A DNA stretch of 45,604 nucleotides from Pseudomonas laurentiana. Lineage in GTDB: Bacteria > Pseudomonadota > Gammaproteobacteria > Pseudomonadales > Pseudomonadaceae. The notes below the pieces were generated by a model. It saw only the letters and a list, made by a program, of their open reading frames with translations. It was not told the origin of the DNA and ran no database searches. The translations under genes were made by a program, and so were the position numbers. Position 1 is the stretch's first letter; each line of letters begins with the position of its first letter. The stretch is from the NCBI RefSeq assembly GCF_014648275.1, contig NZ_BMQU01000014.1, positions 110,550 through 156,153 of the forward strand, in the 5' to 3' direction. Below, in pieces: positions 1 to 45,604 of this stretch.

Positions 1-23
1 GTCACTGCGCGGCGCCTGCATCG

Positions 24-100
24 TTGGCAAGCCAACTCCCACAGGGATCCGAGCAGAACACTGCTTTTTCTGTGGGAGCAGGCTTGCCTGCGATAGCGTC
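24..100. repeat. REP-type palindromic repeat pair (BIME-like)
   Basis: Two inverted copies of the common Pseudomonas REP core face each other. The left copy (about 26-47) reads GGCAAGCCAACTCCCACAGG and the right copy (about 70-97) reads TGTGGGAGCAGGCTTGCCTG. Such extragenic palindromes lie between genes in P. putida/fluorescens genomes, are linked to REP-associated transposases, and can serve as transcript ends or IS targets. Here the pair sits beyond the 3' end of the hydrolase gene. The first 158 bases contain no convincing gene. Confidence 0.75.
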
Positions 101-158
101 GGCGCGGTGCCAGCGAGTTCGCGGTGCCTGCAATCGTTGGCAAAGAGCACTGCGCCCA

Positions 159-1103
159 TCAGATGTAGGGCGGCACCACCCGCCCCGGCGCGCACGCCGT
201 CAGCTCGCCACGCTTCAACCAGCCCAGCGCAATCGGCCATAGGCGCCCTTCGTAGCGGCTACGAAAAAACGCAAAATGCCCGACCTCCGCCTCGTCGATA
301 TCTTCGGGAGCAATACGCAGGTGCACCCGTGGGCTGGCCTTGAAATACGCCAGCAATCGCTCTATCGCCGCGACGGTGCCAAACGGATCATCGCTCAGGC
401 TGATGGCCAGGGTTTTCGCCGTCACCCGGGCAAAGGGCAACTCGGCCAATGCTTGCCCACTGGGCCGTGTTTCATACCGCGCACTGGACTGGCTCCAGTC
501 CCGCACCACGCCGGCCGGTGTGTCTTCCAGCCAGCCCAGCCGCTTACCCGGAAAATAGCCACAGAACCGCGTCAGCAATGGCATCAACACATGCCATTTG
601 CACACCAGTTGCCAACGACTAGCCGCCGCGTAATCACGCCAGTAAGCAAATTGCGCCCCCACGGTGACCAAATGCCGAATCACCGTCGACGACGCCGCCA
701 GCCCCGCCGCACAGCCGCCAAAACTGTGGCCGATGACATCAATGGGCTGACCGGGAAACACACGCATCGCCCGCTGCAGCATGGCCTCGAAATCCAGTGT
801 GCCCCAATCGGACCACGATGCCTGGAACCCCCGCATCGACGCCGGGCGCGACTCACCAATGCCCCGGTAGTCGTAGACGATCACATCGAAGCCATTGGCG
901 AACAGGTACTCGGCAAAACGAAAGTAGAACCGGCAGCGTACCGAGGTCGCAGCGTTGATGATGACCACCGCACGCGTGGTATCGGCCCCCGCCTGACGCC
1001 AGGTAAAACCGCCGAGGCTGAAACCATCGGCGGCCTGTTCACGAAACGCCTCGCCTGAGACACCGGCAGCTATGGCCGGGTGCTGCTGAAGGATGATCGA
1101 CAT
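159..1103 (-). CDS. alpha/beta fold hydrolase (serine hydrolase)
   Basis: Predicted cytoplasmic alpha/beta hydrolase of 314 aa, related to serine aminopeptidase/lysophospholipase-like enzymes; the substrate cannot be read from the sequence. The nucleophile elbow GHSFGG puts the catalytic Ser at about 127. Residues SDDPFG (about 237-242) fit the acid and EVGHFAFF puts the His at about 276, so a complete triad is present. An early VVIINAATSV strand and the YDYRGIGES segment are typical of the fold. There is no signal peptide. An AGGGG purine run precedes the ATG. The gene appears monocistronic, ending beside the REP pair. Hydrolase class is confident; the specific reaction is unknown. Confidence 0.8.
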   Translation of the reverse strand: MSIILQQHPAIAAGVSGEAFREQAADGFSLGGFTWRQAGADTTRAVVIINAATSVRCRFYFRFAEYLFANGFDVIVYDYRGIGESRPASMRGFQASWSDWGTLDFEAMLQRAMRVFPGQPIDVIGHSFGGCAAGLAASSTVIRHLVTVGAQFAYWRDYAAASRWQLVCKWHVLMPLLTRFCGYFPGKRLGWLEDTPAGVVRDWSQSSARYETRPSGQALAELPFARVTAKTLAISLSDDPFGTVAAIERLLAYFKASPRVHLRIAPEDIDEAEVGHFAFFRSRYEGRLWPIALGWLKRGELTACAPGRVVPPYI

Positions 1104-1142
1104 GCGCCCCCCTTTTTTGTAGTGGGGTCAACGCTAGCACCT

Positions 1143-1430
1143 TTATGGCGGGTTGAGTGCCCCGATCAGGGCATCCACCACCGCCTTGGCGCTGTCGAGG
1201 CTATGGTGCACCAGCCAGGCGCTGTCGCCCGCCAAGGCTTGCTCGCCCATGGCAGCGGCATACACCGCAGCGCGCGCCGGCGCCAGCAAGTCGGAAATGC
1301 TGGTCAGTGCATCGGCAAGCGGTACGCCATCAGCCACGCAAAACAACCCGCGCTGCTGGTGCGCATCGCCCGTGCAATGAAACACCACACCGTGTGCGGT
1401 CGTAATCGGAGGGGAATCGGACGTGCTCAT
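1143..1430 (-). CDS. DUF3077 family protein
   Basis: Small 95-aa soluble protein resembling the Pseudomonas-restricted DUF3077 family (pattern GLFCVADGVPLADALTSISDLL followed by a helical C-terminus, given here only as a family match). Function is unknown. The ATG at 1430 is preferred because TAGGAG lies five bases upstream; a GTG six bases earlier overlaps that ribosome site. The mRNA leader is highly structured and contains a 9-nt sequence perfectly complementary to the ribosome-binding region (see the C4-like RNA feature), so translation is probably controlled by RNA. Family assignment is from memory of the domain pattern. Confidence 0.7.
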   Translation of the reverse strand: MSTSDSPPITTAHGVVFHCTGDAHQQRGLFCVADGVPLADALTSISDLLAPARAAVYAAAMGEQALAGDSAWLVHHSLDSAKAVVDALIGALNPP

Positions 1431-1435
1431 AATCA

Positions 1436-1552
1436 CTCCTAACGTTTAGGAGCTGCCACTGTTCGCGGCCAAACGAGAGAGGGTGGCAGCTGTACGAGGG
1501 TTGGCCGACCGGGACGTTAGGAGCCCGGCACACCCGAAGGTGTCCCGCGCAC
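1436..1552 (-). ncRNA. C4-like antisense RNA / structured leader of the DUF3077 gene
   Basis: Read on the minus strand, this leader has a UUCG-capped hairpin (about 1527-1546). It is followed by CTCCTAACG (complement of 1515-1523), which pairs perfectly over 9 nt with CGTTAGGAG at the ribosome site (complement of 1436-1444). Two further perfect stems interleave: 1451-1459 with 1483-1491 (AGCTGCCAC/GTGGCAGCT) and 1467-1472 with 1501-1506 (GGCCAA/TTGGCC). This layout matches the C4 antisense RNA of phages P1/P7, which is processed from a leader and blocks the ribosome site of the downstream gene. The C4 assignment is from memory of the consensus; the pairing is seen directly. Confidence 0.6.
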
Positions 1553-1751
1553 AGCCGCCATAGCACGACATGCAAGCGCAAAAGAAAATGCACTTACATT
1601 CGGATGGTGGCGCTTGTACGCCTAACGTTGTCGACCGGCCAAGGTCGGTCACGGGATTGACCGTGACCGCGCAACCATACCGGCGGCCCCCGGTGCACGC
1701 AACAGCAACGCGTTGCTCAGGGCATGAAAACGCGCAGCCTTCACCTGGGCA
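1553..1751. other. intergenic region with inverted repeats, no gene seen
   Basis: No supported coding sequence. The stretch holds short palindromic pieces: CGGTCA/TGACCG at about 1646-1663 and GACC/GGTC elements around 1636-1653. A further CCTAACG at about 1621-1627 repeats the heptamer of the DUF3077 ribosome-site region. The promoter of the C4-like leader should lie in the right-hand part, reading leftward, but no box pair is close enough to consensus to call. Confidence 0.4.
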
Positions 1752-2090
1752 CTAGCTGTGGTAGGTCATCCACCAGGCTTCCCGGCAGGTTGAGTTGAAG
1801 GTCATGTGCGCTGGCGATACGGTGAACTGATCGACCGGGCACTCCAGCACCTCATAGATGATCCAACACTCGGGGCAGGTGTTTTCACAGACGGGCAAGC
1901 GGTCTTGTTCGAGGGTGCGTCGAATGACCACACCATCGGTAAACGTCGCGGTCAGGATGTGCTCCGTAACCTCAAGCCCTTCGTCCACAGTGCTGTTTGA
2001 GCTGACGCTATAGTCGCGAACACACACCGTACTCTCTGCACCGTGAAGTGCCCGGATATACAGTGCCAAGTGCTGCGTTGCCTCTTTCAT
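1752..2090 (-). CDS. hypothetical protein, Cys-rich C-terminal half
   Basis: Unrecognised protein of 112 aa with no signal peptide or membrane segment. The C-terminal half is rich in Cys: a CENTCPEC cluster is followed by an ECPVDQF segment and a single Cys in STCREAWW. This could be a metal site or a disulfide cluster. The ATG at 2090 has AGGTGG eight bases upstream; a GTG 12 bases earlier has no ribosome site. It has no operon partner. Base composition is less biased than in the core genes to the right. Probably a lineage-specific accessory gene; no function is proposed. Confidence 0.55.
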   Translation of the reverse strand: MKEATQHLALYIRALHGAESTVCVRDYSVSSNSTVDEGLEVTEHILTATFTDGVVIRRTLEQDRLPVCENTCPECWIIYEVLECPVDQFTVSPAHMTFNSTCREAWWMTYHS

Positions 2091-2302
2091 GCGGTGTGCC
2101 ACCTAGGTATTGCGGGGGAGTTTTAACCACTACCGCGCTTGTCGCAACGGGTCGGCCGACACTCAGAATGACCGCGGACAATGCGCAAGTACAAGCACAG
2201 GTTGCAAAAATGCTCAGCCAACTTAGACAAAAAGCCACGGCCAAGCGATAAGAAAATGACGTATGATAATGCAGCCCAAATGCAAATATCGGTTCGTTTT
2301 AA

Positions 2303-3898
2303 ATGAGTGGTAAGTCGCTTCTCAAGATTGACCTTCGTGGTTTGATACTGCTTCTCGCGGCTGCGACTGCACTTATTACGCTGGGCAATGCACTCTATTC
2401 AAGTTATCGCGTTCAGCGCCAGCAACTGATCGACAATACACTTGAAGCCAACCGTATTTATGCGGCAAAACTGGCCGCCAGTACCGATCAATTTCTGCAT
2501 TCGGCTCAACAACAACTCGCCTACAGTGCGGGCATGATGAGCAAGCCAGATGGGCTGGGCCGAGCAGTAGAAGAAGTTGAACGCTTAAAATCCCAGACCG
2601 ACAGTTTTAATTCGGTAACCGTTGCCGACGCGACGGGAAAAGTTATCGCCATCTCACCTGAAACGATTCAGATCGTGGGAAATACGCTAACTTCGGTGAA
2701 TGCTCAACGCGCATTGACCGAGCAAAAGCCCTTCATCAGCCAACCCTTCGTCTCGTTCGCCGGTAACCTGGTGGTGTTCATTTCCCATCCGATTGTTTCC
2801 GACACAGGCACCTACCTCGGCTTTATCGGCGGCACTATTTACCTCAAGCAAAAGAGCATGCTGCACAGCCTGTTGGGTAGCCATTTCTACACCGACAGCT
2901 CCTACATTTACGTCGTCGATGAAAACCGCAGGCTGCTCTACCACCCAGACGCCAATCGGATCGGCGAGGCCGTCGGCCCGAACACCGTGATCGATGCCGT
3001 CATTCGTGGTGAAAGCGGAAAGAGCCAGGTCGTCAACACCGCCAGTGTCGAGATGCTTGCCGGCTACGCGCCTATTACCTCGGCGCACTGGGGCATCATT
3101 TCTCAACAACCGATAGAAACCTCTTTGCTGGCGTTGAACACCTTGATGCTCAACATGCTCAAGGGGATTCTGCCGGTTGGGCTGCTGGGGATGTTTGCCA
3201 TCTGGTGGCTGGCACGGTTGATCTCGAGGCCACTGGGGCAACTGGCCGACTGCGCCAAAAACATGGACAGCCCGGAAGCACAGGGCAAGATCCGCGAGGT
3301 CAAGTCCTGGTACTTCGAGTCGACGCAGATCAAGCGTGCCTTGTTGCTGGGCATCTCCTTGCTACAAAGCAAGATCGGCAAGTTGAACAAAGACGCACAA
3401 ACCGACCCGCTGACCGGGCTGCTCAACCGGCGGGCCATGGCGCAGGTGCTGGAAACCTATCGCAGCGAACAGACGGCGTTCTCGGTCGTGGTACTCGATA
3501 TCGATCACTTCAAGCGGGTCAACGACACCTACGGCCATGACACCGGCGACAAGGTCCTGGTGCAGCTCTCGAAAATCATGCAGAAGCATTCGCGCGAAGC
3601 GGACAGCGTATGCCGCGTGGGTGGCGAAGAGTTCTTGATCCTGCTGCCGGGCACCTCACTAGAAGCCGCCGGCAACTTTGCCGAGCGCCTGCGCCTGGCC
3701 GTTGAGCAAGCCTCCATGGCGCTTATTGGGCACATCACGATCTCCTTGGGGGTCGCCCACTGGCCGGACGACGCCAAAGAACTCTCCGAAACCCTGAAGC
3801 TGGCTGACGACCGGATGTACCAGGCCAAGCAGTTGGGGCGCAACCGGGTGGTCGCGCATGCCGTTGAGGGAACCGTTCACTCATGCGAGCCGCAGTAA
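2303..3898 (+). CDS. diguanylate cyclase with periplasmic dCACHE sensor
   Basis: Inner-membrane enzyme of 531 aa making cyclic di-GMP from two GTP. One N-terminal membrane helix (about 11-31) is followed by a periplasmic double-CACHE-like ligand-binding region (about 35-280), a second helix (about 286-308), a short HAMP-like linker, and a GGDEF domain (about 365-520). The active-site motif is GGEEF at 440-444. An RxxD inhibitory site (R431 to D434) lies five residues upstream, so activity and product inhibition are both expected. No clear Shine-Dalgarno precedes the ATG. Its last 18 bases overlap the convergent chrA gene. The ligand is unknown. Confidence 0.92.
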
Positions 3899-5248
3899 CT
3901 GCACGAGCACCCCGGCCAGCCCGCACACCATCAGTACCGGGATCACGCCGCGCTTGAAGCGGAACAGCGCAATCGCTGCCGACACTGCGATCAGCGCCGA
4001 GACCCAATCAAAAGCACCGCTGAAGCCTTTGGGCCAGAGCACGTGATAACCGAAAAACAGCGCCAGGTTGAGGATCACCCCAACCACTGCGGCGGTGATG
4101 GCGGTCAACGGCGCGGTGAACTTCAGCACGTTGTGCGTCGATTCCACCAGCGGGCCGCCCGCCAGAATGAACAGGAACGACGGCAGGAAGGTGAACCAGG
4201 TGACCAGGCAAGCGGCAACCGCGCCGGCCAGGAACAGGTGCTCGCCCCCCAGCGCCTGTTGCAGGTAGGCACCCACAAAGGCGACAAAGGCCACCACCAT
4301 GATCAACGGCCCGGGTGTGGTCTCCCCCAGCGCCAGGCCATCAATCATCTGTGTTGGGCTTAACCAGCCATAGTGGCCGACCGCGCCCTGATACACATAA
4401 GGCAGCACCGCGTAAGCGCCACCGAATGTCAGCAGCGCAGCCTTGGTGAAGAACCAGCCCATCTGGGTCAAGGTGCCGCCCCAACCAAACAGGGCTGTCA
4501 GCACGCCCATGGGCAATACCCATAGCGCAGCCCCCACCACCAGCAACAGGGCCAGACGCGACCAGCGGAAACGTGCATGCGCGGGTGTAGGGGTTTCATC
4601 ATCGATCAACGCAGGGCCAAAGGCAGCACGGCTTGCACCATGCCCACCTGCGTTGCTGAACCTGGTGGGCGCAAAGCGACCGCCCAGGTAACCCAACACC
4701 GCAGCACCCAGCACAATCAACGGGAACGGCACATTGAGGGCGAAGATCGCGACAAAGGACGCCGCAGCAATCGCCCACAGCCAGCTGTTTTTCAGTGCCC
4801 GTGAGCCAATACGGTGAGCCGCCTGGATCACGATGGCGGTCACGGCCGGCTTGATGCCATAGAACAACCCGGCCACCACCGGCACATCGCCAAAGGCAAT
4901 GTAGACCCAGGACAGGCCAATCAGGATGAACAGCGACGGCAACACGAACAACACGCCAGCGATCACCCCGCCCCGGGTTCGGTGCATCAGCCAACCGATG
5001 TAAGTGGCCAACTGCTGAGCCTCGGGGCCTGGCAGCAACATGCAATAGTTCAGGGCATGCAGGAACCGACGCTCAGAAATCCAGCGCCGCTGCTCGACCA
5101 ACTCCTGGTGCATGATCGCGATCTGCCCGGCCGGGCCGCCAAAGCTGATAAAGCCCAACTTCAGCCAGAACACGAAGGCTTGCCAGAAACTCACCGGCGG
5201 CGGTGGTACGGCCACGGTGTCGGCAGCCTGCGGTGCGATGTGTGTCAT
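3881..5248 (-). CDS. chrA: chromate efflux transporter (CHR family)
   Basis: Long-chain ChrA of 455 aa with two homologous halves, as expected for the family that exports chromate by membrane-potential or proton-coupled antiport. The first half carries the signature FGGPAGQ at about 36-42 and a PGPEAQQ segment; the second half carries [14 protein letters not shown] and TTPGPLI. About ten or more hydrophobic segments are visible. It is divergent from the DMT transporter across about 100 bp, and its end overlaps the cyclase gene. No chrB regulator is adjacent. Family assignment is strong; chromate as sole substrate is inferred. Confidence 0.9.
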
Positions 5249-5352
5249 GTCGAGGATCCCTGATTGCCCGTCTTAAGGCCCGGTAAAGGTATTCATTCGG
5301 GTGAGACCGTATGATGAACGTTTGAACCGCTCAAGTGGAAGGCAGCCCCTGA

Positions 5353-6393
5353 ATGAACGTGAGTGTTTTGTACGCGCTGGCCGCAGCCGCCCTGTTTGGC
5401 GCCAGCACACCGCTGGCCAAATCCCTCGGCATGGGCCTTTCCCCTGTGCTGTTGGCTGGGCTGTTGTACCTGGGCAGCGGCCTGGGCCTGACCATCGTGC
5501 GTATTGTTCGAGACCGAGGCTGGCGCAGCAGCGGCCTGACGGCCCCTGAATGGCCGTGGCTGCTGGCGGCCATCGCATTCGGCGGCGTGCTTGGGCCGAT
5601 TGCGCTGATGTTCGGCCTGACACGGACCTCAGGGGCGACCGCCTCCCTGATGCTCAATCTTGAGTCTGTGCTCACCGCCCTGCTGGCCTGGCTCGTGTTC
5701 AAGGAGAATGCTGATCGTCGAATCGTGCTCGGCATGATCGTCATCGTTCTGGGGGGCTGCGTGCTCTCCTGGCCTCAGGAAAACACATCGGCCCATGACT
5801 GGAGCGGCCCGCTGGCCGTAGCGCTCGCCTGCCTGTGCTGGGCCATCGATAACAACCTGACGCGCAAAGTCTCAGCCTCCGATGCGGTGTTCATTGCAGG
5901 CCTCAAAGGCTTGAGCGCTGGCGCGGTGAACTGCGTGCTGGCATTGGCTATCGGCGCCCAACTACCGGCAATCAGCACACTGGCGCCGACCTTGCTGGTG
6001 GGTTTCCTTGGCTATGGTGTCAGCCTGGTACTGTTTGTACTGGCCCTGCGCGGGCTCGGTAGTGCACGTACCGGCGCCTATTTTTCAACAGCCCCTTTTC
6101 TGGGCGCAGCCCTCTCGATCCTGATGCTCGGGGAATCGGTGTCATGGCTGTTCTGGATCGCGGCTGCGTTGATGGCGCTGGGTGTCTGGATACACCTGAC
6201 CGAGAACCACGCACACGAGCATCAACATGACCCGCTGGTGCACAGCCATCGCCATACCCATGACGAGCACCACCAACATGAGCACGACTTCGAATGGGAT
6301 GGCAGCGAACCCCACAGCCACCTGCACCACCACGCGCCGATCCGGCACAGCCACCCGCACTTTCCCGATATCCATCATCGGCACAAGCATTGA
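5353..6393 (+). CDS. DMT (EamA) family transporter with His-rich C-terminal tail
   Basis: Inner-membrane protein of 346 aa with two EamA repeats (about 1-137 and 147-280) and roughly ten membrane helices. The cytosolic tail is extraordinary: 25 of the last 66 residues are His, as HxH and HxHxH runs interrupted by one acidic stretch (DFEWDGSEP). Such tails occur on metal carriers and suggest binding of Ni, Zn, Co or Cu, although EamA proteins usually move metabolites. It is divergent from chrA with a shared upstream region of about 100 bp, which hints at a metal or stress setting. Transporter family is certain; substrate is unknown. Confidence 0.88.
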   Translation: MNVSVLYALAAAALFGASTPLAKSLGMGLSPVLLAGLLYLGSGLGLTIVRIVRDRGWRSSGLTAPEWPWLLAAIAFGGVLGPIALMFGLTRTSGATASLMLNLESVLTALLAWLVFKENADRRIVLGMIVIVLGGCVLSWPQENTSAHDWSGPLAVALACLCWAIDNNLTRKVSASDAVFIAGLKGLSAGAVNCVLALAIGAQLPAISTLAPTLLVGFLGYGVSLVLFVLALRGLGSARTGAYFSTAPFLGAALSILMLGESVSWLFWIAAALMALGVWIHLTENHAHEHQHDPLVHSHRHTHDEHHQHEHDFEWDGSEPHSHLHHHAPIRHSHPHFPDIHHRHKH

Positions 6394-6518
6394 GGGTGTG
6401 TCTGGGCGTTGATGTGCTCGCCCGGAGTGTGAAGGTCGGCGTACCGCCGACGCTTGATACCTGAGAAACTAACGCTTCGGGCATCTTGCCCACGAACACG
6501 CCATGGATTGGATGCTAC

Positions 6519-7223
6519 ATGCGCAAGTCAGACCGACTGTTTCAGGTGGTCAACCTGATCCGAGTTCATCAACCCATCACCGCGGACGCATTGGCTGAGC
6601 GTATTGGTGTCTCCGCCCGCACGATCTATCGGTACATTGATGACCTCTCTGTCAGTGGCATTCCCCTTTATGGGGTCGCTGGCGTGGGGTACTCGCTGCG
6701 TGAAGGGTTTGAACTGCCACCCCTGACACTCACCCGCACCGAACTCGATGCCCTGATGCTTGGCGTTGAGATGCTCTCCACTGCTGCCGGCACTGAACTC
6801 GCCACCGCTGCAAGAACGCTGCTCAGTAAAATCACTGCGGCGTTACCCTCCACCGATGTAGCGCCGTCGCTCTCCAGCATTCGAGCACTACGCGCCAGGC
6901 CTGCGACAGCGCATCAGCGCTACCTGGATGAACTGAACCGGGCCATTCAACAGGCGAGCACGGTACGCTTTTCCTATGTCAGCCTGAACGGGGCAGCGTC
7001 GGACAGAACGGTGTTTCCCTTGGGGCTGTTCTACTGGGGAGGCAAATGGACGGTGGGCACCTGGTGCGTGGCCAGACAAGCCTACCGAGACTTCCGGATC
7101 GACCGGATGCACAACCTGCAGATCCTGCCGGATGGCCAAAAGCTCGGCGCTGAATGGAACCTGCGCGCCTACATGCAGTTCCAGTCTGCACAATGGGCGG
7201 CAAATTCACCGATCGAGCACTGA
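6519..7223 (+). CDS. YafY-type transcriptional regulator (HTH-WYL)
   Basis: Regulator of 234 aa. The N-terminal HTH_11/DeoR-like helix-turn-helix (about 20-45, with ITADALAERIGVSARTIYRY) binds DNA. The C-terminal half is a WYL domain (core VRFSYVSLNG about 150-160 and FYWGGKWTVGTWC about 170-182), a likely ligand-sensing domain. The start at MRKSDRLF fits family members; an in-frame ATG 33 bases upstream would add 11 residues. The ABM-domain gene follows 63 bases later on the same strand, so they are probably cotranscribed or the regulator controls its neighbour. Confidence 0.87.
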   Translation: MRKSDRLFQVVNLIRVHQPITADALAERIGVSARTIYRYIDDLSVSGIPLYGVAGVGYSLREGFELPPLTLTRTELDALMLGVEMLSTAAGTELATAARTLLSKITAALPSTDVAPSLSSIRALRARPATAHQRYLDELNRAIQQASTVRFSYVSLNGAASDRTVFPLGLFYWGGKWTVGTWCVARQAYRDFRIDRMHNLQILPDGQKLGAEWNLRAYMQFQSAQWAANSPIEH

Positions 7224-7286
7224 CAGTACGCTGTCAGTAGCCCCCTGTGACACTGAGCACTCCTCTTCCTCAACCTGGAGTGACCT

Positions 7287-7589
7287 ATGACCCACAACAG
7301 CCATGTACTTGAACTCGCGATCTTTACCGTCAAGGAAGGTTATGAGCAGCAGATGCCCGAACTTCGGGTCGTGCTTCGCGAAGCCCTGATGCACTTTGAG
7401 GGATTGATTGAATACACCGGCTACTGCCCCGCCCCTCAAGGCCGGGTTTTCGTCGACCTTGCCAAGTGGGACAGCCTTGAGAACGCCCATGCCGTTGCAC
7501 AGGCCTTCGAGCGCGGAGACGCCAGATTCGCACCGTATGCCCACGCCATTGAAGCGATTACCTTCATGGGGCACTTTCATCCGGAGTGA
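7287..7589 (+). CDS. antibiotic biosynthesis monooxygenase (ABM)-like domain protein
   Basis: Small soluble protein of 100 aa with the ferredoxin-like ABM/dimeric alpha-beta-barrel pattern: a starting beta strand (LELAIFTVKEGYEQQM), a helix, a G-rich turn and strand, then VFVDLAKWDSLENAHA and a C-terminal strand. Members act as dimers, either as cofactor-free monooxygenases or as small-molecule binding proteins. GGAGTG lies seven bases before the ATG. It lies directly behind the WYL regulator, a common pairing with stress-inducible enzymes. The substrate cannot be inferred. Confidence 0.7.
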   Translation: MTHNSHVLELAIFTVKEGYEQQMPELRVVLREALMHFEGLIEYTGYCPAPQGRVFVDLAKWDSLENAHAVAQAFERGDARFAPYAHAIEAITFMGHFHPE

Positions 7590-7800
7590 TCGCCTCTTCT
7601 CACATTGGCATCTAAGGCGCACCATTACGCAGCAATAGGCGGATTTCCGCCATCGCAGTCCTGAAAAGTGGCGTGTTTTCTCCATTCAAATGCGAGGAAC
7701 ACCCACCCAACAACCGTAACACTTACATTACAACCTTCGGGTACAGGTCTTGCAAAAGCTGAACCGTAAAAGACCAGACCAAGACTCAAGGGATCAGACC

Positions 7801-8667
7801 ATGCAAAAAACCTGTCACCATGAGCTGCGCAATGCCTTCCGTGCCCTGCTTGCCAGCCATGCCTGTTACCACACTGCCTCAGTGTTCGACCCGTTGTCGG
7901 CGCGTATCGCCGCCGACCTCGGCTTTGAAGTCGGCATCCTTGGCGGCTCAGTCGCGTCCCTGCAAGTGCTCGCCGCCCCGGACATCGCCCTGATCACCCT
8001 CAGCGAGTTTGCCGAACAAGCCACACGCATCGGCCGTGTGGCCCGCCTGCCCGTGATCGCCGACGCCGACCACGGCTATGGCAACGCCCTCAATGCCATG
8101 CGTACCGTCATCGAACTGGAGCGCTCCGGCGTCGCCGCGCTGACCCTTGAAGACACCCTGCTGCCAGCACAATTCGGTCGCAAGTCCTACGACCTGATCA
8201 GCGTCGAAGAAGGCGTCGGCAAACTGCGCGCTGCCCTGGAAGTACGCGACGACAGCGCCCTGGCAATCATCGCCCGCACCCATGCCGGTGTGCAGCCGCT
8301 GACCGAGGTCCTCCACCGCACCCGCGCCTATCAGGACGCAGGCGCCGATGGCATCTGCCTGGTCGGGGTGAAGGACTTTGAACACCTGGAGGCCATCGCA
8401 GAAGGCCTGAGCGTGCCACTGATGCTGGTCACCTACGGCAACCCGGAACTGCGCGACGACAGCCGCCTGGCCAAACTGGGCGTGCGCATCGTGGTCGACG
8501 GCCATGCCGCCTACTTCGCGGCAATCAAAGCCACCTACGACAGCCTTCGCGAACAGCGCGGCATCCCTGTCGAAAACGCGCTCAATGCCTCGGAACTGGT
8601 GACCAAGTACACCGCCCCGAACGACTACATCGCGTGGGCGCGGGAATACATGAATGTGAAGGAGTAA
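7801..8667 (+). CDS. oxaloacetate decarboxylase, PEP mutase / isocitrate lyase superfamily
   Basis: Cytoplasmic Mg-dependent enzyme of 288 aa resembling P. aeruginosa PA4872, which decarboxylates oxaloacetate to pyruvate. The superfamily metal and substrate signatures are present: [10 protein letters not shown] near 28-37, GGSVAS at 48-53, DADHGYGN at 88-95 and LEDTLLP at 116-122. His235 in VVDGH occupies the same position as the His that distinguishes PA4872 from PEP mutase and isocitrate lyase, which I recall from the published structure. The start at 7801 gives the family length. It is monocistronic, with about 210 bases of gene-free DNA upstream. Confidence 0.9.
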
Positions 8668-8841
8668 CGCGCCAGCTTGGGGGCTTTGCAGGTCAAGAAT
8701 ACGCTCTGACCGGCGCCAGCCCCCTGCCGCGCAGGTCGTTGCGTTCAACTGGCGCAGCGCAGCACATTGATGCCTGTCATGCAAAATCCTCCGTTCTAAG
8801 CAATCATGAGGCCAAACGCCACTAGCCATAAGGACATCCCC

Positions 8842-10536
8842 GTGGACGCCTCTACGACCATTCGCAGCATGATGACCAACAACCGTATCGTCGTGCCGGC
8901 GTACCAACGTGCTTACGCCTGGGAAACGCCCGCCGAAGGTATGAGCCGCGCTACCCAGACAGACGTGTTCCTCTCTGACCTGGAGGCTTACCGCAACAGT
9001 AATACTCGCAGCCCGTATTACTTCGGCCACTTCCTTTTTGAAGAAACGCAGGGGGAGTTTCGTGTGATTGACGGTCAGCAACGCCTGACCACCATCAGCC
9101 TGTTCCTGGCCGCCTTGTTCACCTGCCTGCAAAACAAGCGCGCCCTTACTGAAGATGAACAGGATTGCTACAAGGACCTGATCAAACGGGATAGTTGCAT
9201 CCGTTTCAAGACGGTCGACTACGACAACCAAGTGTTTGTGGATTATGTGATAAACCAGTCCCGCAAAGACGTCCCTGTTTTACAAACGACGTCTGCTCAG
9301 CGGCTCATCAAGGCGTTCGACTACTTCAAGAAGAAGCTCGGCAGTCAGCCTGAAGCGTACTTGACCGACATGCTGCGGATCGTCGCCCAGGCATCGTGCA
9401 GTACGCACCCGGTGCGGGACGAGGCTGAAGCGATCCAGATGTTCATTTTCCAGAACAACCGGGGCAAGCGCCCGTCCAACCTGGAGGTGGTGAAGGCACA
9501 GTTCATGTATGCCATCCATCTACATGGCGAGAACCAACAGCAGAAAGACAGCCTTATCGGCGAAATCCAAAATCGCTTCGAGACCATCTACAAATCGATC
9601 TCAGCGATTGAATACCGCATCAATGAAGATGATGTGTTGCAGTACGCCCTGCGCGTTCACTTCAACTCCTTATGGGAGAGCGGCGCGCTGGACCGGGTGG
9701 AGAAAATGTTGGCTGGGCAGCAACCGCTTGAGTTCGTGAGGGCGTTCACTGATTCCCTCGCCATCAGTTTCGAGCACTTGTCGGTGTTTTTCGGTGATGA
9801 CGAGCGCAAGAGTTTTCCGATCCACTCAGTGGTGACCTTGGGCGGGATCGCGATGGTATTGCCGTTCATTCTCAAGGCCTACCGCTTCGGCCTTCCCCTC
9901 TCGGACAAGAACAGACTCTGCGTTGCATTTGAGAGCCTGATCATTCGTCATCGCCTGATTGGCACACGTGCGGAGATCACGTCCCGCATCAATGAGGTCT
10001 ACGAAGTGTTTACCAGTGAGGCCCCATCGATCGCCCCTATTCTTGAGCAAATCGAGTATCTCAAGACCACAGACGATTGGTGGTGGGCGTATTGGAACAA
10101 CGAAAGATTGGCGGAGGCTCTGGAGGGTGAAATAAGCCACCCAACCGCCAGGCACCTGCTGTGGAAATATGAAGTCCACCTGGAAGGACACGGCCAGCGC
10201 GGCTACGAGCCACGGCGTTACAGCGACATCAAACGCCCGGAGCTGGAGCACATCGCGCCCAAGACCGAGCCTGCGGTTCGCCCACACGGCTATGACACCT
10301 ACGACGAAACCTTCAGAGGCGAATACCTTAACTGCCTCGGCAATTACCTGCTGCTGTCCAAATCCCATAACTGTGCAGTGGGCAATGTCCCGTTCGCCAA
10401 CAAGTTGGCAACCTACCACCGCAACGCTCAACAGCGGGAAATCGCGAGCTTCGTCAGCGAGGGTGGTGTCTGGGGGCGAGATTCTATACAGGCCCGCCAC
10501 GAAAAAATCGTCGCTGCACTGATGGCAGCGCTCTAA
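8842..10536 (+). CDS. DUF262-DUF1524 protein, GmrSD-like putative type IV restriction nuclease
   Basis: Protein of 564 aa. The N-terminal DUF262 (ParB-like NTPase) domain shows VPAYQRAYAW at about 18-27 and IDGQQRLTT at about 76-84. The C-terminal DUF1524 HNH-type nuclease domain shows EHIAP with His470, then NCLGN at 497-501 and a NxxxGNxPFANK segment at about 510-521. This is the architecture of fused GmrS/GmrD, which cleaves modified (for example glucosylated hydroxymethylcytosine) phage DNA. The GTG at 8842 is chosen because AAGGA lies seven bases upstream and the N-terminus then matches the family; an in-frame ATG at 8806 lacks a ribosome site. It is solitary and lies near an integrase scar. 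Confidence 0.85.
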   Translation: MDASTTIRSMMTNNRIVVPAYQRAYAWETPAEGMSRATQTDVFLSDLEAYRNSNTRSPYYFGHFLFEETQGEFRVIDGQQRLTTISLFLAALFTCLQNKRALTEDEQDCYKDLIKRDSCIRFKTVDYDNQVFVDYVINQSRKDVPVLQTTSAQRLIKAFDYFKKKLGSQPEAYLTDMLRIVAQASCSTHPVRDEAEAIQMFIFQNNRGKRPSNLEVVKAQFMYAIHLHGENQQQKDSLIGEIQNRFETIYKSISAIEYRINEDDVLQYALRVHFNSLWESGALDRVEKMLAGQQPLEFVRAFTDSLAISFEHLSVFFGDDERKSFPIHSVVTLGGIAMVLPFILKAYRFGLPLSDKNRLCVAFESLIIRHRLIGTRAEITSRINEVYEVFTSEAPSIAPILEQIEYLKTTDDWWWAYWNNERLAEALEGEISHPTARHLLWKYEVHLEGHGQRGYEPRRYSDIKRPELEHIAPKTEPAVRPHGYDTYDETFRGEYLNCLGNYLLLSKSHNCAVGNVPFANKLATYHRNAQQREIASFVSEGGVWGRDSIQARHEKIVAALMAAL

Positions 10537-10625
10537 ACAAGCACAGCGTGGATCAGGCACTGAAATTTACTGCTCCAAAGCAGTGATGATCACCCCTTGG
10601 CGACGCTGATGTTCCATAGCTGCAC
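10537..10625. other. gene-free stretch downstream of the putative nuclease gene
   Basis: No supported gene lies here. The sequence may hold decayed material downstream of the integrase fragment, but no frame could be matched to an integrase catalytic domain. Confidence 0.3.
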
Positions 10626-10706
10626 TCAAAGCCTTCGCAGCTTGCCATCGAATAGCTTGTAGTCCTTGTCCTGAGGCTTGGCCGCGTCGCATTTGGGGTC
10701 GGTCAT
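10626..10706 (-). pseudogene. tyrosine integrase N-terminal remnant (DUF4102)
   Basis: A 26-codon open frame starts with ATG and ends in TGA. It encodes a run matching the start of the arm-DNA-binding domain (DUF4102) of tyrosine integrases: AAKPQDKDYKLFDG is almost the family consensus (AKPRDKDYKLFDG). The frame breaks just after FDGKLRRL, where GGGLYL would be expected, and the catalytic domain is gone. It lies about 180 bases downstream of the tRNA-Thr(CGT) 3' end and points away from it, the usual place for the integrase of a tRNA-integrated phage or island. Confidence 0.75.
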
Positions 10707-10756
10707 GGGCCCCACTGTGCGCGCCATAGGGATACGTTTCCTTGTCGAACCGAGAT

Positions 10757-10778
10757 ATCCCTAAATACATCCCTAAAT
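10757..10778. repeat. tandem 10-bp direct repeat ATCCCTAAAT
   Basis: ATCCCTAAAT occurs at 10757-10766 and again at 10769-10778. It lies between the tRNA-Thr 3' end and the integrase remnant. Short direct repeats at such a place can be integrase arm-type binding sites; this role is inferred. Confidence 0.5.
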
Positions 10779-10816
10779 CGAGTAGATGCACAAAGACATA
10801 ACGAGACAGCCAGAAA

Positions 10817-10847
10817 CAACAAAGCCCGCACTAGGCGGGCTTTGTTG
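10817..10847 (-). terminator. bidirectional-looking hairpin terminator after tRNA-Thr
   Basis: A perfect 13-bp stem (10817-10829 with 10835-10847; GCCCGC/GCGGGC core) with a five-base loop and AAA/TTT at the stem base. It lies about 40 bases past the tRNA-Thr 3' end in the direction of tRNA transcription. Confidence 0.75.
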
Positions 10848-10886
10848 GATGTTTCGTGCCCCGTGGGGCGTATCGAAACGGCTGTA

Positions 10887-10962
10887 TGGTGCCGGAGACA
10901 GGAATCGAACCTGCGACCTTCGCGTTACGAGTGCGCTGCTCTACCGACTGAGCTACACCGGC
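10887..10962 (-). tRNA. tRNA-Thr (anticodon CGT)
   Basis: A full cloverleaf is visible on the minus strand: acceptor GCCGGTG paired with CTCCGGC, D-arm AGCTCAGTCGGTAGAGC, anticodon loop CTCGTAA within the GCGCA/CGCGA region, T-loop GGTTCGATTCC, and an encoded CCA. The anticodon CGT reads ACG codons. Acceptor position 6:67 is a U-U mismatch; all other acceptor pairs are canonical. The E. coli counterpart (thrW) is a well-known integration site, and an integrase remnant lies just beyond this gene's 3' end. Confidence 0.95.
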
Positions 10963-11044
10963 GTGATAGCAACGCTACCACTGCCGCGTCGGTTACGCAA
11001 ATCACTGTTTAATAACAGCTATTGTTCCCTGTTCTGGCAGCCGC

Positions 11045-11455
11045 TCAAGGTGCACTGCAACCGGCGGGGGCGTAGTCTTTGGCGACGGTGGTGGTGCAGT
11101 TCCAGCCCGTGGCCGAGCGGGTCAGGCTGATGGTTTTGTCCAGCACTGGTGCTGGCGCATCGAGCAGGCTGCAAACGATGCTGCCGGTGCCGGCCACTGC
11201 GCTGCCCACAGCGGTAATGGCGCAGTTGGCGGTACGTTCCTGACCACCAATGGCGGCGACGTTGGCAACGTCTGCACCTTGGTTCAAGCGCACTTCAAGG
11301 GCGGTCTTGAGGGCGGAGATTTCCGCCAGCCCGACGGTGGCCTTGGTTCGCGCCTGGTGGTTGGTGTACATGGGTAAGGCGATGGTCGCCAGGAGGCCGA
11401 TGATCGCCACGACGATCATCAGCTCAATCAATGTGATGCCACGTTGCCCGTTCAT
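11045..11455 (-). CDS. pilA: type IV major pilin
   Basis: Type IVa pilin of 136 aa. A short leader ending in Gly6 precedes [20 protein letters not shown], the class III signal cut by PilD, with Glu at mature position 5. The C-terminal part has four Cys, two near the end (WNC and GCS) that could close the receptor-type disulfide loop. The second ATG (11455) has AGGGAG seven bases upstream and gives the canonical short leader; the ATG at 11461 is too close to that site. It is divergent from pilC-pilD, which encode the platform and the peptidase that processes it. Confidence 0.9.
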
Positions 11456-11667
11456 GGACATTCTCCCTGTTTGAACCGGATCGGTTGCCGGGGTGTTCGC
11501 CGGCAGCCGCGCAGTAGGCCCGAATGGACACCTTTTGTCACCCTGCCAGACGCTATCCCTCATCCGGCCTGGACTACTCTAGAGGCTGGGATGTCAACGC
11601 ACATCCCCTTGCAGCCCCTGAAGCTGTAACCAATTTTGAGCCTGTTCAGCGCAACAAGGATGTCGCG

Positions 11668-12831
11668 ATGACCAACAGAATCACACGCCCTACGGCACAG
11701 CGCCTGCGACGAGATGCGCGCAGGCGTTCGGTCGATACGCAGGCCCGCTTTACATTGGGGCGGGTTTGCGAGCTGCTCGCAACGCACCTCGGCAACCCGG
11801 TCAGTTCAGCGGAGCTGGCCCGTTTTACCCGGCAACTGGCGACCCTGCTCAAGGCCGGCGTTGCATTGCTGCACGCCTTCGACATGCTGGCGCAAAGCAC
11901 GAGCAACCCCAACCTGCGTCGCCTGCTGCTGGCCCTGAAGCAGGCAATTGCTGCGGGTAGCGGCCTGGCCGACGCGTTGCGCAAACACCCTCGCTACTTC
12001 GACGCGTTGTACTGCAACCTGATTGCGGTCGGTGAGCACGCCGGCAGCCTGGATACGACGCTGGAACAGGTGGCAAACCTTCAGGAAAAGCGCCAGGCGC
12101 TGCAAGCGCGCGTGAAGAAAGCCATGACCTATCCGGTGCTGGTGCTACTGGTCGGGTTGGGGGTGTCGGCCGTGTTGTTGCTCAAAGTGGTGCCGCAGTT
12201 CCAATCGCTGTTCGCCGGTTTTGGCGCGCAGCTGCCACTGTTTACGCGTCAGGTCATTGCTGTGTCCGAGTGGTTGATCGATTACACCGGCGTGATGCTG
12301 CTGTTGGCGGGAGGTGGCCTGCTGGCCGGGCACTGGGCGTGGCGACGCAAGCCGGCCTTCAAGTTGTGGGCATTGCGCCATGCGCTGAGGCTGCCGCTTA
12401 CCGGCCCACTGTTGCAGCAGGTGGCACTGGCACGCTTCGCGCGCACGCTGGCAACCTCCTTTGCCGCAGGTGTGCCGCTGGTCGAGGCCTTGGGCTCGGT
12501 GGCGGCGGCCTGTGGCAATCCGCTGTACGAGCATGCGGTGCATCGGCTGCGCCAAGAGGTCGCGAATGGCCTGCCACTGAGCACGGCCATGAATGCCTGC
12601 GAGCTTTTCCCCAACCTTGCAGTGCAGTTGTGTGCAGTCGGCGAGACATCCGGCAGGTTGGACGATATGCTCGATAAAGCTGCCAGTCACTATGAAAACA
12701 CCATCGACCAGATGCTCGATAATCTGGCCAGCCTGTTGGAGCCCCTGATCGTGTCGATCCTGGGGGTGCTGGTGGGCGGCCTGGTCATCGCAATGTATCT
12801 GCCAATCTTTCAGTTGGGCGACGTGATCTGA
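11668..12831 (+). CDS. pilC: type IV pilus inner-membrane platform protein
   Basis: GspF/PilC family protein of 387 aa with two T2SSF domains (about 55-180 and 255-380). Each ends in hydrophobic segments, for example LVLLVGLGVSAVLLLKVVPQ and a final LIVSILGVLVGGLVIAMYLP run. It anchors the pilus assembly machine in the inner membrane. The ATG at 11668 has AAGGA eight bases upstream. The N-terminal region before ARFTRQLATLLKAGV lacks the usual FxWxGxDxxGxxxxGE domain, so the protein is shorter at that end than typical PilC. The pilB ATPase, normally just upstream, is absent here. pilD follows after two bases. Confidence 0.9.
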   Translation: MTNRITRPTAQRLRRDARRRSVDTQARFTLGRVCELLATHLGNPVSSAELARFTRQLATLLKAGVALLHAFDMLAQSTSNPNLRRLLLALKQAIAAGSGLADALRKHPRYFDALYCNLIAVGEHAGSLDTTLEQVANLQEKRQALQARVKKAMTYPVLVLLVGLGVSAVLLLKVVPQFQSLFAGFGAQLPLFTRQVIAVSEWLIDYTGVMLLLAGGGLLAGHWAWRRKPAFKLWALRHALRLPLTGPLLQQVALARFARTLATSFAAGVPLVEALGSVAAACGNPLYEHAVHRLRQEVANGLPLSTAMNACELFPNLAVQLCAVGETSGRLDDMLDKAASHYENTIDQMLDNLASLLEPLIVSILGVLVGGLVIAMYLPIFQLGDVI

Positions 12832-12833
12832 AC

Positions 12834-13703
12834 ATGAACCTGATGGATGTCCTGGCCAGCCAGTCTCTGGTCTACCTGAGCGCAGCCCTATTGCTGGGGC
12901 TGATCATCGGCAGTTTCCTCAACGTCTTGGTGTATCGCCTGCCGATCATGCTGGAGCGGCAATGGCATGATGAGGCACGCGAAATCCTTGAGTTGCCGAC
13001 GCAACCCGCAGAGCGCTACGACCTGTTCCTGCCCGCCTCGCAGTGCCCCCATTGCCAGCACCGTATCCGCGCCTGGGAAAATATACCGCTGCTGAGTTAC
13101 CTGTTTTTGCGTGGCCGCTGCTCATGCTGTAAAGCTGCCATCAGTTGGCGTTACCCCTTGGTTGAACTGGGCTGCGCAGCGCTGACAGGCTTTGCCGCCT
13201 GGCACTTTGGCTTCACCCTGCAAGCGCTGGTCTTCATGCTGCTGAGCTGGGGGCTGCTGGCCCTGAGTCTGATTGATATTGAGCATCAGTTGTTGCCCGA
13301 CGTCCTGGTACTGCCGCTGCTCTGGCTGGGATTGGTGTGCAACGCCTTCGGGTTGCTCGTACCACTGGAAAGCGCGTTCTGGGGCGCCATCGTTGGCTAC
13401 CTGAGCCTGTGGACGGTGTATTGGCTGTTCCGCATTGTTACCGGCAAGGAGGGCATGGGTTATGGCGACTTCAAGTTACTGGCTCTGCTTGGCGCCTGGG
13501 GCGGCTGGCAGATCCTGCCACTGACGCTGTTGCTGTCGTCACTGCTCGGTGCCGTACTGGGCCTGATCCTGTTGCGCCTGAGCGGCAAACGTAACTGCAC
13601 GCCAATCCCCTTCGGCCCTTATCTGGCGATATCGGGCTGGATCGCTCTGCTCTGGGGTGGTCAAATAACCACTTCTTACTTGCAGCTTGCTGGATTCCGA
13701 TGA
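12834..13703 (+). CDS. pilD: prepilin peptidase / N-methyltransferase
   Basis: Membrane aspartyl protease of 289 aa that cleaves type IV prepilins and type II pseudopilins after Gly and methylates the new N-terminus. The N-terminal cytosolic loop carries two CxxC pairs (CPHC and CSCC, about 64-103), as in PilD proteins with both activities. The catalytic aspartates sit in [11 protein letters not shown] and [11 protein letters not shown]. Eight hydrophobic segments are visible. Its ATG lies two bases after pilC, and its stop overlaps the coaE start (ATGA), so pilC-pilD-coaE-yacG is one transcript. It serves the pilins at 11 kb and 31-33.8 kb. Confidence 0.97.
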
Positions 13704-14323
13704 CAACACCCGCCTTCACCCCCTGGATCCTCGGCCTGACCGGCGGCATTGGCAGCGGCAAAAGCGCCGCTGCGCAACGCTTCGTCGAGCTGGGCGTGCA
13801 CCTGGTGGACGCCGACCAAGCGGCACGTTGGGTGGTCGAGCCCGGACGGCCAGCCCTGGCCAGCATCATCGAGCGTTTTGGCCCCGGTGTCTTGCAGCCC
13901 GATGGGCAGCTGGACCGTGCAGCCTTGCGCAAGTTGATCTTCGCCGACCCAGAGCAACGCCGCTGGCTGGAGGCGCTGCTGCACCCGCTGATCGGCCAGG
14001 AAATTTTCAGTTACCTGGCCAAGGCCGAATCGCCTTATGCCGTGTTTGTTTCACCGCTGATGATCGAGTCCGGACAGTTCAAGCGCACCCAGCGCTTGCT
14101 GGTGATCGACGCGCCGCAGGCTCTGCAGGTCGAACGCACGTTGTTGCGCGACCAGACCAACCCCGAGCAGGTCCAGGCCATTCTCAAGGCCCAGACCAGC
14201 CGTGAAGAACGCCTGCGCCACGCCCACGATGTGGTGGTCAACGACCGCGATATGAGCTGGCTGCATTCGGAGGTCGATCGCCTGCATCACTTTTACCTGA
14301 CTTTGCGTGGAGGCCAACCATGA
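13700..14323 (+). CDS. coaE: dephospho-CoA kinase
   Basis: Cytosolic kinase of 207 aa catalysing the last step of coenzyme A synthesis, phosphorylation of the 3'-OH of dephospho-CoA by ATP. The P-loop [11 protein letters not shown] is at about 12-22, the [13 protein letters not shown] segment follows, and a [23 protein letters not shown] stretch (spread over about 75-97) and late [18 protein letters not shown] match the family. It overlaps pilD by four bases and yacG by four bases, implying translational coupling. Confidence 0.97.
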
Positions 14324-14523
14324 GCCAACCCCTGACCGTAGAATGCCCAACCTGTGGCGCCCCCGTAGAATGGAGCGCTGCCAGCCCTTTCCGCCCCTTC
14401 TGCAGTGACCGCTGCAAATTGATCGACCTGGGCGCCTGGGCCGCTGAAGAGCACAAGATTCCGACAGCACCAGACGCCGAAGATGAGCTGTTTTCAGGTG
14501 ACCTCAACCACCGCGAGCACTAA
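14320..14523 (+). CDS. yacG: DNA gyrase inhibitor, zinc-binding
   Basis: Small 67-aa zinc protein. CPTCG (about 10-14) and CSDRCK (about 28-33) supply the four Cys ligands. It is followed by the conserved [13 protein letters not shown] segment. In E. coli YacG binds GyrB and inhibits gyrase. The ATG overlaps the coaE stop. It is the last gene of the pilC-pilD-coaE-yacG unit, a linkage conserved in pseudomonads, and it overlaps the convergent CbiM-like gene by four bases. Confidence 0.95.
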
Positions 14524-15209
14524 GGCTTCGGCTCGTCATCCTTCCACGGGGCCTGCAGGTAGCGGGTCCTGTTGAAGGTTTCCAGCCACTCGGGGCAGAA
14601 CACCACCAGCGCGCTGACCACCATGCCATTGATGAAAGCCTCGGGAAAAATGATCAGCCACAGGTAGCCGATAAAGTCCTCAAGCCATTCCGGCATCACA
14701 AAACGCCCATCCAGCCATAGCAGGCCCAAGCCTGCCAACAGGCAGAGCAATGCCGCCAGCGCCGCTGCGAAAAAGCCGGAACAGAAGATATACACAAACA
14801 GGTTTTTGGGCTGGGCACGCTCTACTGCTATCGCGCATGCCTCAGTGACCAGCACTGGCAGGCCAATGAACAACAGGCCGTTGACGCCCATGGCCGCCAG
14901 GTCCTGACGCCCGAGCAACACCAGACCCAACTGGGCGATACAGCCGCCCACAATCGCCAGCGGCCAGTCCAGCAGCAGGGTTACCGCCGTCATGCCGATA
15001 AAGTGGTAGGACACCCCGGTATCGAAATCCCGTCGCACCAGCCAAAGCACAAACAGCGCAAAGACGCTGCCAAACAACAGGTGCTGGCGACGCGTGTCGG
15101 CAAACAGTTCAACCCAGCGCGTACGCGCCACCGCCCACATCAGCAGTGGGACGTAGATTAGCCAGCCGATGCTCAGGCTGGTATCGGAGAGTACTTCAGC
15201 GCCTATCAC
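14520..15209 (-). CDS. CbiM-like energy-coupling factor transporter permease
   Basis: Membrane protein of about 229 aa with six or seven hydrophobic segments, resembling the CbiM/ECF S-component-like permeases annotated in Pseudomonas at this locus. The segment [22 protein letters not shown] and the late [19 protein letters not shown] match the family pattern. No ATPase or other ECF subunit is adjacent, so whether it works as a metal (Co/Ni) uptake component is open. The start is uncertain: the GTG at 15209 (VIGAEVLSD) has AAGGG ten bases upstream; an earlier GTG at 15257 has no ribosome site. Confidence 0.72.
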
Positions 15210-15397
15210 TCGTTTGCTGCCCTTTTGGTGTTGGGAGAGCCTGTGGGGCGGTGTCACTTGGTTGCTGAGTCTACACCGATGTTCAGAGACGGCGGTTGAT
15301 GGTTGCGTGATACTCCGCCAACAGCGCCAACACCCCGAACCCTATGTTTCGACAGATTTTTTCTTTAACCATCACAATTGAGCGCTAAGCTTGTCCC

Positions 15398-16027
15398 ATG
15401 GACGACTCAGACTATCTACGCCTGCTCACGATACAGGCCGAGCAGGCCAATGCGTTCCTCTCCAATGCTCGTAAATGGGAACGTGAGCGTTGGGTCTGCC
15501 AGCGCCTGCTGCAAGGCTTGAACATTCCTTACCGCAATGATGACTTTACTCCAGCCGGCCAGGAACCGCCGGATGTACTGTTTCGTGACGCGGCCTTCGA
15601 GGTGTTCTTTGTGCTCGACGAAGGTCGTCGGCTGAATGACGAGTGGCGCGAAGAACTGCAACGTCGCCGCAGTGCTTTCTCGCTTAGCCAACTGGTCCGC
15701 CGCGAGGCCCGCCCAAGGCGAATCAGCGCCCACGAACTGTTGGCGCGCCTGGCTCCGACGCTGAGGAAAAAAGCGCACAACTATAAGGAACGCGGCCTGG
15801 ACCTGGGCGAGCTGGACATCATTGCCTTTGCCAGCCTGAAACGGGAAGTGCTTGATCTCAACAGCCATTTCCCTCCGCCCACCGAGTACCTGCGCCAAGG
15901 CTGGCGGTCACTGTCGCTGGTCGGTCCGACCTTTGCCCGTGTGCTGTTCGCTCACCCCGATGCCCCAGACTTTTTGCGCAGCAATCTGGGCCGCAGCATT
16001 CTCTTCGATGTCGGCATCAGCCTCTGA
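15398..16027 (+). CDS. DUF1780 domain protein (putative endonuclease)
   Basis: Soluble protein of 209 aa assigned to the Pseudomonas DUF1780 family. The sequence starts MDDSDYLRLLTIQAEQANAF and contains FTPAGQEPPDVLFRDAAFEVFFVLDEGRR at about 47-76; that region, a short beta segment with acidic residues, is reminiscent of PD-(D/E)xK nucleases, which is the basis of the putative endonuclease label. No signal peptide or membrane segment is present. It is conserved next to the DUF3094 gene and ndh. The biochemical role is not known to me. Confidence 0.75.
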   Translation: MDDSDYLRLLTIQAEQANAFLSNARKWERERWVCQRLLQGLNIPYRNDDFTPAGQEPPDVLFRDAAFEVFFVLDEGRRLNDEWREELQRRRSAFSLSQLVRREARPRRISAHELLARLAPTLRKKAHNYKERGLDLGELDIIAFASLKREVLDLNSHFPPPTEYLRQGWRSLSLVGPTFARVLFAHPDAPDFLRSNLGRSILFDVGISL

Positions 16028-16127
16028 CCCGGTCTTGGGCAAAAGCGTTATGGCAAAAAATCAACGCCGGTGATAAAAAGCGTAACCATTCGCTGTGAAC
16101 ACCCTTTCATTACCGCCGGACGGACCT

Positions 16128-16161
16128 TTGGCAAGCGACTAGAGTGAACGCTATAGCGTTC
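16128..16161 (+). promoter_or_regulatory. promoter with a 16-bp perfect palindrome over the -10 box
   Basis: TTGGCA (16128-16133) lies 18 bases before TATAGC (16152-16157). The perfect palindrome GAACGCTATAGCGTTC (16146-16161) covers the -10 box, 34 bases before the DUF3094 start codon. A repressor bound there would block polymerase. The box pair fits sigma-70; the operator role is inferred. Confidence 0.5.
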
Positions 16162-16195
16162 CCATAGTCACAAGCGTCTATCTGGCGAGGCCCCC

Positions 16196-16369
16196 ATGAC
16201 AAGCCGTCTGACCCCCGAAGATCAACAACGTGTCGATCACTACCTGCGAGCCCCGCAGCATCAAGTCGAGCGCAAGCCTTTCCGGCCCTGGCTGCTCCTT
16301 GTGCTGGTGTTGGCCGTGACGATCGGTTTGGGCCTGGTCAGCCGCCTCCTGAGTCAATTGGTGCTATGA
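16196..16369 (+). CDS. DUF3094 family small membrane protein
   Basis: A 57-aa protein whose first half is polar (MTSRLTPEDQQRVDHYL, then RAPQHQVERKPFRP) and whose second half is one membrane helix (about 35-55, WLLLVLVLAVTIGLGLVSRL). This matches the DUF3094 family, which pseudomonads carry next to DUF1780 and ndh. It is probably a single-pass inner-membrane protein with its N-terminus in the cytosol. GGCGAGG lies just upstream of the ATG. ndh starts 84 bases later, so a link to the respiratory chain is possible but unproven. Confidence 0.85.
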   Translation: MTSRLTPEDQQRVDHYLRAPQHQVERKPFRPWLLLVLVLAVTIGLGLVSRLLSQLVL

Positions 16370-16453
16370 GCTGCCTTGCGCTCGCCCACGCCGCACGCCG
16401 CCTGCGGCTGATCACTCAGGCCCCGAATTCCGTAAACCTTATGAGATATCTCC

Positions 16454-17749
16454 ATGACTCACCGTATCGTGATTGTCGGCGGCGGCGCTGGCGGCTTGGA
16501 ACTGGCGACCCGCCTGGGTAAAACCCTGGGCAAGCGCGGCAGCGCCAACATCACCCTGGTCGACACCAACCTGACGCACATCTGGAAGCCGCTGTTGCAC
16601 GAGGTGGCTGCCGGGTCGCTCAACACGTCCGAGGACGAACTGAACTACGTGGCGCAGGCCAAGTGGAATCATTTTCAGTTTCAGCTCGGGCGCATGAGTG
16701 GGCTGGACCGTGCCACCAAGCAAATTCAGCTGGCCGCTACCCTGGACGAAGACGGCCGCGAGCTGCTGCCCGCGCGTACCCTGGGTTACGACACGCTGGT
16801 GATTGCGGTTGGCAGCAATACCAACGACTTCGGTACCTTGGGCGCGGCGCAAAACTGCCTGTTCCTCGACACCCGCAAACAAGCCGAACGCTTCCACCAG
16901 CAGTTGCTCAACCACTATCTGCGTGCCCACGCAGGCGACAACGCCAACCAGAAGATTAGCGTGGCCATCGTTGGCGCAGGCGCTACCGGGGTGGAGCTGG
17001 CAGCAGAGCTGCATCATGCTGCGCACGAGCTGGCGGCCTATGGCCTGGACCGGATCAAGCCACAGGACATGCATATCACCCTGATCGAGGCAGGCCCACG
17101 CGTACTGCCGGCCCTGCCAGAGCGCATCAGCGTGCCGGTGCACAAGACGCTGGAGAAACTCGGCGTGACGGTCATGACCAACGCGGCAGTCAGCGAAGTC
17201 ACCGCCGAATCGCTGAAGACCAGCAATGGCGAGGTCATCGAGGCCAGCCTCAAGGTCTGGGCGGCCGGCATTCGGGCACCGGCGTTCCTCAAGGATATCG
17301 ACGGCCTGGAAACCAACCGCATCAACCAGTTGCTGGTACGCCCTACCCTGCAAACCACGCTGGATGACGACATCTTTGCCTTTGGCGATTGCGCCGCCTG
17401 CCCGCAACCCGGCAGCGACCGCAATGTACCGCCACGGGCACAGGCCGCTCACCAGCAGGCTTCACTGCTGGCCAAGGGGCTCAAGGCTCGTCTGGAAGGC
17501 AAGCCGTTGCCAACCTACGCCTACCGTGACTACGGCTCGCTGGTGTCGCTGTCCAGCTTCTCGGCAGTCGGCAACCTGATGGGCAACCTGACGGGCAGCG
17601 TCATGCTTGAAGGCTGGCTGGCGCGGATGTTCTACGTCTCGTTGTACCGCATGCACCAGATGGCGCTCTACGGCACCTTCCGCACCTTGATGCTGATGCT
17701 CGGAAGCCGCATTGGTCGCGGCACTGAACCACGCTTGAAACTGCACTGA
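16454..17749 (+). CDS. ndh: type II NADH dehydrogenase
   Basis: Peripheral membrane flavoenzyme of 431 aa that passes electrons from NADH to quinone without pumping protons. It starts with the FAD-binding Rossmann motif VIVGGGAGGLE. A second dinucleotide motif VAIVGAGATGVELAAEL lies at about 171-187, and the FAFGDCAACPQP segment (about 309-320) binds FAD. The C-terminal hydrophobic/amphipathic region (about 395-425) attaches it to the membrane. A small palindrome GAGATATCTC sits directly upstream of the ATG. It is convergent with the DHFR-like gene. Confidence 0.95.
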   Translation: MTHRIVIVGGGAGGLELATRLGKTLGKRGSANITLVDTNLTHIWKPLLHEVAAGSLNTSEDELNYVAQAKWNHFQFQLGRMSGLDRATKQIQLAATLDEDGRELLPARTLGYDTLVIAVGSNTNDFGTLGAAQNCLFLDTRKQAERFHQQLLNHYLRAHAGDNANQKISVAIVGAGATGVELAAELHHAAHELAAYGLDRIKPQDMHITLIEAGPRVLPALPERISVPVHKTLEKLGVTVMTNAAVSEVTAESLKTSNGEVIEASLKVWAAGIRAPAFLKDIDGLETNRINQLLVRPTLQTTLDDDIFAFGDCAACPQPGSDRNVPPRAQAAHQQASLLAKGLKARLEGKPLPTYAYRDYGSLVSLSSFSAVGNLMGNLTGSVMLEGWLARMFYVSLYRMHQMALYGTFRTLMLMLGSRIGRGTEPRLKLH

Positions 17750-17754
17750 TACCC

Positions 17755-17794
17755 CACCTGTCGGGTGGCCGCTCAGGTGACCACCCGATAGGTG
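17755..17794. terminator. hairpin between convergent ndh and the DHFR-like gene
   Basis: CACCTGTCGGGTGG (17755-17768) pairs with CCACCCGATAGGTG (17781-17794), 14 bp with one wobble and a 12-base loop. The right arm lies inside the last codons of the DHFR-like gene. There is no long T-run, so termination may be weak or Rho-assisted. Confidence 0.45.
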
Positions 17795-18315
17795 CTTTGC
17801 ACAAAGCCACTCTCGTAGGCGGTGGTTTTAAGGTGTTGCAACCGAATGTCTCGCTCCAGCTCGCCAAACAATGGGATACCCGAGCCAATCAGCACCGGAA
17901 TACGGGTGATGGTGATCTCGTTGAGCAACCCGAGCCTCAAGAACCCCTGAATCACCTTGCCGCCATCCAGATAAAGGCTTCTGGCGCCCGATCCCTGAAG
18001 AAAATCCATCAACGCCGGGATAGGCCCGGAATGCACCTCTACCGCCTCCTGCAGGGCCTGAGGGATTGTCTCGCGGGTCAGTGTTGAGCTCAGCACCACA
18101 ATACGCTTTGCGGTATAGGGCCACTCGCCAAAGGTCAGCACCTTCTCGAAAGTCGAACGCCCCATGATCAGCGTGTCGATGGTCGCCATAAAGGCGGTGT
18201 ACCCATGATCATCCGCCGAATGGGTCGCGCCAATCAGCCAGTCCAGGCTGCCGTCTTCACGTGCAATGTAGCCGTCCAGGCTGGTGGCAATAAATGCACT
18301 GGCTCTCAACGTCAT
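17773..18315 (-). CDS. dihydrofolate reductase family protein (RibD C-terminal-like)
   Basis: Soluble protein of 180 aa with the DHFR/RibD-C fold: SLDGYIAREDGSLDWL near the N-terminus, DTLIMGRSTFEKV (about 46-58) where NADPH-binding residues sit, and SLYLDGGKVIQGFLRLGLL plus EITITRIPVLIGSGIPLF in the C-terminal half. Members of this group are YwjB/YyaP-like reductases rather than the housekeeping folate enzyme; the substrate is unknown. It is monocistronic and convergent with ndh. GAGGAG precedes the ATG. Confidence 0.85.
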   Translation of the reverse strand: MTLRASAFIATSLDGYIAREDGSLDWLIGATHSADDHGYTAFMATIDTLIMGRSTFEKVLTFGEWPYTAKRIVVLSSTLTRETIPQALQEAVEVHSGPIPALMDFLQGSGARSLYLDGGKVIQGFLRLGLLNEITITRIPVLIGSGIPLFGELERDIRLQHLKTTAYESGFVQSTYRVVT

Positions 18316-18695
18316 CGTTAGCTCCTCGTCGAACAGGTGGGTTGCTCAGGACATCGTCTACAGACCTGACATCGTAGACGGCAAGGATGCGTCAAAGAGC
18401 GCTTGATGCACAGGGCAGCCCACCGACACCACGCCAACGGCTATTAATTAAACCTGACAGATTCGACAACTTAATAAACACTCCACAGTCTTTATTTACC
18501 CTGGCACTATTTACCCTTGAATAAAAGCCGTCCTGCCTGACATAACGACAACTTCCTACAATTCCTTCAGCAGAGTCACATATAACATCCTAGGCCACAC
18601 ACTTACTATCTGCATCGGGCAACGCAGCACATCATAAAACGCCAATGCGAACCCATTGCCCTGTGTGGAAACTCTCTCAAATGGAAGTGTTACCT
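18316..18695. other. AT-rich upstream region of the fimbrial cluster
   Basis: This 380-base stretch holds no convincing gene. It is clearly richer in A and T than the flanking core DNA, for example around GGCTATTAATTAAACC. It contains a 10-bp direct repeat TATTTACCCT at 18493-18502 and 18508-18517, a 15-base period. It must hold the promoter of the fimbrial operon; no box pair is clean enough to call. Confidence 0.5.
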
Positions 18696-19331
18696 ATGAA
18701 AATTGTTCGAAATGTTTTGATCGGCTCTGCCTGCCTGATCGGTGCAACTAACGCATTCGCCAGCGAAAGTGCTGACCTTCGCGTCAAGGGTATTATCTCG
18801 CCAGCGGCCTGTACGCCAGCGTTTAGCGGTATTATAGACTATGGCTCTATTGATCCCACTACTTTAAATCCAGACAGGCCCACAGTACTTCCAAGAAAGC
18901 AAATCAGTTACACCATTTCCTGCGATGCAGCTGTTAGCTTTGGTACCACATGGACTGATTCCCGTAACGATAGCGTAATCGGCGGGCACGATTCTTCATT
19001 TGATGACTATGTTTACGGCCTTGGCTTTCAGGGCACCAACAAAATCGGCAAATACATTCTAATGATTGACCCTTCCACAAGCGGTGACGGAAATAAGGTC
19101 AATGTAATCTATCGTCCAAAAGCTGGTGGCGAATGGATGAATGGCAATGAATTCATGGGCACTAAGACTATTCACGCGTACGCAACTCCAGGCTCACTAA
19201 CCCCAGGGAGCTACACCTCTATAGCAGGTAAATTAATAGTAGAGACCTATATCGCAGCAACTGAAACCCTCGACATGAGCAAGACTGTTGAGCTGGACGG
19301 TTTGGCAACGATGTCAATGTACTACCTGTAA
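18696..19331 (+). CDS. fimbrial major subunit, DUF1120 family
   Basis: Secreted pilin-like protein of 211 aa. A Sec signal peptide (about 1-22, ending ATNAFASES) precedes ADLRVKGIISPAACTPAFSG. Two Cys (at about 37 and 73) could form the disulfide of chaperone-usher subunits. The DUF1120 family is found in Pseudomonas chaperone-usher clusters. Codons are markedly more AT-rich than in neighbouring core genes. It is first in the cluster and is followed by a strong hairpin before the chaperone gene, as expected for an abundantly made major subunit. An in-frame upstream ATG exists but lacks a better ribosome site. Confidence 0.82.
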   Translation: MKIVRNVLIGSACLIGATNAFASESADLRVKGIISPAACTPAFSGIIDYGSIDPTTLNPDRPTVLPRKQISYTISCDAAVSFGTTWTDSRNDSVIGGHDSSFDDYVYGLGFQGTNKIGKYILMIDPSTSGDGNKVNVIYRPKAGGEWMNGNEFMGTKTIHAYATPGSLTPGSYTSIAGKLIVETYIAATETLDMSKTVELDGLATMSMYYL

Positions 19332-19337
19332 TGTCTT

Positions 19338-19386
19338 AACCGTGATATTGCACCACTGCAACGGGACTGCAATATCACGGTTTTTG
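19338..19386 (+). terminator. strong intra-operon hairpin (attenuator/terminator)
   Basis: A perfect 15-bp stem AACCGTGATATTGCA/TGCAATATCACGGTT (19338-19352 with 19368-19382) with a 15-base loop and a T-run at 19381-19385. It lies between the pilin stop and the chaperone start and should stop most transcripts after the pilin, or protect its 3' end. Confidence 0.75.
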
Positions 19387-19437
19387 TGCATTCGACACTC
19401 GTCCACGCATTAGTTTAATCGTTCTCGAAGGCGACTT

Positions 19438-20148
19438 ATGAGCGCAATGTGTAACCGTGCATTTTATTTAGCGGCGGCCACTGCACTGGCCATTTTAATG
19501 GGTAACACCCATGCTGCGGGCATGCTGCCAGAATCCTCAGTAATACTGATTAATGTCGCTGAGGGCGAGGGTGTTATCAATGTGACCAACACCGACGATC
19601 AGGCCGCATTGCTGTACACCTCACTAGAACACCTGCCTGATGACCCTGAGCAGTTTTTAATTGTCACGCCTCCGGTTGCACGCGTTGAAGCCGGCGACAA
19701 GCAACTGGTCCGTTTCATTGTGCAATCGGAACAGCCCATCACGACACAAAGGCTCAAGCGCGTTAGTTTCGAAGGCATCCCGCAAAAAGCACCTGACGGA
19801 TCGACGAAAATCACTGTGACGGTACGCCAGAACTTGCCGGTATTGATCACACCGGCCGATCTACCCGCCAAATCAGACCCCTGGGCCGAACTGAAGTGGT
19901 CCGTTGACGGCCAAACGCTGACGGTGAAGAACGATAGCCGTTACGTCGTTCGCCTCAACCAGCAAATCATTGCTCTTCCAGCGGACATCGCGCTGACCTT
20001 GCCACAGACACATGTACTGCCTGGGCAGACACACCACATTGAACTGCCTGCAAATGCCCGACTCGGTGCAGGTACGAGCATTCGCATTTTCCCGGTCAAC
20101 ACATTTGGTTTTGCGGTTGATCCTTTCGACGCGCCACTGAACACCTGA
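19438..20148 (+). CDS. fimbrial periplasmic chaperone
   Basis: PapD/FimC-like chaperone of 236 aa. A signal peptide (about 1-27, ending NTHA) is followed by two Ig-like domains. The G1-strand-type segment TVTVRQNLPVLI is at about 120-135 and the conserved VARVEAGDKQLVRFIV stretch is at about 80-96. It delivers unfolded subunits to the usher by donor-strand complementation. It sits between the pilin and usher genes on the same strand, and the usher starts 34 bases later, so the two are cotranscribed. Confidence 0.9.
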   Translation: MSAMCNRAFYLAAATALAILMGNTHAAGMLPESSVILINVAEGEGVINVTNTDDQAALLYTSLEHLPDDPEQFLIVTPPVARVEAGDKQLVRFIVQSEQPITTQRLKRVSFEGIPQKAPDGSTKITVTVRQNLPVLITPADLPAKSDPWAELKWSVDGQTLTVKNDSRYVVRLNQQIIALPADIALTLPQTHVLPGQTHHIELPANARLGAGTSIRIFPVNTFGFAVDPFDAPLNT

Positions 20149-20182
20149 CACCCAACTCAAGACGTCAGGAGTGGCGCCCTTC

Positions 20183-22750
20183 ATGAATATGTTGGTGACG
20201 GCGGCGGGCGTGATGCGCGTCGCAGCATGCCGCACGTTAGGCGTTCAGCGCCTTGCACCTTTGGCGGCGGTCGTCTCCACGCTGATTGCTTGCGGAGCAG
20301 GCAGCAGCGCTGCGTGGTCCGCTACAGCGCCTCAGGCGGCTCATGCTGACGCGAGTGATGATAGCGCATTCGCCTCATTCGACCTGGGCATGCTGAAGAG
20401 CCGGGGAATTGATCCCAAGGTTGCAGATTTTTTTGGCCGAGCACCTCGCTTCTCCGAGGGCACTCGACGGGTAACGCTGACCGTGAATGGCCGCTCACAA
20501 GGCAATGTCGAGGTGCACTTCGATGCAGAGGGGCACGTGTGCTTTAACCAAATGCTGTTAAATCAAGCCCAGCTGAAAACACCCGATAGCCGCTACAAAT
20601 CGAACGACAGCTCAGCGACTCCCGACGAGGACTGCTACGACTTTGTAGCGGCCTACCCGCAAACCGAAATCGTGCTATTGCCCAATCGCGAAGAGGTTTC
20701 CCTGCTTGTCAGCTCCGATGCCCTTCGCCCCTTTAGTGAAGACGTGAATGTTTACCAGACCGGCGGCATCGCGGGGATGTTCAACTATGAAATTCTGGGA
20801 CTGAACACTCAGTTCTCCGGTTCCAGCAGCCGCTACTACTCGACCGACACAGAATTGGGCGTCAATGCCGGGGACTGGATTCTACGCAGCCGACAAAGCT
20901 ACTCGGCTCAGAACGAAAGTGAGCGTTTCCAATCGCTGTACACCTATGCACAAAAAACGTTCGCCCCCATCGCATCAACCCTGCAAGTCGGGCAGATCAA
21001 CATTCGCAACTCGGTGTTCCCTGGGGAGGCGATAACAGGCTTACAGCTGGTGCCAGAGGCAGGGTTGCAGCCTAAGAGCCTAGGGGGCGCGACAGTCCAG
21101 GGGATTGCCCAGAGCCAGGCGCGGGTAGAGGTGCGTCAGTCTGGAGCACTTGTCCATACATCGCTGGTGCCGTCCGGCCCTTTCACCTTACCGAATGTAC
21201 AACTGCTGAACAGCTTTACTGACCTGGATGTGCTGGTGGTCGAATCCAGTGGCGAAGAACACCGTTTTACAGTGCCTGCGGCCTCCCTGGTTCAGACATC
21301 GTTAAGCGCACCTGGCTTTTCCATGGCTGTCGGCGAGGTCAGAACCTTTGGGGAAAGCACAATGCCATCTCCCACGCTGGTGACAGCAAGCAGTGGCTGG
21401 CTTCTGGGCCAGAGCAGCACCGTTTCTGCCGGCTTGATGGTGAGTGACAACGCTTATCGGGCAGGGGCCTGGACACTGGGCACTAAACTCGGCACTGCAG
21501 CGTCGGTCAGTGCGCGCAACACCTTGACCTATGCCGGCGAAGAGGACGTCATGGGTGCTCAGGGCAGCCTCAGCATCAGCTCGAACCTCTCGCAGAACAT
21601 CAACGTCAGTGCCAACTACACACGACAGAGCGACGGCTTCCGTAGCCTGCACGATACCGTACAGGCGCCCAATCAAGACAGAACGAACCCTATGACCCGC
21701 GACCAGTATGGGATCGGCTTGGGATGGAACGATGCACGGCTTGGCAGCCTTACAGCAGGCTACTCTCGATCCAATCGCTTTGACGGGCAGACGTCGAATC
21801 ATGTGAATGCAAACTGGAGCAAGTCGTTCAAGCACGCCACCGTCAGCCTGAACCTCAGTCGCGATCTTGGAGGACGGACCGGCAGCGGCAATGGTGCTGA
21901 ACAACCTGACCAAGCCAGAGAACGCAACACGGCCATGTACCTCACCGTAAGCGTGCCACTGGGTGGCAACCGCAGTGTCAGCAGCTTTGCGAGCAAACGA
22001 GATGGCAACACCCGCTTCGGTACGACCTTCCAAGACTACAGCAGTGATTTTGCATCTTATCGCCTGAGCACTGAACGCGATGCCCAGCAGCAGAGCTTTT
22101 CGGGCGATGTGAACATGCTGCCTCGCTTTGCTCAGGCCAGCCTTGGGTACTCGCGCACTGGCGCCGATAGCAGGACCTACAGTGGGCAGTTACGAGGTGG
22201 TGTAGCCCTTCATGGTGGAGGCGTGACACTGTCACCTTACCCACTGACCGATACCTTTGGCGTGGCCAAGGTGGGGGATGTGTCAGGTGTGAAACTCAAT
22301 ACACCTGGTGGGCCGGTCTGGACCGACCCATGGGGTAATGCCGTGCTGCCACAGGTCAACGCCTATGGCAGCACCCCTATCGAAATCGATACCAAGAGCC
22401 TGCCGCGAAACGTTGATATCCAGAATGGCTTCAAAGCGCTCTCAGCGGGTCGAGGTTCTGTCAGCACACTCGACTTCCCGGTGATCAAGTCACGCCGGGC
22501 ACTGTTACACGTAACCGACGAGGCCGGTAACACGATCGGCAAAGGCGCCAGCGTGTTCAATGCACAAGGCGACTTTGTGACCACCGTGGTAGAGGACGGC
22601 AAAGTCTTCATTAGTAACGTTGAGTTGAATGATGCCCTGACCATCAGCCTTGGGGAGGAGCAATCGTGCAACGTCAGTTTCATGCTGCCAGACGAGCAAG
22701 ACCTGAATGTCTATTTTGAAACAGCCAATGCCACCTGCAGCACAAGTTGA
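20183..22750 (+). CDS. outer-membrane usher protein
   Basis: PapC/FimD-family usher of 855 aa. Signal region, then an N-terminal domain starting ASFDLGMLKSRGIDP, a 24-strand beta barrel rich in alternating aromatic/polar residues with a plug domain, and C-terminal domains ending in a Cys pair (SCNVSF and NATC). It accepts chaperone-subunit complexes and secretes the growing fibre. The ATG at 20183 has AGGAG 11 bases upstream; a GTG 12 bases earlier overlaps that site. The signal region is longer than usual (about 50 residues before mature-like sequence), so the true start might be a later Met. Confidence 0.93.
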   Translation: MNMLVTAAGVMRVAACRTLGVQRLAPLAAVVSTLIACGAGSSAAWSATAPQAAHADASDDSAFASFDLGMLKSRGIDPKVADFFGRAPRFSEGTRRVTLTVNGRSQGNVEVHFDAEGHVCFNQMLLNQAQLKTPDSRYKSNDSSATPDEDCYDFVAAYPQTEIVLLPNREEVSLLVSSDALRPFSEDVNVYQTGGIAGMFNYEILGLNTQFSGSSSRYYSTDTELGVNAGDWILRSRQSYSAQNESERFQSLYTYAQKTFAPIASTLQVGQINIRNSVFPGEAITGLQLVPEAGLQPKSLGGATVQGIAQSQARVEVRQSGALVHTSLVPSGPFTLPNVQLLNSFTDLDVLVVESSGEEHRFTVPAASLVQTSLSAPGFSMAVGEVRTFGESTMPSPTLVTASSGWLLGQSSTVSAGLMVSDNAYRAGAWTLGTKLGTAASVSARNTLTYAGEEDVMGAQGSLSISSNLSQNINVSANYTRQSDGFRSLHDTVQAPNQDRTNPMTRDQYGIGLGWNDARLGSLTAGYSRSNRFDGQTSNHVNANWSKSFKHATVSLNLSRDLGGRTGSGNGAEQPDQARERNTAMYLTVSVPLGGNRSVSSFASKRDGNTRFGTTFQDYSSDFASYRLSTERDAQQQSFSGDVNMLPRFAQASLGYSRTGADSRTYSGQLRGGVALHGGGVTLSPYPLTDTFGVAKVGDVSGVKLNTPGGPVWTDPWGNAVLPQVNAYGSTPIEIDTKSLPRNVDIQNGFKALSAGRGSVSTLDFPVIKSRRALLHVTDEAGNTIGKGASVFNAQGDFVTTVVEDGKVFISNVELNDALTISLGEEQSCNVSFMLPDEQDLNVYFETANATCSTS

Positions 22751-22782
22751 TTGATAACCCCATTGGATGGGTAGGAACCGTT

Positions 22783-23355
22783 ATGAATAACGTATGCCGC
22801 TACGTGAGAAGCATTGCACGGATTGCGCTCTGTGGCCTTGGTGTCATGGCTGCGGGGCACGCAATGGCTCAGAAATGCACGATCCGCTTGAGCGAATCGA
22901 ACATGAATTTCGGCCGGATCATTGCGCCAGGTTCAAACGCTCGTCAACCGACTGGACATCTGTACACACTGGGTAGTCGAAGCATCGGCCTGAGCGCCAA
23001 CTGCCCGACCGCTGCCACCCCCATGCTGGTTTTGCGTGGGGAGACGTACGCTGACCACTTCAAGTTTGCGCAGTCAGGACACGTCCGAGTGCGCTTGAGC
23101 AATGCAATGCTCGACGGTCGGCGGGTCGATCTGGCACGCGCTGACTCAGGCGCGGCGGCACCAGACTCGTATGCGTCATCGATTGAAGCAGTACCTGGTG
23201 ACAGCGTCATCCCAATAAGCGAAGGAGCACCGGCACTGGGCTCTGTGCTTTCGCTTCAGGTCGAGATACGACCATTGGTGCCGATTACTGAATTGCGCAC
23301 GCGCGACACGAAAACACTGGAGGCCCACCTGGCCTTTCAGGTTCAGCATTTCTGA
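22783..23355 (+). CDS. fimbrial subunit / tip protein, DUF1120-like
   Basis: Secreted protein of 190 aa. A signal peptide (about 1-30, ending GHAMAQ) precedes KCTIRLSESNMNFGRI. Two Cys (in KCTI and NCPT) fit the subunit disulfide. It resembles the minor or tip DUF1120-type subunit that closes Pseudomonas chaperone-usher clusters. TAGGAA lies seven bases before the ATG at 22783; upstream in-frame starts overlap the usher end without a ribosome site. GC content is higher than in the first pilin gene. Whether it is an adhesin is not known. Confidence 0.7.
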   Translation: MNNVCRYVRSIARIALCGLGVMAAGHAMAQKCTIRLSESNMNFGRIIAPGSNARQPTGHLYTLGSRSIGLSANCPTAATPMLVLRGETYADHFKFAQSGHVRVRLSNAMLDGRRVDLARADSGAAAPDSYASSIEAVPGDSVIPISEGAPALGSVLSLQVEIRPLVPITELRTRDTKTLEAHLAFQVQHF

Positions 23356-23415
23356 GAGCCGCACAAACGAGGACTACGACAGAAAAGTCGTACGGAGAAC
23401 CTCTGGACCCCAAAA

Positions 23416-23446
23416 CGAAAAAAGGCGCCTTTTTAGGGGCGCCTTC
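23416..23446 (-). terminator. Rho-independent terminator of the tRNA array
   Basis: Stem AAGGCGCC (23422-23429) with GGCGCCTT (23438-23445), followed on the minus strand by TTTTTT. It lies 11 bases past the last tRNA-Pro and ends the tRNA transcript. It would also stop plus-strand transcription from the fimbrial operon less efficiently. Confidence 0.85.
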
Positions 23447-23456
23447 TTTACATGTA

Positions 23457-23533
23457 TGGTCGGGGTGAGGGGATTCGAACTCCTGACATCCTGCTCCCAA
23501 AGCAGGCGCGCTACCGGACTGCGCTACACCCCG
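23457..23533 (-). tRNA. tRNA-Pro (anticodon TGG), copy 2
   Basis: A 77-nt gene with encoded CCA. Acceptor CGGGGTG pairs perfectly with CACCCCG, the anticodon loop CTTTGGGAG holds TGG, and the T-loop is GTTCGAATC. Its sequence is identical to the copy at 23713-23789. It is the last gene of the four-tRNA array. Confidence 0.97.
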
Positions 23534-23630
23534 GTAAAAAGATGGAGCCTTACGGCGCCTTCTTTTCGTTACATGACACATACGGTGTCATGCCTTTTAA
23601 GATTCGAGCCTGACGGGTCAGACTCGAAAA

Positions 23631-23706
23631 TGGTGGGTCGTGTAGGATTCGAACCTACGACCAATTGGTTAAAAGCCAACTGCTCTACCAACTGAGCTAA
23701 CGACCC
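23631..23706 (-). tRNA. tRNA-Lys (anticodon TTT)
   Basis: A 76-nt gene with encoded CCA. Acceptor GGGTCGT pairs perfectly with ACGACCC, D-arm AGCTCAGTTGGTAGAGC, and anticodon loop CTTTTAA with TTT. It is third in the array, six bases after the first tRNA-Pro. Confidence 0.97.
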
Positions 23707-23712
23707 TGAAAA

Positions 23713-23789
23713 TGGTCGGGGTGAGGGGATTCGAACTCCTGACATCCTGCTCCCAAAGCAGGCGCGCTACCGGACTGCGCTACACCCCG
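23713..23789 (-). tRNA. tRNA-Pro (anticodon TGG), copy 1
   Basis: A 77-nt gene with encoded CCA, identical in sequence to the copy at 23457-23533. It is second in the array, four bases after tRNA-Asn and six bases before tRNA-Lys. Confidence 0.97.
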
Positions 23790-23793
23790 AAAT

Positions 23794-23869
23794 TGGCTCC
23801 GCGACCTGGACTCGAACCAGGGACCCAATGATTAACAGTCATTTGCTCTACCGACTGAGCTATCGCGGA
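23794..23869 (-). tRNA. tRNA-Asn (anticodon GTT)
   Basis: A 76-nt gene with encoded CCA. Acceptor TCCGCGA pairs perfectly with TCGCGGA, and the anticodon loop CTGTTAA holds GTT. It is first in the array, about 100 bases downstream of the promoter. Confidence 0.97.
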
Positions 23870-23967
23870 ACTACATTTCAGCTACTGCAATTTCGAAAAC
23901 TGTATCTCTACCGCTTCGAACTCTTTGACGTTTCCGTATCGCTACGTTCATGTCTCTGAGGCGCGCT

Positions 23968-23995
23968 ATTTTACAATTTCCAAAACCTCTGTCAA
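23968..23995 (-). promoter_or_regulatory. sigma-70 promoter of the tRNA array
   Basis: On the minus strand a perfect TTGACA (23990-23995) is separated by 16 bases from TAAAAT (23968-23973). It is followed by the GC-rich discriminator AGCGCGCC, the mark of stable-RNA promoters under stringent (ppGpp) control. Confidence 0.85.
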
Positions 23996-24114
23996 CCCCC
24001 AAATTACTGATTTGCAACTTTTTTTCAGTTTTTTCAGATTCTTCAAACCAACCAAGAATCTGCGGGGTGACTTACAGCGGGGCGCACTTTACAAGCACTG
24101 GAGAAAAATTGCAA

Positions 24115-24145
24115 AGAAAAAAAAGGCCTCGAAAATCGAGGCCTT
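24115..24145 (-). terminator. Rho-independent terminator of clpB
   Basis: A perfect 10-bp stem AAGGCCTCGA/TCGAGGCCTT (24123-24132 with 24136-24145), a three-base loop, then a long T-run on the minus strand, 20 bases past the clpB stop. Confidence 0.92.
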
Positions 24146-24164
24146 AGCGTAACCCTCAGAAAAC

Positions 24165-26729
24165 TCAGGCGAAGGTAATTTCCTCGCCCTCCACTTTCGC
24201 GGTAATCGCGCTGCCAGGCAGGAAGTGCCCCGACAGAATCAGCTGCGCCAGCGGGTTTTCGATCCAGCGCTGAATGGCTCGTTTCAGTGGCCGTGCGCCG
24301 TAAACCGGGTCGTAACCAACGGCAATCAGCTTGTCCAACGCTTCCGGGCTGAGCTCCAGGCTCAGTTCGCGTTCTGCCAGACGACTGCGCAGGCGTCCAA
24401 GCTGGATCTGCGTGATGCCGGCGATCTGCTCGCGCCCCAGCGGCTCAAACACCACCACTTCGTCGATACGGTTGACGAACTCTGGCCGGAAGTGCGAACC
24501 GACCGCATCCATCACTGCTGCACGCTGGGCCTCGCGGTCCCCCACCAGCTCCTGGATCTGTGCCGAGCCCAGGTTGGAGGTCATCACGATCACGGTATTG
24601 CGAAAATCCACCGTACGCCCATGACTGTCAGTCAGACGACCATCTTCCAGCACCTGCAGCAGCACGTTGAAGACATCCGGGTGCGCTTTCTCGACCTCGT
24701 CGAGCAACACCACCGAGTAGGGCTTGCGACGTACCGCTTCGGTCAGGTAACCACCCTCTTCATAACCGACATAGCCCGGTGGCGCACCAATGAGCCGTGC
24801 CACGGAGTGTTTCTCCATGAACTCGGACATATCAATACGCACCATCGCCTCTTCAGTATCGAAGAGGAACTCGGCCAATGCCTTGCACAGTTCAGTCTTA
24901 CCGACGCCGGTTGGGCCAAGGAACAGGAACGAACCACTTGGCCGGTTCGGGTCGGACAAGCCGGCACGGGAGCGACGTACGGCGTTGGCCACTGCAACCA
25001 CGGCCTCTTCCTGGCCGATCACGCGTTCGTGCAGCAGGCTTTCCATCTTCAGCAGTTTCTCACGCTCGCCTTCGAGCATTTTCGAAACCGGGATGCCGGT
25101 CCATTTCGACACGACTTCGGCAATTTCTTCCTCGGTGACCTTGTTGCGCAGCAACTGATTCTCGGCCTTGCCGTGCTGGTCGACCATCTGCAGGCTGCGC
25201 TCCAGATCCGGAATCACACCGTACTGCAGCTCCGCCATGCGGCTCAGGTCACCCTTGCGCCGCGCAGCTTCAAGCTCCTGACGGGACTGCTCGATCTTCT
25301 GCTGGATCTGGGCCGAACCTTGCACCTCTGCCTTTTCCGAGGTCCAGACTTCTTCCAGATCGGAATACTCACGCTCAAGGCGCTCAATCTCTTCCGTCAG
25401 TTTCTCCAGGCGCTTGAGGGCGGCTTCATCCTTTTCCTTGCTCAATGCCTGGGACTCAACCTTCAGCTGAATCAGGCGACGCTCAAGGCGATCGAGCACT
25501 TCCGGCTTGGAGTCGATCTCCATACGGATACGGCTGGCAGCTTCATCGATCAGGTCGATGGCCTTGTCCGGCAACTGCCGGTCAGTGATATAGCGATGGC
25601 TGAGCTTGGCCGCTGCGATAATCGCGCCGTCAGTGATCGCCACTTTATGGTGAACCTCATAACGCTCTTTGAGGCCACGCAGAATGGCAATGGTGTCTTC
25701 TTCGCTCGGCTCATCCACCAGTACTTTCTGGAAACGCCGCTCCAGGGCCGCATCCTTCTCAATGTACTGACGGTACTCGTTGAGGGTCGTTGCGCCGACA
25801 CAATGCAGCTCACCACGCGCCAGCGCGGGCTTGAGCATGTTGCCGGCGTCCATGGAGCCCTCGCCCTTGCCGGCGCCGACCATGGTGTGCAGTTCGTCGA
25901 TGAACAGGATGATCTGGCCTTCCTGCTTGGACAGTTCGTTGAGCAGCGACTTGAGGCGCTCCTCGAACTCGCCACGGAACTTGGCGCCCGCAATCAAGGC
26001 CCCCATGTCCAGTGACAGCAGGCGCTTGCCCTTGAGGCCGTCCGGCACTTCGCCATTGATAATGCGCTGAGCCAGCCCTTCAGCAATGGCCGTTTTACCC
26101 ACGCCAGGCTCACCAATGAGCACCGGGTTGTTCTTGGTGCGGCGTTGGAGTACCTGGATGGTGCGACGGATCTCGTCGTCACGACCGATCACCGGGTCGA
26201 GCTTGCCCTCTTCAGCACGCTTGGTCAGGTCAATGGTGTACTTGTCCAGGGCCTGACGCGACTCTTCGGCATTCGGGTCATTCACTGCCTCGCCACCACG
26301 CAGGTTGCTGATGGCGTTTTCCAGTGCCTTCTTGGTCACACCCTGGCCAAGCAGGAGCTTGCCCAGCTTGCTGTTCTCGTCCATGGCGGCGAGCAGTACC
26401 AACTCGCTGGAGATGAACTGGTCACCCTTCTGTTGAGCCAGGCGGTCTGCCTGATTGAGCAGGCGCGCCAGGTCCTGGGACATGTTCACGTCGCCCGTGG
26501 GGTTCTGGATTTTTGGCAGTTGGTCGAGTTCTTTGGCAATGGCCTTGCGCAGGCTGTTGACGTCAAAGCCAACTTGCATCAGCAACGGCTTGATTGAGCC
26601 GCCCTGCTGATCGATGAGCGCCTGCAACAGGTGCGCAGGCTCAATGGCCGGGTGGTCCATGCCCACCGCCAGAGATTGGGAATCGGATAACGCCAGCTGT
26701 AGCTTGCTGGTCAAACGGTCAATACGCAT
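24165..26729 (-). CDS. clpB: ATP-dependent disaggregase ClpB
   Basis: Class I Hsp100 chaperone of 854 aa that, with DnaK, extracts polypeptides from aggregates. Order: N domain (about 1-145), NBD1 with Walker A GEPGVGKT at 206-213, a coiled-coil middle domain (about 410-520, rich in E, R, L and K), NBD2 with Walker A GPTGVGKT at 605-612, and the small C-terminal domain. No ClpP-binding IGL loop is seen, as expected. Start [10 protein letters not shown] is canonical and AGGAAGG lies just upstream. A sigma-32-like promoter precedes it and a terminator follows, so it is a single-gene heat-shock unit. Confidence 0.98.
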
Positions 26730-26806
26730 AAGTTACCTTCCTAGTTAGGGCAGGTCGGAGCGATGGACACACCTGATGAAGATAAACCTGCCAGAGATAC
26801 CACAGT

Positions 26807-26834
26807 AGTTTGGGATCATTCTGGAAGATTCAAG
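26807..26834 (-). promoter_or_regulatory. sigma-32 heat-shock promoter of clpB
   Basis: On the minus strand CTTGAA (26829-26834) is followed after 14 bases by CCCAAACT (26807-26814), close to the RpoH consensus CTTGAA-N13/15-CCCCATNT. The ATG of clpB is about 78 bases further on. Confidence 0.78.
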
Positions 26835-26854
26835 CGTAGCGCGCTTGACGCAGA

Positions 26855-27595
26855 TCAGCGCGGAGCGAGCCAGACCAGCGAAGCGAAGCGGCCAGTGCCC
26901 GGATTACGCCGGTAGGAGTAGAAGCGAGGATCGTTGAACGTACAGAAACCACCACCATACACCGCCGTCACACCCCGTGCGGCCAGGCGCAGACGCGCCA
27001 GTGCATAGATATCAGCCATGTACTTGCCGGGTTTGTCGCCGGGGACAAAGGCCTGGGCTGTTTCTGGATGCGTGGCCATGAATGCGTCACGCACTTCGGC
27101 CCCGACTTCGAAGGCAGCGGGGCCAATGGCCGGCCCCAGCCAGACCAGCACGTCGCGCGGATCAACCTGCAGGCTGTCCAGCGTGGCTTCGAGCACACCG
27201 TTGGCCAAACCGCGCCAGCCCGCATGGGCGGCCGCGACCCGAGTACCAGCACGGTCGCAGAACAACGCGGGCAAGCAATCGGCAGTCATCACGGTGCAGG
27301 CCACAACCGGCGTGTCGGTCCAGCTAGCATCGGCTTCAGCGATCACGCCCGGGTCGGCGTGCGCCACCACGACGCCATGAACCTGCTTGAGCCAGGCCGG
27401 TTGGATGGCGTATTCAGCGGTAAGGCGCTGACGGTTTTCGGCGACTGCTGCCGGCTCATCACCGACATGATCGCCCAGATTGAGGCTGTCGTAGGGCGCC
27501 TGACTGACGCCCCCGGCACGCGTGGTGACGCACGCCTTGACCACGGCTGGCGCAGGCCAGTCCGGGATCAGCAGGTCGCACGCCAACCGGCTCAT
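26855..27595 (-). CDS. pgeF: PgeF/YfiH family multicopper-type laccase-domain protein
   Basis: Cytosolic protein of 246 aa of the former DUF152 family. The zinc-binding signature is complete: LKQVHG (His), MTADCLPALFC (Cys) and AAHAGWRGLANGV (His). TTRAGGVSQAPYDSLNLGDHVGD is the conserved N-terminal stretch. E. coli YfiH (PgeF) corrects misincorporated L-Ser in peptidoglycan precursors, and other members show purine nucleoside phosphorylase/adenosine deaminase activity. It overlaps the rluD stop by four bases, a conserved linkage, so it is cotranscribed with rluD. Confidence 0.92.
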   Translation of the reverse strand: MSRLACDLLIPDWPAPAVVKACVTTRAGGVSQAPYDSLNLGDHVGDEPAAVAENRQRLTAEYAIQPAWLKQVHGVVVAHADPGVIAEADASWTDTPVVACTVMTADCLPALFCDRAGTRVAAAHAGWRGLANGVLEATLDSLQVDPRDVLVWLGPAIGPAAFEVGAEVRDAFMATHPETAQAFVPGDKPGKYMADIYALARLRLAARGVTAVYGGGFCTFNDPRFYSYRRNPGTGRFASLVWLAPR

Positions 27596-28554
27596 CCGAC
27601 GAACGCCTCGCGGTCCTGCTTGAGCAGCGACAGCAGCCAGACGAAATCATCCGGCAACGGCGACTCCCAGCTCATGCGCTCACCGGTCACCGGGTGGTCC
27701 AGCTCAAGGAAGCGTGCATGCAGGGCTTGACGAGGGAAGTTCTTGATCGCTTCGACCATCGTCGGGCTCGCCGCCGGTGGAATACGGAAGCGCCCGCCAT
27801 AGACCGGATCACCGACCAACGGGAAATTCACGTGCGCCATGTGCACGCGGATCTGGTGGGTACGGCCGGTTTCCAGCTTGACCCGTACATGGGTATGCGA
27901 GCGGAAACGCTCAAGCACGCGGTAGTGGCTGATAGCAGGCTTGCCACCTTCCATCACGCCCATACGCTGACGCTGGGTGCCATGACGGCCAATCGGTGCG
28001 TTGATCTTGCCACCCGCAGTCACCACGCCCACCACGATGCATTCGTAGATACGGCTGACGGTACGGCTTTGCAACTGGCTAACCAGTTGGGTCTGCGCCT
28101 GAATGGTCTTGGCCACGACCATCAAACCGGTGGTGTCCTTGTCCAGACGGTGGACGATACCGGCACGCGGTACATTGACGATGTCAGGTACGTGGTGCAG
28201 CAGGGCATTGAGCAACGTGCCATCGGCATGCCCTGCGGCCGGGTGAACGACTAGCCCGGCCGGCTTGTTGATGACCATGATCTGGTCGTCTTCATAGACG
28301 ATGTCCAGCTCAATATCCTGGGCCACCCACTCGCCTTGGGCCTCTTGCTCGGCGTCCAGCGCCAGCAACGAACCACCATGAACGATATCGCGCGGGCGCA
28401 GGACATTGCCGTCGACAGTCAGGCGGCCCTCTTTGATCCAGGCGGACAGGCGCGAGCGCGAATGCTCGGCAAACAATTGGGCGGCGACTTGGTCGAGGCG
28501 TTGACCGCCCAATTCGGACGGCACCTCTGCGCGAAGTGAAATAATCTCAGACAT
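27592..28554 (-). CDS. rluD: 23S rRNA pseudouridine(1911/1915/1917) synthase
   Basis: Enzyme of 320 aa that makes three pseudouridines in helix 69 of 23S rRNA, needed for normal ribosome assembly and termination. An N-terminal S4 domain (about 17-65, [22 protein letters not shown]) precedes the RluA-type catalytic domain with HRLDKDTTG and catalytic Asp138. [15 protein letters not shown] is the conserved RNA-binding motif near 230. It is followed by pgeF and is divergent from bamD. Confidence 0.97.
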
Positions 28555-28704
28555 GCTCGGATCGGCGGCGGTACAGCCTTTGGTTTCGGCTGCAGGCTTG
28601 TGGTTAAATACGGCTTCTTTTTACCCCGGGTATTGCAACGGGGTGTTCATCATAACAGGACGGCCTCGCCCAAGACAGCAGCCGTCAAAGGGACGCAAGC
28701 CGCC

Positions 28705-29721
28705 ATGCAAGTGAAACACCTGCTGCTGATCGCCATCCTAGGACTCACTGCTGCTTGTTCTTCGAAGGAAGTCGTCGACGAAAACCTCAGCGAAGCCGAG
28801 CTTTATCAGCAGGCGCAGAGCGACCTGGACAACCATAGCTACACCAGCGCCACCGCCAAGCTCAAGGCCCTGGAGTCGCGCTACCCGTTCGGTCGCTACG
28901 CCGACCAGGCGCAACTCGAGCTGATCTACGCGAACTACAAGAACGCCGAACCTGAGGCAGCCAAGTCCGCTGCCGAGCGTTTCATCCGCCTGCATCCGCA
29001 GCACCCGAACGTCGATTACGCCTACTACCTCAAGGGCCTGACTTCGTTCGACCAGGACCGTGGCCTGCTGGCGCGGTTCCTGCCGCTGGACATGACCAAG
29101 CGTGACCCGGGCGCTGCTCGCGACTCGTACAACGAGTTCGCCCAGCTGACCAACCGCTTCCCGAACAGCCGTTATTCGCCCGATGCCAAGCAGCGCATGA
29201 TCTACCTGCGTAACCTGCTGGCAGCGTATGAAATCCATGTGGCCGACTACTACCTGACCCGTCAGGCCTATGTTGCTGCTGCCAACCGCGGGCGTTACGT
29301 CGTGGAAAACTTCCAGGAAACCCCATCGGTCGGTGACGGCCTGGCGGTCATGGTCGAGGCCTACCAGCGCCTGCACCTGGACGAGCTGGCAGCCAGCAGC
29401 CTGGACACCCTCAAGCTGAACTACCCCGACCACCCAAGCCTGGTTGATGGGCAGTTCGTGCCGCAGCAAGAAGAAGCCGATAACCGCTCCTGGCTGTCCA
29501 AGGCAACCTTGGGCCTGATCGAGACCGATACGCCACTGCCGCCGGGTGAAACCCGCGCCAACCAGGACGTGATCCGTCAGTATGAAGATGCCAAGGAAGC
29601 CATCCCGGAAGAATTGCTGCCGAAACAAGGCGCAGCGGCCGAGGAAGAGAAGCACGAAGCAGAAGGCACGAGCAATGATCGTTCCTGGTTCAGCCGCATG
29701 ACCTTCGGTGTTTTCGACTGA
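28705..29721 (+). CDS. bamD: outer-membrane assembly lipoprotein BamD
   Basis: Essential lipoprotein of the BAM complex, 338 aa. The lipobox LTAAC puts the acylated Cys at 18. Tetratricopeptide-like helices follow: [36 protein letters not shown] and [10 protein letters not shown] are standard BamD signatures. The C-terminal extension past about 250 (acidic and proline-containing, ending [14 protein letters not shown]) is longer than in E. coli but usual for pseudomonads. It is divergent from rluD, as in related genomes, and is closed by a strong terminator. Confidence 0.96.
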
Positions 29722-29737
29722 TCGTCACGTAGAAGAT

Positions 29738-29765
29738 AAAGGGAGGCCAAGGCCTCCCTTTTTTT
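29738..29765 (+). terminator. Rho-independent terminator of bamD
   Basis: Stem AAAGGGAGGCC paired with GGCCTCCCTTT (about 29738-29762) with a tight AA loop and a following T-run to 29765, 17 bases past the bamD stop. Confidence 0.93.
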
Positions 29766-29812
29766 ATGCCCGCCGTTAAACTGGAGACTTAATCACTGAC
29801 TCGCTGGACATC

Positions 29813-30043
29813 ATGGTTCGCTTACTTTTCTGGATTGCCCTGATTGCTGCGGCCTTTTGGCTTTGGCGCAAGTTCAAGGCCGGCAACGCCGCCCCTCGCG
29901 ATACCTCGCCTGAGAACACCCTGAAAATGGTTCGCTGTGCGCATTGTGGCGTCCACGTACCGAATGATCGCGCCTTACGCCGGGGCGGCGAGTGGTATTG
30001 CAGCTCCGCACACCTGGAGAAAGGGCCGGTAGCGGATCGTTGA
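29813..30043 (+). CDS. PP0621 family protein
   Basis: Small 76-aa membrane-anchored protein. One N-terminal helix (about 4-20, LLFWIALIAAAFWLWRKF) is followed by a small metal-binding-like module: CAHC (about 42-45) and YCSSAH (about 62-67) could supply Cys/His ligands for zinc. NCBI uses the name PP0621 family for such pseudomonad proteins; the function is unknown. It lies between the bamD terminator and the convergent thiO gene and appears to be monocistronic. Confidence 0.85.
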   Translation: MVRLLFWIALIAAAFWLWRKFKAGNAAPRDTSPENTLKMVRCAHCGVHVPNDRALRRGGEWYCSSAHLEKGPVADR

Positions 30044-30096
30044 GCCCCGCAGGCGCTGGCGTTTCCAGCGTCGCGGGCTACTCGGACATCCGCTGT

Positions 30097-31191
30097 TTAC
30101 AGGCGACCCGCCGGGGCATAAGGGCTCGGGTCGATGATTGGGGCTCGCCCCAGTAACAGGTCGGCAAACAGTTGGCAGGACGCTGGCGCCAGCACGAGAC
30201 CATTGCGGTAGTGCCCGCAGTTCAGCCAAAGCCCTTGCCAGCCAGGCACTTCACCAATGTAGGGAATCCCCTCAGGGGAACCCGGGCGCAGGCCTGCCCA
30301 ATGAGCCACTGGCGTCGCATCAGCCAACGCCGGCAGCAGCTCCACCGCCGAAGCCTTGAGGCTCTCCAGTGCATCCTCGGTCGGAGCTTTGTCGAAGCCG
30401 CAGTGTTCAAGCGTACTGCCCACCAGAATGTGCCCGTCACGCCGCGGAATCGCATAACGCCCGTTAGCCAGTACCATGCTCGGCAGAAAGTCGGCAGCGC
30501 ACTTGTAGAGAATCATCTGACCCTTGACCGGCTCTACCGGCAAGTTCAATCCCAGGGTACCCAACAACTCGCCACTCCAGGCACCGGCGGTGAGCACGAC
30601 GCGATCGGCGGCAATGGCCCCGGATGCGGTTTCCACCCCTGTAATGGTCTCGCCCTCTCGCGAGAACCCGGTGATCTCGCAATGCTCTTTCAAAACCACA
30701 TTCGGCAGAGCCTGCAATGCTGCCTTGAGTGATTTGACCAATCGTGGGTTACGCACATTGGCAACGCCCGACATGTAGATAGCACGGCCAAAACCGCTGC
30801 CCAGCACCGGGACTGCCGCGTACGCCTGGGCAATATCCACAGCACTCAAAGGACGTCCTTCACGCGCCGCCCAGGCCAGGGCTTCGTCTTCATCGTCCAG
30901 GTCCAGCCAGTACAGACCCGTGGTGTGCACTTCAGGGTCGACACCGGTGCTGGCAAACAGACGCTCACCCAACTGTGGATAAAAATCCTGCGACCAATGC
31001 GCAAGGGCCGTCACAGCGGGACTGTAACGCCAGGGATAGAGCGGCGAAACGATCCCGCCCCCCGCCCAGGACGACTCCTTGCCCACCTCGCCCTTGTCAC
31101 AGAGCACCACCTGTTCGACCTCTGCAGCCAGGTTGAACGCAGTCAGCAGGCCGATTACCCCGCCACCGACAATCACTACTTGCTTAGTCAT
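30097..31191 (-). CDS. thiO: glycine oxidase ThiO-like FAD-dependent oxidoreductase
   Basis: Flavoenzyme of 364 aa of the DAO family. The FAD Rossmann motif VVIVGGGVIGLLTAFNLA is at the N-terminus, EVGKESSWAGGGIVSPLYPWRY follows, and the late GLRPGSPEGIPYIGEVPG plus GHYRNGLVLAP (about 335-346) are typical of glycine/D-amino acid oxidases. ThiO makes dehydroglycine for the thiamine thiazole ring; no other thi gene is near, so a general amino acid oxidase role is also possible. The start MTKQVVIVGG at 31191 is preferred; upstream in-frame starts add an unrelated Arg-rich stretch. It follows the minor pilin genes after 63 bases. Confidence 0.87.
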   Translation of the reverse strand: MTKQVVIVGGGVIGLLTAFNLAAEVEQVVLCDKGEVGKESSWAGGGIVSPLYPWRYSPAVTALAHWSQDFYPQLGERLFASTGVDPEVHTTGLYWLDLDDEDEALAWAAREGRPLSAVDIAQAYAAVPVLGSGFGRAIYMSGVANVRNPRLVKSLKAALQALPNVVLKEHCEITGFSREGETITGVETASGAIAADRVVLTAGAWSGELLGTLGLNLPVEPVKGQMILYKCAADFLPSMVLANGRYAIPRRDGHILVGSTLEHCGFDKAPTEDALESLKASAVELLPALADATPVAHWAGLRPGSPEGIPYIGEVPGWQGLWLNCGHYRNGLVLAPASCQLFADLLLGRAPIIDPSPYAPAGRL

Positions 31192-31254
31192 GTGTTGATC
31201 CAATACCCGAAATGAACCGTGACGCCGCCTCGGCGCCATGAACCTGCACAATCC

Positions 31255-31668
31255 TCAGTTACCCCAACAGTACGCCTGGCTGTGGTCGCCCGTTGCGCCA
31301 GGGTTACGGCGAATGCCGTCATGGCCTAGGACGAAGTCTGCGCAGCGATCACTGGCCATCAGCGTGCCTGGCCGACGTCGGGCAGACAGCACGAAGTCTT
31401 CGGCAGTGCGGCTGGCATGCAGGCTGTAATAGTCGGTGCCCGTGGGCAGAGGCGTTACCACCCCCTCGGTATCGGCATACTGACCTGCACGAGCGCGGTG
31501 CCGCTCAAGGCTCAGTGCGCTCTCGAACAACAACCCGGCGATTTCCGTGCGCGCGGCCTTTTTGATCTTTTCGCTGTAGCTGGGGTAGGCAATGCTCGCC
31601 AGAATGCCGACGACGGCGATGACAATCAACAGTTCGATCAGGGTAAGCCCCTTGCATGAACCTCTCAT
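31255..31668 (-). CDS. pilE: type IV minor pilin PilE-like
   Basis: Minor pilin of 137 aa. A seven-residue leader ending in Gly precedes LTLIELLIVIAVVGILASIAYP, with Glu at mature position 5. Cys residues near the C-terminus (RCADF and YCWGN) could form a disulfide. AYPSYSEKIKKAARTEI is typical of PilE. It lies last in the pilV-pilW-pilX-pilE run, 12 bases after pilX. Minor pilins prime pilus assembly and are processed by PilD. Confidence 0.88.
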   Translation of the reverse strand: MRGSCKGLTLIELLIVIAVVGILASIAYPSYSEKIKKAARTEIAGLLFESALSLERHRARAGQYADTEGVVTPLPTGTDYYSLHASRTAEDFVLSARRRPGTLMASDRCADFVLGHDGIRRNPGATGDHSQAYCWGN

Positions 31669-31680
31669 CGGGTACCCTCC

Positions 31681-32190
31681 CTATAGGACTTGTCGCCAGA
31701 GAATGCGTTGCATGGGCGGCCCGTCAGCCGCCAGCGTTAAGGCAAAGGTGCTTTCCAGCACTGTACGAGCGGCGCCCTGGCGGGCAACGGCGGTGATGCG
31801 ATACAGCATGACCGGCTCGTCCACAGGCATCCGGGCTGCATGGACGCTGCGCCCGAGTCGTTGAATCAGAAACAGGCCCGAGGCCGAGGCCGACCAAACC
31901 AGCCCCGAATGCCTTCCCGCGCCTCGATAAATACCAGGCGCCTGTACGTTGCCTGCTTCCGGCGGTGGCTGACAATAACGACACGGCGCCAGCTCAAGCC
32001 CTGCCTGCAACTGCGCCTCAGCATGACGCAAGGTTGTCTCTGCCTGCTCAAGCAGTTGAAGGGATACCAGCAGATTCCCCGACATTCGCTCCTGCAACAG
32101 CGCACTGTGCAGCGACGAAAGCCCCAGCAACCCCAGCAACATCGTCAGCAGCAGGCTTAGTAGCAGCACCATTCCGCGTTGCGTGCTCAT
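31681..32190 (-). CDS. pilX: type IV pilus assembly protein PilX-like
   Basis: Protein of 169 aa with the PilX N-terminal pattern: STQRGMVLLLSLLLTMLLGLLGLSSL, a hydrophobic helix without the Glu5 of other pilins, as is normal for PilX. ALLQERMSGN follows, as in the family. The ATG at 32190 has AGGTGG eight bases upstream; the in-frame GTG at 32202 overlaps that site. It starts three bases after the pilW stop. In P. aeruginosa PilX works with PilV, PilW and PilY1 at the pilus tip; pilY1 is missing next to it here. Confidence 0.82.
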   Translation of the reverse strand: MSTQRGMVLLLSLLLTMLLGLLGLSSLHSALLQERMSGNLLVSLQLLEQAETTLRHAEAQLQAGLELAPCRYCQPPPEAGNVQAPGIYRGAGRHSGLVWSASASGLFLIQRLGRSVHAARMPVDEPVMLYRITAVARQGAARTVLESTFALTLAADGPPMQRILWRQVL

Positions 32191-32192
32191 CG

Positions 32193-32849
32193 CTAAAACC
32201 ACCTGTTGCGCGGGGCGGCAGTCAGTTCGTAGGTTTGTGCTGCGACCCGCCCGTGCGGATCACTCAAGGTCAGACTCAAGTGCAGTTCATGAGGTGCAGC
32301 AGGATCAAACATCAGCCTTAGCGCACTCACGTTGTCGATCAGCACCGAACGACTGCCGCCACTGCTCAACAATAGTTGCCGTCCCTCCAGGCGGTAGGTC
32401 TGCCGCCGTATAGGCATTGCTGTCTGCCCTGCCCCGGCGCTGCGCACGCCTGGGTAGACATGTGCCGTCGTCAGGCAATCGGTGACCAGCGTCCAGTCTG
32501 GTGGGCCTCCCGTCTCACCAGACTCGCCAGCAATCAGGCTCAGGGCGCGCAAGCTGCCGTCAGGGGCGCGGTCAACTCTCAGTGGCTGCCGAAAGCGTTC
32601 GGCCGTCGAGGCGTCGGCAAAGGTGATCGCTTCATGCCGTAAGCACCCAGCCATACCTGCCATACGGATATCCCGAGCCATGCGCAGCAGTAAAAAGCGG
32701 GCATCCTCTTGCAGATGCGCCGCCAGCGCCTGAGCCTGCCAGACCTGGATCGCCCCCATGAACACCCGACTGCTGGCCAGCATCAGCAACACACCAATGC
32801 TCAATGCAACCAGTGACTCAAGCAGGCTGAAACCCGCCTGGCCTTTCAC
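32193..32849 (-). CDS. pilW: type IV pilus assembly protein PilW-like
   Basis: Protein of 218 aa. The pilin signal KGQAGFSLLESLVALSIGVLL has Gly-Phe at the cleavage site and Glu5. RFLLLRMARDIRMAGMAGC (about 51-69) is the PilW signature. It overlaps the pilV stop by four bases and is followed directly by pilX. It is a minor pilin of the priming complex, cleaved and methylated by PilD. Confidence 0.85.
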   Translation of the reverse strand: MKGQAGFSLLESLVALSIGVLLMLASSRVFMGAIQVWQAQALAAHLQEDARFLLLRMARDIRMAGMAGCLRHEAITFADASTAERFRQPLRVDRAPDGSLRALSLIAGESGETGGPPDWTLVTDCLTTAHVYPGVRSAGAGQTAMPIRRQTYRLEGRQLLLSSGGSRSVLIDNVSALRLMFDPAAPHELHLSLTLSDPHGRVAAQTYELTAAPRNRWF

Positions 32850-33214
32850 GGCAAAACCCGCCCGGCGATCTGCAGCACCCGGGAGGCACCGCCGGCTCGA
32901 CGATCATCCCAGGTCAGGGTCACGACCGTATCCGCGTTGGCCTGTACCACGTGTCCTTGGGCCGACGCCCCGGCAAAGGCCGCCGCACGCCGGCGCAGTG
33001 CCAAGCGTGCAGCGCCACTCACCTCACCGCTCGCACGAACCTGCTCAAGCAAACCTTGCGCTACAAGCGCCCCCTGACTGCTCATTCGTGCGCTATCGGT
33101 AGCCTGCAATGCCCGCAGTTGCAGCGTCGCGGCACTGAACAAGCCCAACCCGACCATCACCAGCGCCACCAGTACTTCAATCAGGGTCATGCCACCTTGC
33201 GACCTCCTGGCCAT
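32846..33214 (-). CDS. pilV: type IV pilus modification/assembly protein PilV-like
   Basis: Minor pilin of 122 aa. SQGGMTLIEVLVALVMVGLGL gives the PilD site with Glu5. AATLQLRALQATDSARMSSQGALVAQGLLEQVR shows the PilV/GspI-like pattern of residues. It is shorter than P. aeruginosa PilV. It is first in the pilV-pilW-pilX-pilE operon and divergent from the fimT-like gene, with about 108 bases between the two starts that must carry both promoters. Confidence 0.85.
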   Translation of the reverse strand: MARRSQGGMTLIEVLVALVMVGLGLFSAATLQLRALQATDSARMSSQGALVAQGLLEQVRASGEVSGAARLALRRRAAAFAGASAQGHVVQANADTVVTLTWDDRRAGGASRVLQIAGRVLP

Positions 33215-33322
33215 GTATCGCCTCCTGCGATTTTTCCACCTGCCTTAGACAACCCGGCCGACTGGACAAACTTCCCGCCGCCCCCGAACCTGAAGCGAAG
33301 CACTTCCAGGGAGGAATGCAGC

Positions 33323-33847
33323 ATGCAGCAACAGGGAGTAACACTGATTCAACTGCTGTACGCACTGATGCTAATGACCCTGCTGCTGCATTTAGGGATA
33401 CCGGCCTACAGTGACATGAGCACCCGCCTACAGCGTCAGGCCAGCGCGCAGCAACTGGTACTCGCGCTGAACAATGCCCGCGGCGAAGCGCTACAGCGCA
33501 ACCAGATCGTGGTGCTGCAGGCCATTGAGGGGGATTGGCGCAACGGTTGGCGCACCGTGCTGGAACAAGAAACCCGGACGCTGTTGCACGAGTATCGCGC
33601 CAGTGGCCGGGTCTTGATTGTTGGCAACCAGCCACTCGCACGTCAGGTGCGTTTCAGTGGCCTGGGCACACCGCTGCAGGGCAGCGGTGCCTTTCTGGCG
33701 GGCACCTTGCACATCTGTGAAGATGCCACTGCCAGAAGCCATTATCAGGTCGTACTGTCCCGCTCGGGGCGGGTCAGCCTGAGGCAGGCTTTGCACGAAC
33801 AGCCGCTGTGCGCGGCGGTCGGTTCAGGTCAGCGAACGGACCCGTAG
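33323..33847 (+). CDS. fimT: GspH/FimT-like pseudopilin with Glu5 replaced by Gln
   Basis: Pseudopilin of 174 aa of the GspH/FimT family. The leader MQQQG precedes [20 protein letters not shown], and the family's [17 protein letters not shown] follows at about 50-66. Mature position 5 is Gln (codon CAA) instead of the near-invariant Glu. AGGGAGGAA lies just before the ATG. FimT/FimU-type pilins take part in pilus priming and in DNA uptake. It is transcribed opposite to the other minor pilins and overlaps the convergent ispH end by 24 bases. Confidence 0.82.
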
Positions 33848-34771
33848 CTCTTTGGGCATGGAGAACGTGATGTTCTCTTCGCGCCCATCCAGCTCTTCGG
33901 CCCCTGTCGCTCCCCATGCCTGCAACTGCTGAATCACACCGCGCACCAGTACTTCCGGGGCAGAGGCCCCAGCGGTAATACCTACGCGTTCAACACCGTC
34001 GAACCAGCTGCGCTGCAGGTCCTCAGCGCCGTCGATCAGGTAAGCCGGGGTAGACATGCGCTCAGCCAACTCACGCAGACGATTGGAGTTGGAGCTGTTA
34101 GGGCTACCAACGACCAGTACAACGTCACACTCGTCTGCCAGTTGCTTGACGGCATCCTGACGGTTCTGGGTGGCGTAGCAGATGTCATCCTTGCGCGGGC
34201 CACCGATACTCGGGAAGCGCGCACGCAGGGCGTCGATAACGCGACTGGTGTCATCCATCGACAAGGTGGTCTGAGTGACGAACGCCAGACGCTCCGGGTT
34301 GTTCACCTGAAGGTTGGCGACATCCTCTTCATCCTCGACCAGATAGATGGCCCCGCCATTGGCCGCGTCATACTGGCCCATGGTGCCCTCGACTTCGGGG
34401 TGCCCGGCGTGACCAATCAAGATGCACTCCCTGCCGTCGCGGCTGTAACGCGCCACTTCGATATGCACCTTGGTCACCAACGGACAAGTAGCATCGAAGA
34501 CCTTCAGGCCACGCCCCGCCGCTTCCTGGCGCACAGCCTGGGAAACACCGTGGGCACTGAAGATAACGATGACGTCATCGGGTACCTGCTCCAGCTCCTC
34601 GACGAAAATCGCGCCGCGTGCACGCAGGTCTTCAACAACAAACTTGTTGTGCACCACTTCATGACGCACATAAATCGGCGGACCGAAGACTTCCAGGGCG
34701 CGGTTGACGATTTCAATCGCCCGATCCACACCGGCACAAAAACCACGAGGGTTGGCGAGTTTGATTTGCAT
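33824..34771 (-). CDS. ispH: 4-hydroxy-3-methylbut-2-enyl diphosphate reductase
   Basis: Iron-sulfur enzyme of 315 aa that makes IPP and DMAPP in the last step of the MEP pathway. The three cluster Cys are present at 12 (PRGFCAGV), 96 (DATCPLV) and 198 (DDICYATQ), together with active-site His41, His74 and His124. The start [10 protein letters not shown] at 34771 gives the standard length; an upstream ATG would add six residues. It is the last gene of the ribF-ileS-lspA-fkpB-ispH operon, 14 bases after fkpB. Confidence 0.97.
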
Positions 34772-34785
34772 GGAGTGCTCCTGGC

Positions 34786-35223
34786 TCAAAGCGCCTTGAC
34801 GCCGAGGATTTCCACCTCGAAGCTCAAGGTCTTGCCGGCCAGCGGATGGTTGAAGTCGATGGTGACCTGAGCATCGTCAAAGGCTTTTACAACGCCAGGC
34901 AGCTCGGCATTGGCGGCATCGTTGAAGATCACCAGGAGGCCTTCGGAGAGCTCCATGTCGTTGAACGAAGAACGTGGCATGACCTGAACGTTCTGCGGGT
35001 TTGGTTGACCAAACGCACTTTCCGGCGCAACGGTCACGGTGCGCTTGTCACCGGCCTTGAAACCAAACAACGCAGCCTCAAAGCCTGGCAGCAGGTTGCC
35101 ATCGCCGACCTTGAAGACCGCTGGCGCTTTGTCGAACGTACTGTCGACAGTGTCGCCGTTTTCCAGATGTAGCGCGAAGTGCAAGGTAACTTCGGTGTTC
35201 TGGCCGATACGGATGTCAGTCAT
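34786..35223 (-). CDS. fkpB: FKBP-type peptidyl-prolyl cis-trans isomerase FkpB (SlpA)
   Basis: Protein of 145 aa in the SlyD/FkpB group. [38 protein letters not shown] shows the FKBP core interrupted by an IF (insert-in-flap) domain at about 75-120 with the pattern [19 protein letters not shown]. No His-rich SlyD tail is present. It overlaps the lspA stop by eight bases, a conserved linkage with lspA and ispH. Confidence 0.95.
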
Positions 35224-35731
35224 GGACGGGTTCTCCGGACTTCTTACTTTTGAACATATCCAGCGCCAGCATCACCGCACCAACGGTAATTGCGCTGTCG
35301 GCCAGGTTGAAGGCCGGGAAATACCAACGGTTCTGCCAGTGCACCAGGATGAAATCGATCACGTGGCCCAGGACAATGCGGTCATACAGGTTGCCCAACG
35401 CACCGCCCAGCACCAGCGCCAGGGCGACGGCCAGCCAGGTGTCATTGCGCCCAAGCCGCTTGAGCCAAATCACCAATACCGCACTGACGACCAAGGCAAT
35501 CAGGGCAAACAGCCAGCGCTGCCAGCCCGAACTGTCCGCCAGGAAGCTGAATGCGGCGCCGGTGTTATAGGCCAGGGTCCAACTGAAATAGTCTGGAATG
35601 ACCACAATTTGCTGGTACAGGCTCAATGAGCCCTCGAAGTAGAACTTGCTGGCCTGGTCAAGGACCAGGACCAGCACGCTCAACCAGAGCCAGCTGAGGC
35701 GCCCGAAGCGCCCCGCGGCAGGGTTAGGCAT
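35216..35731 (-). CDS. lspA: lipoprotein signal peptidase II
   Basis: Inner-membrane aspartyl protease of 171 aa that removes signal peptides from diacylglyceryl prolipoproteins such as BamD. Four membrane helices and the conserved segments [37 protein letters not shown] and FNLADSAI are present; the catalytic aspartates lie in the last two. The start [10 protein letters not shown] at 35731 overlaps the end of ileS by eight bases and gives the usual length. fkpB follows with an eight-base overlap. Confidence 0.97.
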
Positions 35732-38555
35732 AGTGACGCACCTCTCCACTGCCACTGATGTTGTCGACGCAACGGCCGCAGATTTCCGGATGCTCAGGGT
35801 TCACACCCACGTCTTCGCGGAAGTGCCAGCAACGGCCACACTTGGTGTAGCCCGACTTGACCACCTTGAGTTTCAGACCGGCCACTTCGGTTACCACGGC
35901 GTCAGCCGGTGCCTGCACGAACGGTGCAACGCTCGCCGCCGAGGTGATCAGTACAAAACGCAGCTCGTTGCTGAGTTTGCCCAGATCAGCGGACAAGGCC
36001 TCATCGGCAAACAGGGTCACTTCAGCCTGCAGGTTGCCACCAATGGCCTTGGTTGCGCGCTGGTTCTCCAGTTCCTTGTTGACTGCCGCTTTCACCGCCA
36101 TGATCCGGTCCCAATAGGCACGGCCCAGCTCGAAGCCTTCCGGCAGTTCGCTCAGCCCCTGGTACCAGGTGTTGAGCATCACCGACTCGTTACGCTCGCC
36201 CGGCAGGTACTGCCACAGCTCGTCAGCGGTGAAGGCCAGGATCGGCGCGATCCAGCGCACCAGCGCCTCACTGATGTGGTACAGCGCGGTCTGGCAGGAG
36301 CGTCGTGCAACGCTGTTGGCGCCAGTGGTGTACTGACGGTCCTTGATGATGTCCAGATAGAAACCACCCAGCTCCTGCACGCAGAAGTTGTGAACCTTGG
36401 AGTAGACGTTCCAGAAACGGTACTCGCCGTAGTGCTCTTCAAGCTCGCGCTGCAGTATCAGGGCGCGATCCACGGCCCAACGGTCCAGAGCCAGCATGTC
36501 TTCGGCGGGCAGCAGGTCGGTGGCCGGGTCGAAACCAGACAGGTTCGACAGCAGGAAGCGTGCGGTGTTACGGATACGACGGTAGGCGTCAGCACTGCGT
36601 TGCAGGATCTGATCGGAAACCGCCATTTCACCGGAATAGTCGGTGGCCGATACCCACAGACGCATGATGTCGGCACCCAGGGTGTCATTGACCTTCTGCG
36701 GCTCGATGGTGTTACCCAGCGACTTGGACATCTTGCGGCCGTTTTCGTCAACGGTGAAACCGTGAGTCAGCAGTTCGCGGTACGGCGCATGGTTGTCGAT
36801 AGCACAACCGGTCAGCAGCGAGGAGTGGAACCAGCCACGGTGCTGGTCGGAACCCTCCAGGTACAGGTCTGCACGCGGGCCACTTTCGTGACCCACATTG
36901 TGCGAGCCACGCAGTACGTGCCAGTGAGTGGTGCCGGAGTCGAACCAGACGTCGAGGGTATCGGCGATCTTGTCGTACTGGGCGGCCTCTTCACCGATCA
37001 GCTCGGCGGCATCCATCTTGAACCAGGCTTCAATGCCTTCCTGCTCGACGCGCTTGGCCACCTCTTCCATCAGTTCAACGGTGCGCGGGTGCAGTTCACC
37101 GGTCTGCTTATGCAGGAAGAATGGAATCGGGACGCCCCAGTTACGCTGACGCGAGATGCACCAGTCTGGACGGTTGGCGATCATCGAGTGCAGGCGCGCC
37201 TGGCCCCAGGCTGGCACGAACTTGGTGTCTTCAATGGCCTTGATCGCGCGCTGACGCAGGGTTTCGCCCTGGTCTGGCTGCTTGTCCATGCCCACGAACC
37301 ACTGCGCGGTGGCGCGGTAGATCAGCGGGGTCTTGTGACGCCAGCAGTGCATGTAGCTGTGGCTGATGGTTTCGGTATGCATCAGCGCACCGACTTCAGA
37401 CAGCTTTTCAACGATTGCCGGGTTGGCCTTCCAGATGAACTGACCGCCAAAGAACGGCAGCGACTCGACATACACACCGTTGCTCTGCACAGGCGTCAGG
37501 ATGTCGTCGTTGGACATGCCATAGCGCTTGCAGGTGACGAAGTCGTCCTCACCGTAGGCTGGCGCGGAGTGCACCACACCGGTACCGGCGCCCAGTTCAA
37601 CGTACTCGGCCAGGTAAACTGGCGACAGACGGTCGTAGAACGGGTGGCGGAAGTTGATCAGGTCCAGCGCCGCGCCGGGCGCGGTGGCGACAACGCTGCC
37701 TTCCAGCTTGTAGCGGCTCAGGCAGGACTCAACCAGTTCCTCTGCCAGTACCAGCAGCTTGTCACCGACATCGACCAGCGCATAGTTGAACTCAGGATGA
37801 ACGTTCAGCGCCTGGTTGGCCGGGATGGTCCACGGGGTGGTGGTCCAGATCACGATAGAAGCAGGCTTGGCCAGTGCGTCCAGGCCGAAGGCTGCTGCCA
37901 GCTTGGCCTCGTCGACGATCGGGAACGCCACATCGATGGTTTGCGATTTCTTGTCGGCGTATTCGACCTCGGCTTCGGCCAATGCCGAACCACAGTCAAA
38001 GCACCAGTTCACGGGTTTGAGGCCCTTGAACACGAAGCCGTGCTTGACCATTTCCGCCAGCGCGCGGATCTCACCGGCTTCGTTGGCGAAGTTCATGGTC
38101 TTGTAGGGATTGTCCCAGTCACCCAGGACACCCAAGCGGATGAACTCGGCCTTCTGGCCTTCGATCTGCTCGGCAGCATAGGCGCGGCACAGCTCACGGG
38201 TTTTGTCCGCGGTCAGGTGCTTGCCATGGGTCACTTCGACCTTGTGCTCAATCGGCAGGCCGTGGCAGTCCCAACCCGGTACATACGGCGCGTCATAGCC
38301 GGCCAGGGTCTTGGAGCGGACGATCATGTCCTTGAGAATCTTGTTCAGCGCATGACCGATATGAATCTTGCCGTTGGCATAGGGTGGACCGTCGTGCAGT
38401 ACGAACTTCGGACGATCCTTGCCAATCTCACGCAGCTTCTGGTACAGGCCAATGCTGTCCCAACGCTGCAGAATCTGCGGTTCGCGCTGTGGCAGGCCGG
38501 CCTTCATTGGGAAGGCGGTGTCCGGAAGGTTAAGCGTGGCTTTATAGTCGGTCAT
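35724..38555 (-). CDS. ileS: isoleucyl-tRNA synthetase
   Basis: Class I synthetase of 943 aa. The HIGH motif is at 65-68 (GKIHIGHAL) and KMSKS at 608-612. The editing (CP1) domain lies between them and hydrolyses Val-tRNA-Ile. A C-terminal zinc ribbon with paired CxxC (KCGRCWH and ICGRCVDN) closes the protein. The start [13 protein letters not shown] at 38555 matches family length; an earlier ATG would add 11 residues. It overlaps ribF by four bases and lspA by eight bases. Confidence 0.98.
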
Positions 38556-39502
38556 TTCAGGCTCTTCGTTAGCGGTTGAGCGTGCCAATGGGCACGTGCG
38601 GCGGCGATATCCGCATCGATCGCCGACTTAAGCGCCTCCAGGGAGGCGAAACGCTGCTCGTCGCGCAGCTTGTGGTGGAATACCACCGTCAAACGCCGGC
38701 CATACAGGTCGCCGGCAAAATCCAGGAGGTGTATTTCCAGGTGGGCACTGCCATCACCTGAAACAGTGGGTCGTACGCCAATATTGGCGACACCCGGCCA
38801 ACGCTGGCCATCAATTTCGGCACTGGCCAGATAAACGCCCGTCAGCGGCACACGACGCCGCTTGAGCTGGACATTCGCGGTAGGGGTGCCCAACTGACGC
38901 GCCAGTTTCTGGCCGTGCAGCACCCGTCCGGTAATACGGTAAGGCCGTCCCAGCAACCGCTCGGCCAAGGCAAAATCGGCGTCTGCCAAGGCATTGCGTA
39001 CCTCAGTGCTACTGACCCGGAAACCATCGAGCTCAACCGTCTGGGCCGCCTCAACGGTAAACCCGTAAGTGGCCCCGGCTTGCTCCAGGAACGAGAAGTC
39101 GCCCGCTCGGTCACAGCCAAAACGAAAATCGTCACCGACCTCCAGATGCTGCACCCCCAGGCCATCGACCAGGATGGTCTCGACGAACTCGGCGGCGCTG
39201 AGCTTGCTCAGGCGCTGATTGAAGGCCAGGCATAGCACCCGGTCGACGCCTTCAGCAGCCAGCAGGGCAACCTTGTCACGCAGCCGCGCAAGACGGGCTG
39301 GTGCCGTTTCAGGCGCAAAGTATTCGCGTGGCTGCGGCTCGAAGATCACCACGCAGCTAGGAACACCCAGCGCCGCCGCCCGCTCGCGCAGGCGTGCCAG
39401 GATTGCCTGGTGGCCACGATGGACACCGTCAAAGTTGCCAATAGTGGCGACACAGCCCCGGTGCTGGGGGCGCAGGTTGTGGAGGCCTCGAACCAGCTGC
39501 AT
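38552..39502 (-). CDS. ribF: bifunctional riboflavin kinase / FAD synthetase
   Basis: Enzyme of 316 aa that phosphorylates riboflavin to FMN and adenylates it to FAD. The N-terminal nucleotidyltransferase domain shows [16 protein letters not shown] with its HxGH-like motif, then [14 protein letters not shown] and [10 protein letters not shown]. The C-terminal kinase domain begins near 185 with [20 protein letters not shown]. Start [10 protein letters not shown] at 39502 is the family norm; further upstream ATGs add unrelated residues. It is first in the operon with ileS and lies 118 bases after murJ. Confidence 0.96.
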
Positions 39503-39620
39503 AACGCGCTTCTTGATCATAAAGTGGCCGATTATAACCACACCCGCGCGCTGACGACAGGCAGCAGCGTGCTGCGTTTATCGTCAACGCAAAAAACCGA
39601 CGCCTGACCGACGCCGCCCA

Positions 39621-41159
39621 TTAATGCAATGCCTTGCGCGCGAAGTCTCGCGGGCGGAAACCAAACAGGAACAAACAACCAAAATAGGTTGCGATGCCCG
39701 CACCGACCAACAGCCCAAGACGCAAGAAACGCGCAAGCATCTGCCCTTGCTCCCAGGCGGGCATCAGCTTCATGCCCACGACCAGTACACCGGCCATCAA
39801 AAGGACCGCCACCAGCAGCTTGAGCAGGAACATGGCCCAGCCTGGTTGCGGCTGGAAGAGGTCTTGCTGACGCAATTTCCAATACAACAACCCTGCATTG
39901 AGGCAAGCGCCGACGCTGATCGCCAGCGCCAGGCCGGCGTGCTGCAGATGGGAAATGAACGCGAGGTTAAGCAATTGAGTGGCCACCAGGGTGAAAATCG
40001 CAATTTTCACGGGTGTACGGATGTTCTGCTGGGCATAGAAGCCTGGCGCGAGCACCTTGACCAGAATGATTCCAAGCAGGCCCACCGAATAGGCGATCAG
40101 CGCGCGCTGGGTCATTGCGGCATCGAAGGCACTGAACTTGCCATACTGGAACAACGAAACGGTCAAGGGCTCAGCCAGAATTGCCAGGGCGAAGGTACAC
40201 GGCAGCACCAGCAGGAAGCAAAGACGCAGCCCCCAGTCGAGAATCCGTGAATACTCGTGACGATCCCGGTTGGCGTAGGTCTTGGCCAGGGTCGGCAACA
40301 GGATCGTGCCCAAGGCGACACCCAGCACACCAGAGGGCAGCTCCATCAGGCGGTCGGCGTAATACATCCAGGAGACGGAGCCCGCCACCAGAAAGGAGGC
40401 AAAAATCGTGTTGATGATCAGCGAGATCTGGCTGACCGACACCCCCAGAATTGCCGGCAGCATCTGTTTCAGCACGCGCCATACGCCACTGTCCCGCAGA
40501 TTCAGGCGCGGCAGTACGAGCATGCCAATCTTTTTCAGATGCGGCAGTTGATAAAGCAGCTGCAACAACCCGCCCGCCAGCACCGCCCAACCCAAGGCCA
40601 TTACGGGCGGATGAAAATAAGGCGTAAGGAACAGCGCGAAAAAAATCATCGCGACGTTAAGCAGGGTCGGCACGAAGGCCGGTACCGAGAAACGGTTCCA
40701 GGTATTGAGGATGGCGCCTGCCAGAGACGACAGCGAGATCAGCAGTATATAAGGGAAGGTGACACGCAAAAGGTCGGTGGTGAGCTCGAACTTCTCGGGG
40801 CTGTCGACAAAACCAGGCGCCGTTACCCAGATCACCCAAGGTGCTGCAACGATGCCCAGTGCCGTGACCAATGCCAGCACCAACGTCAACAGCCCCGCGA
40901 TATAGGCGACAAAGGTCCGAGTCGCCTCTTCGCCTTGCTGGCTTTTGTATTCAGCCAGAATCGGTACAAAAGCCTGAGAAAACGCACCTTCAGCAAAGAT
41001 CCGCCGCAACAGGTTAGGCAGCTTGAAGGCAATGAAGAAGGCATCGGTGGCCACGCCGGCACCAAAAATACGCGCCAATATGGTGTCGCGGACAAAGCCC
41101 AGCACCCTGGAAACCATGGTGATGGAGCTGACAGCGGCCAGGGACTTGAGCAAATTCAT
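39621..41159 (-). CDS. murJ: lipid II flippase
   Basis: Polytopic MOP-superfamily protein of 512 aa with about 14 membrane helices that flips lipid II to the periplasm. [25 protein letters not shown] and [27 protein letters not shown] (both given only by position, residues 1-25 and 41-68) are the MurJ signatures with the essential Arg residues in helices 1 and 2. It is divergent from rpsT across about 250 bases, the usual gammaproteobacterial order, and is upstream of ribF on the same strand. Confidence 0.97.
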
Positions 41160-41333
41160 CGAGAGATTTTCACGCCTGTAGACGAAGGGTTGGGCATCTG
41201 AGCGCCCGGATATGCGATAATACGCGCCGCATCCGCGATGCTGAGTGAAAACGACCGAGTTTACAGGTCATGTGCCAGAAGGGAATCATCTCTGTGGTTA
41301 CATCGACCGCTTAGCAGAAGGGCATATGTACCC

Positions 41334-41362
41334 TTGACAACTGCTTAACTCATCGGCATGAT
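41334..41362 (+). promoter_or_regulatory. sigma-70 promoter of rpsT
   Basis: A perfect TTGACA (41334-41339), a 17-base spacer and CATGAT (41357-41362), followed by a GC-rich discriminator (TCGCGGCC). It lies about 48 bases before the start codon. The discriminator suggests stringent control. Confidence 0.75.
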
Positions 41363-41410
41363 TCGCGGCCTATTTTGTTTGCTATTTAAAGTCTTTCGAG
41401 GAGCTCGACG

Positions 41411-41683
41411 GTGGCCAACTCACCTTCCGCCAAAAAACGTGCAAAACAGGCTGAGAAGCGTCGCAGCCACAACGCCAGCCTGCGTTCCATGGTCCGTACC
41501 TACATCAAAAACGTAGTTAAGGCCATCGACACAAAAGACGCTGACAAAGCACAAGCCGCTTACGTTCTGGCTGTCCCTGTAATCGACCGTATGGCCGACA
41601 AGGGTATCATCCACAAGAACAAGGCTGCTCGTCATAAGAGCCGTCTGAATGGCCACATCAAGGCGCTGAAAACTGCTGCCTAA
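41411..41683 (+). CDS. rpsT: 30S ribosomal protein S20
   Basis: Basic protein of 90 aa that binds 16S rRNA early in 30S assembly. [21 protein letters not shown] and the helical remainder are diagnostic. The start codon is GTG with GAGG about ten bases upstream; E. coli rpsT also uses a rare start (TTG), which is linked to translational autoregulation. No other start is available, since the protein begins directly with the conserved ANSPSAKKR. It is a single-gene unit with its own promoter and terminator, divergent from murJ. Confidence 0.98.
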
Positions 41684-41696
41684 GTGACCTGCTTGT

Positions 41697-41726
41697 AAAA
41701 AAACCGACCCTAGGGTCGGTTTTTTG
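41697..41726 (+). terminator. Rho-independent terminator of rpsT
   Basis: Stem AACCGACCC/GGGTCGGTT around 41702-41721 with a TA turn, flanked by an A-run on the left and TTTTTT on the right. The symmetry suggests that it may also stop transcription from the other side. Confidence 0.93.
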
Positions 41727-41790
41727 TTGCCTGCGTTTTATCACTGCATTGCTCAGCAGTGGAATTGCCCAGCCCTGCAGTTGAAACACA

Positions 41791-41809
41791 GGGGCTGGCA
41801 ACCAGCCCC
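41791..41809 (-). terminator. hairpin downstream of pqiB
   Basis: A perfect 8-bp stem GGGGCTGG/CCAGCCCC with a three-base loop, 20 bases past the pqiB stop. On the minus strand it is followed by TGTGTTT, a poor T-run, so it is a weak or Rho-assisted terminator candidate. Confidence 0.4.
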
Positions 41810-41829
41810 ACCGCACACTCTTTACCAGC

Positions 41830-44130
41830 CTACTTACCGATCTGAATCTTCGGCGCCCACTGCAGCCATTCATCTTCGGCCTTATCGAACAACGCGAAGG
41901 TTTGCTTGGGCAGCGCAGGATTACCCATCCCCTCCCCATCTGGGGTCGCAAAAGCAATACCGCCCTCGATCAGCGTTTCTAGCGACTCAGTACGCACCGT
42001 CGCCCCTTTAAACAGCCCGAAGTCCATACCGAAGCCACTGCTGTTCCAGAAGCGGCTGCCACCGCGCACCAGCGAGGCATACCGCGGCTCAATCAGGATA
42101 TGAATGAGCACGCGATCCGCAGTCTGTCCAAGTTCGTACCCTGTGACCTTGCCTACCGTGATTTCACGGTAGGTCACAGGAACACCCGGCTTAATCGAAC
42201 CGCGGCGTGCTGCACTCAATACCAACTCAAGCCCGGCTTCGCGCTCAGTGAGGTTCGGAGCCTCGGGCAGCGCGACAAAGTTGCGTTGCGGCCCCTGGTT
42301 CTTCACCGCCGGTAGAACCTCAAGATACTGGCCTGTTACCAGCGTCTCCAGATTGGCAGTCTTGACGATACCCAGCGCAGGCTTCACTACCCAGAACTGC
42401 GTTCCAACCCGAGCAATGCGATCAGGCACCTCGGTTATACGCGCCTTGAGCATGACCGATTCAAGATCATCACTCAGCCTGACGTCTTCAACCTTGCCAA
42501 TATCCAAGCCCTTGAAGCGAATGGGTGTCCCCGCCTTGAGCCCGTCAGCGCGCTCCACCTTGATCATCACAGTAGTTCCACTGCGATTGGCCGCCTCTTG
42601 ATCGAGGTGCAATTTGAAACGCGGAACACGACGTTTTAGCGGTACATCCGGTGTAGGGGTATCAAAAGCAATACCGCCCGCCATGAGACTCTGCAGGGAC
42701 TCACTCTTGATCTGAATACCCGAGAGACCACCACTCAGGGTGATGCCACTGGCATTCCAGAAGCGTGTCGAACCGTTGACCAGATTGGCGTACTCCTTTT
42801 CGATATGGACGCCAATCAATAGACGTTTATGGGTCTTGGAGAACTGGTAGCTCTGCACAGTACCAACCTTTACCTGACGATAGAGGATCGGACTCCCGAC
42901 TTCCAGCGACCCCAGATTGTCACTGAACAGCACCAGGTGCAGACCAGGTGCCTTCAGATCCAGCGGCGGCGCTTTAGCGCGAGCTTCAAACTCACGCTGT
43001 GGCAAAGCGCCTTTATCGCCCGGACGAATTGCAATGTAGTTACCCTTGACCAATGCCTCTAGCCCGGTGATACCGGCCAGGGAGATCGACGGCTTGACTA
43101 CCCAGAACTGGGTGCCTGCAACCAGATAGTCCTCTGCCAACGGATCCAGCGTCAGCTCGGCCGTTGCACTGGAAAGATCAGGGTCGACCTTGAGCGTTTT
43201 GAGCGAGCCAACCTGGATACCCTTGTACATCACAGGTGTCCTGCCAGCCTGCAAGCCCTCGAAATCGCTCAGCGTAACCTTGACCTTGATTCCCGCCTGC
43301 GCGGCATCAAAGTCTTCGTACAAGCGGAATGGGAGGTTGGTATCGGTGGGCGGGCTGTCCTTGCGGTGCTCGGGCGTAGCAAAGGCGATGCCACCGGCAA
43401 CGATACTGGCCAGTGACTCACTGCGCACTTTCACACCCGAGAGATTGGCATCGATACTGATGCCGCTGGCATTCCAGAAACGCGTGTGCTTACGAACAAG
43501 GTTTGCATAGGCTGGGGCGATAAATACCTTGAGCTCAACAATCCCCTGATCTTCGGCAAGACGATAGCTCTTCACGCGCCCAACCTGGATCTGTTTGTAG
43601 AATACCGGGCTGTCACGATTGAGCGAGCCCAGTCGATCAGCCTTGAGGGTCAGGTGCAGCCCTGGCTCGGCATCAGAAAGCGGTGGGGCCTCGGCCAACG
43701 CCTTGAAGCGCCGGGCGGGGTCTCCATCACCAGGACTCACAGCGATGTAATTACCCGAAACGAGCGTTTCCAACCCAGTGATACCTGCCAGGCTTACGCT
43801 CGGCTTAACCAACCAGAAACGCGTATTTGTGCGCAACTGGGGCTCAGCCGCCTTGTTCATCTCAATCGTGGCAATCACCCCTGTGTTACTGCCCTTGGCA
43901 TCCAGAACCAGGTTTTTCACCTTACCCACTGGCATGCCTTTATAGACCACCTCAGTTTTGTTGACGACGATGCCTTCGCCACTCTGGAAGCGAACCTCGA
44001 TATCAACCCCCGAGTCACGGTAAGCCTGCCATCCAAGCCAACCACCAATGACCAAGGCGATCAAAGGCAGTATCCAGATAGCGGACCAGTTCGAGGCAGG
44101 GCGGGTTTTAGCCGTAGGCAAATCACTCAT
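41830..44130 (-). CDS. pqiB: PqiB/LetB family intermembrane lipid transport protein, six MCE domains
   Basis: Periplasm-spanning protein of 766 aa anchored by one N-terminal helix (about 18-38, IWILPLIALVIGGWLGWQAY). Six MCE (MlaD-like) repeats are countable, each with the pattern of a beta strand, Gly, and a YKGxxVGKV-type segment: VVYKGMPVGKV, VFYKQIQVGRV, VMYKGIQVGSL, ILYRQVKVGTV, IRFKGLDIGKV and VTYREITVGKV. Such proteins form hexameric tubes that carry phospholipids between the membranes. E. coli PqiB has three and LetB seven. The start at 44130 overlaps the pqiA end; an ATG nine bases earlier is equally possible. Confidence 0.93.
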   Translation of the reverse strand: MSDLPTAKTRPASNWSAIWILPLIALVIGGWLGWQAYRDSGVDIEVRFQSGEGIVVNKTEVVYKGMPVGKVKNLVLDAKGSNTGVIATIEMNKAAEPQLRTNTRFWLVKPSVSLAGITGLETLVSGNYIAVSPGDGDPARRFKALAEAPPLSDAEPGLHLTLKADRLGSLNRDSPVFYKQIQVGRVKSYRLAEDQGIVELKVFIAPAYANLVRKHTRFWNASGISIDANLSGVKVRSESLASIVAGGIAFATPEHRKDSPPTDTNLPFRLYEDFDAAQAGIKVKVTLSDFEGLQAGRTPVMYKGIQVGSLKTLKVDPDLSSATAELTLDPLAEDYLVAGTQFWVVKPSISLAGITGLEALVKGNYIAIRPGDKGALPQREFEARAKAPPLDLKAPGLHLVLFSDNLGSLEVGSPILYRQVKVGTVQSYQFSKTHKRLLIGVHIEKEYANLVNGSTRFWNASGITLSGGLSGIQIKSESLQSLMAGGIAFDTPTPDVPLKRRVPRFKLHLDQEAANRSGTTVMIKVERADGLKAGTPIRFKGLDIGKVEDVRLSDDLESVMLKARITEVPDRIARVGTQFWVVKPALGIVKTANLETLVTGQYLEVLPAVKNQGPQRNFVALPEAPNLTEREAGLELVLSAARRGSIKPGVPVTYREITVGKVTGYELGQTADRVLIHILIEPRYASLVRGGSRFWNSSGFGMDFGLFKGATVRTESLETLIEGGIAFATPDGEGMGNPALPKQTFALFDKAEDEWLQWAPKIQIGK

Positions 44131-44746
44131 TGTCGTCATCCGACTCCGTGTTATCCCAGATCAGTCGGGGATCGAAAGTTACTGCGGCGAGCATTGTCAG
44201 TATCACCACACTAGCGAAGGCGATAGCGCCTAGATTGGCTTCAACACTGGCAATGCGGCCAAAATTCACCACCGCCACCAGAATGGCAATCACAAAGATG
44301 TCCAGCATCGACCAGCGACCGATAAATTCGATGAAGCGGTACATCACAATTCGCTGACGAGCAGAAAGCGGCTGGTGGCGCTGCACCGAGTACAACAACA
44401 GCGCAATACCTACCAGCTTGAAGGTCGGCACAAGAATACTGGCGACAAATACCACCGCAGCGATCGGAAACATTCCGTGCTTCATCAGCGTAATGACGCC
44501 AGACATGATGGTGTCGGGACTGCCCTGCCCCAACGTACTCACCGTCATGATCGGCAGGATATTGGCGGGAATGTAAAGAATGGCCGCAGTGATGAGCAAC
44601 GCCCAGGTGCGAATCAGGCTATTAGGGCGCCGGGCATGCACCAATGCACCGCAGCGTGTGCAAACCTGCTCATCGGTATCAGGCACCTGCCGGTTCAACT
44701 CATGACACTCAATGCAAATCAGGATGCCAGCATCAATCGCCCGCAT
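44123..44746 (-). CDS. pqiA: PqiA-domain inner-membrane protein (second half)
   Basis: Single-PqiA-domain membrane protein of 207 aa. It begins with a zinc-ribbon-like CIEC/CTRC pair (about 11-33). Four hydrophobic helices follow, with YIPANILPIMTV, the PqiA signature, near 62-73. It corresponds to one of the two modules of E. coli PqiA/LetA. GGAGA precedes the ATG at 44746. It overlaps the preceding pqiA gene by 14 bases and overlaps the pqiB start by eight bases, so the three proteins are produced together. Confidence 0.9.
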   Translation of the reverse strand: MRAIDAGILICIECHELNRQVPDTDEQVCTRCGALVHARRPNSLIRTWALLITAAILYIPANILPIMTVSTLGQGSPDTIMSGVITLMKHGMFPIAAVVFVASILVPTFKLVGIALLLYSVQRHQPLSARQRIVMYRFIEFIGRWSMLDIFVIAILVAVVNFGRIASVEANLGAIAFASVVILTMLAAVTFDPRLIWDNTESDDDNE

Positions 44747-45392
44747 GAAGGTTCTCCCCGGACAAGGCAACCCAGATCTGGTGAGGCGACATCACAACCT
44801 CCAACCATACCTGAACCAGCAATAAGCTAACAAAACAGACAAGCCCCAGCCCCAGGCTCAATTCAGCAAGATCGACCAGCTTGACGATGGCAACCAGCAC
44901 GCCCATGAAGTAAACCTCGAGCATGCCCCAGTCGCGCATATGGTGATAAATACGGTACAGCAAAAGCCCGTAGCTGCGCCCAACATCCAGCCTGATACTG
45001 AGCAGCACAACGAGTTGGCACAGTAGCTTGAGCAAGGGAATGGCCATGCTGCACAGAAACACCACGGCAGCGATCTCACGCATGCCACTGCCATACAATC
45101 CAAGAACACCGCTCCAGACGGTATCGTCAGAGGTCTGCCCGAGCAGATGGAGCTGCATGATCGGAAGGAAGTTCGCAGGCACATAAAGGAGCAGTGCAGC
45201 CAGCACCAAGGCCATACTGCGCTCGACTACATTGTGTCGATGGGCGTAGAGCTCGTAGCCGCAGCGAGGACACTGCGCCTTCTCATTGTGCTTTAGCACG
45301 GGCTTGTGCATCAGCAGGTCACACTCATGACAACCCACCAGTTGGTCCAGCGGCAGGTCTGCGAGTGGATCGGAAGTGGCAGGATCGGACAT
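44733..45392 (-). CDS. pqiA: PqiA-domain inner-membrane protein (first half)
   Basis: Single-PqiA-domain membrane protein of 219 aa. The N-terminal zinc-ribbon has CHEC and CPRC (about 21-45). Four hydrophobic helices follow, with YVPANFLPIMQL near 76-87. It is the partner module of the next gene; together they equal a two-domain LetA/PqiA. The ATG at 45392 gives MSDPATSD. An upstream in-frame ATG would add 35 residues with no match to the family. It is first in the operon. Confidence 0.88.
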   Translation of the reverse strand: MSDPATSDPLADLPLDQLVGCHECDLLMHKPVLKHNEKAQCPRCGYELYAHRHNVVERSMALVLAALLLYVPANFLPIMQLHLLGQTSDDTVWSGVLGLYGSGMREIAAVVFLCSMAIPLLKLLCQLVVLLSIRLDVGRSYGLLLYRIYHHMRDWGMLEVYFMGVLVAIVKLVDLAELSLGLGLVCFVSLLLVQVWLEVVMSPHQIWVALSGENLHAGD

Positions 45393-45525
45393 GAGTGAAT
45401 TCTGAGTAAAAACGTCGACCTCTATTCTAGTGTTCCAACTCAAATTGTGGGAGCACAACCAAAGATCGATCAGGAAAGGGCAATTGCAGGACAGCACTGC
45501 CGGCGATTTCTAAAGCCATAAAGAC

Positions 45526-45559
45526 AAAACCCCTACCTGCATGTGCAGATAGGGGTTTC
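45526..45559 (-). terminator. Rho-independent terminator of the rRNA operon
   Basis: An imperfect but long stem: AAACCCCTA and CTGCA arms pair with TGCAG and TAGGGGTTT (45528-45558), with one internal mismatch. On the minus strand a T-rich tail (TTTTGTCTTT) follows. It lies eight bases past the 5S rRNA 3' end. Confidence 0.88.
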
Positions 45560-45566
45560 GGAATTT

Positions 45567-45604
45567 AATCTTGACGATGACCTACTCTCACATGGGGAAA
45601 CCCC
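45567..45604 (-). rRNA. rrf: 5S rRNA, 3' end (partial, runs off the window)
   Basis: On the minus strand the last 38 bases are the 3' end of Pseudomonas 5S rRNA (GGGGTTTCCCCATGTGAGAG, then TAGGTCATCGTCAAGATT). The rest, and the remainder of the rRNA operon upstream of it, lie beyond the right edge. Confidence 0.95.

Follow-up and report, generated by a model that had tools for sequence, protein, structure and literature searches.

The window analysed here, a stretch of 45,604 nucleotides from Pseudomonas laurentiana, carries a short unit on its minus strand, with a1, b1, C4, a2, b2 and a DUF3077 gene following one another along that strand (the layout of phage P1); all unit coordinates below refer to the minus strand. 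The gene (1143-1430, 95 aa, ATG at 1430-1428) matched PF11275 at 31.5 bits against a cut-off of 21, in agreement with the original prediction, and its product matched no Pfam family besides DUF3077. The leader in front of it had been called C4-like. In a covariance search, positions 1479-1565 scored 80.3 bits against Rfam RF01695 (gathering score 45) over all 87 model positions, above the 68.8 bits of the phage P1 C4 used as a control. Judged by its sequence, the leader is a true full-length C4 antisense RNA with three stems, and more than C4-like. Its folding energy on the minus strand was low (z = -3.74; 0 of 200 shuffled sequences equally low), the UUCG hairpin described earlier is present, and C4 folded independently when the whole leader was folded. 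By analogy with P1, the processed 5' end is expected near 1559.

The loop of the third stem (b', 1514-1523, CTCCTAACGT) is an anti-Shine-Dalgarno segment supported by co-variation. It forms a perfect 10-nt pair with b2 (1436-1445, ACGTTAGGAG), which holds the Shine-Dalgarno sequence; 9 nt had been predicted, and the leader complement of the ribosome site put forward at that time (CTCCTAACG, in 1514-1523) is exactly complementary to that site at 1436-1445. The spacing from the ribosome site to the ATG is 5 nt, and the DUF3077 gene begins directly behind b2. The junction segment a' (CGGCCAA, 1501-1507), likewise supported by co-variation, pairs over 7 nt with its target a2 (TTGGCCG, 1466-1472). 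This is one of two interleaved stems that had been described, and it is 7 bp long where 6 had been given; the other (1451-1459/1483-1491, 9 bp) joins GTGGCAGCT at 1451-1459 to its complement in C4, and is common to many paralogues and not variable. C4 and its target share one strand and a stretch of about 130 nt. Even without C4, the Shine-Dalgarno can be paired by a local hairpin (CTCCTAA-ACG-TTAGGAG, 1436-1452).

Two further sites complementary to the RNA lie upstream of C4 and, together with the local hairpin, are additions to the original prediction: a1 (1636-1642, TTGGCCG) is complementary to a', and b1 (1621-1628, ACGTTAGG) to the b' loop. The sequence features expected of a C4 unit were found in the window, with complements of 10 nt (b'/b2), 7 nt (a'/a2), 7 nt (a1) and 8 nt (b1). 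A c4-a1b1 element (1628-1680) consists of a stem-loop (1646-1669) and a hairpin (1632-1647) whose loop holds a1; it scored 32.2 bits against RF03163 (E 1.8e-6), under the gathering score of 46.7. The gathering score was reached by 10 of 19 chosen loci for c4-a1b1 and by 3 of the 19 for isrK (RF01394). The window differs from the c4-a1b1 family in remaining under that score and in having no clear terminator between b1 and C4; a GGCG...CGCC hairpin stands downstream of b1 (1609-1622), and a terminator scan found none there. Some relatives have a terminator-like GCGCC..GGCGC-TTTTTTT after the b1 hairpin, and a run of T5 or longer was present within the last 75 nt upstream of C4 in 42 of 110 elements. 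In L044, L049, L055 and L062, two competing GGCGC hairpins, one of them followed by a T run, lie between b1 and C4, and these may possibly act as a C4-controlled transcription attenuator beside b1. A weak promoter-like sequence (TTGCGT-17 nt-TATGGT, 1674-1702; 7 of 12 consensus matches) was picked out by eye from the upstream regions, several aligned loci having TTGCAC/TACTCT-like hexamers there; a consensus promoter scan of the window leader found no promoter.

The C4 RNA of phage P1 is cut from its leader by RNase P as an RNA of about 77 nt, and blocks translation by pairing with a2 and b2. The P1 record lists a1 and b1 (both putative), C4, a2, b2, icd and ant1; from a1 to b2 the order is that of the window. 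The a1-b1 gap is 7 nt in P1 and window alike; b1 is separated from C4 (Rfam start) by 60 nt in P1 and 55 in the window, C4 (Rfam end) from a2 by 0 and 6, a2 from b2 by 22 and 20, and b2 from the start codon by 10 and 5, respectively. In P1 and P7, too, b' occupies the third loop and covers the ribosome site, with the a' target upstream, whereas the window C4 is chromosomal, belongs to a family with many copies per genome, and has DUF3077 in place of icd and ant. Because the downstream gene is DUF3077, with no icd or ant, the window unit was not classed as a P1-type immI operon. The P1 genes icd and ant1 share 4 nt; an equal overlap joins a short first ORF to the DUF3077 ORF in L002, L064, L073 and L101, and such a P1-type short overlapping first ORF is absent from the window.

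Co-variation was measured on elements from 135 loci, which gave 113 unique full-length elements, 110 of them parsed. The first parser, which truncates loops containing TTGG, was used for the a1/b1 co-variation, the anchored test, the orthogonality and dual-match tests and the paralogue loop comparisons. For the other comparisons, the corrected parser was applied to 106 elements (the 110 minus the phage elements L131-L133 and minus L128, which was unreadable for the corrected parser; the three failures of the first parser stayed out). The correction shifts a few a' segments, and the window a' is 6 nt there versus 7 counted directly.

The longest b'/b2 complement averaged 7.48 nt in cognate pairs versus 4.82 in permuted pairs (sd 0.10, maximum 5.22; 2000 permutations; n=106) and the a'/a2 complement 6.74 versus 4.29 nt (maximum 4.67; n=106), with the reservation that permutations overstate independence because the elements are related. 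A complement of at least 7 nt was present for b2 in 74 and for a2 in 90 of the 106 elements. When one element per distinct loop was kept (n=29), the effect persisted (b2 7.10 versus 5.36, maximum 6.10). For the Pseudomonas locus set, a protein search with the DUF3077 protein L063 gave 253 relatives, of which the best 80, all Pseudomonas, were kept and 78 parsed; the b2 mean was 7.26 versus 5.43 (n=78). At the upstream sites, the values were 6.46 versus 5.10 for b1 and 6.88 versus 5.34 for a1 (first parser, n=110 including three phage elements).

In the anchored test, the anchor was TCCT/AGGA only, so that the fixed part of the pairing was left uncounted. From 107 elements, 54 had TCCT within the loop and 40 of these an AGGA ahead of a start codon, giving 32 unique pairs, 30 of them with five readable positions. 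The first four variable positions were all paired in 23 of the 30 unique pairs, against at most 6 in shuffles (5000), and each of the five variable positions showed 24 to 29 Watson-Crick matches (8 to 12 expected) made up of three or four pair types. The original prediction had named compensatory changes among homologous leaders as a check, and many such changes were found in the pair of loop and ribosome site. The sequence data show the RNA itself, its four target sites and the co-variation between them.

C4 copies are numerous in the genus. The source genome has 26 C4 matches above the cut-off and 15 DUF3077 matches, and 13 of these 15 stand directly behind a C4, at a distance of about 90-190 nt, as the proposed genome-wide count of copies was meant to reveal; the other two lie on contig C8 without C4. 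The corresponding counts were 5 of 6 DUF3077 matches in genome G049 and 2 of 2 in genome G010. C4 was found in 54 of the 59 genus genomes sampled, source genome included (53 above the cut-off), with a mean and a median of 17 copies per genome in that sample. A fuller search of G049 gave 55 C4 matches, the genus maximum, 52 of them above the cut-off and scattered along the chromosome. Over the 59 genomes, C4 and DUF3077 counts were correlated (Spearman 0.68): the 5 genomes without C4 are also without DUF3077, and of the 14 without DUF3077, 9 carry 1 to 13 C4. In an order-wide sample of 145 genomes, C4 was found in 20, source genome included, with a maximum of 6 outside the genus, and neither C4 nor DUF3077 was found in any of 14 control genomes. 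Among the best 80 of the 253 relatives, C4 stands upstream of the gene on the same strand in 79 loci, at a median distance of 48 nt.

Only 13 of the 26 C4s of the source genome keep a b2 match of at least 7 nt, and 7 of the 26 keep neither a2 nor b2. These seven (L005, L011, L014, L022, L023, L025 and L026) score above the cut-off, and several of them form a tandem with the next unit just downstream; either decay of the copies or an orphan role as trans-acting RNAs could account for them. The source-genome unit L012 (contig C16) has matching a', b', a2 and b2 but no start codon at the usual place, and L001 is a near-identical unit with a start codon.

Orthogonality among copies was assessed for elements with a b2 match of at least 7 nt, drawn from loci that cover about 29 of the 55 C4 matches in G049 and about 27 of the 36 in G010. 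Both sites matched in 11 of 12 cognate versus 2 of 132 other pairs in the source genome, in 17 of 17 versus 0 of 272 in G049, and in 18 of 18 versus 3 of 306 in G010. Among 30 paralogue pairs of at least 70% protein identity from G049 and G010, none shared a loop, 7 had a' in common, and 2 had a cross match of 7 nt; the source genome contains no such pair among 45. Per-site difference in 29 paralogue pairs was 0.49 for the loop, 0.31 for a' and 0.25 for the remaining C4, the loop diverging more than the remaining C4 in 25 of the 29. Different loops occur in paralogues of up to 98% protein identity. Co-variation is illustrated by L334 and L337, where the proteins are 95% identical and the loops differ, with own matches of 10 and 9 nt and a cross match of 6. 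Between Pseudomonas genomes, the loop was shared in 48 of 322 pairs with at least 85% protein identity. That loops differ among close paralogues is more easily explained if the copies would otherwise silence each other; rapid neutral drift of loop and site together, or an exchange of coding regions, are possible alternatives. Silencing of mobile elements in trans was also considered and rejected: in a dual-match test of 57 DUF-type against 32 mobile-type specificities, split roughly by simple motifs, 2 of 1824 combinations matched at both sites, with no excess over shuffled sets (mean 2.42, maximum 6; 200 shuffles).

The commonest genes behind C4 in the sample encode DUF6124/DUF3077 proteins. 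Among 42 aligned proteins picked from one similarity cluster, 35 matched DUF6124 and 15 matched DUF3077 (E 0.01). C4 also precedes members of an 87-90 aa family and of a 94-aa family, some proteins of 175 aa and short leader ORFs. The 87-90 aa family, which starts near YMPLTG/YMALTS, is found behind C4 in L079, L082, L083, L110 and L111, and in L048, L051, L053 and L074 the C4 precedes a protein of 173-175 aa that by eye resembles a BRO-type antirepressor. No Pfam family was matched above the cut-off by the one 87-90 aa family member tested, by two short leader ORFs, by the 94-aa family or by P1 Icd. The 42 proteins were also compared with PHROGs, where two unnamed families match (8 and 5 of the 42), and with NCBIfam (one weak match, 1 of 42); the best PDB match was a designed three-helix bundle (E 0.018). 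The median dN/dS of C4-led coding regions was 0.16 over 203 pairs, which are not independent and were chosen at 60% protein identity or more, biasing values low; these coding sequences bear the mark of purifying selection. As the C4 operon of P1 holds a division inhibitor and an antirepressor, the DUF3077 protein may, by analogy with P1 Icd and Ant, be host-acting or regulatory.

The window unit is not constant at its genomic site: it is absent beside the orthologue of the neighbouring hydrolase gene in all 11 other relatives that have that gene (38 relatives were searched, and 12, including the source genome, had the hydrolase). An ORF of 116 aa upstream of the unit (1752-2102, minus strand) has no Pfam match, and in none of the relatives examined was it found next to the hydrolase. 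The window protein has homologues at E 1e-15 in 2 of 298 other genus genomes. One of these, in L302, is 54% identical over the aligned part and lies between a C4 with a leader ORF and a Toprim/DUF927 gene pair; a KilA-N gene stands before the C4, with a tyrosine integrase gene and a tRNA gene farther upstream, and the integrative element is likely a phage satellite. The order of L302 recurs in L300 and L301, each with C4 followed by a DUF3077 relative and a DUF927 gene, and an integrase was found in L301.

In P4-type satellite immunity, the CI antisense RNA controls an operon that precedes replication genes. The C4-DUF3077 elements resemble this arrangement in carrying Toprim/DUF927 genes, two of them with an integrase, and differ from it in that their RNA belongs to the C4 family. 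Since integrative elements also carry DUF3077 within C4 operons, phage satellites are the probable source of the units, and the likely path would lead from a satellite operon to a chromosomal unit and then to amplification. The suggestion that DUF3077 is a domesticated effector fits with its relatives in these operons and with the purifying selection on C4-led coding regions.

In phage records, C4 precedes other genes. A tblastn search of 50,697 phage records gave no match for the window protein or L063, and one match, at a record edge, for a DUF6124-type protein. In 72,556 plasmid records, one query had no match and another had one, on a P. putida plasmid. Some IMG/VR contigs have DUF3077 relatives behind C4, and may include host flanks; the viral pattern scan covered at least 61 parsed elements, with 5 phage loci in the search. 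In L043, from a bacterial genome of the genus, the C4, target and leader ORF are identical to those of the satellite phage phiAH14b (L130).

The best explanation, which we hold with good confidence, is that the leader C4 antisense RNA keeps the DUF3077 gene behind it silent. The C4-type reading of the leader in the original prediction is supported to this extent, and the silencing itself would proceed as follows. A transcript would start upstream of a1, from a putative promoter, and run via C4 into the gene; C4 would be excised from it as a stable three-stem RNA, as in P1, where RNase P is used. Pairing of b' over 10 nt at the ribosome site and of a' over 7 nt just upstream would then prevent ribosomes from starting, possibly with help from the local hairpin there. 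Through the a1 and b1 copies before C4, the RNA probably also dampens the transcription from which it arises. Production of the protein would be confined to cells in which the matching C4 is absent or titrated, for instance when the unit has newly entered a naive cell. The source would be a phage-satellite immunity operon, amplified as independent, mostly non-cross-matching copies.

The local hairpin bears on how far this silencing would depend on C4. An ORF and a Shine-Dalgarno could be recognised in 72 elements; when their target regions alone were folded, the Shine-Dalgarno was paired in 61, against a mean of 40.3 and a maximum of 50 when the letters upstream of that site were shuffled (50 runs). 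As the hairpin can hide the ribosome site without C4, occlusion may partly not need C4: either C4 may have to invade it, or its presence may be enough to keep the DUF3077 gene low. The excess of such hairpins, in the window and beyond it, and the closeness of C4 to its target on one strand would suit a cis-only folding switch, in which the ribosome site would be contested by C4 and the local hairpin of one transcript and no free C4 RNA would be needed; compensatory change alone is no proof of trans action. We consider such a switch unlikely, since P1 C4 works as a processed RNA (Hartmann, 1995, as quoted in the available text of PMC5320573), the window C4 folds independently in the whole-leader fold, and loops differ in 30 of 30 close paralogue pairs from two genomes, at 0.49 per site against 0.25 for the scaffold. 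It is more doubtful still that the units are remnants of satellite or prophage immunity regions and have no function today. The loss of the b2 match in half of the source-genome copies, the missing start codon of L012 and the absence of the unit beside the hydrolase in 11 of 11 relatives could be read in that way, but the co-variation at four sites, the dN/dS of 0.16 and the C4-gene order kept in 79 of the 80 Pseudomonas loci (best of 253 relatives) argue against it. Least probable of all is superinfection immunity, by which chromosomal C4s would silence incoming C4 phages or satellites with the DUF gene as a passenger. The window C4 does have the whole a' and 9 of the 10 b' letters of the satellite-type L059 from another genome, and this is one possibility named for Acinetobacter in the accessible part of Weiss et al. 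(2016; PMC5320573); it leaves the conserved proteins unexplained.

Type I toxin-antitoxin systems likewise have an antisense RNA that covers a small protein's ribosome site; classically, this RNA lies on the opposite strand. A selfish addiction unit of a related kind, with a harmful DUF3077 product and an RNA antitoxin, would be compatible with C4 silencing of the DUF3077 gene, and we rate it as conceivable though not likely. It would agree with an antisense RNA at the ribosome site, with patchy sites and tandem copies, with the position of DUF3077 before Toprim/DUF927 genes in integrative elements and with P1 Icd, which the consulted portion of the literature describes as a cell-division inhibitor. 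Toxicity of the product is conjectural, however, PADLOC models of known defence proteins matched 0 of the 42 proteins at E 0.01, and, in contrast to the RNA of classical type I pairs, C4 shares the strand of the gene and precedes it. To C4 silencing of the gene we add, tentatively and with more doubt than belief, a wider proposal: satellite-derived units would keep nearly the same small protein under many mutually non-crossing antisense locks, which diverge faster than the scaffold because a shared lock means silencing by the resident (a P1/P7-like heteroimmunity among tens of elements), and effectors would be freed by loss or titration of one C4.

The available text of Weiss et al. (2016; PMC5320573) describes, in what its authors call to their knowledge the first such report, amplified C4-like Group 1 sRNAs with variable a' and b' in the Acinetobacter baumannii chromosome, expressed and apparently processed like C4; phage or bacterial targets are discussed there as possibilities, and in that text the targets are left open, whereas the C4s described here have targets that are linked and co-vary, and a defined gene family. 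Chromosomal C4 RNAs hence gain a linked target and a testable gene family, and DUF3077 and DUF6124, families of unknown function, a first handle. Should the copies act in trans, a single genome would hold many natural, mutually orthogonal pairs of RNA repressor and ribosome site, in which the diversification of antisense specificity could be followed in a natural setting, a rare opportunity, and which might serve as a parts list for synthetic biology. A search found no literature linking C4 with DUF3077 or DUF6124, subscription papers being mostly outside its reach. A Burkholderia paper reportedly names RF01695. In the accessible parts of the respective reports, C4 is placed in Proteobacteria and phages and c4-a1b1 in gamma-Proteobacteria and phages (Weinberg et al., 2010), and a furfural-tolerance study mentions a P. 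putida DUF3077 pseudogene altered by an insertion.

Outside the genus, L152 and L153 (37% G+C, from another genus of the order) have a C4 with matching sites before a gene that by eye is KilA-N-like, and in L152 an isrK match overlaps the leader. Elsewhere in the window, four tRNA genes (Pro, Lys, Pro and Asn) lie at 23457-23869 on the minus strand, both tRNA-Pro genes having the same anticodon.
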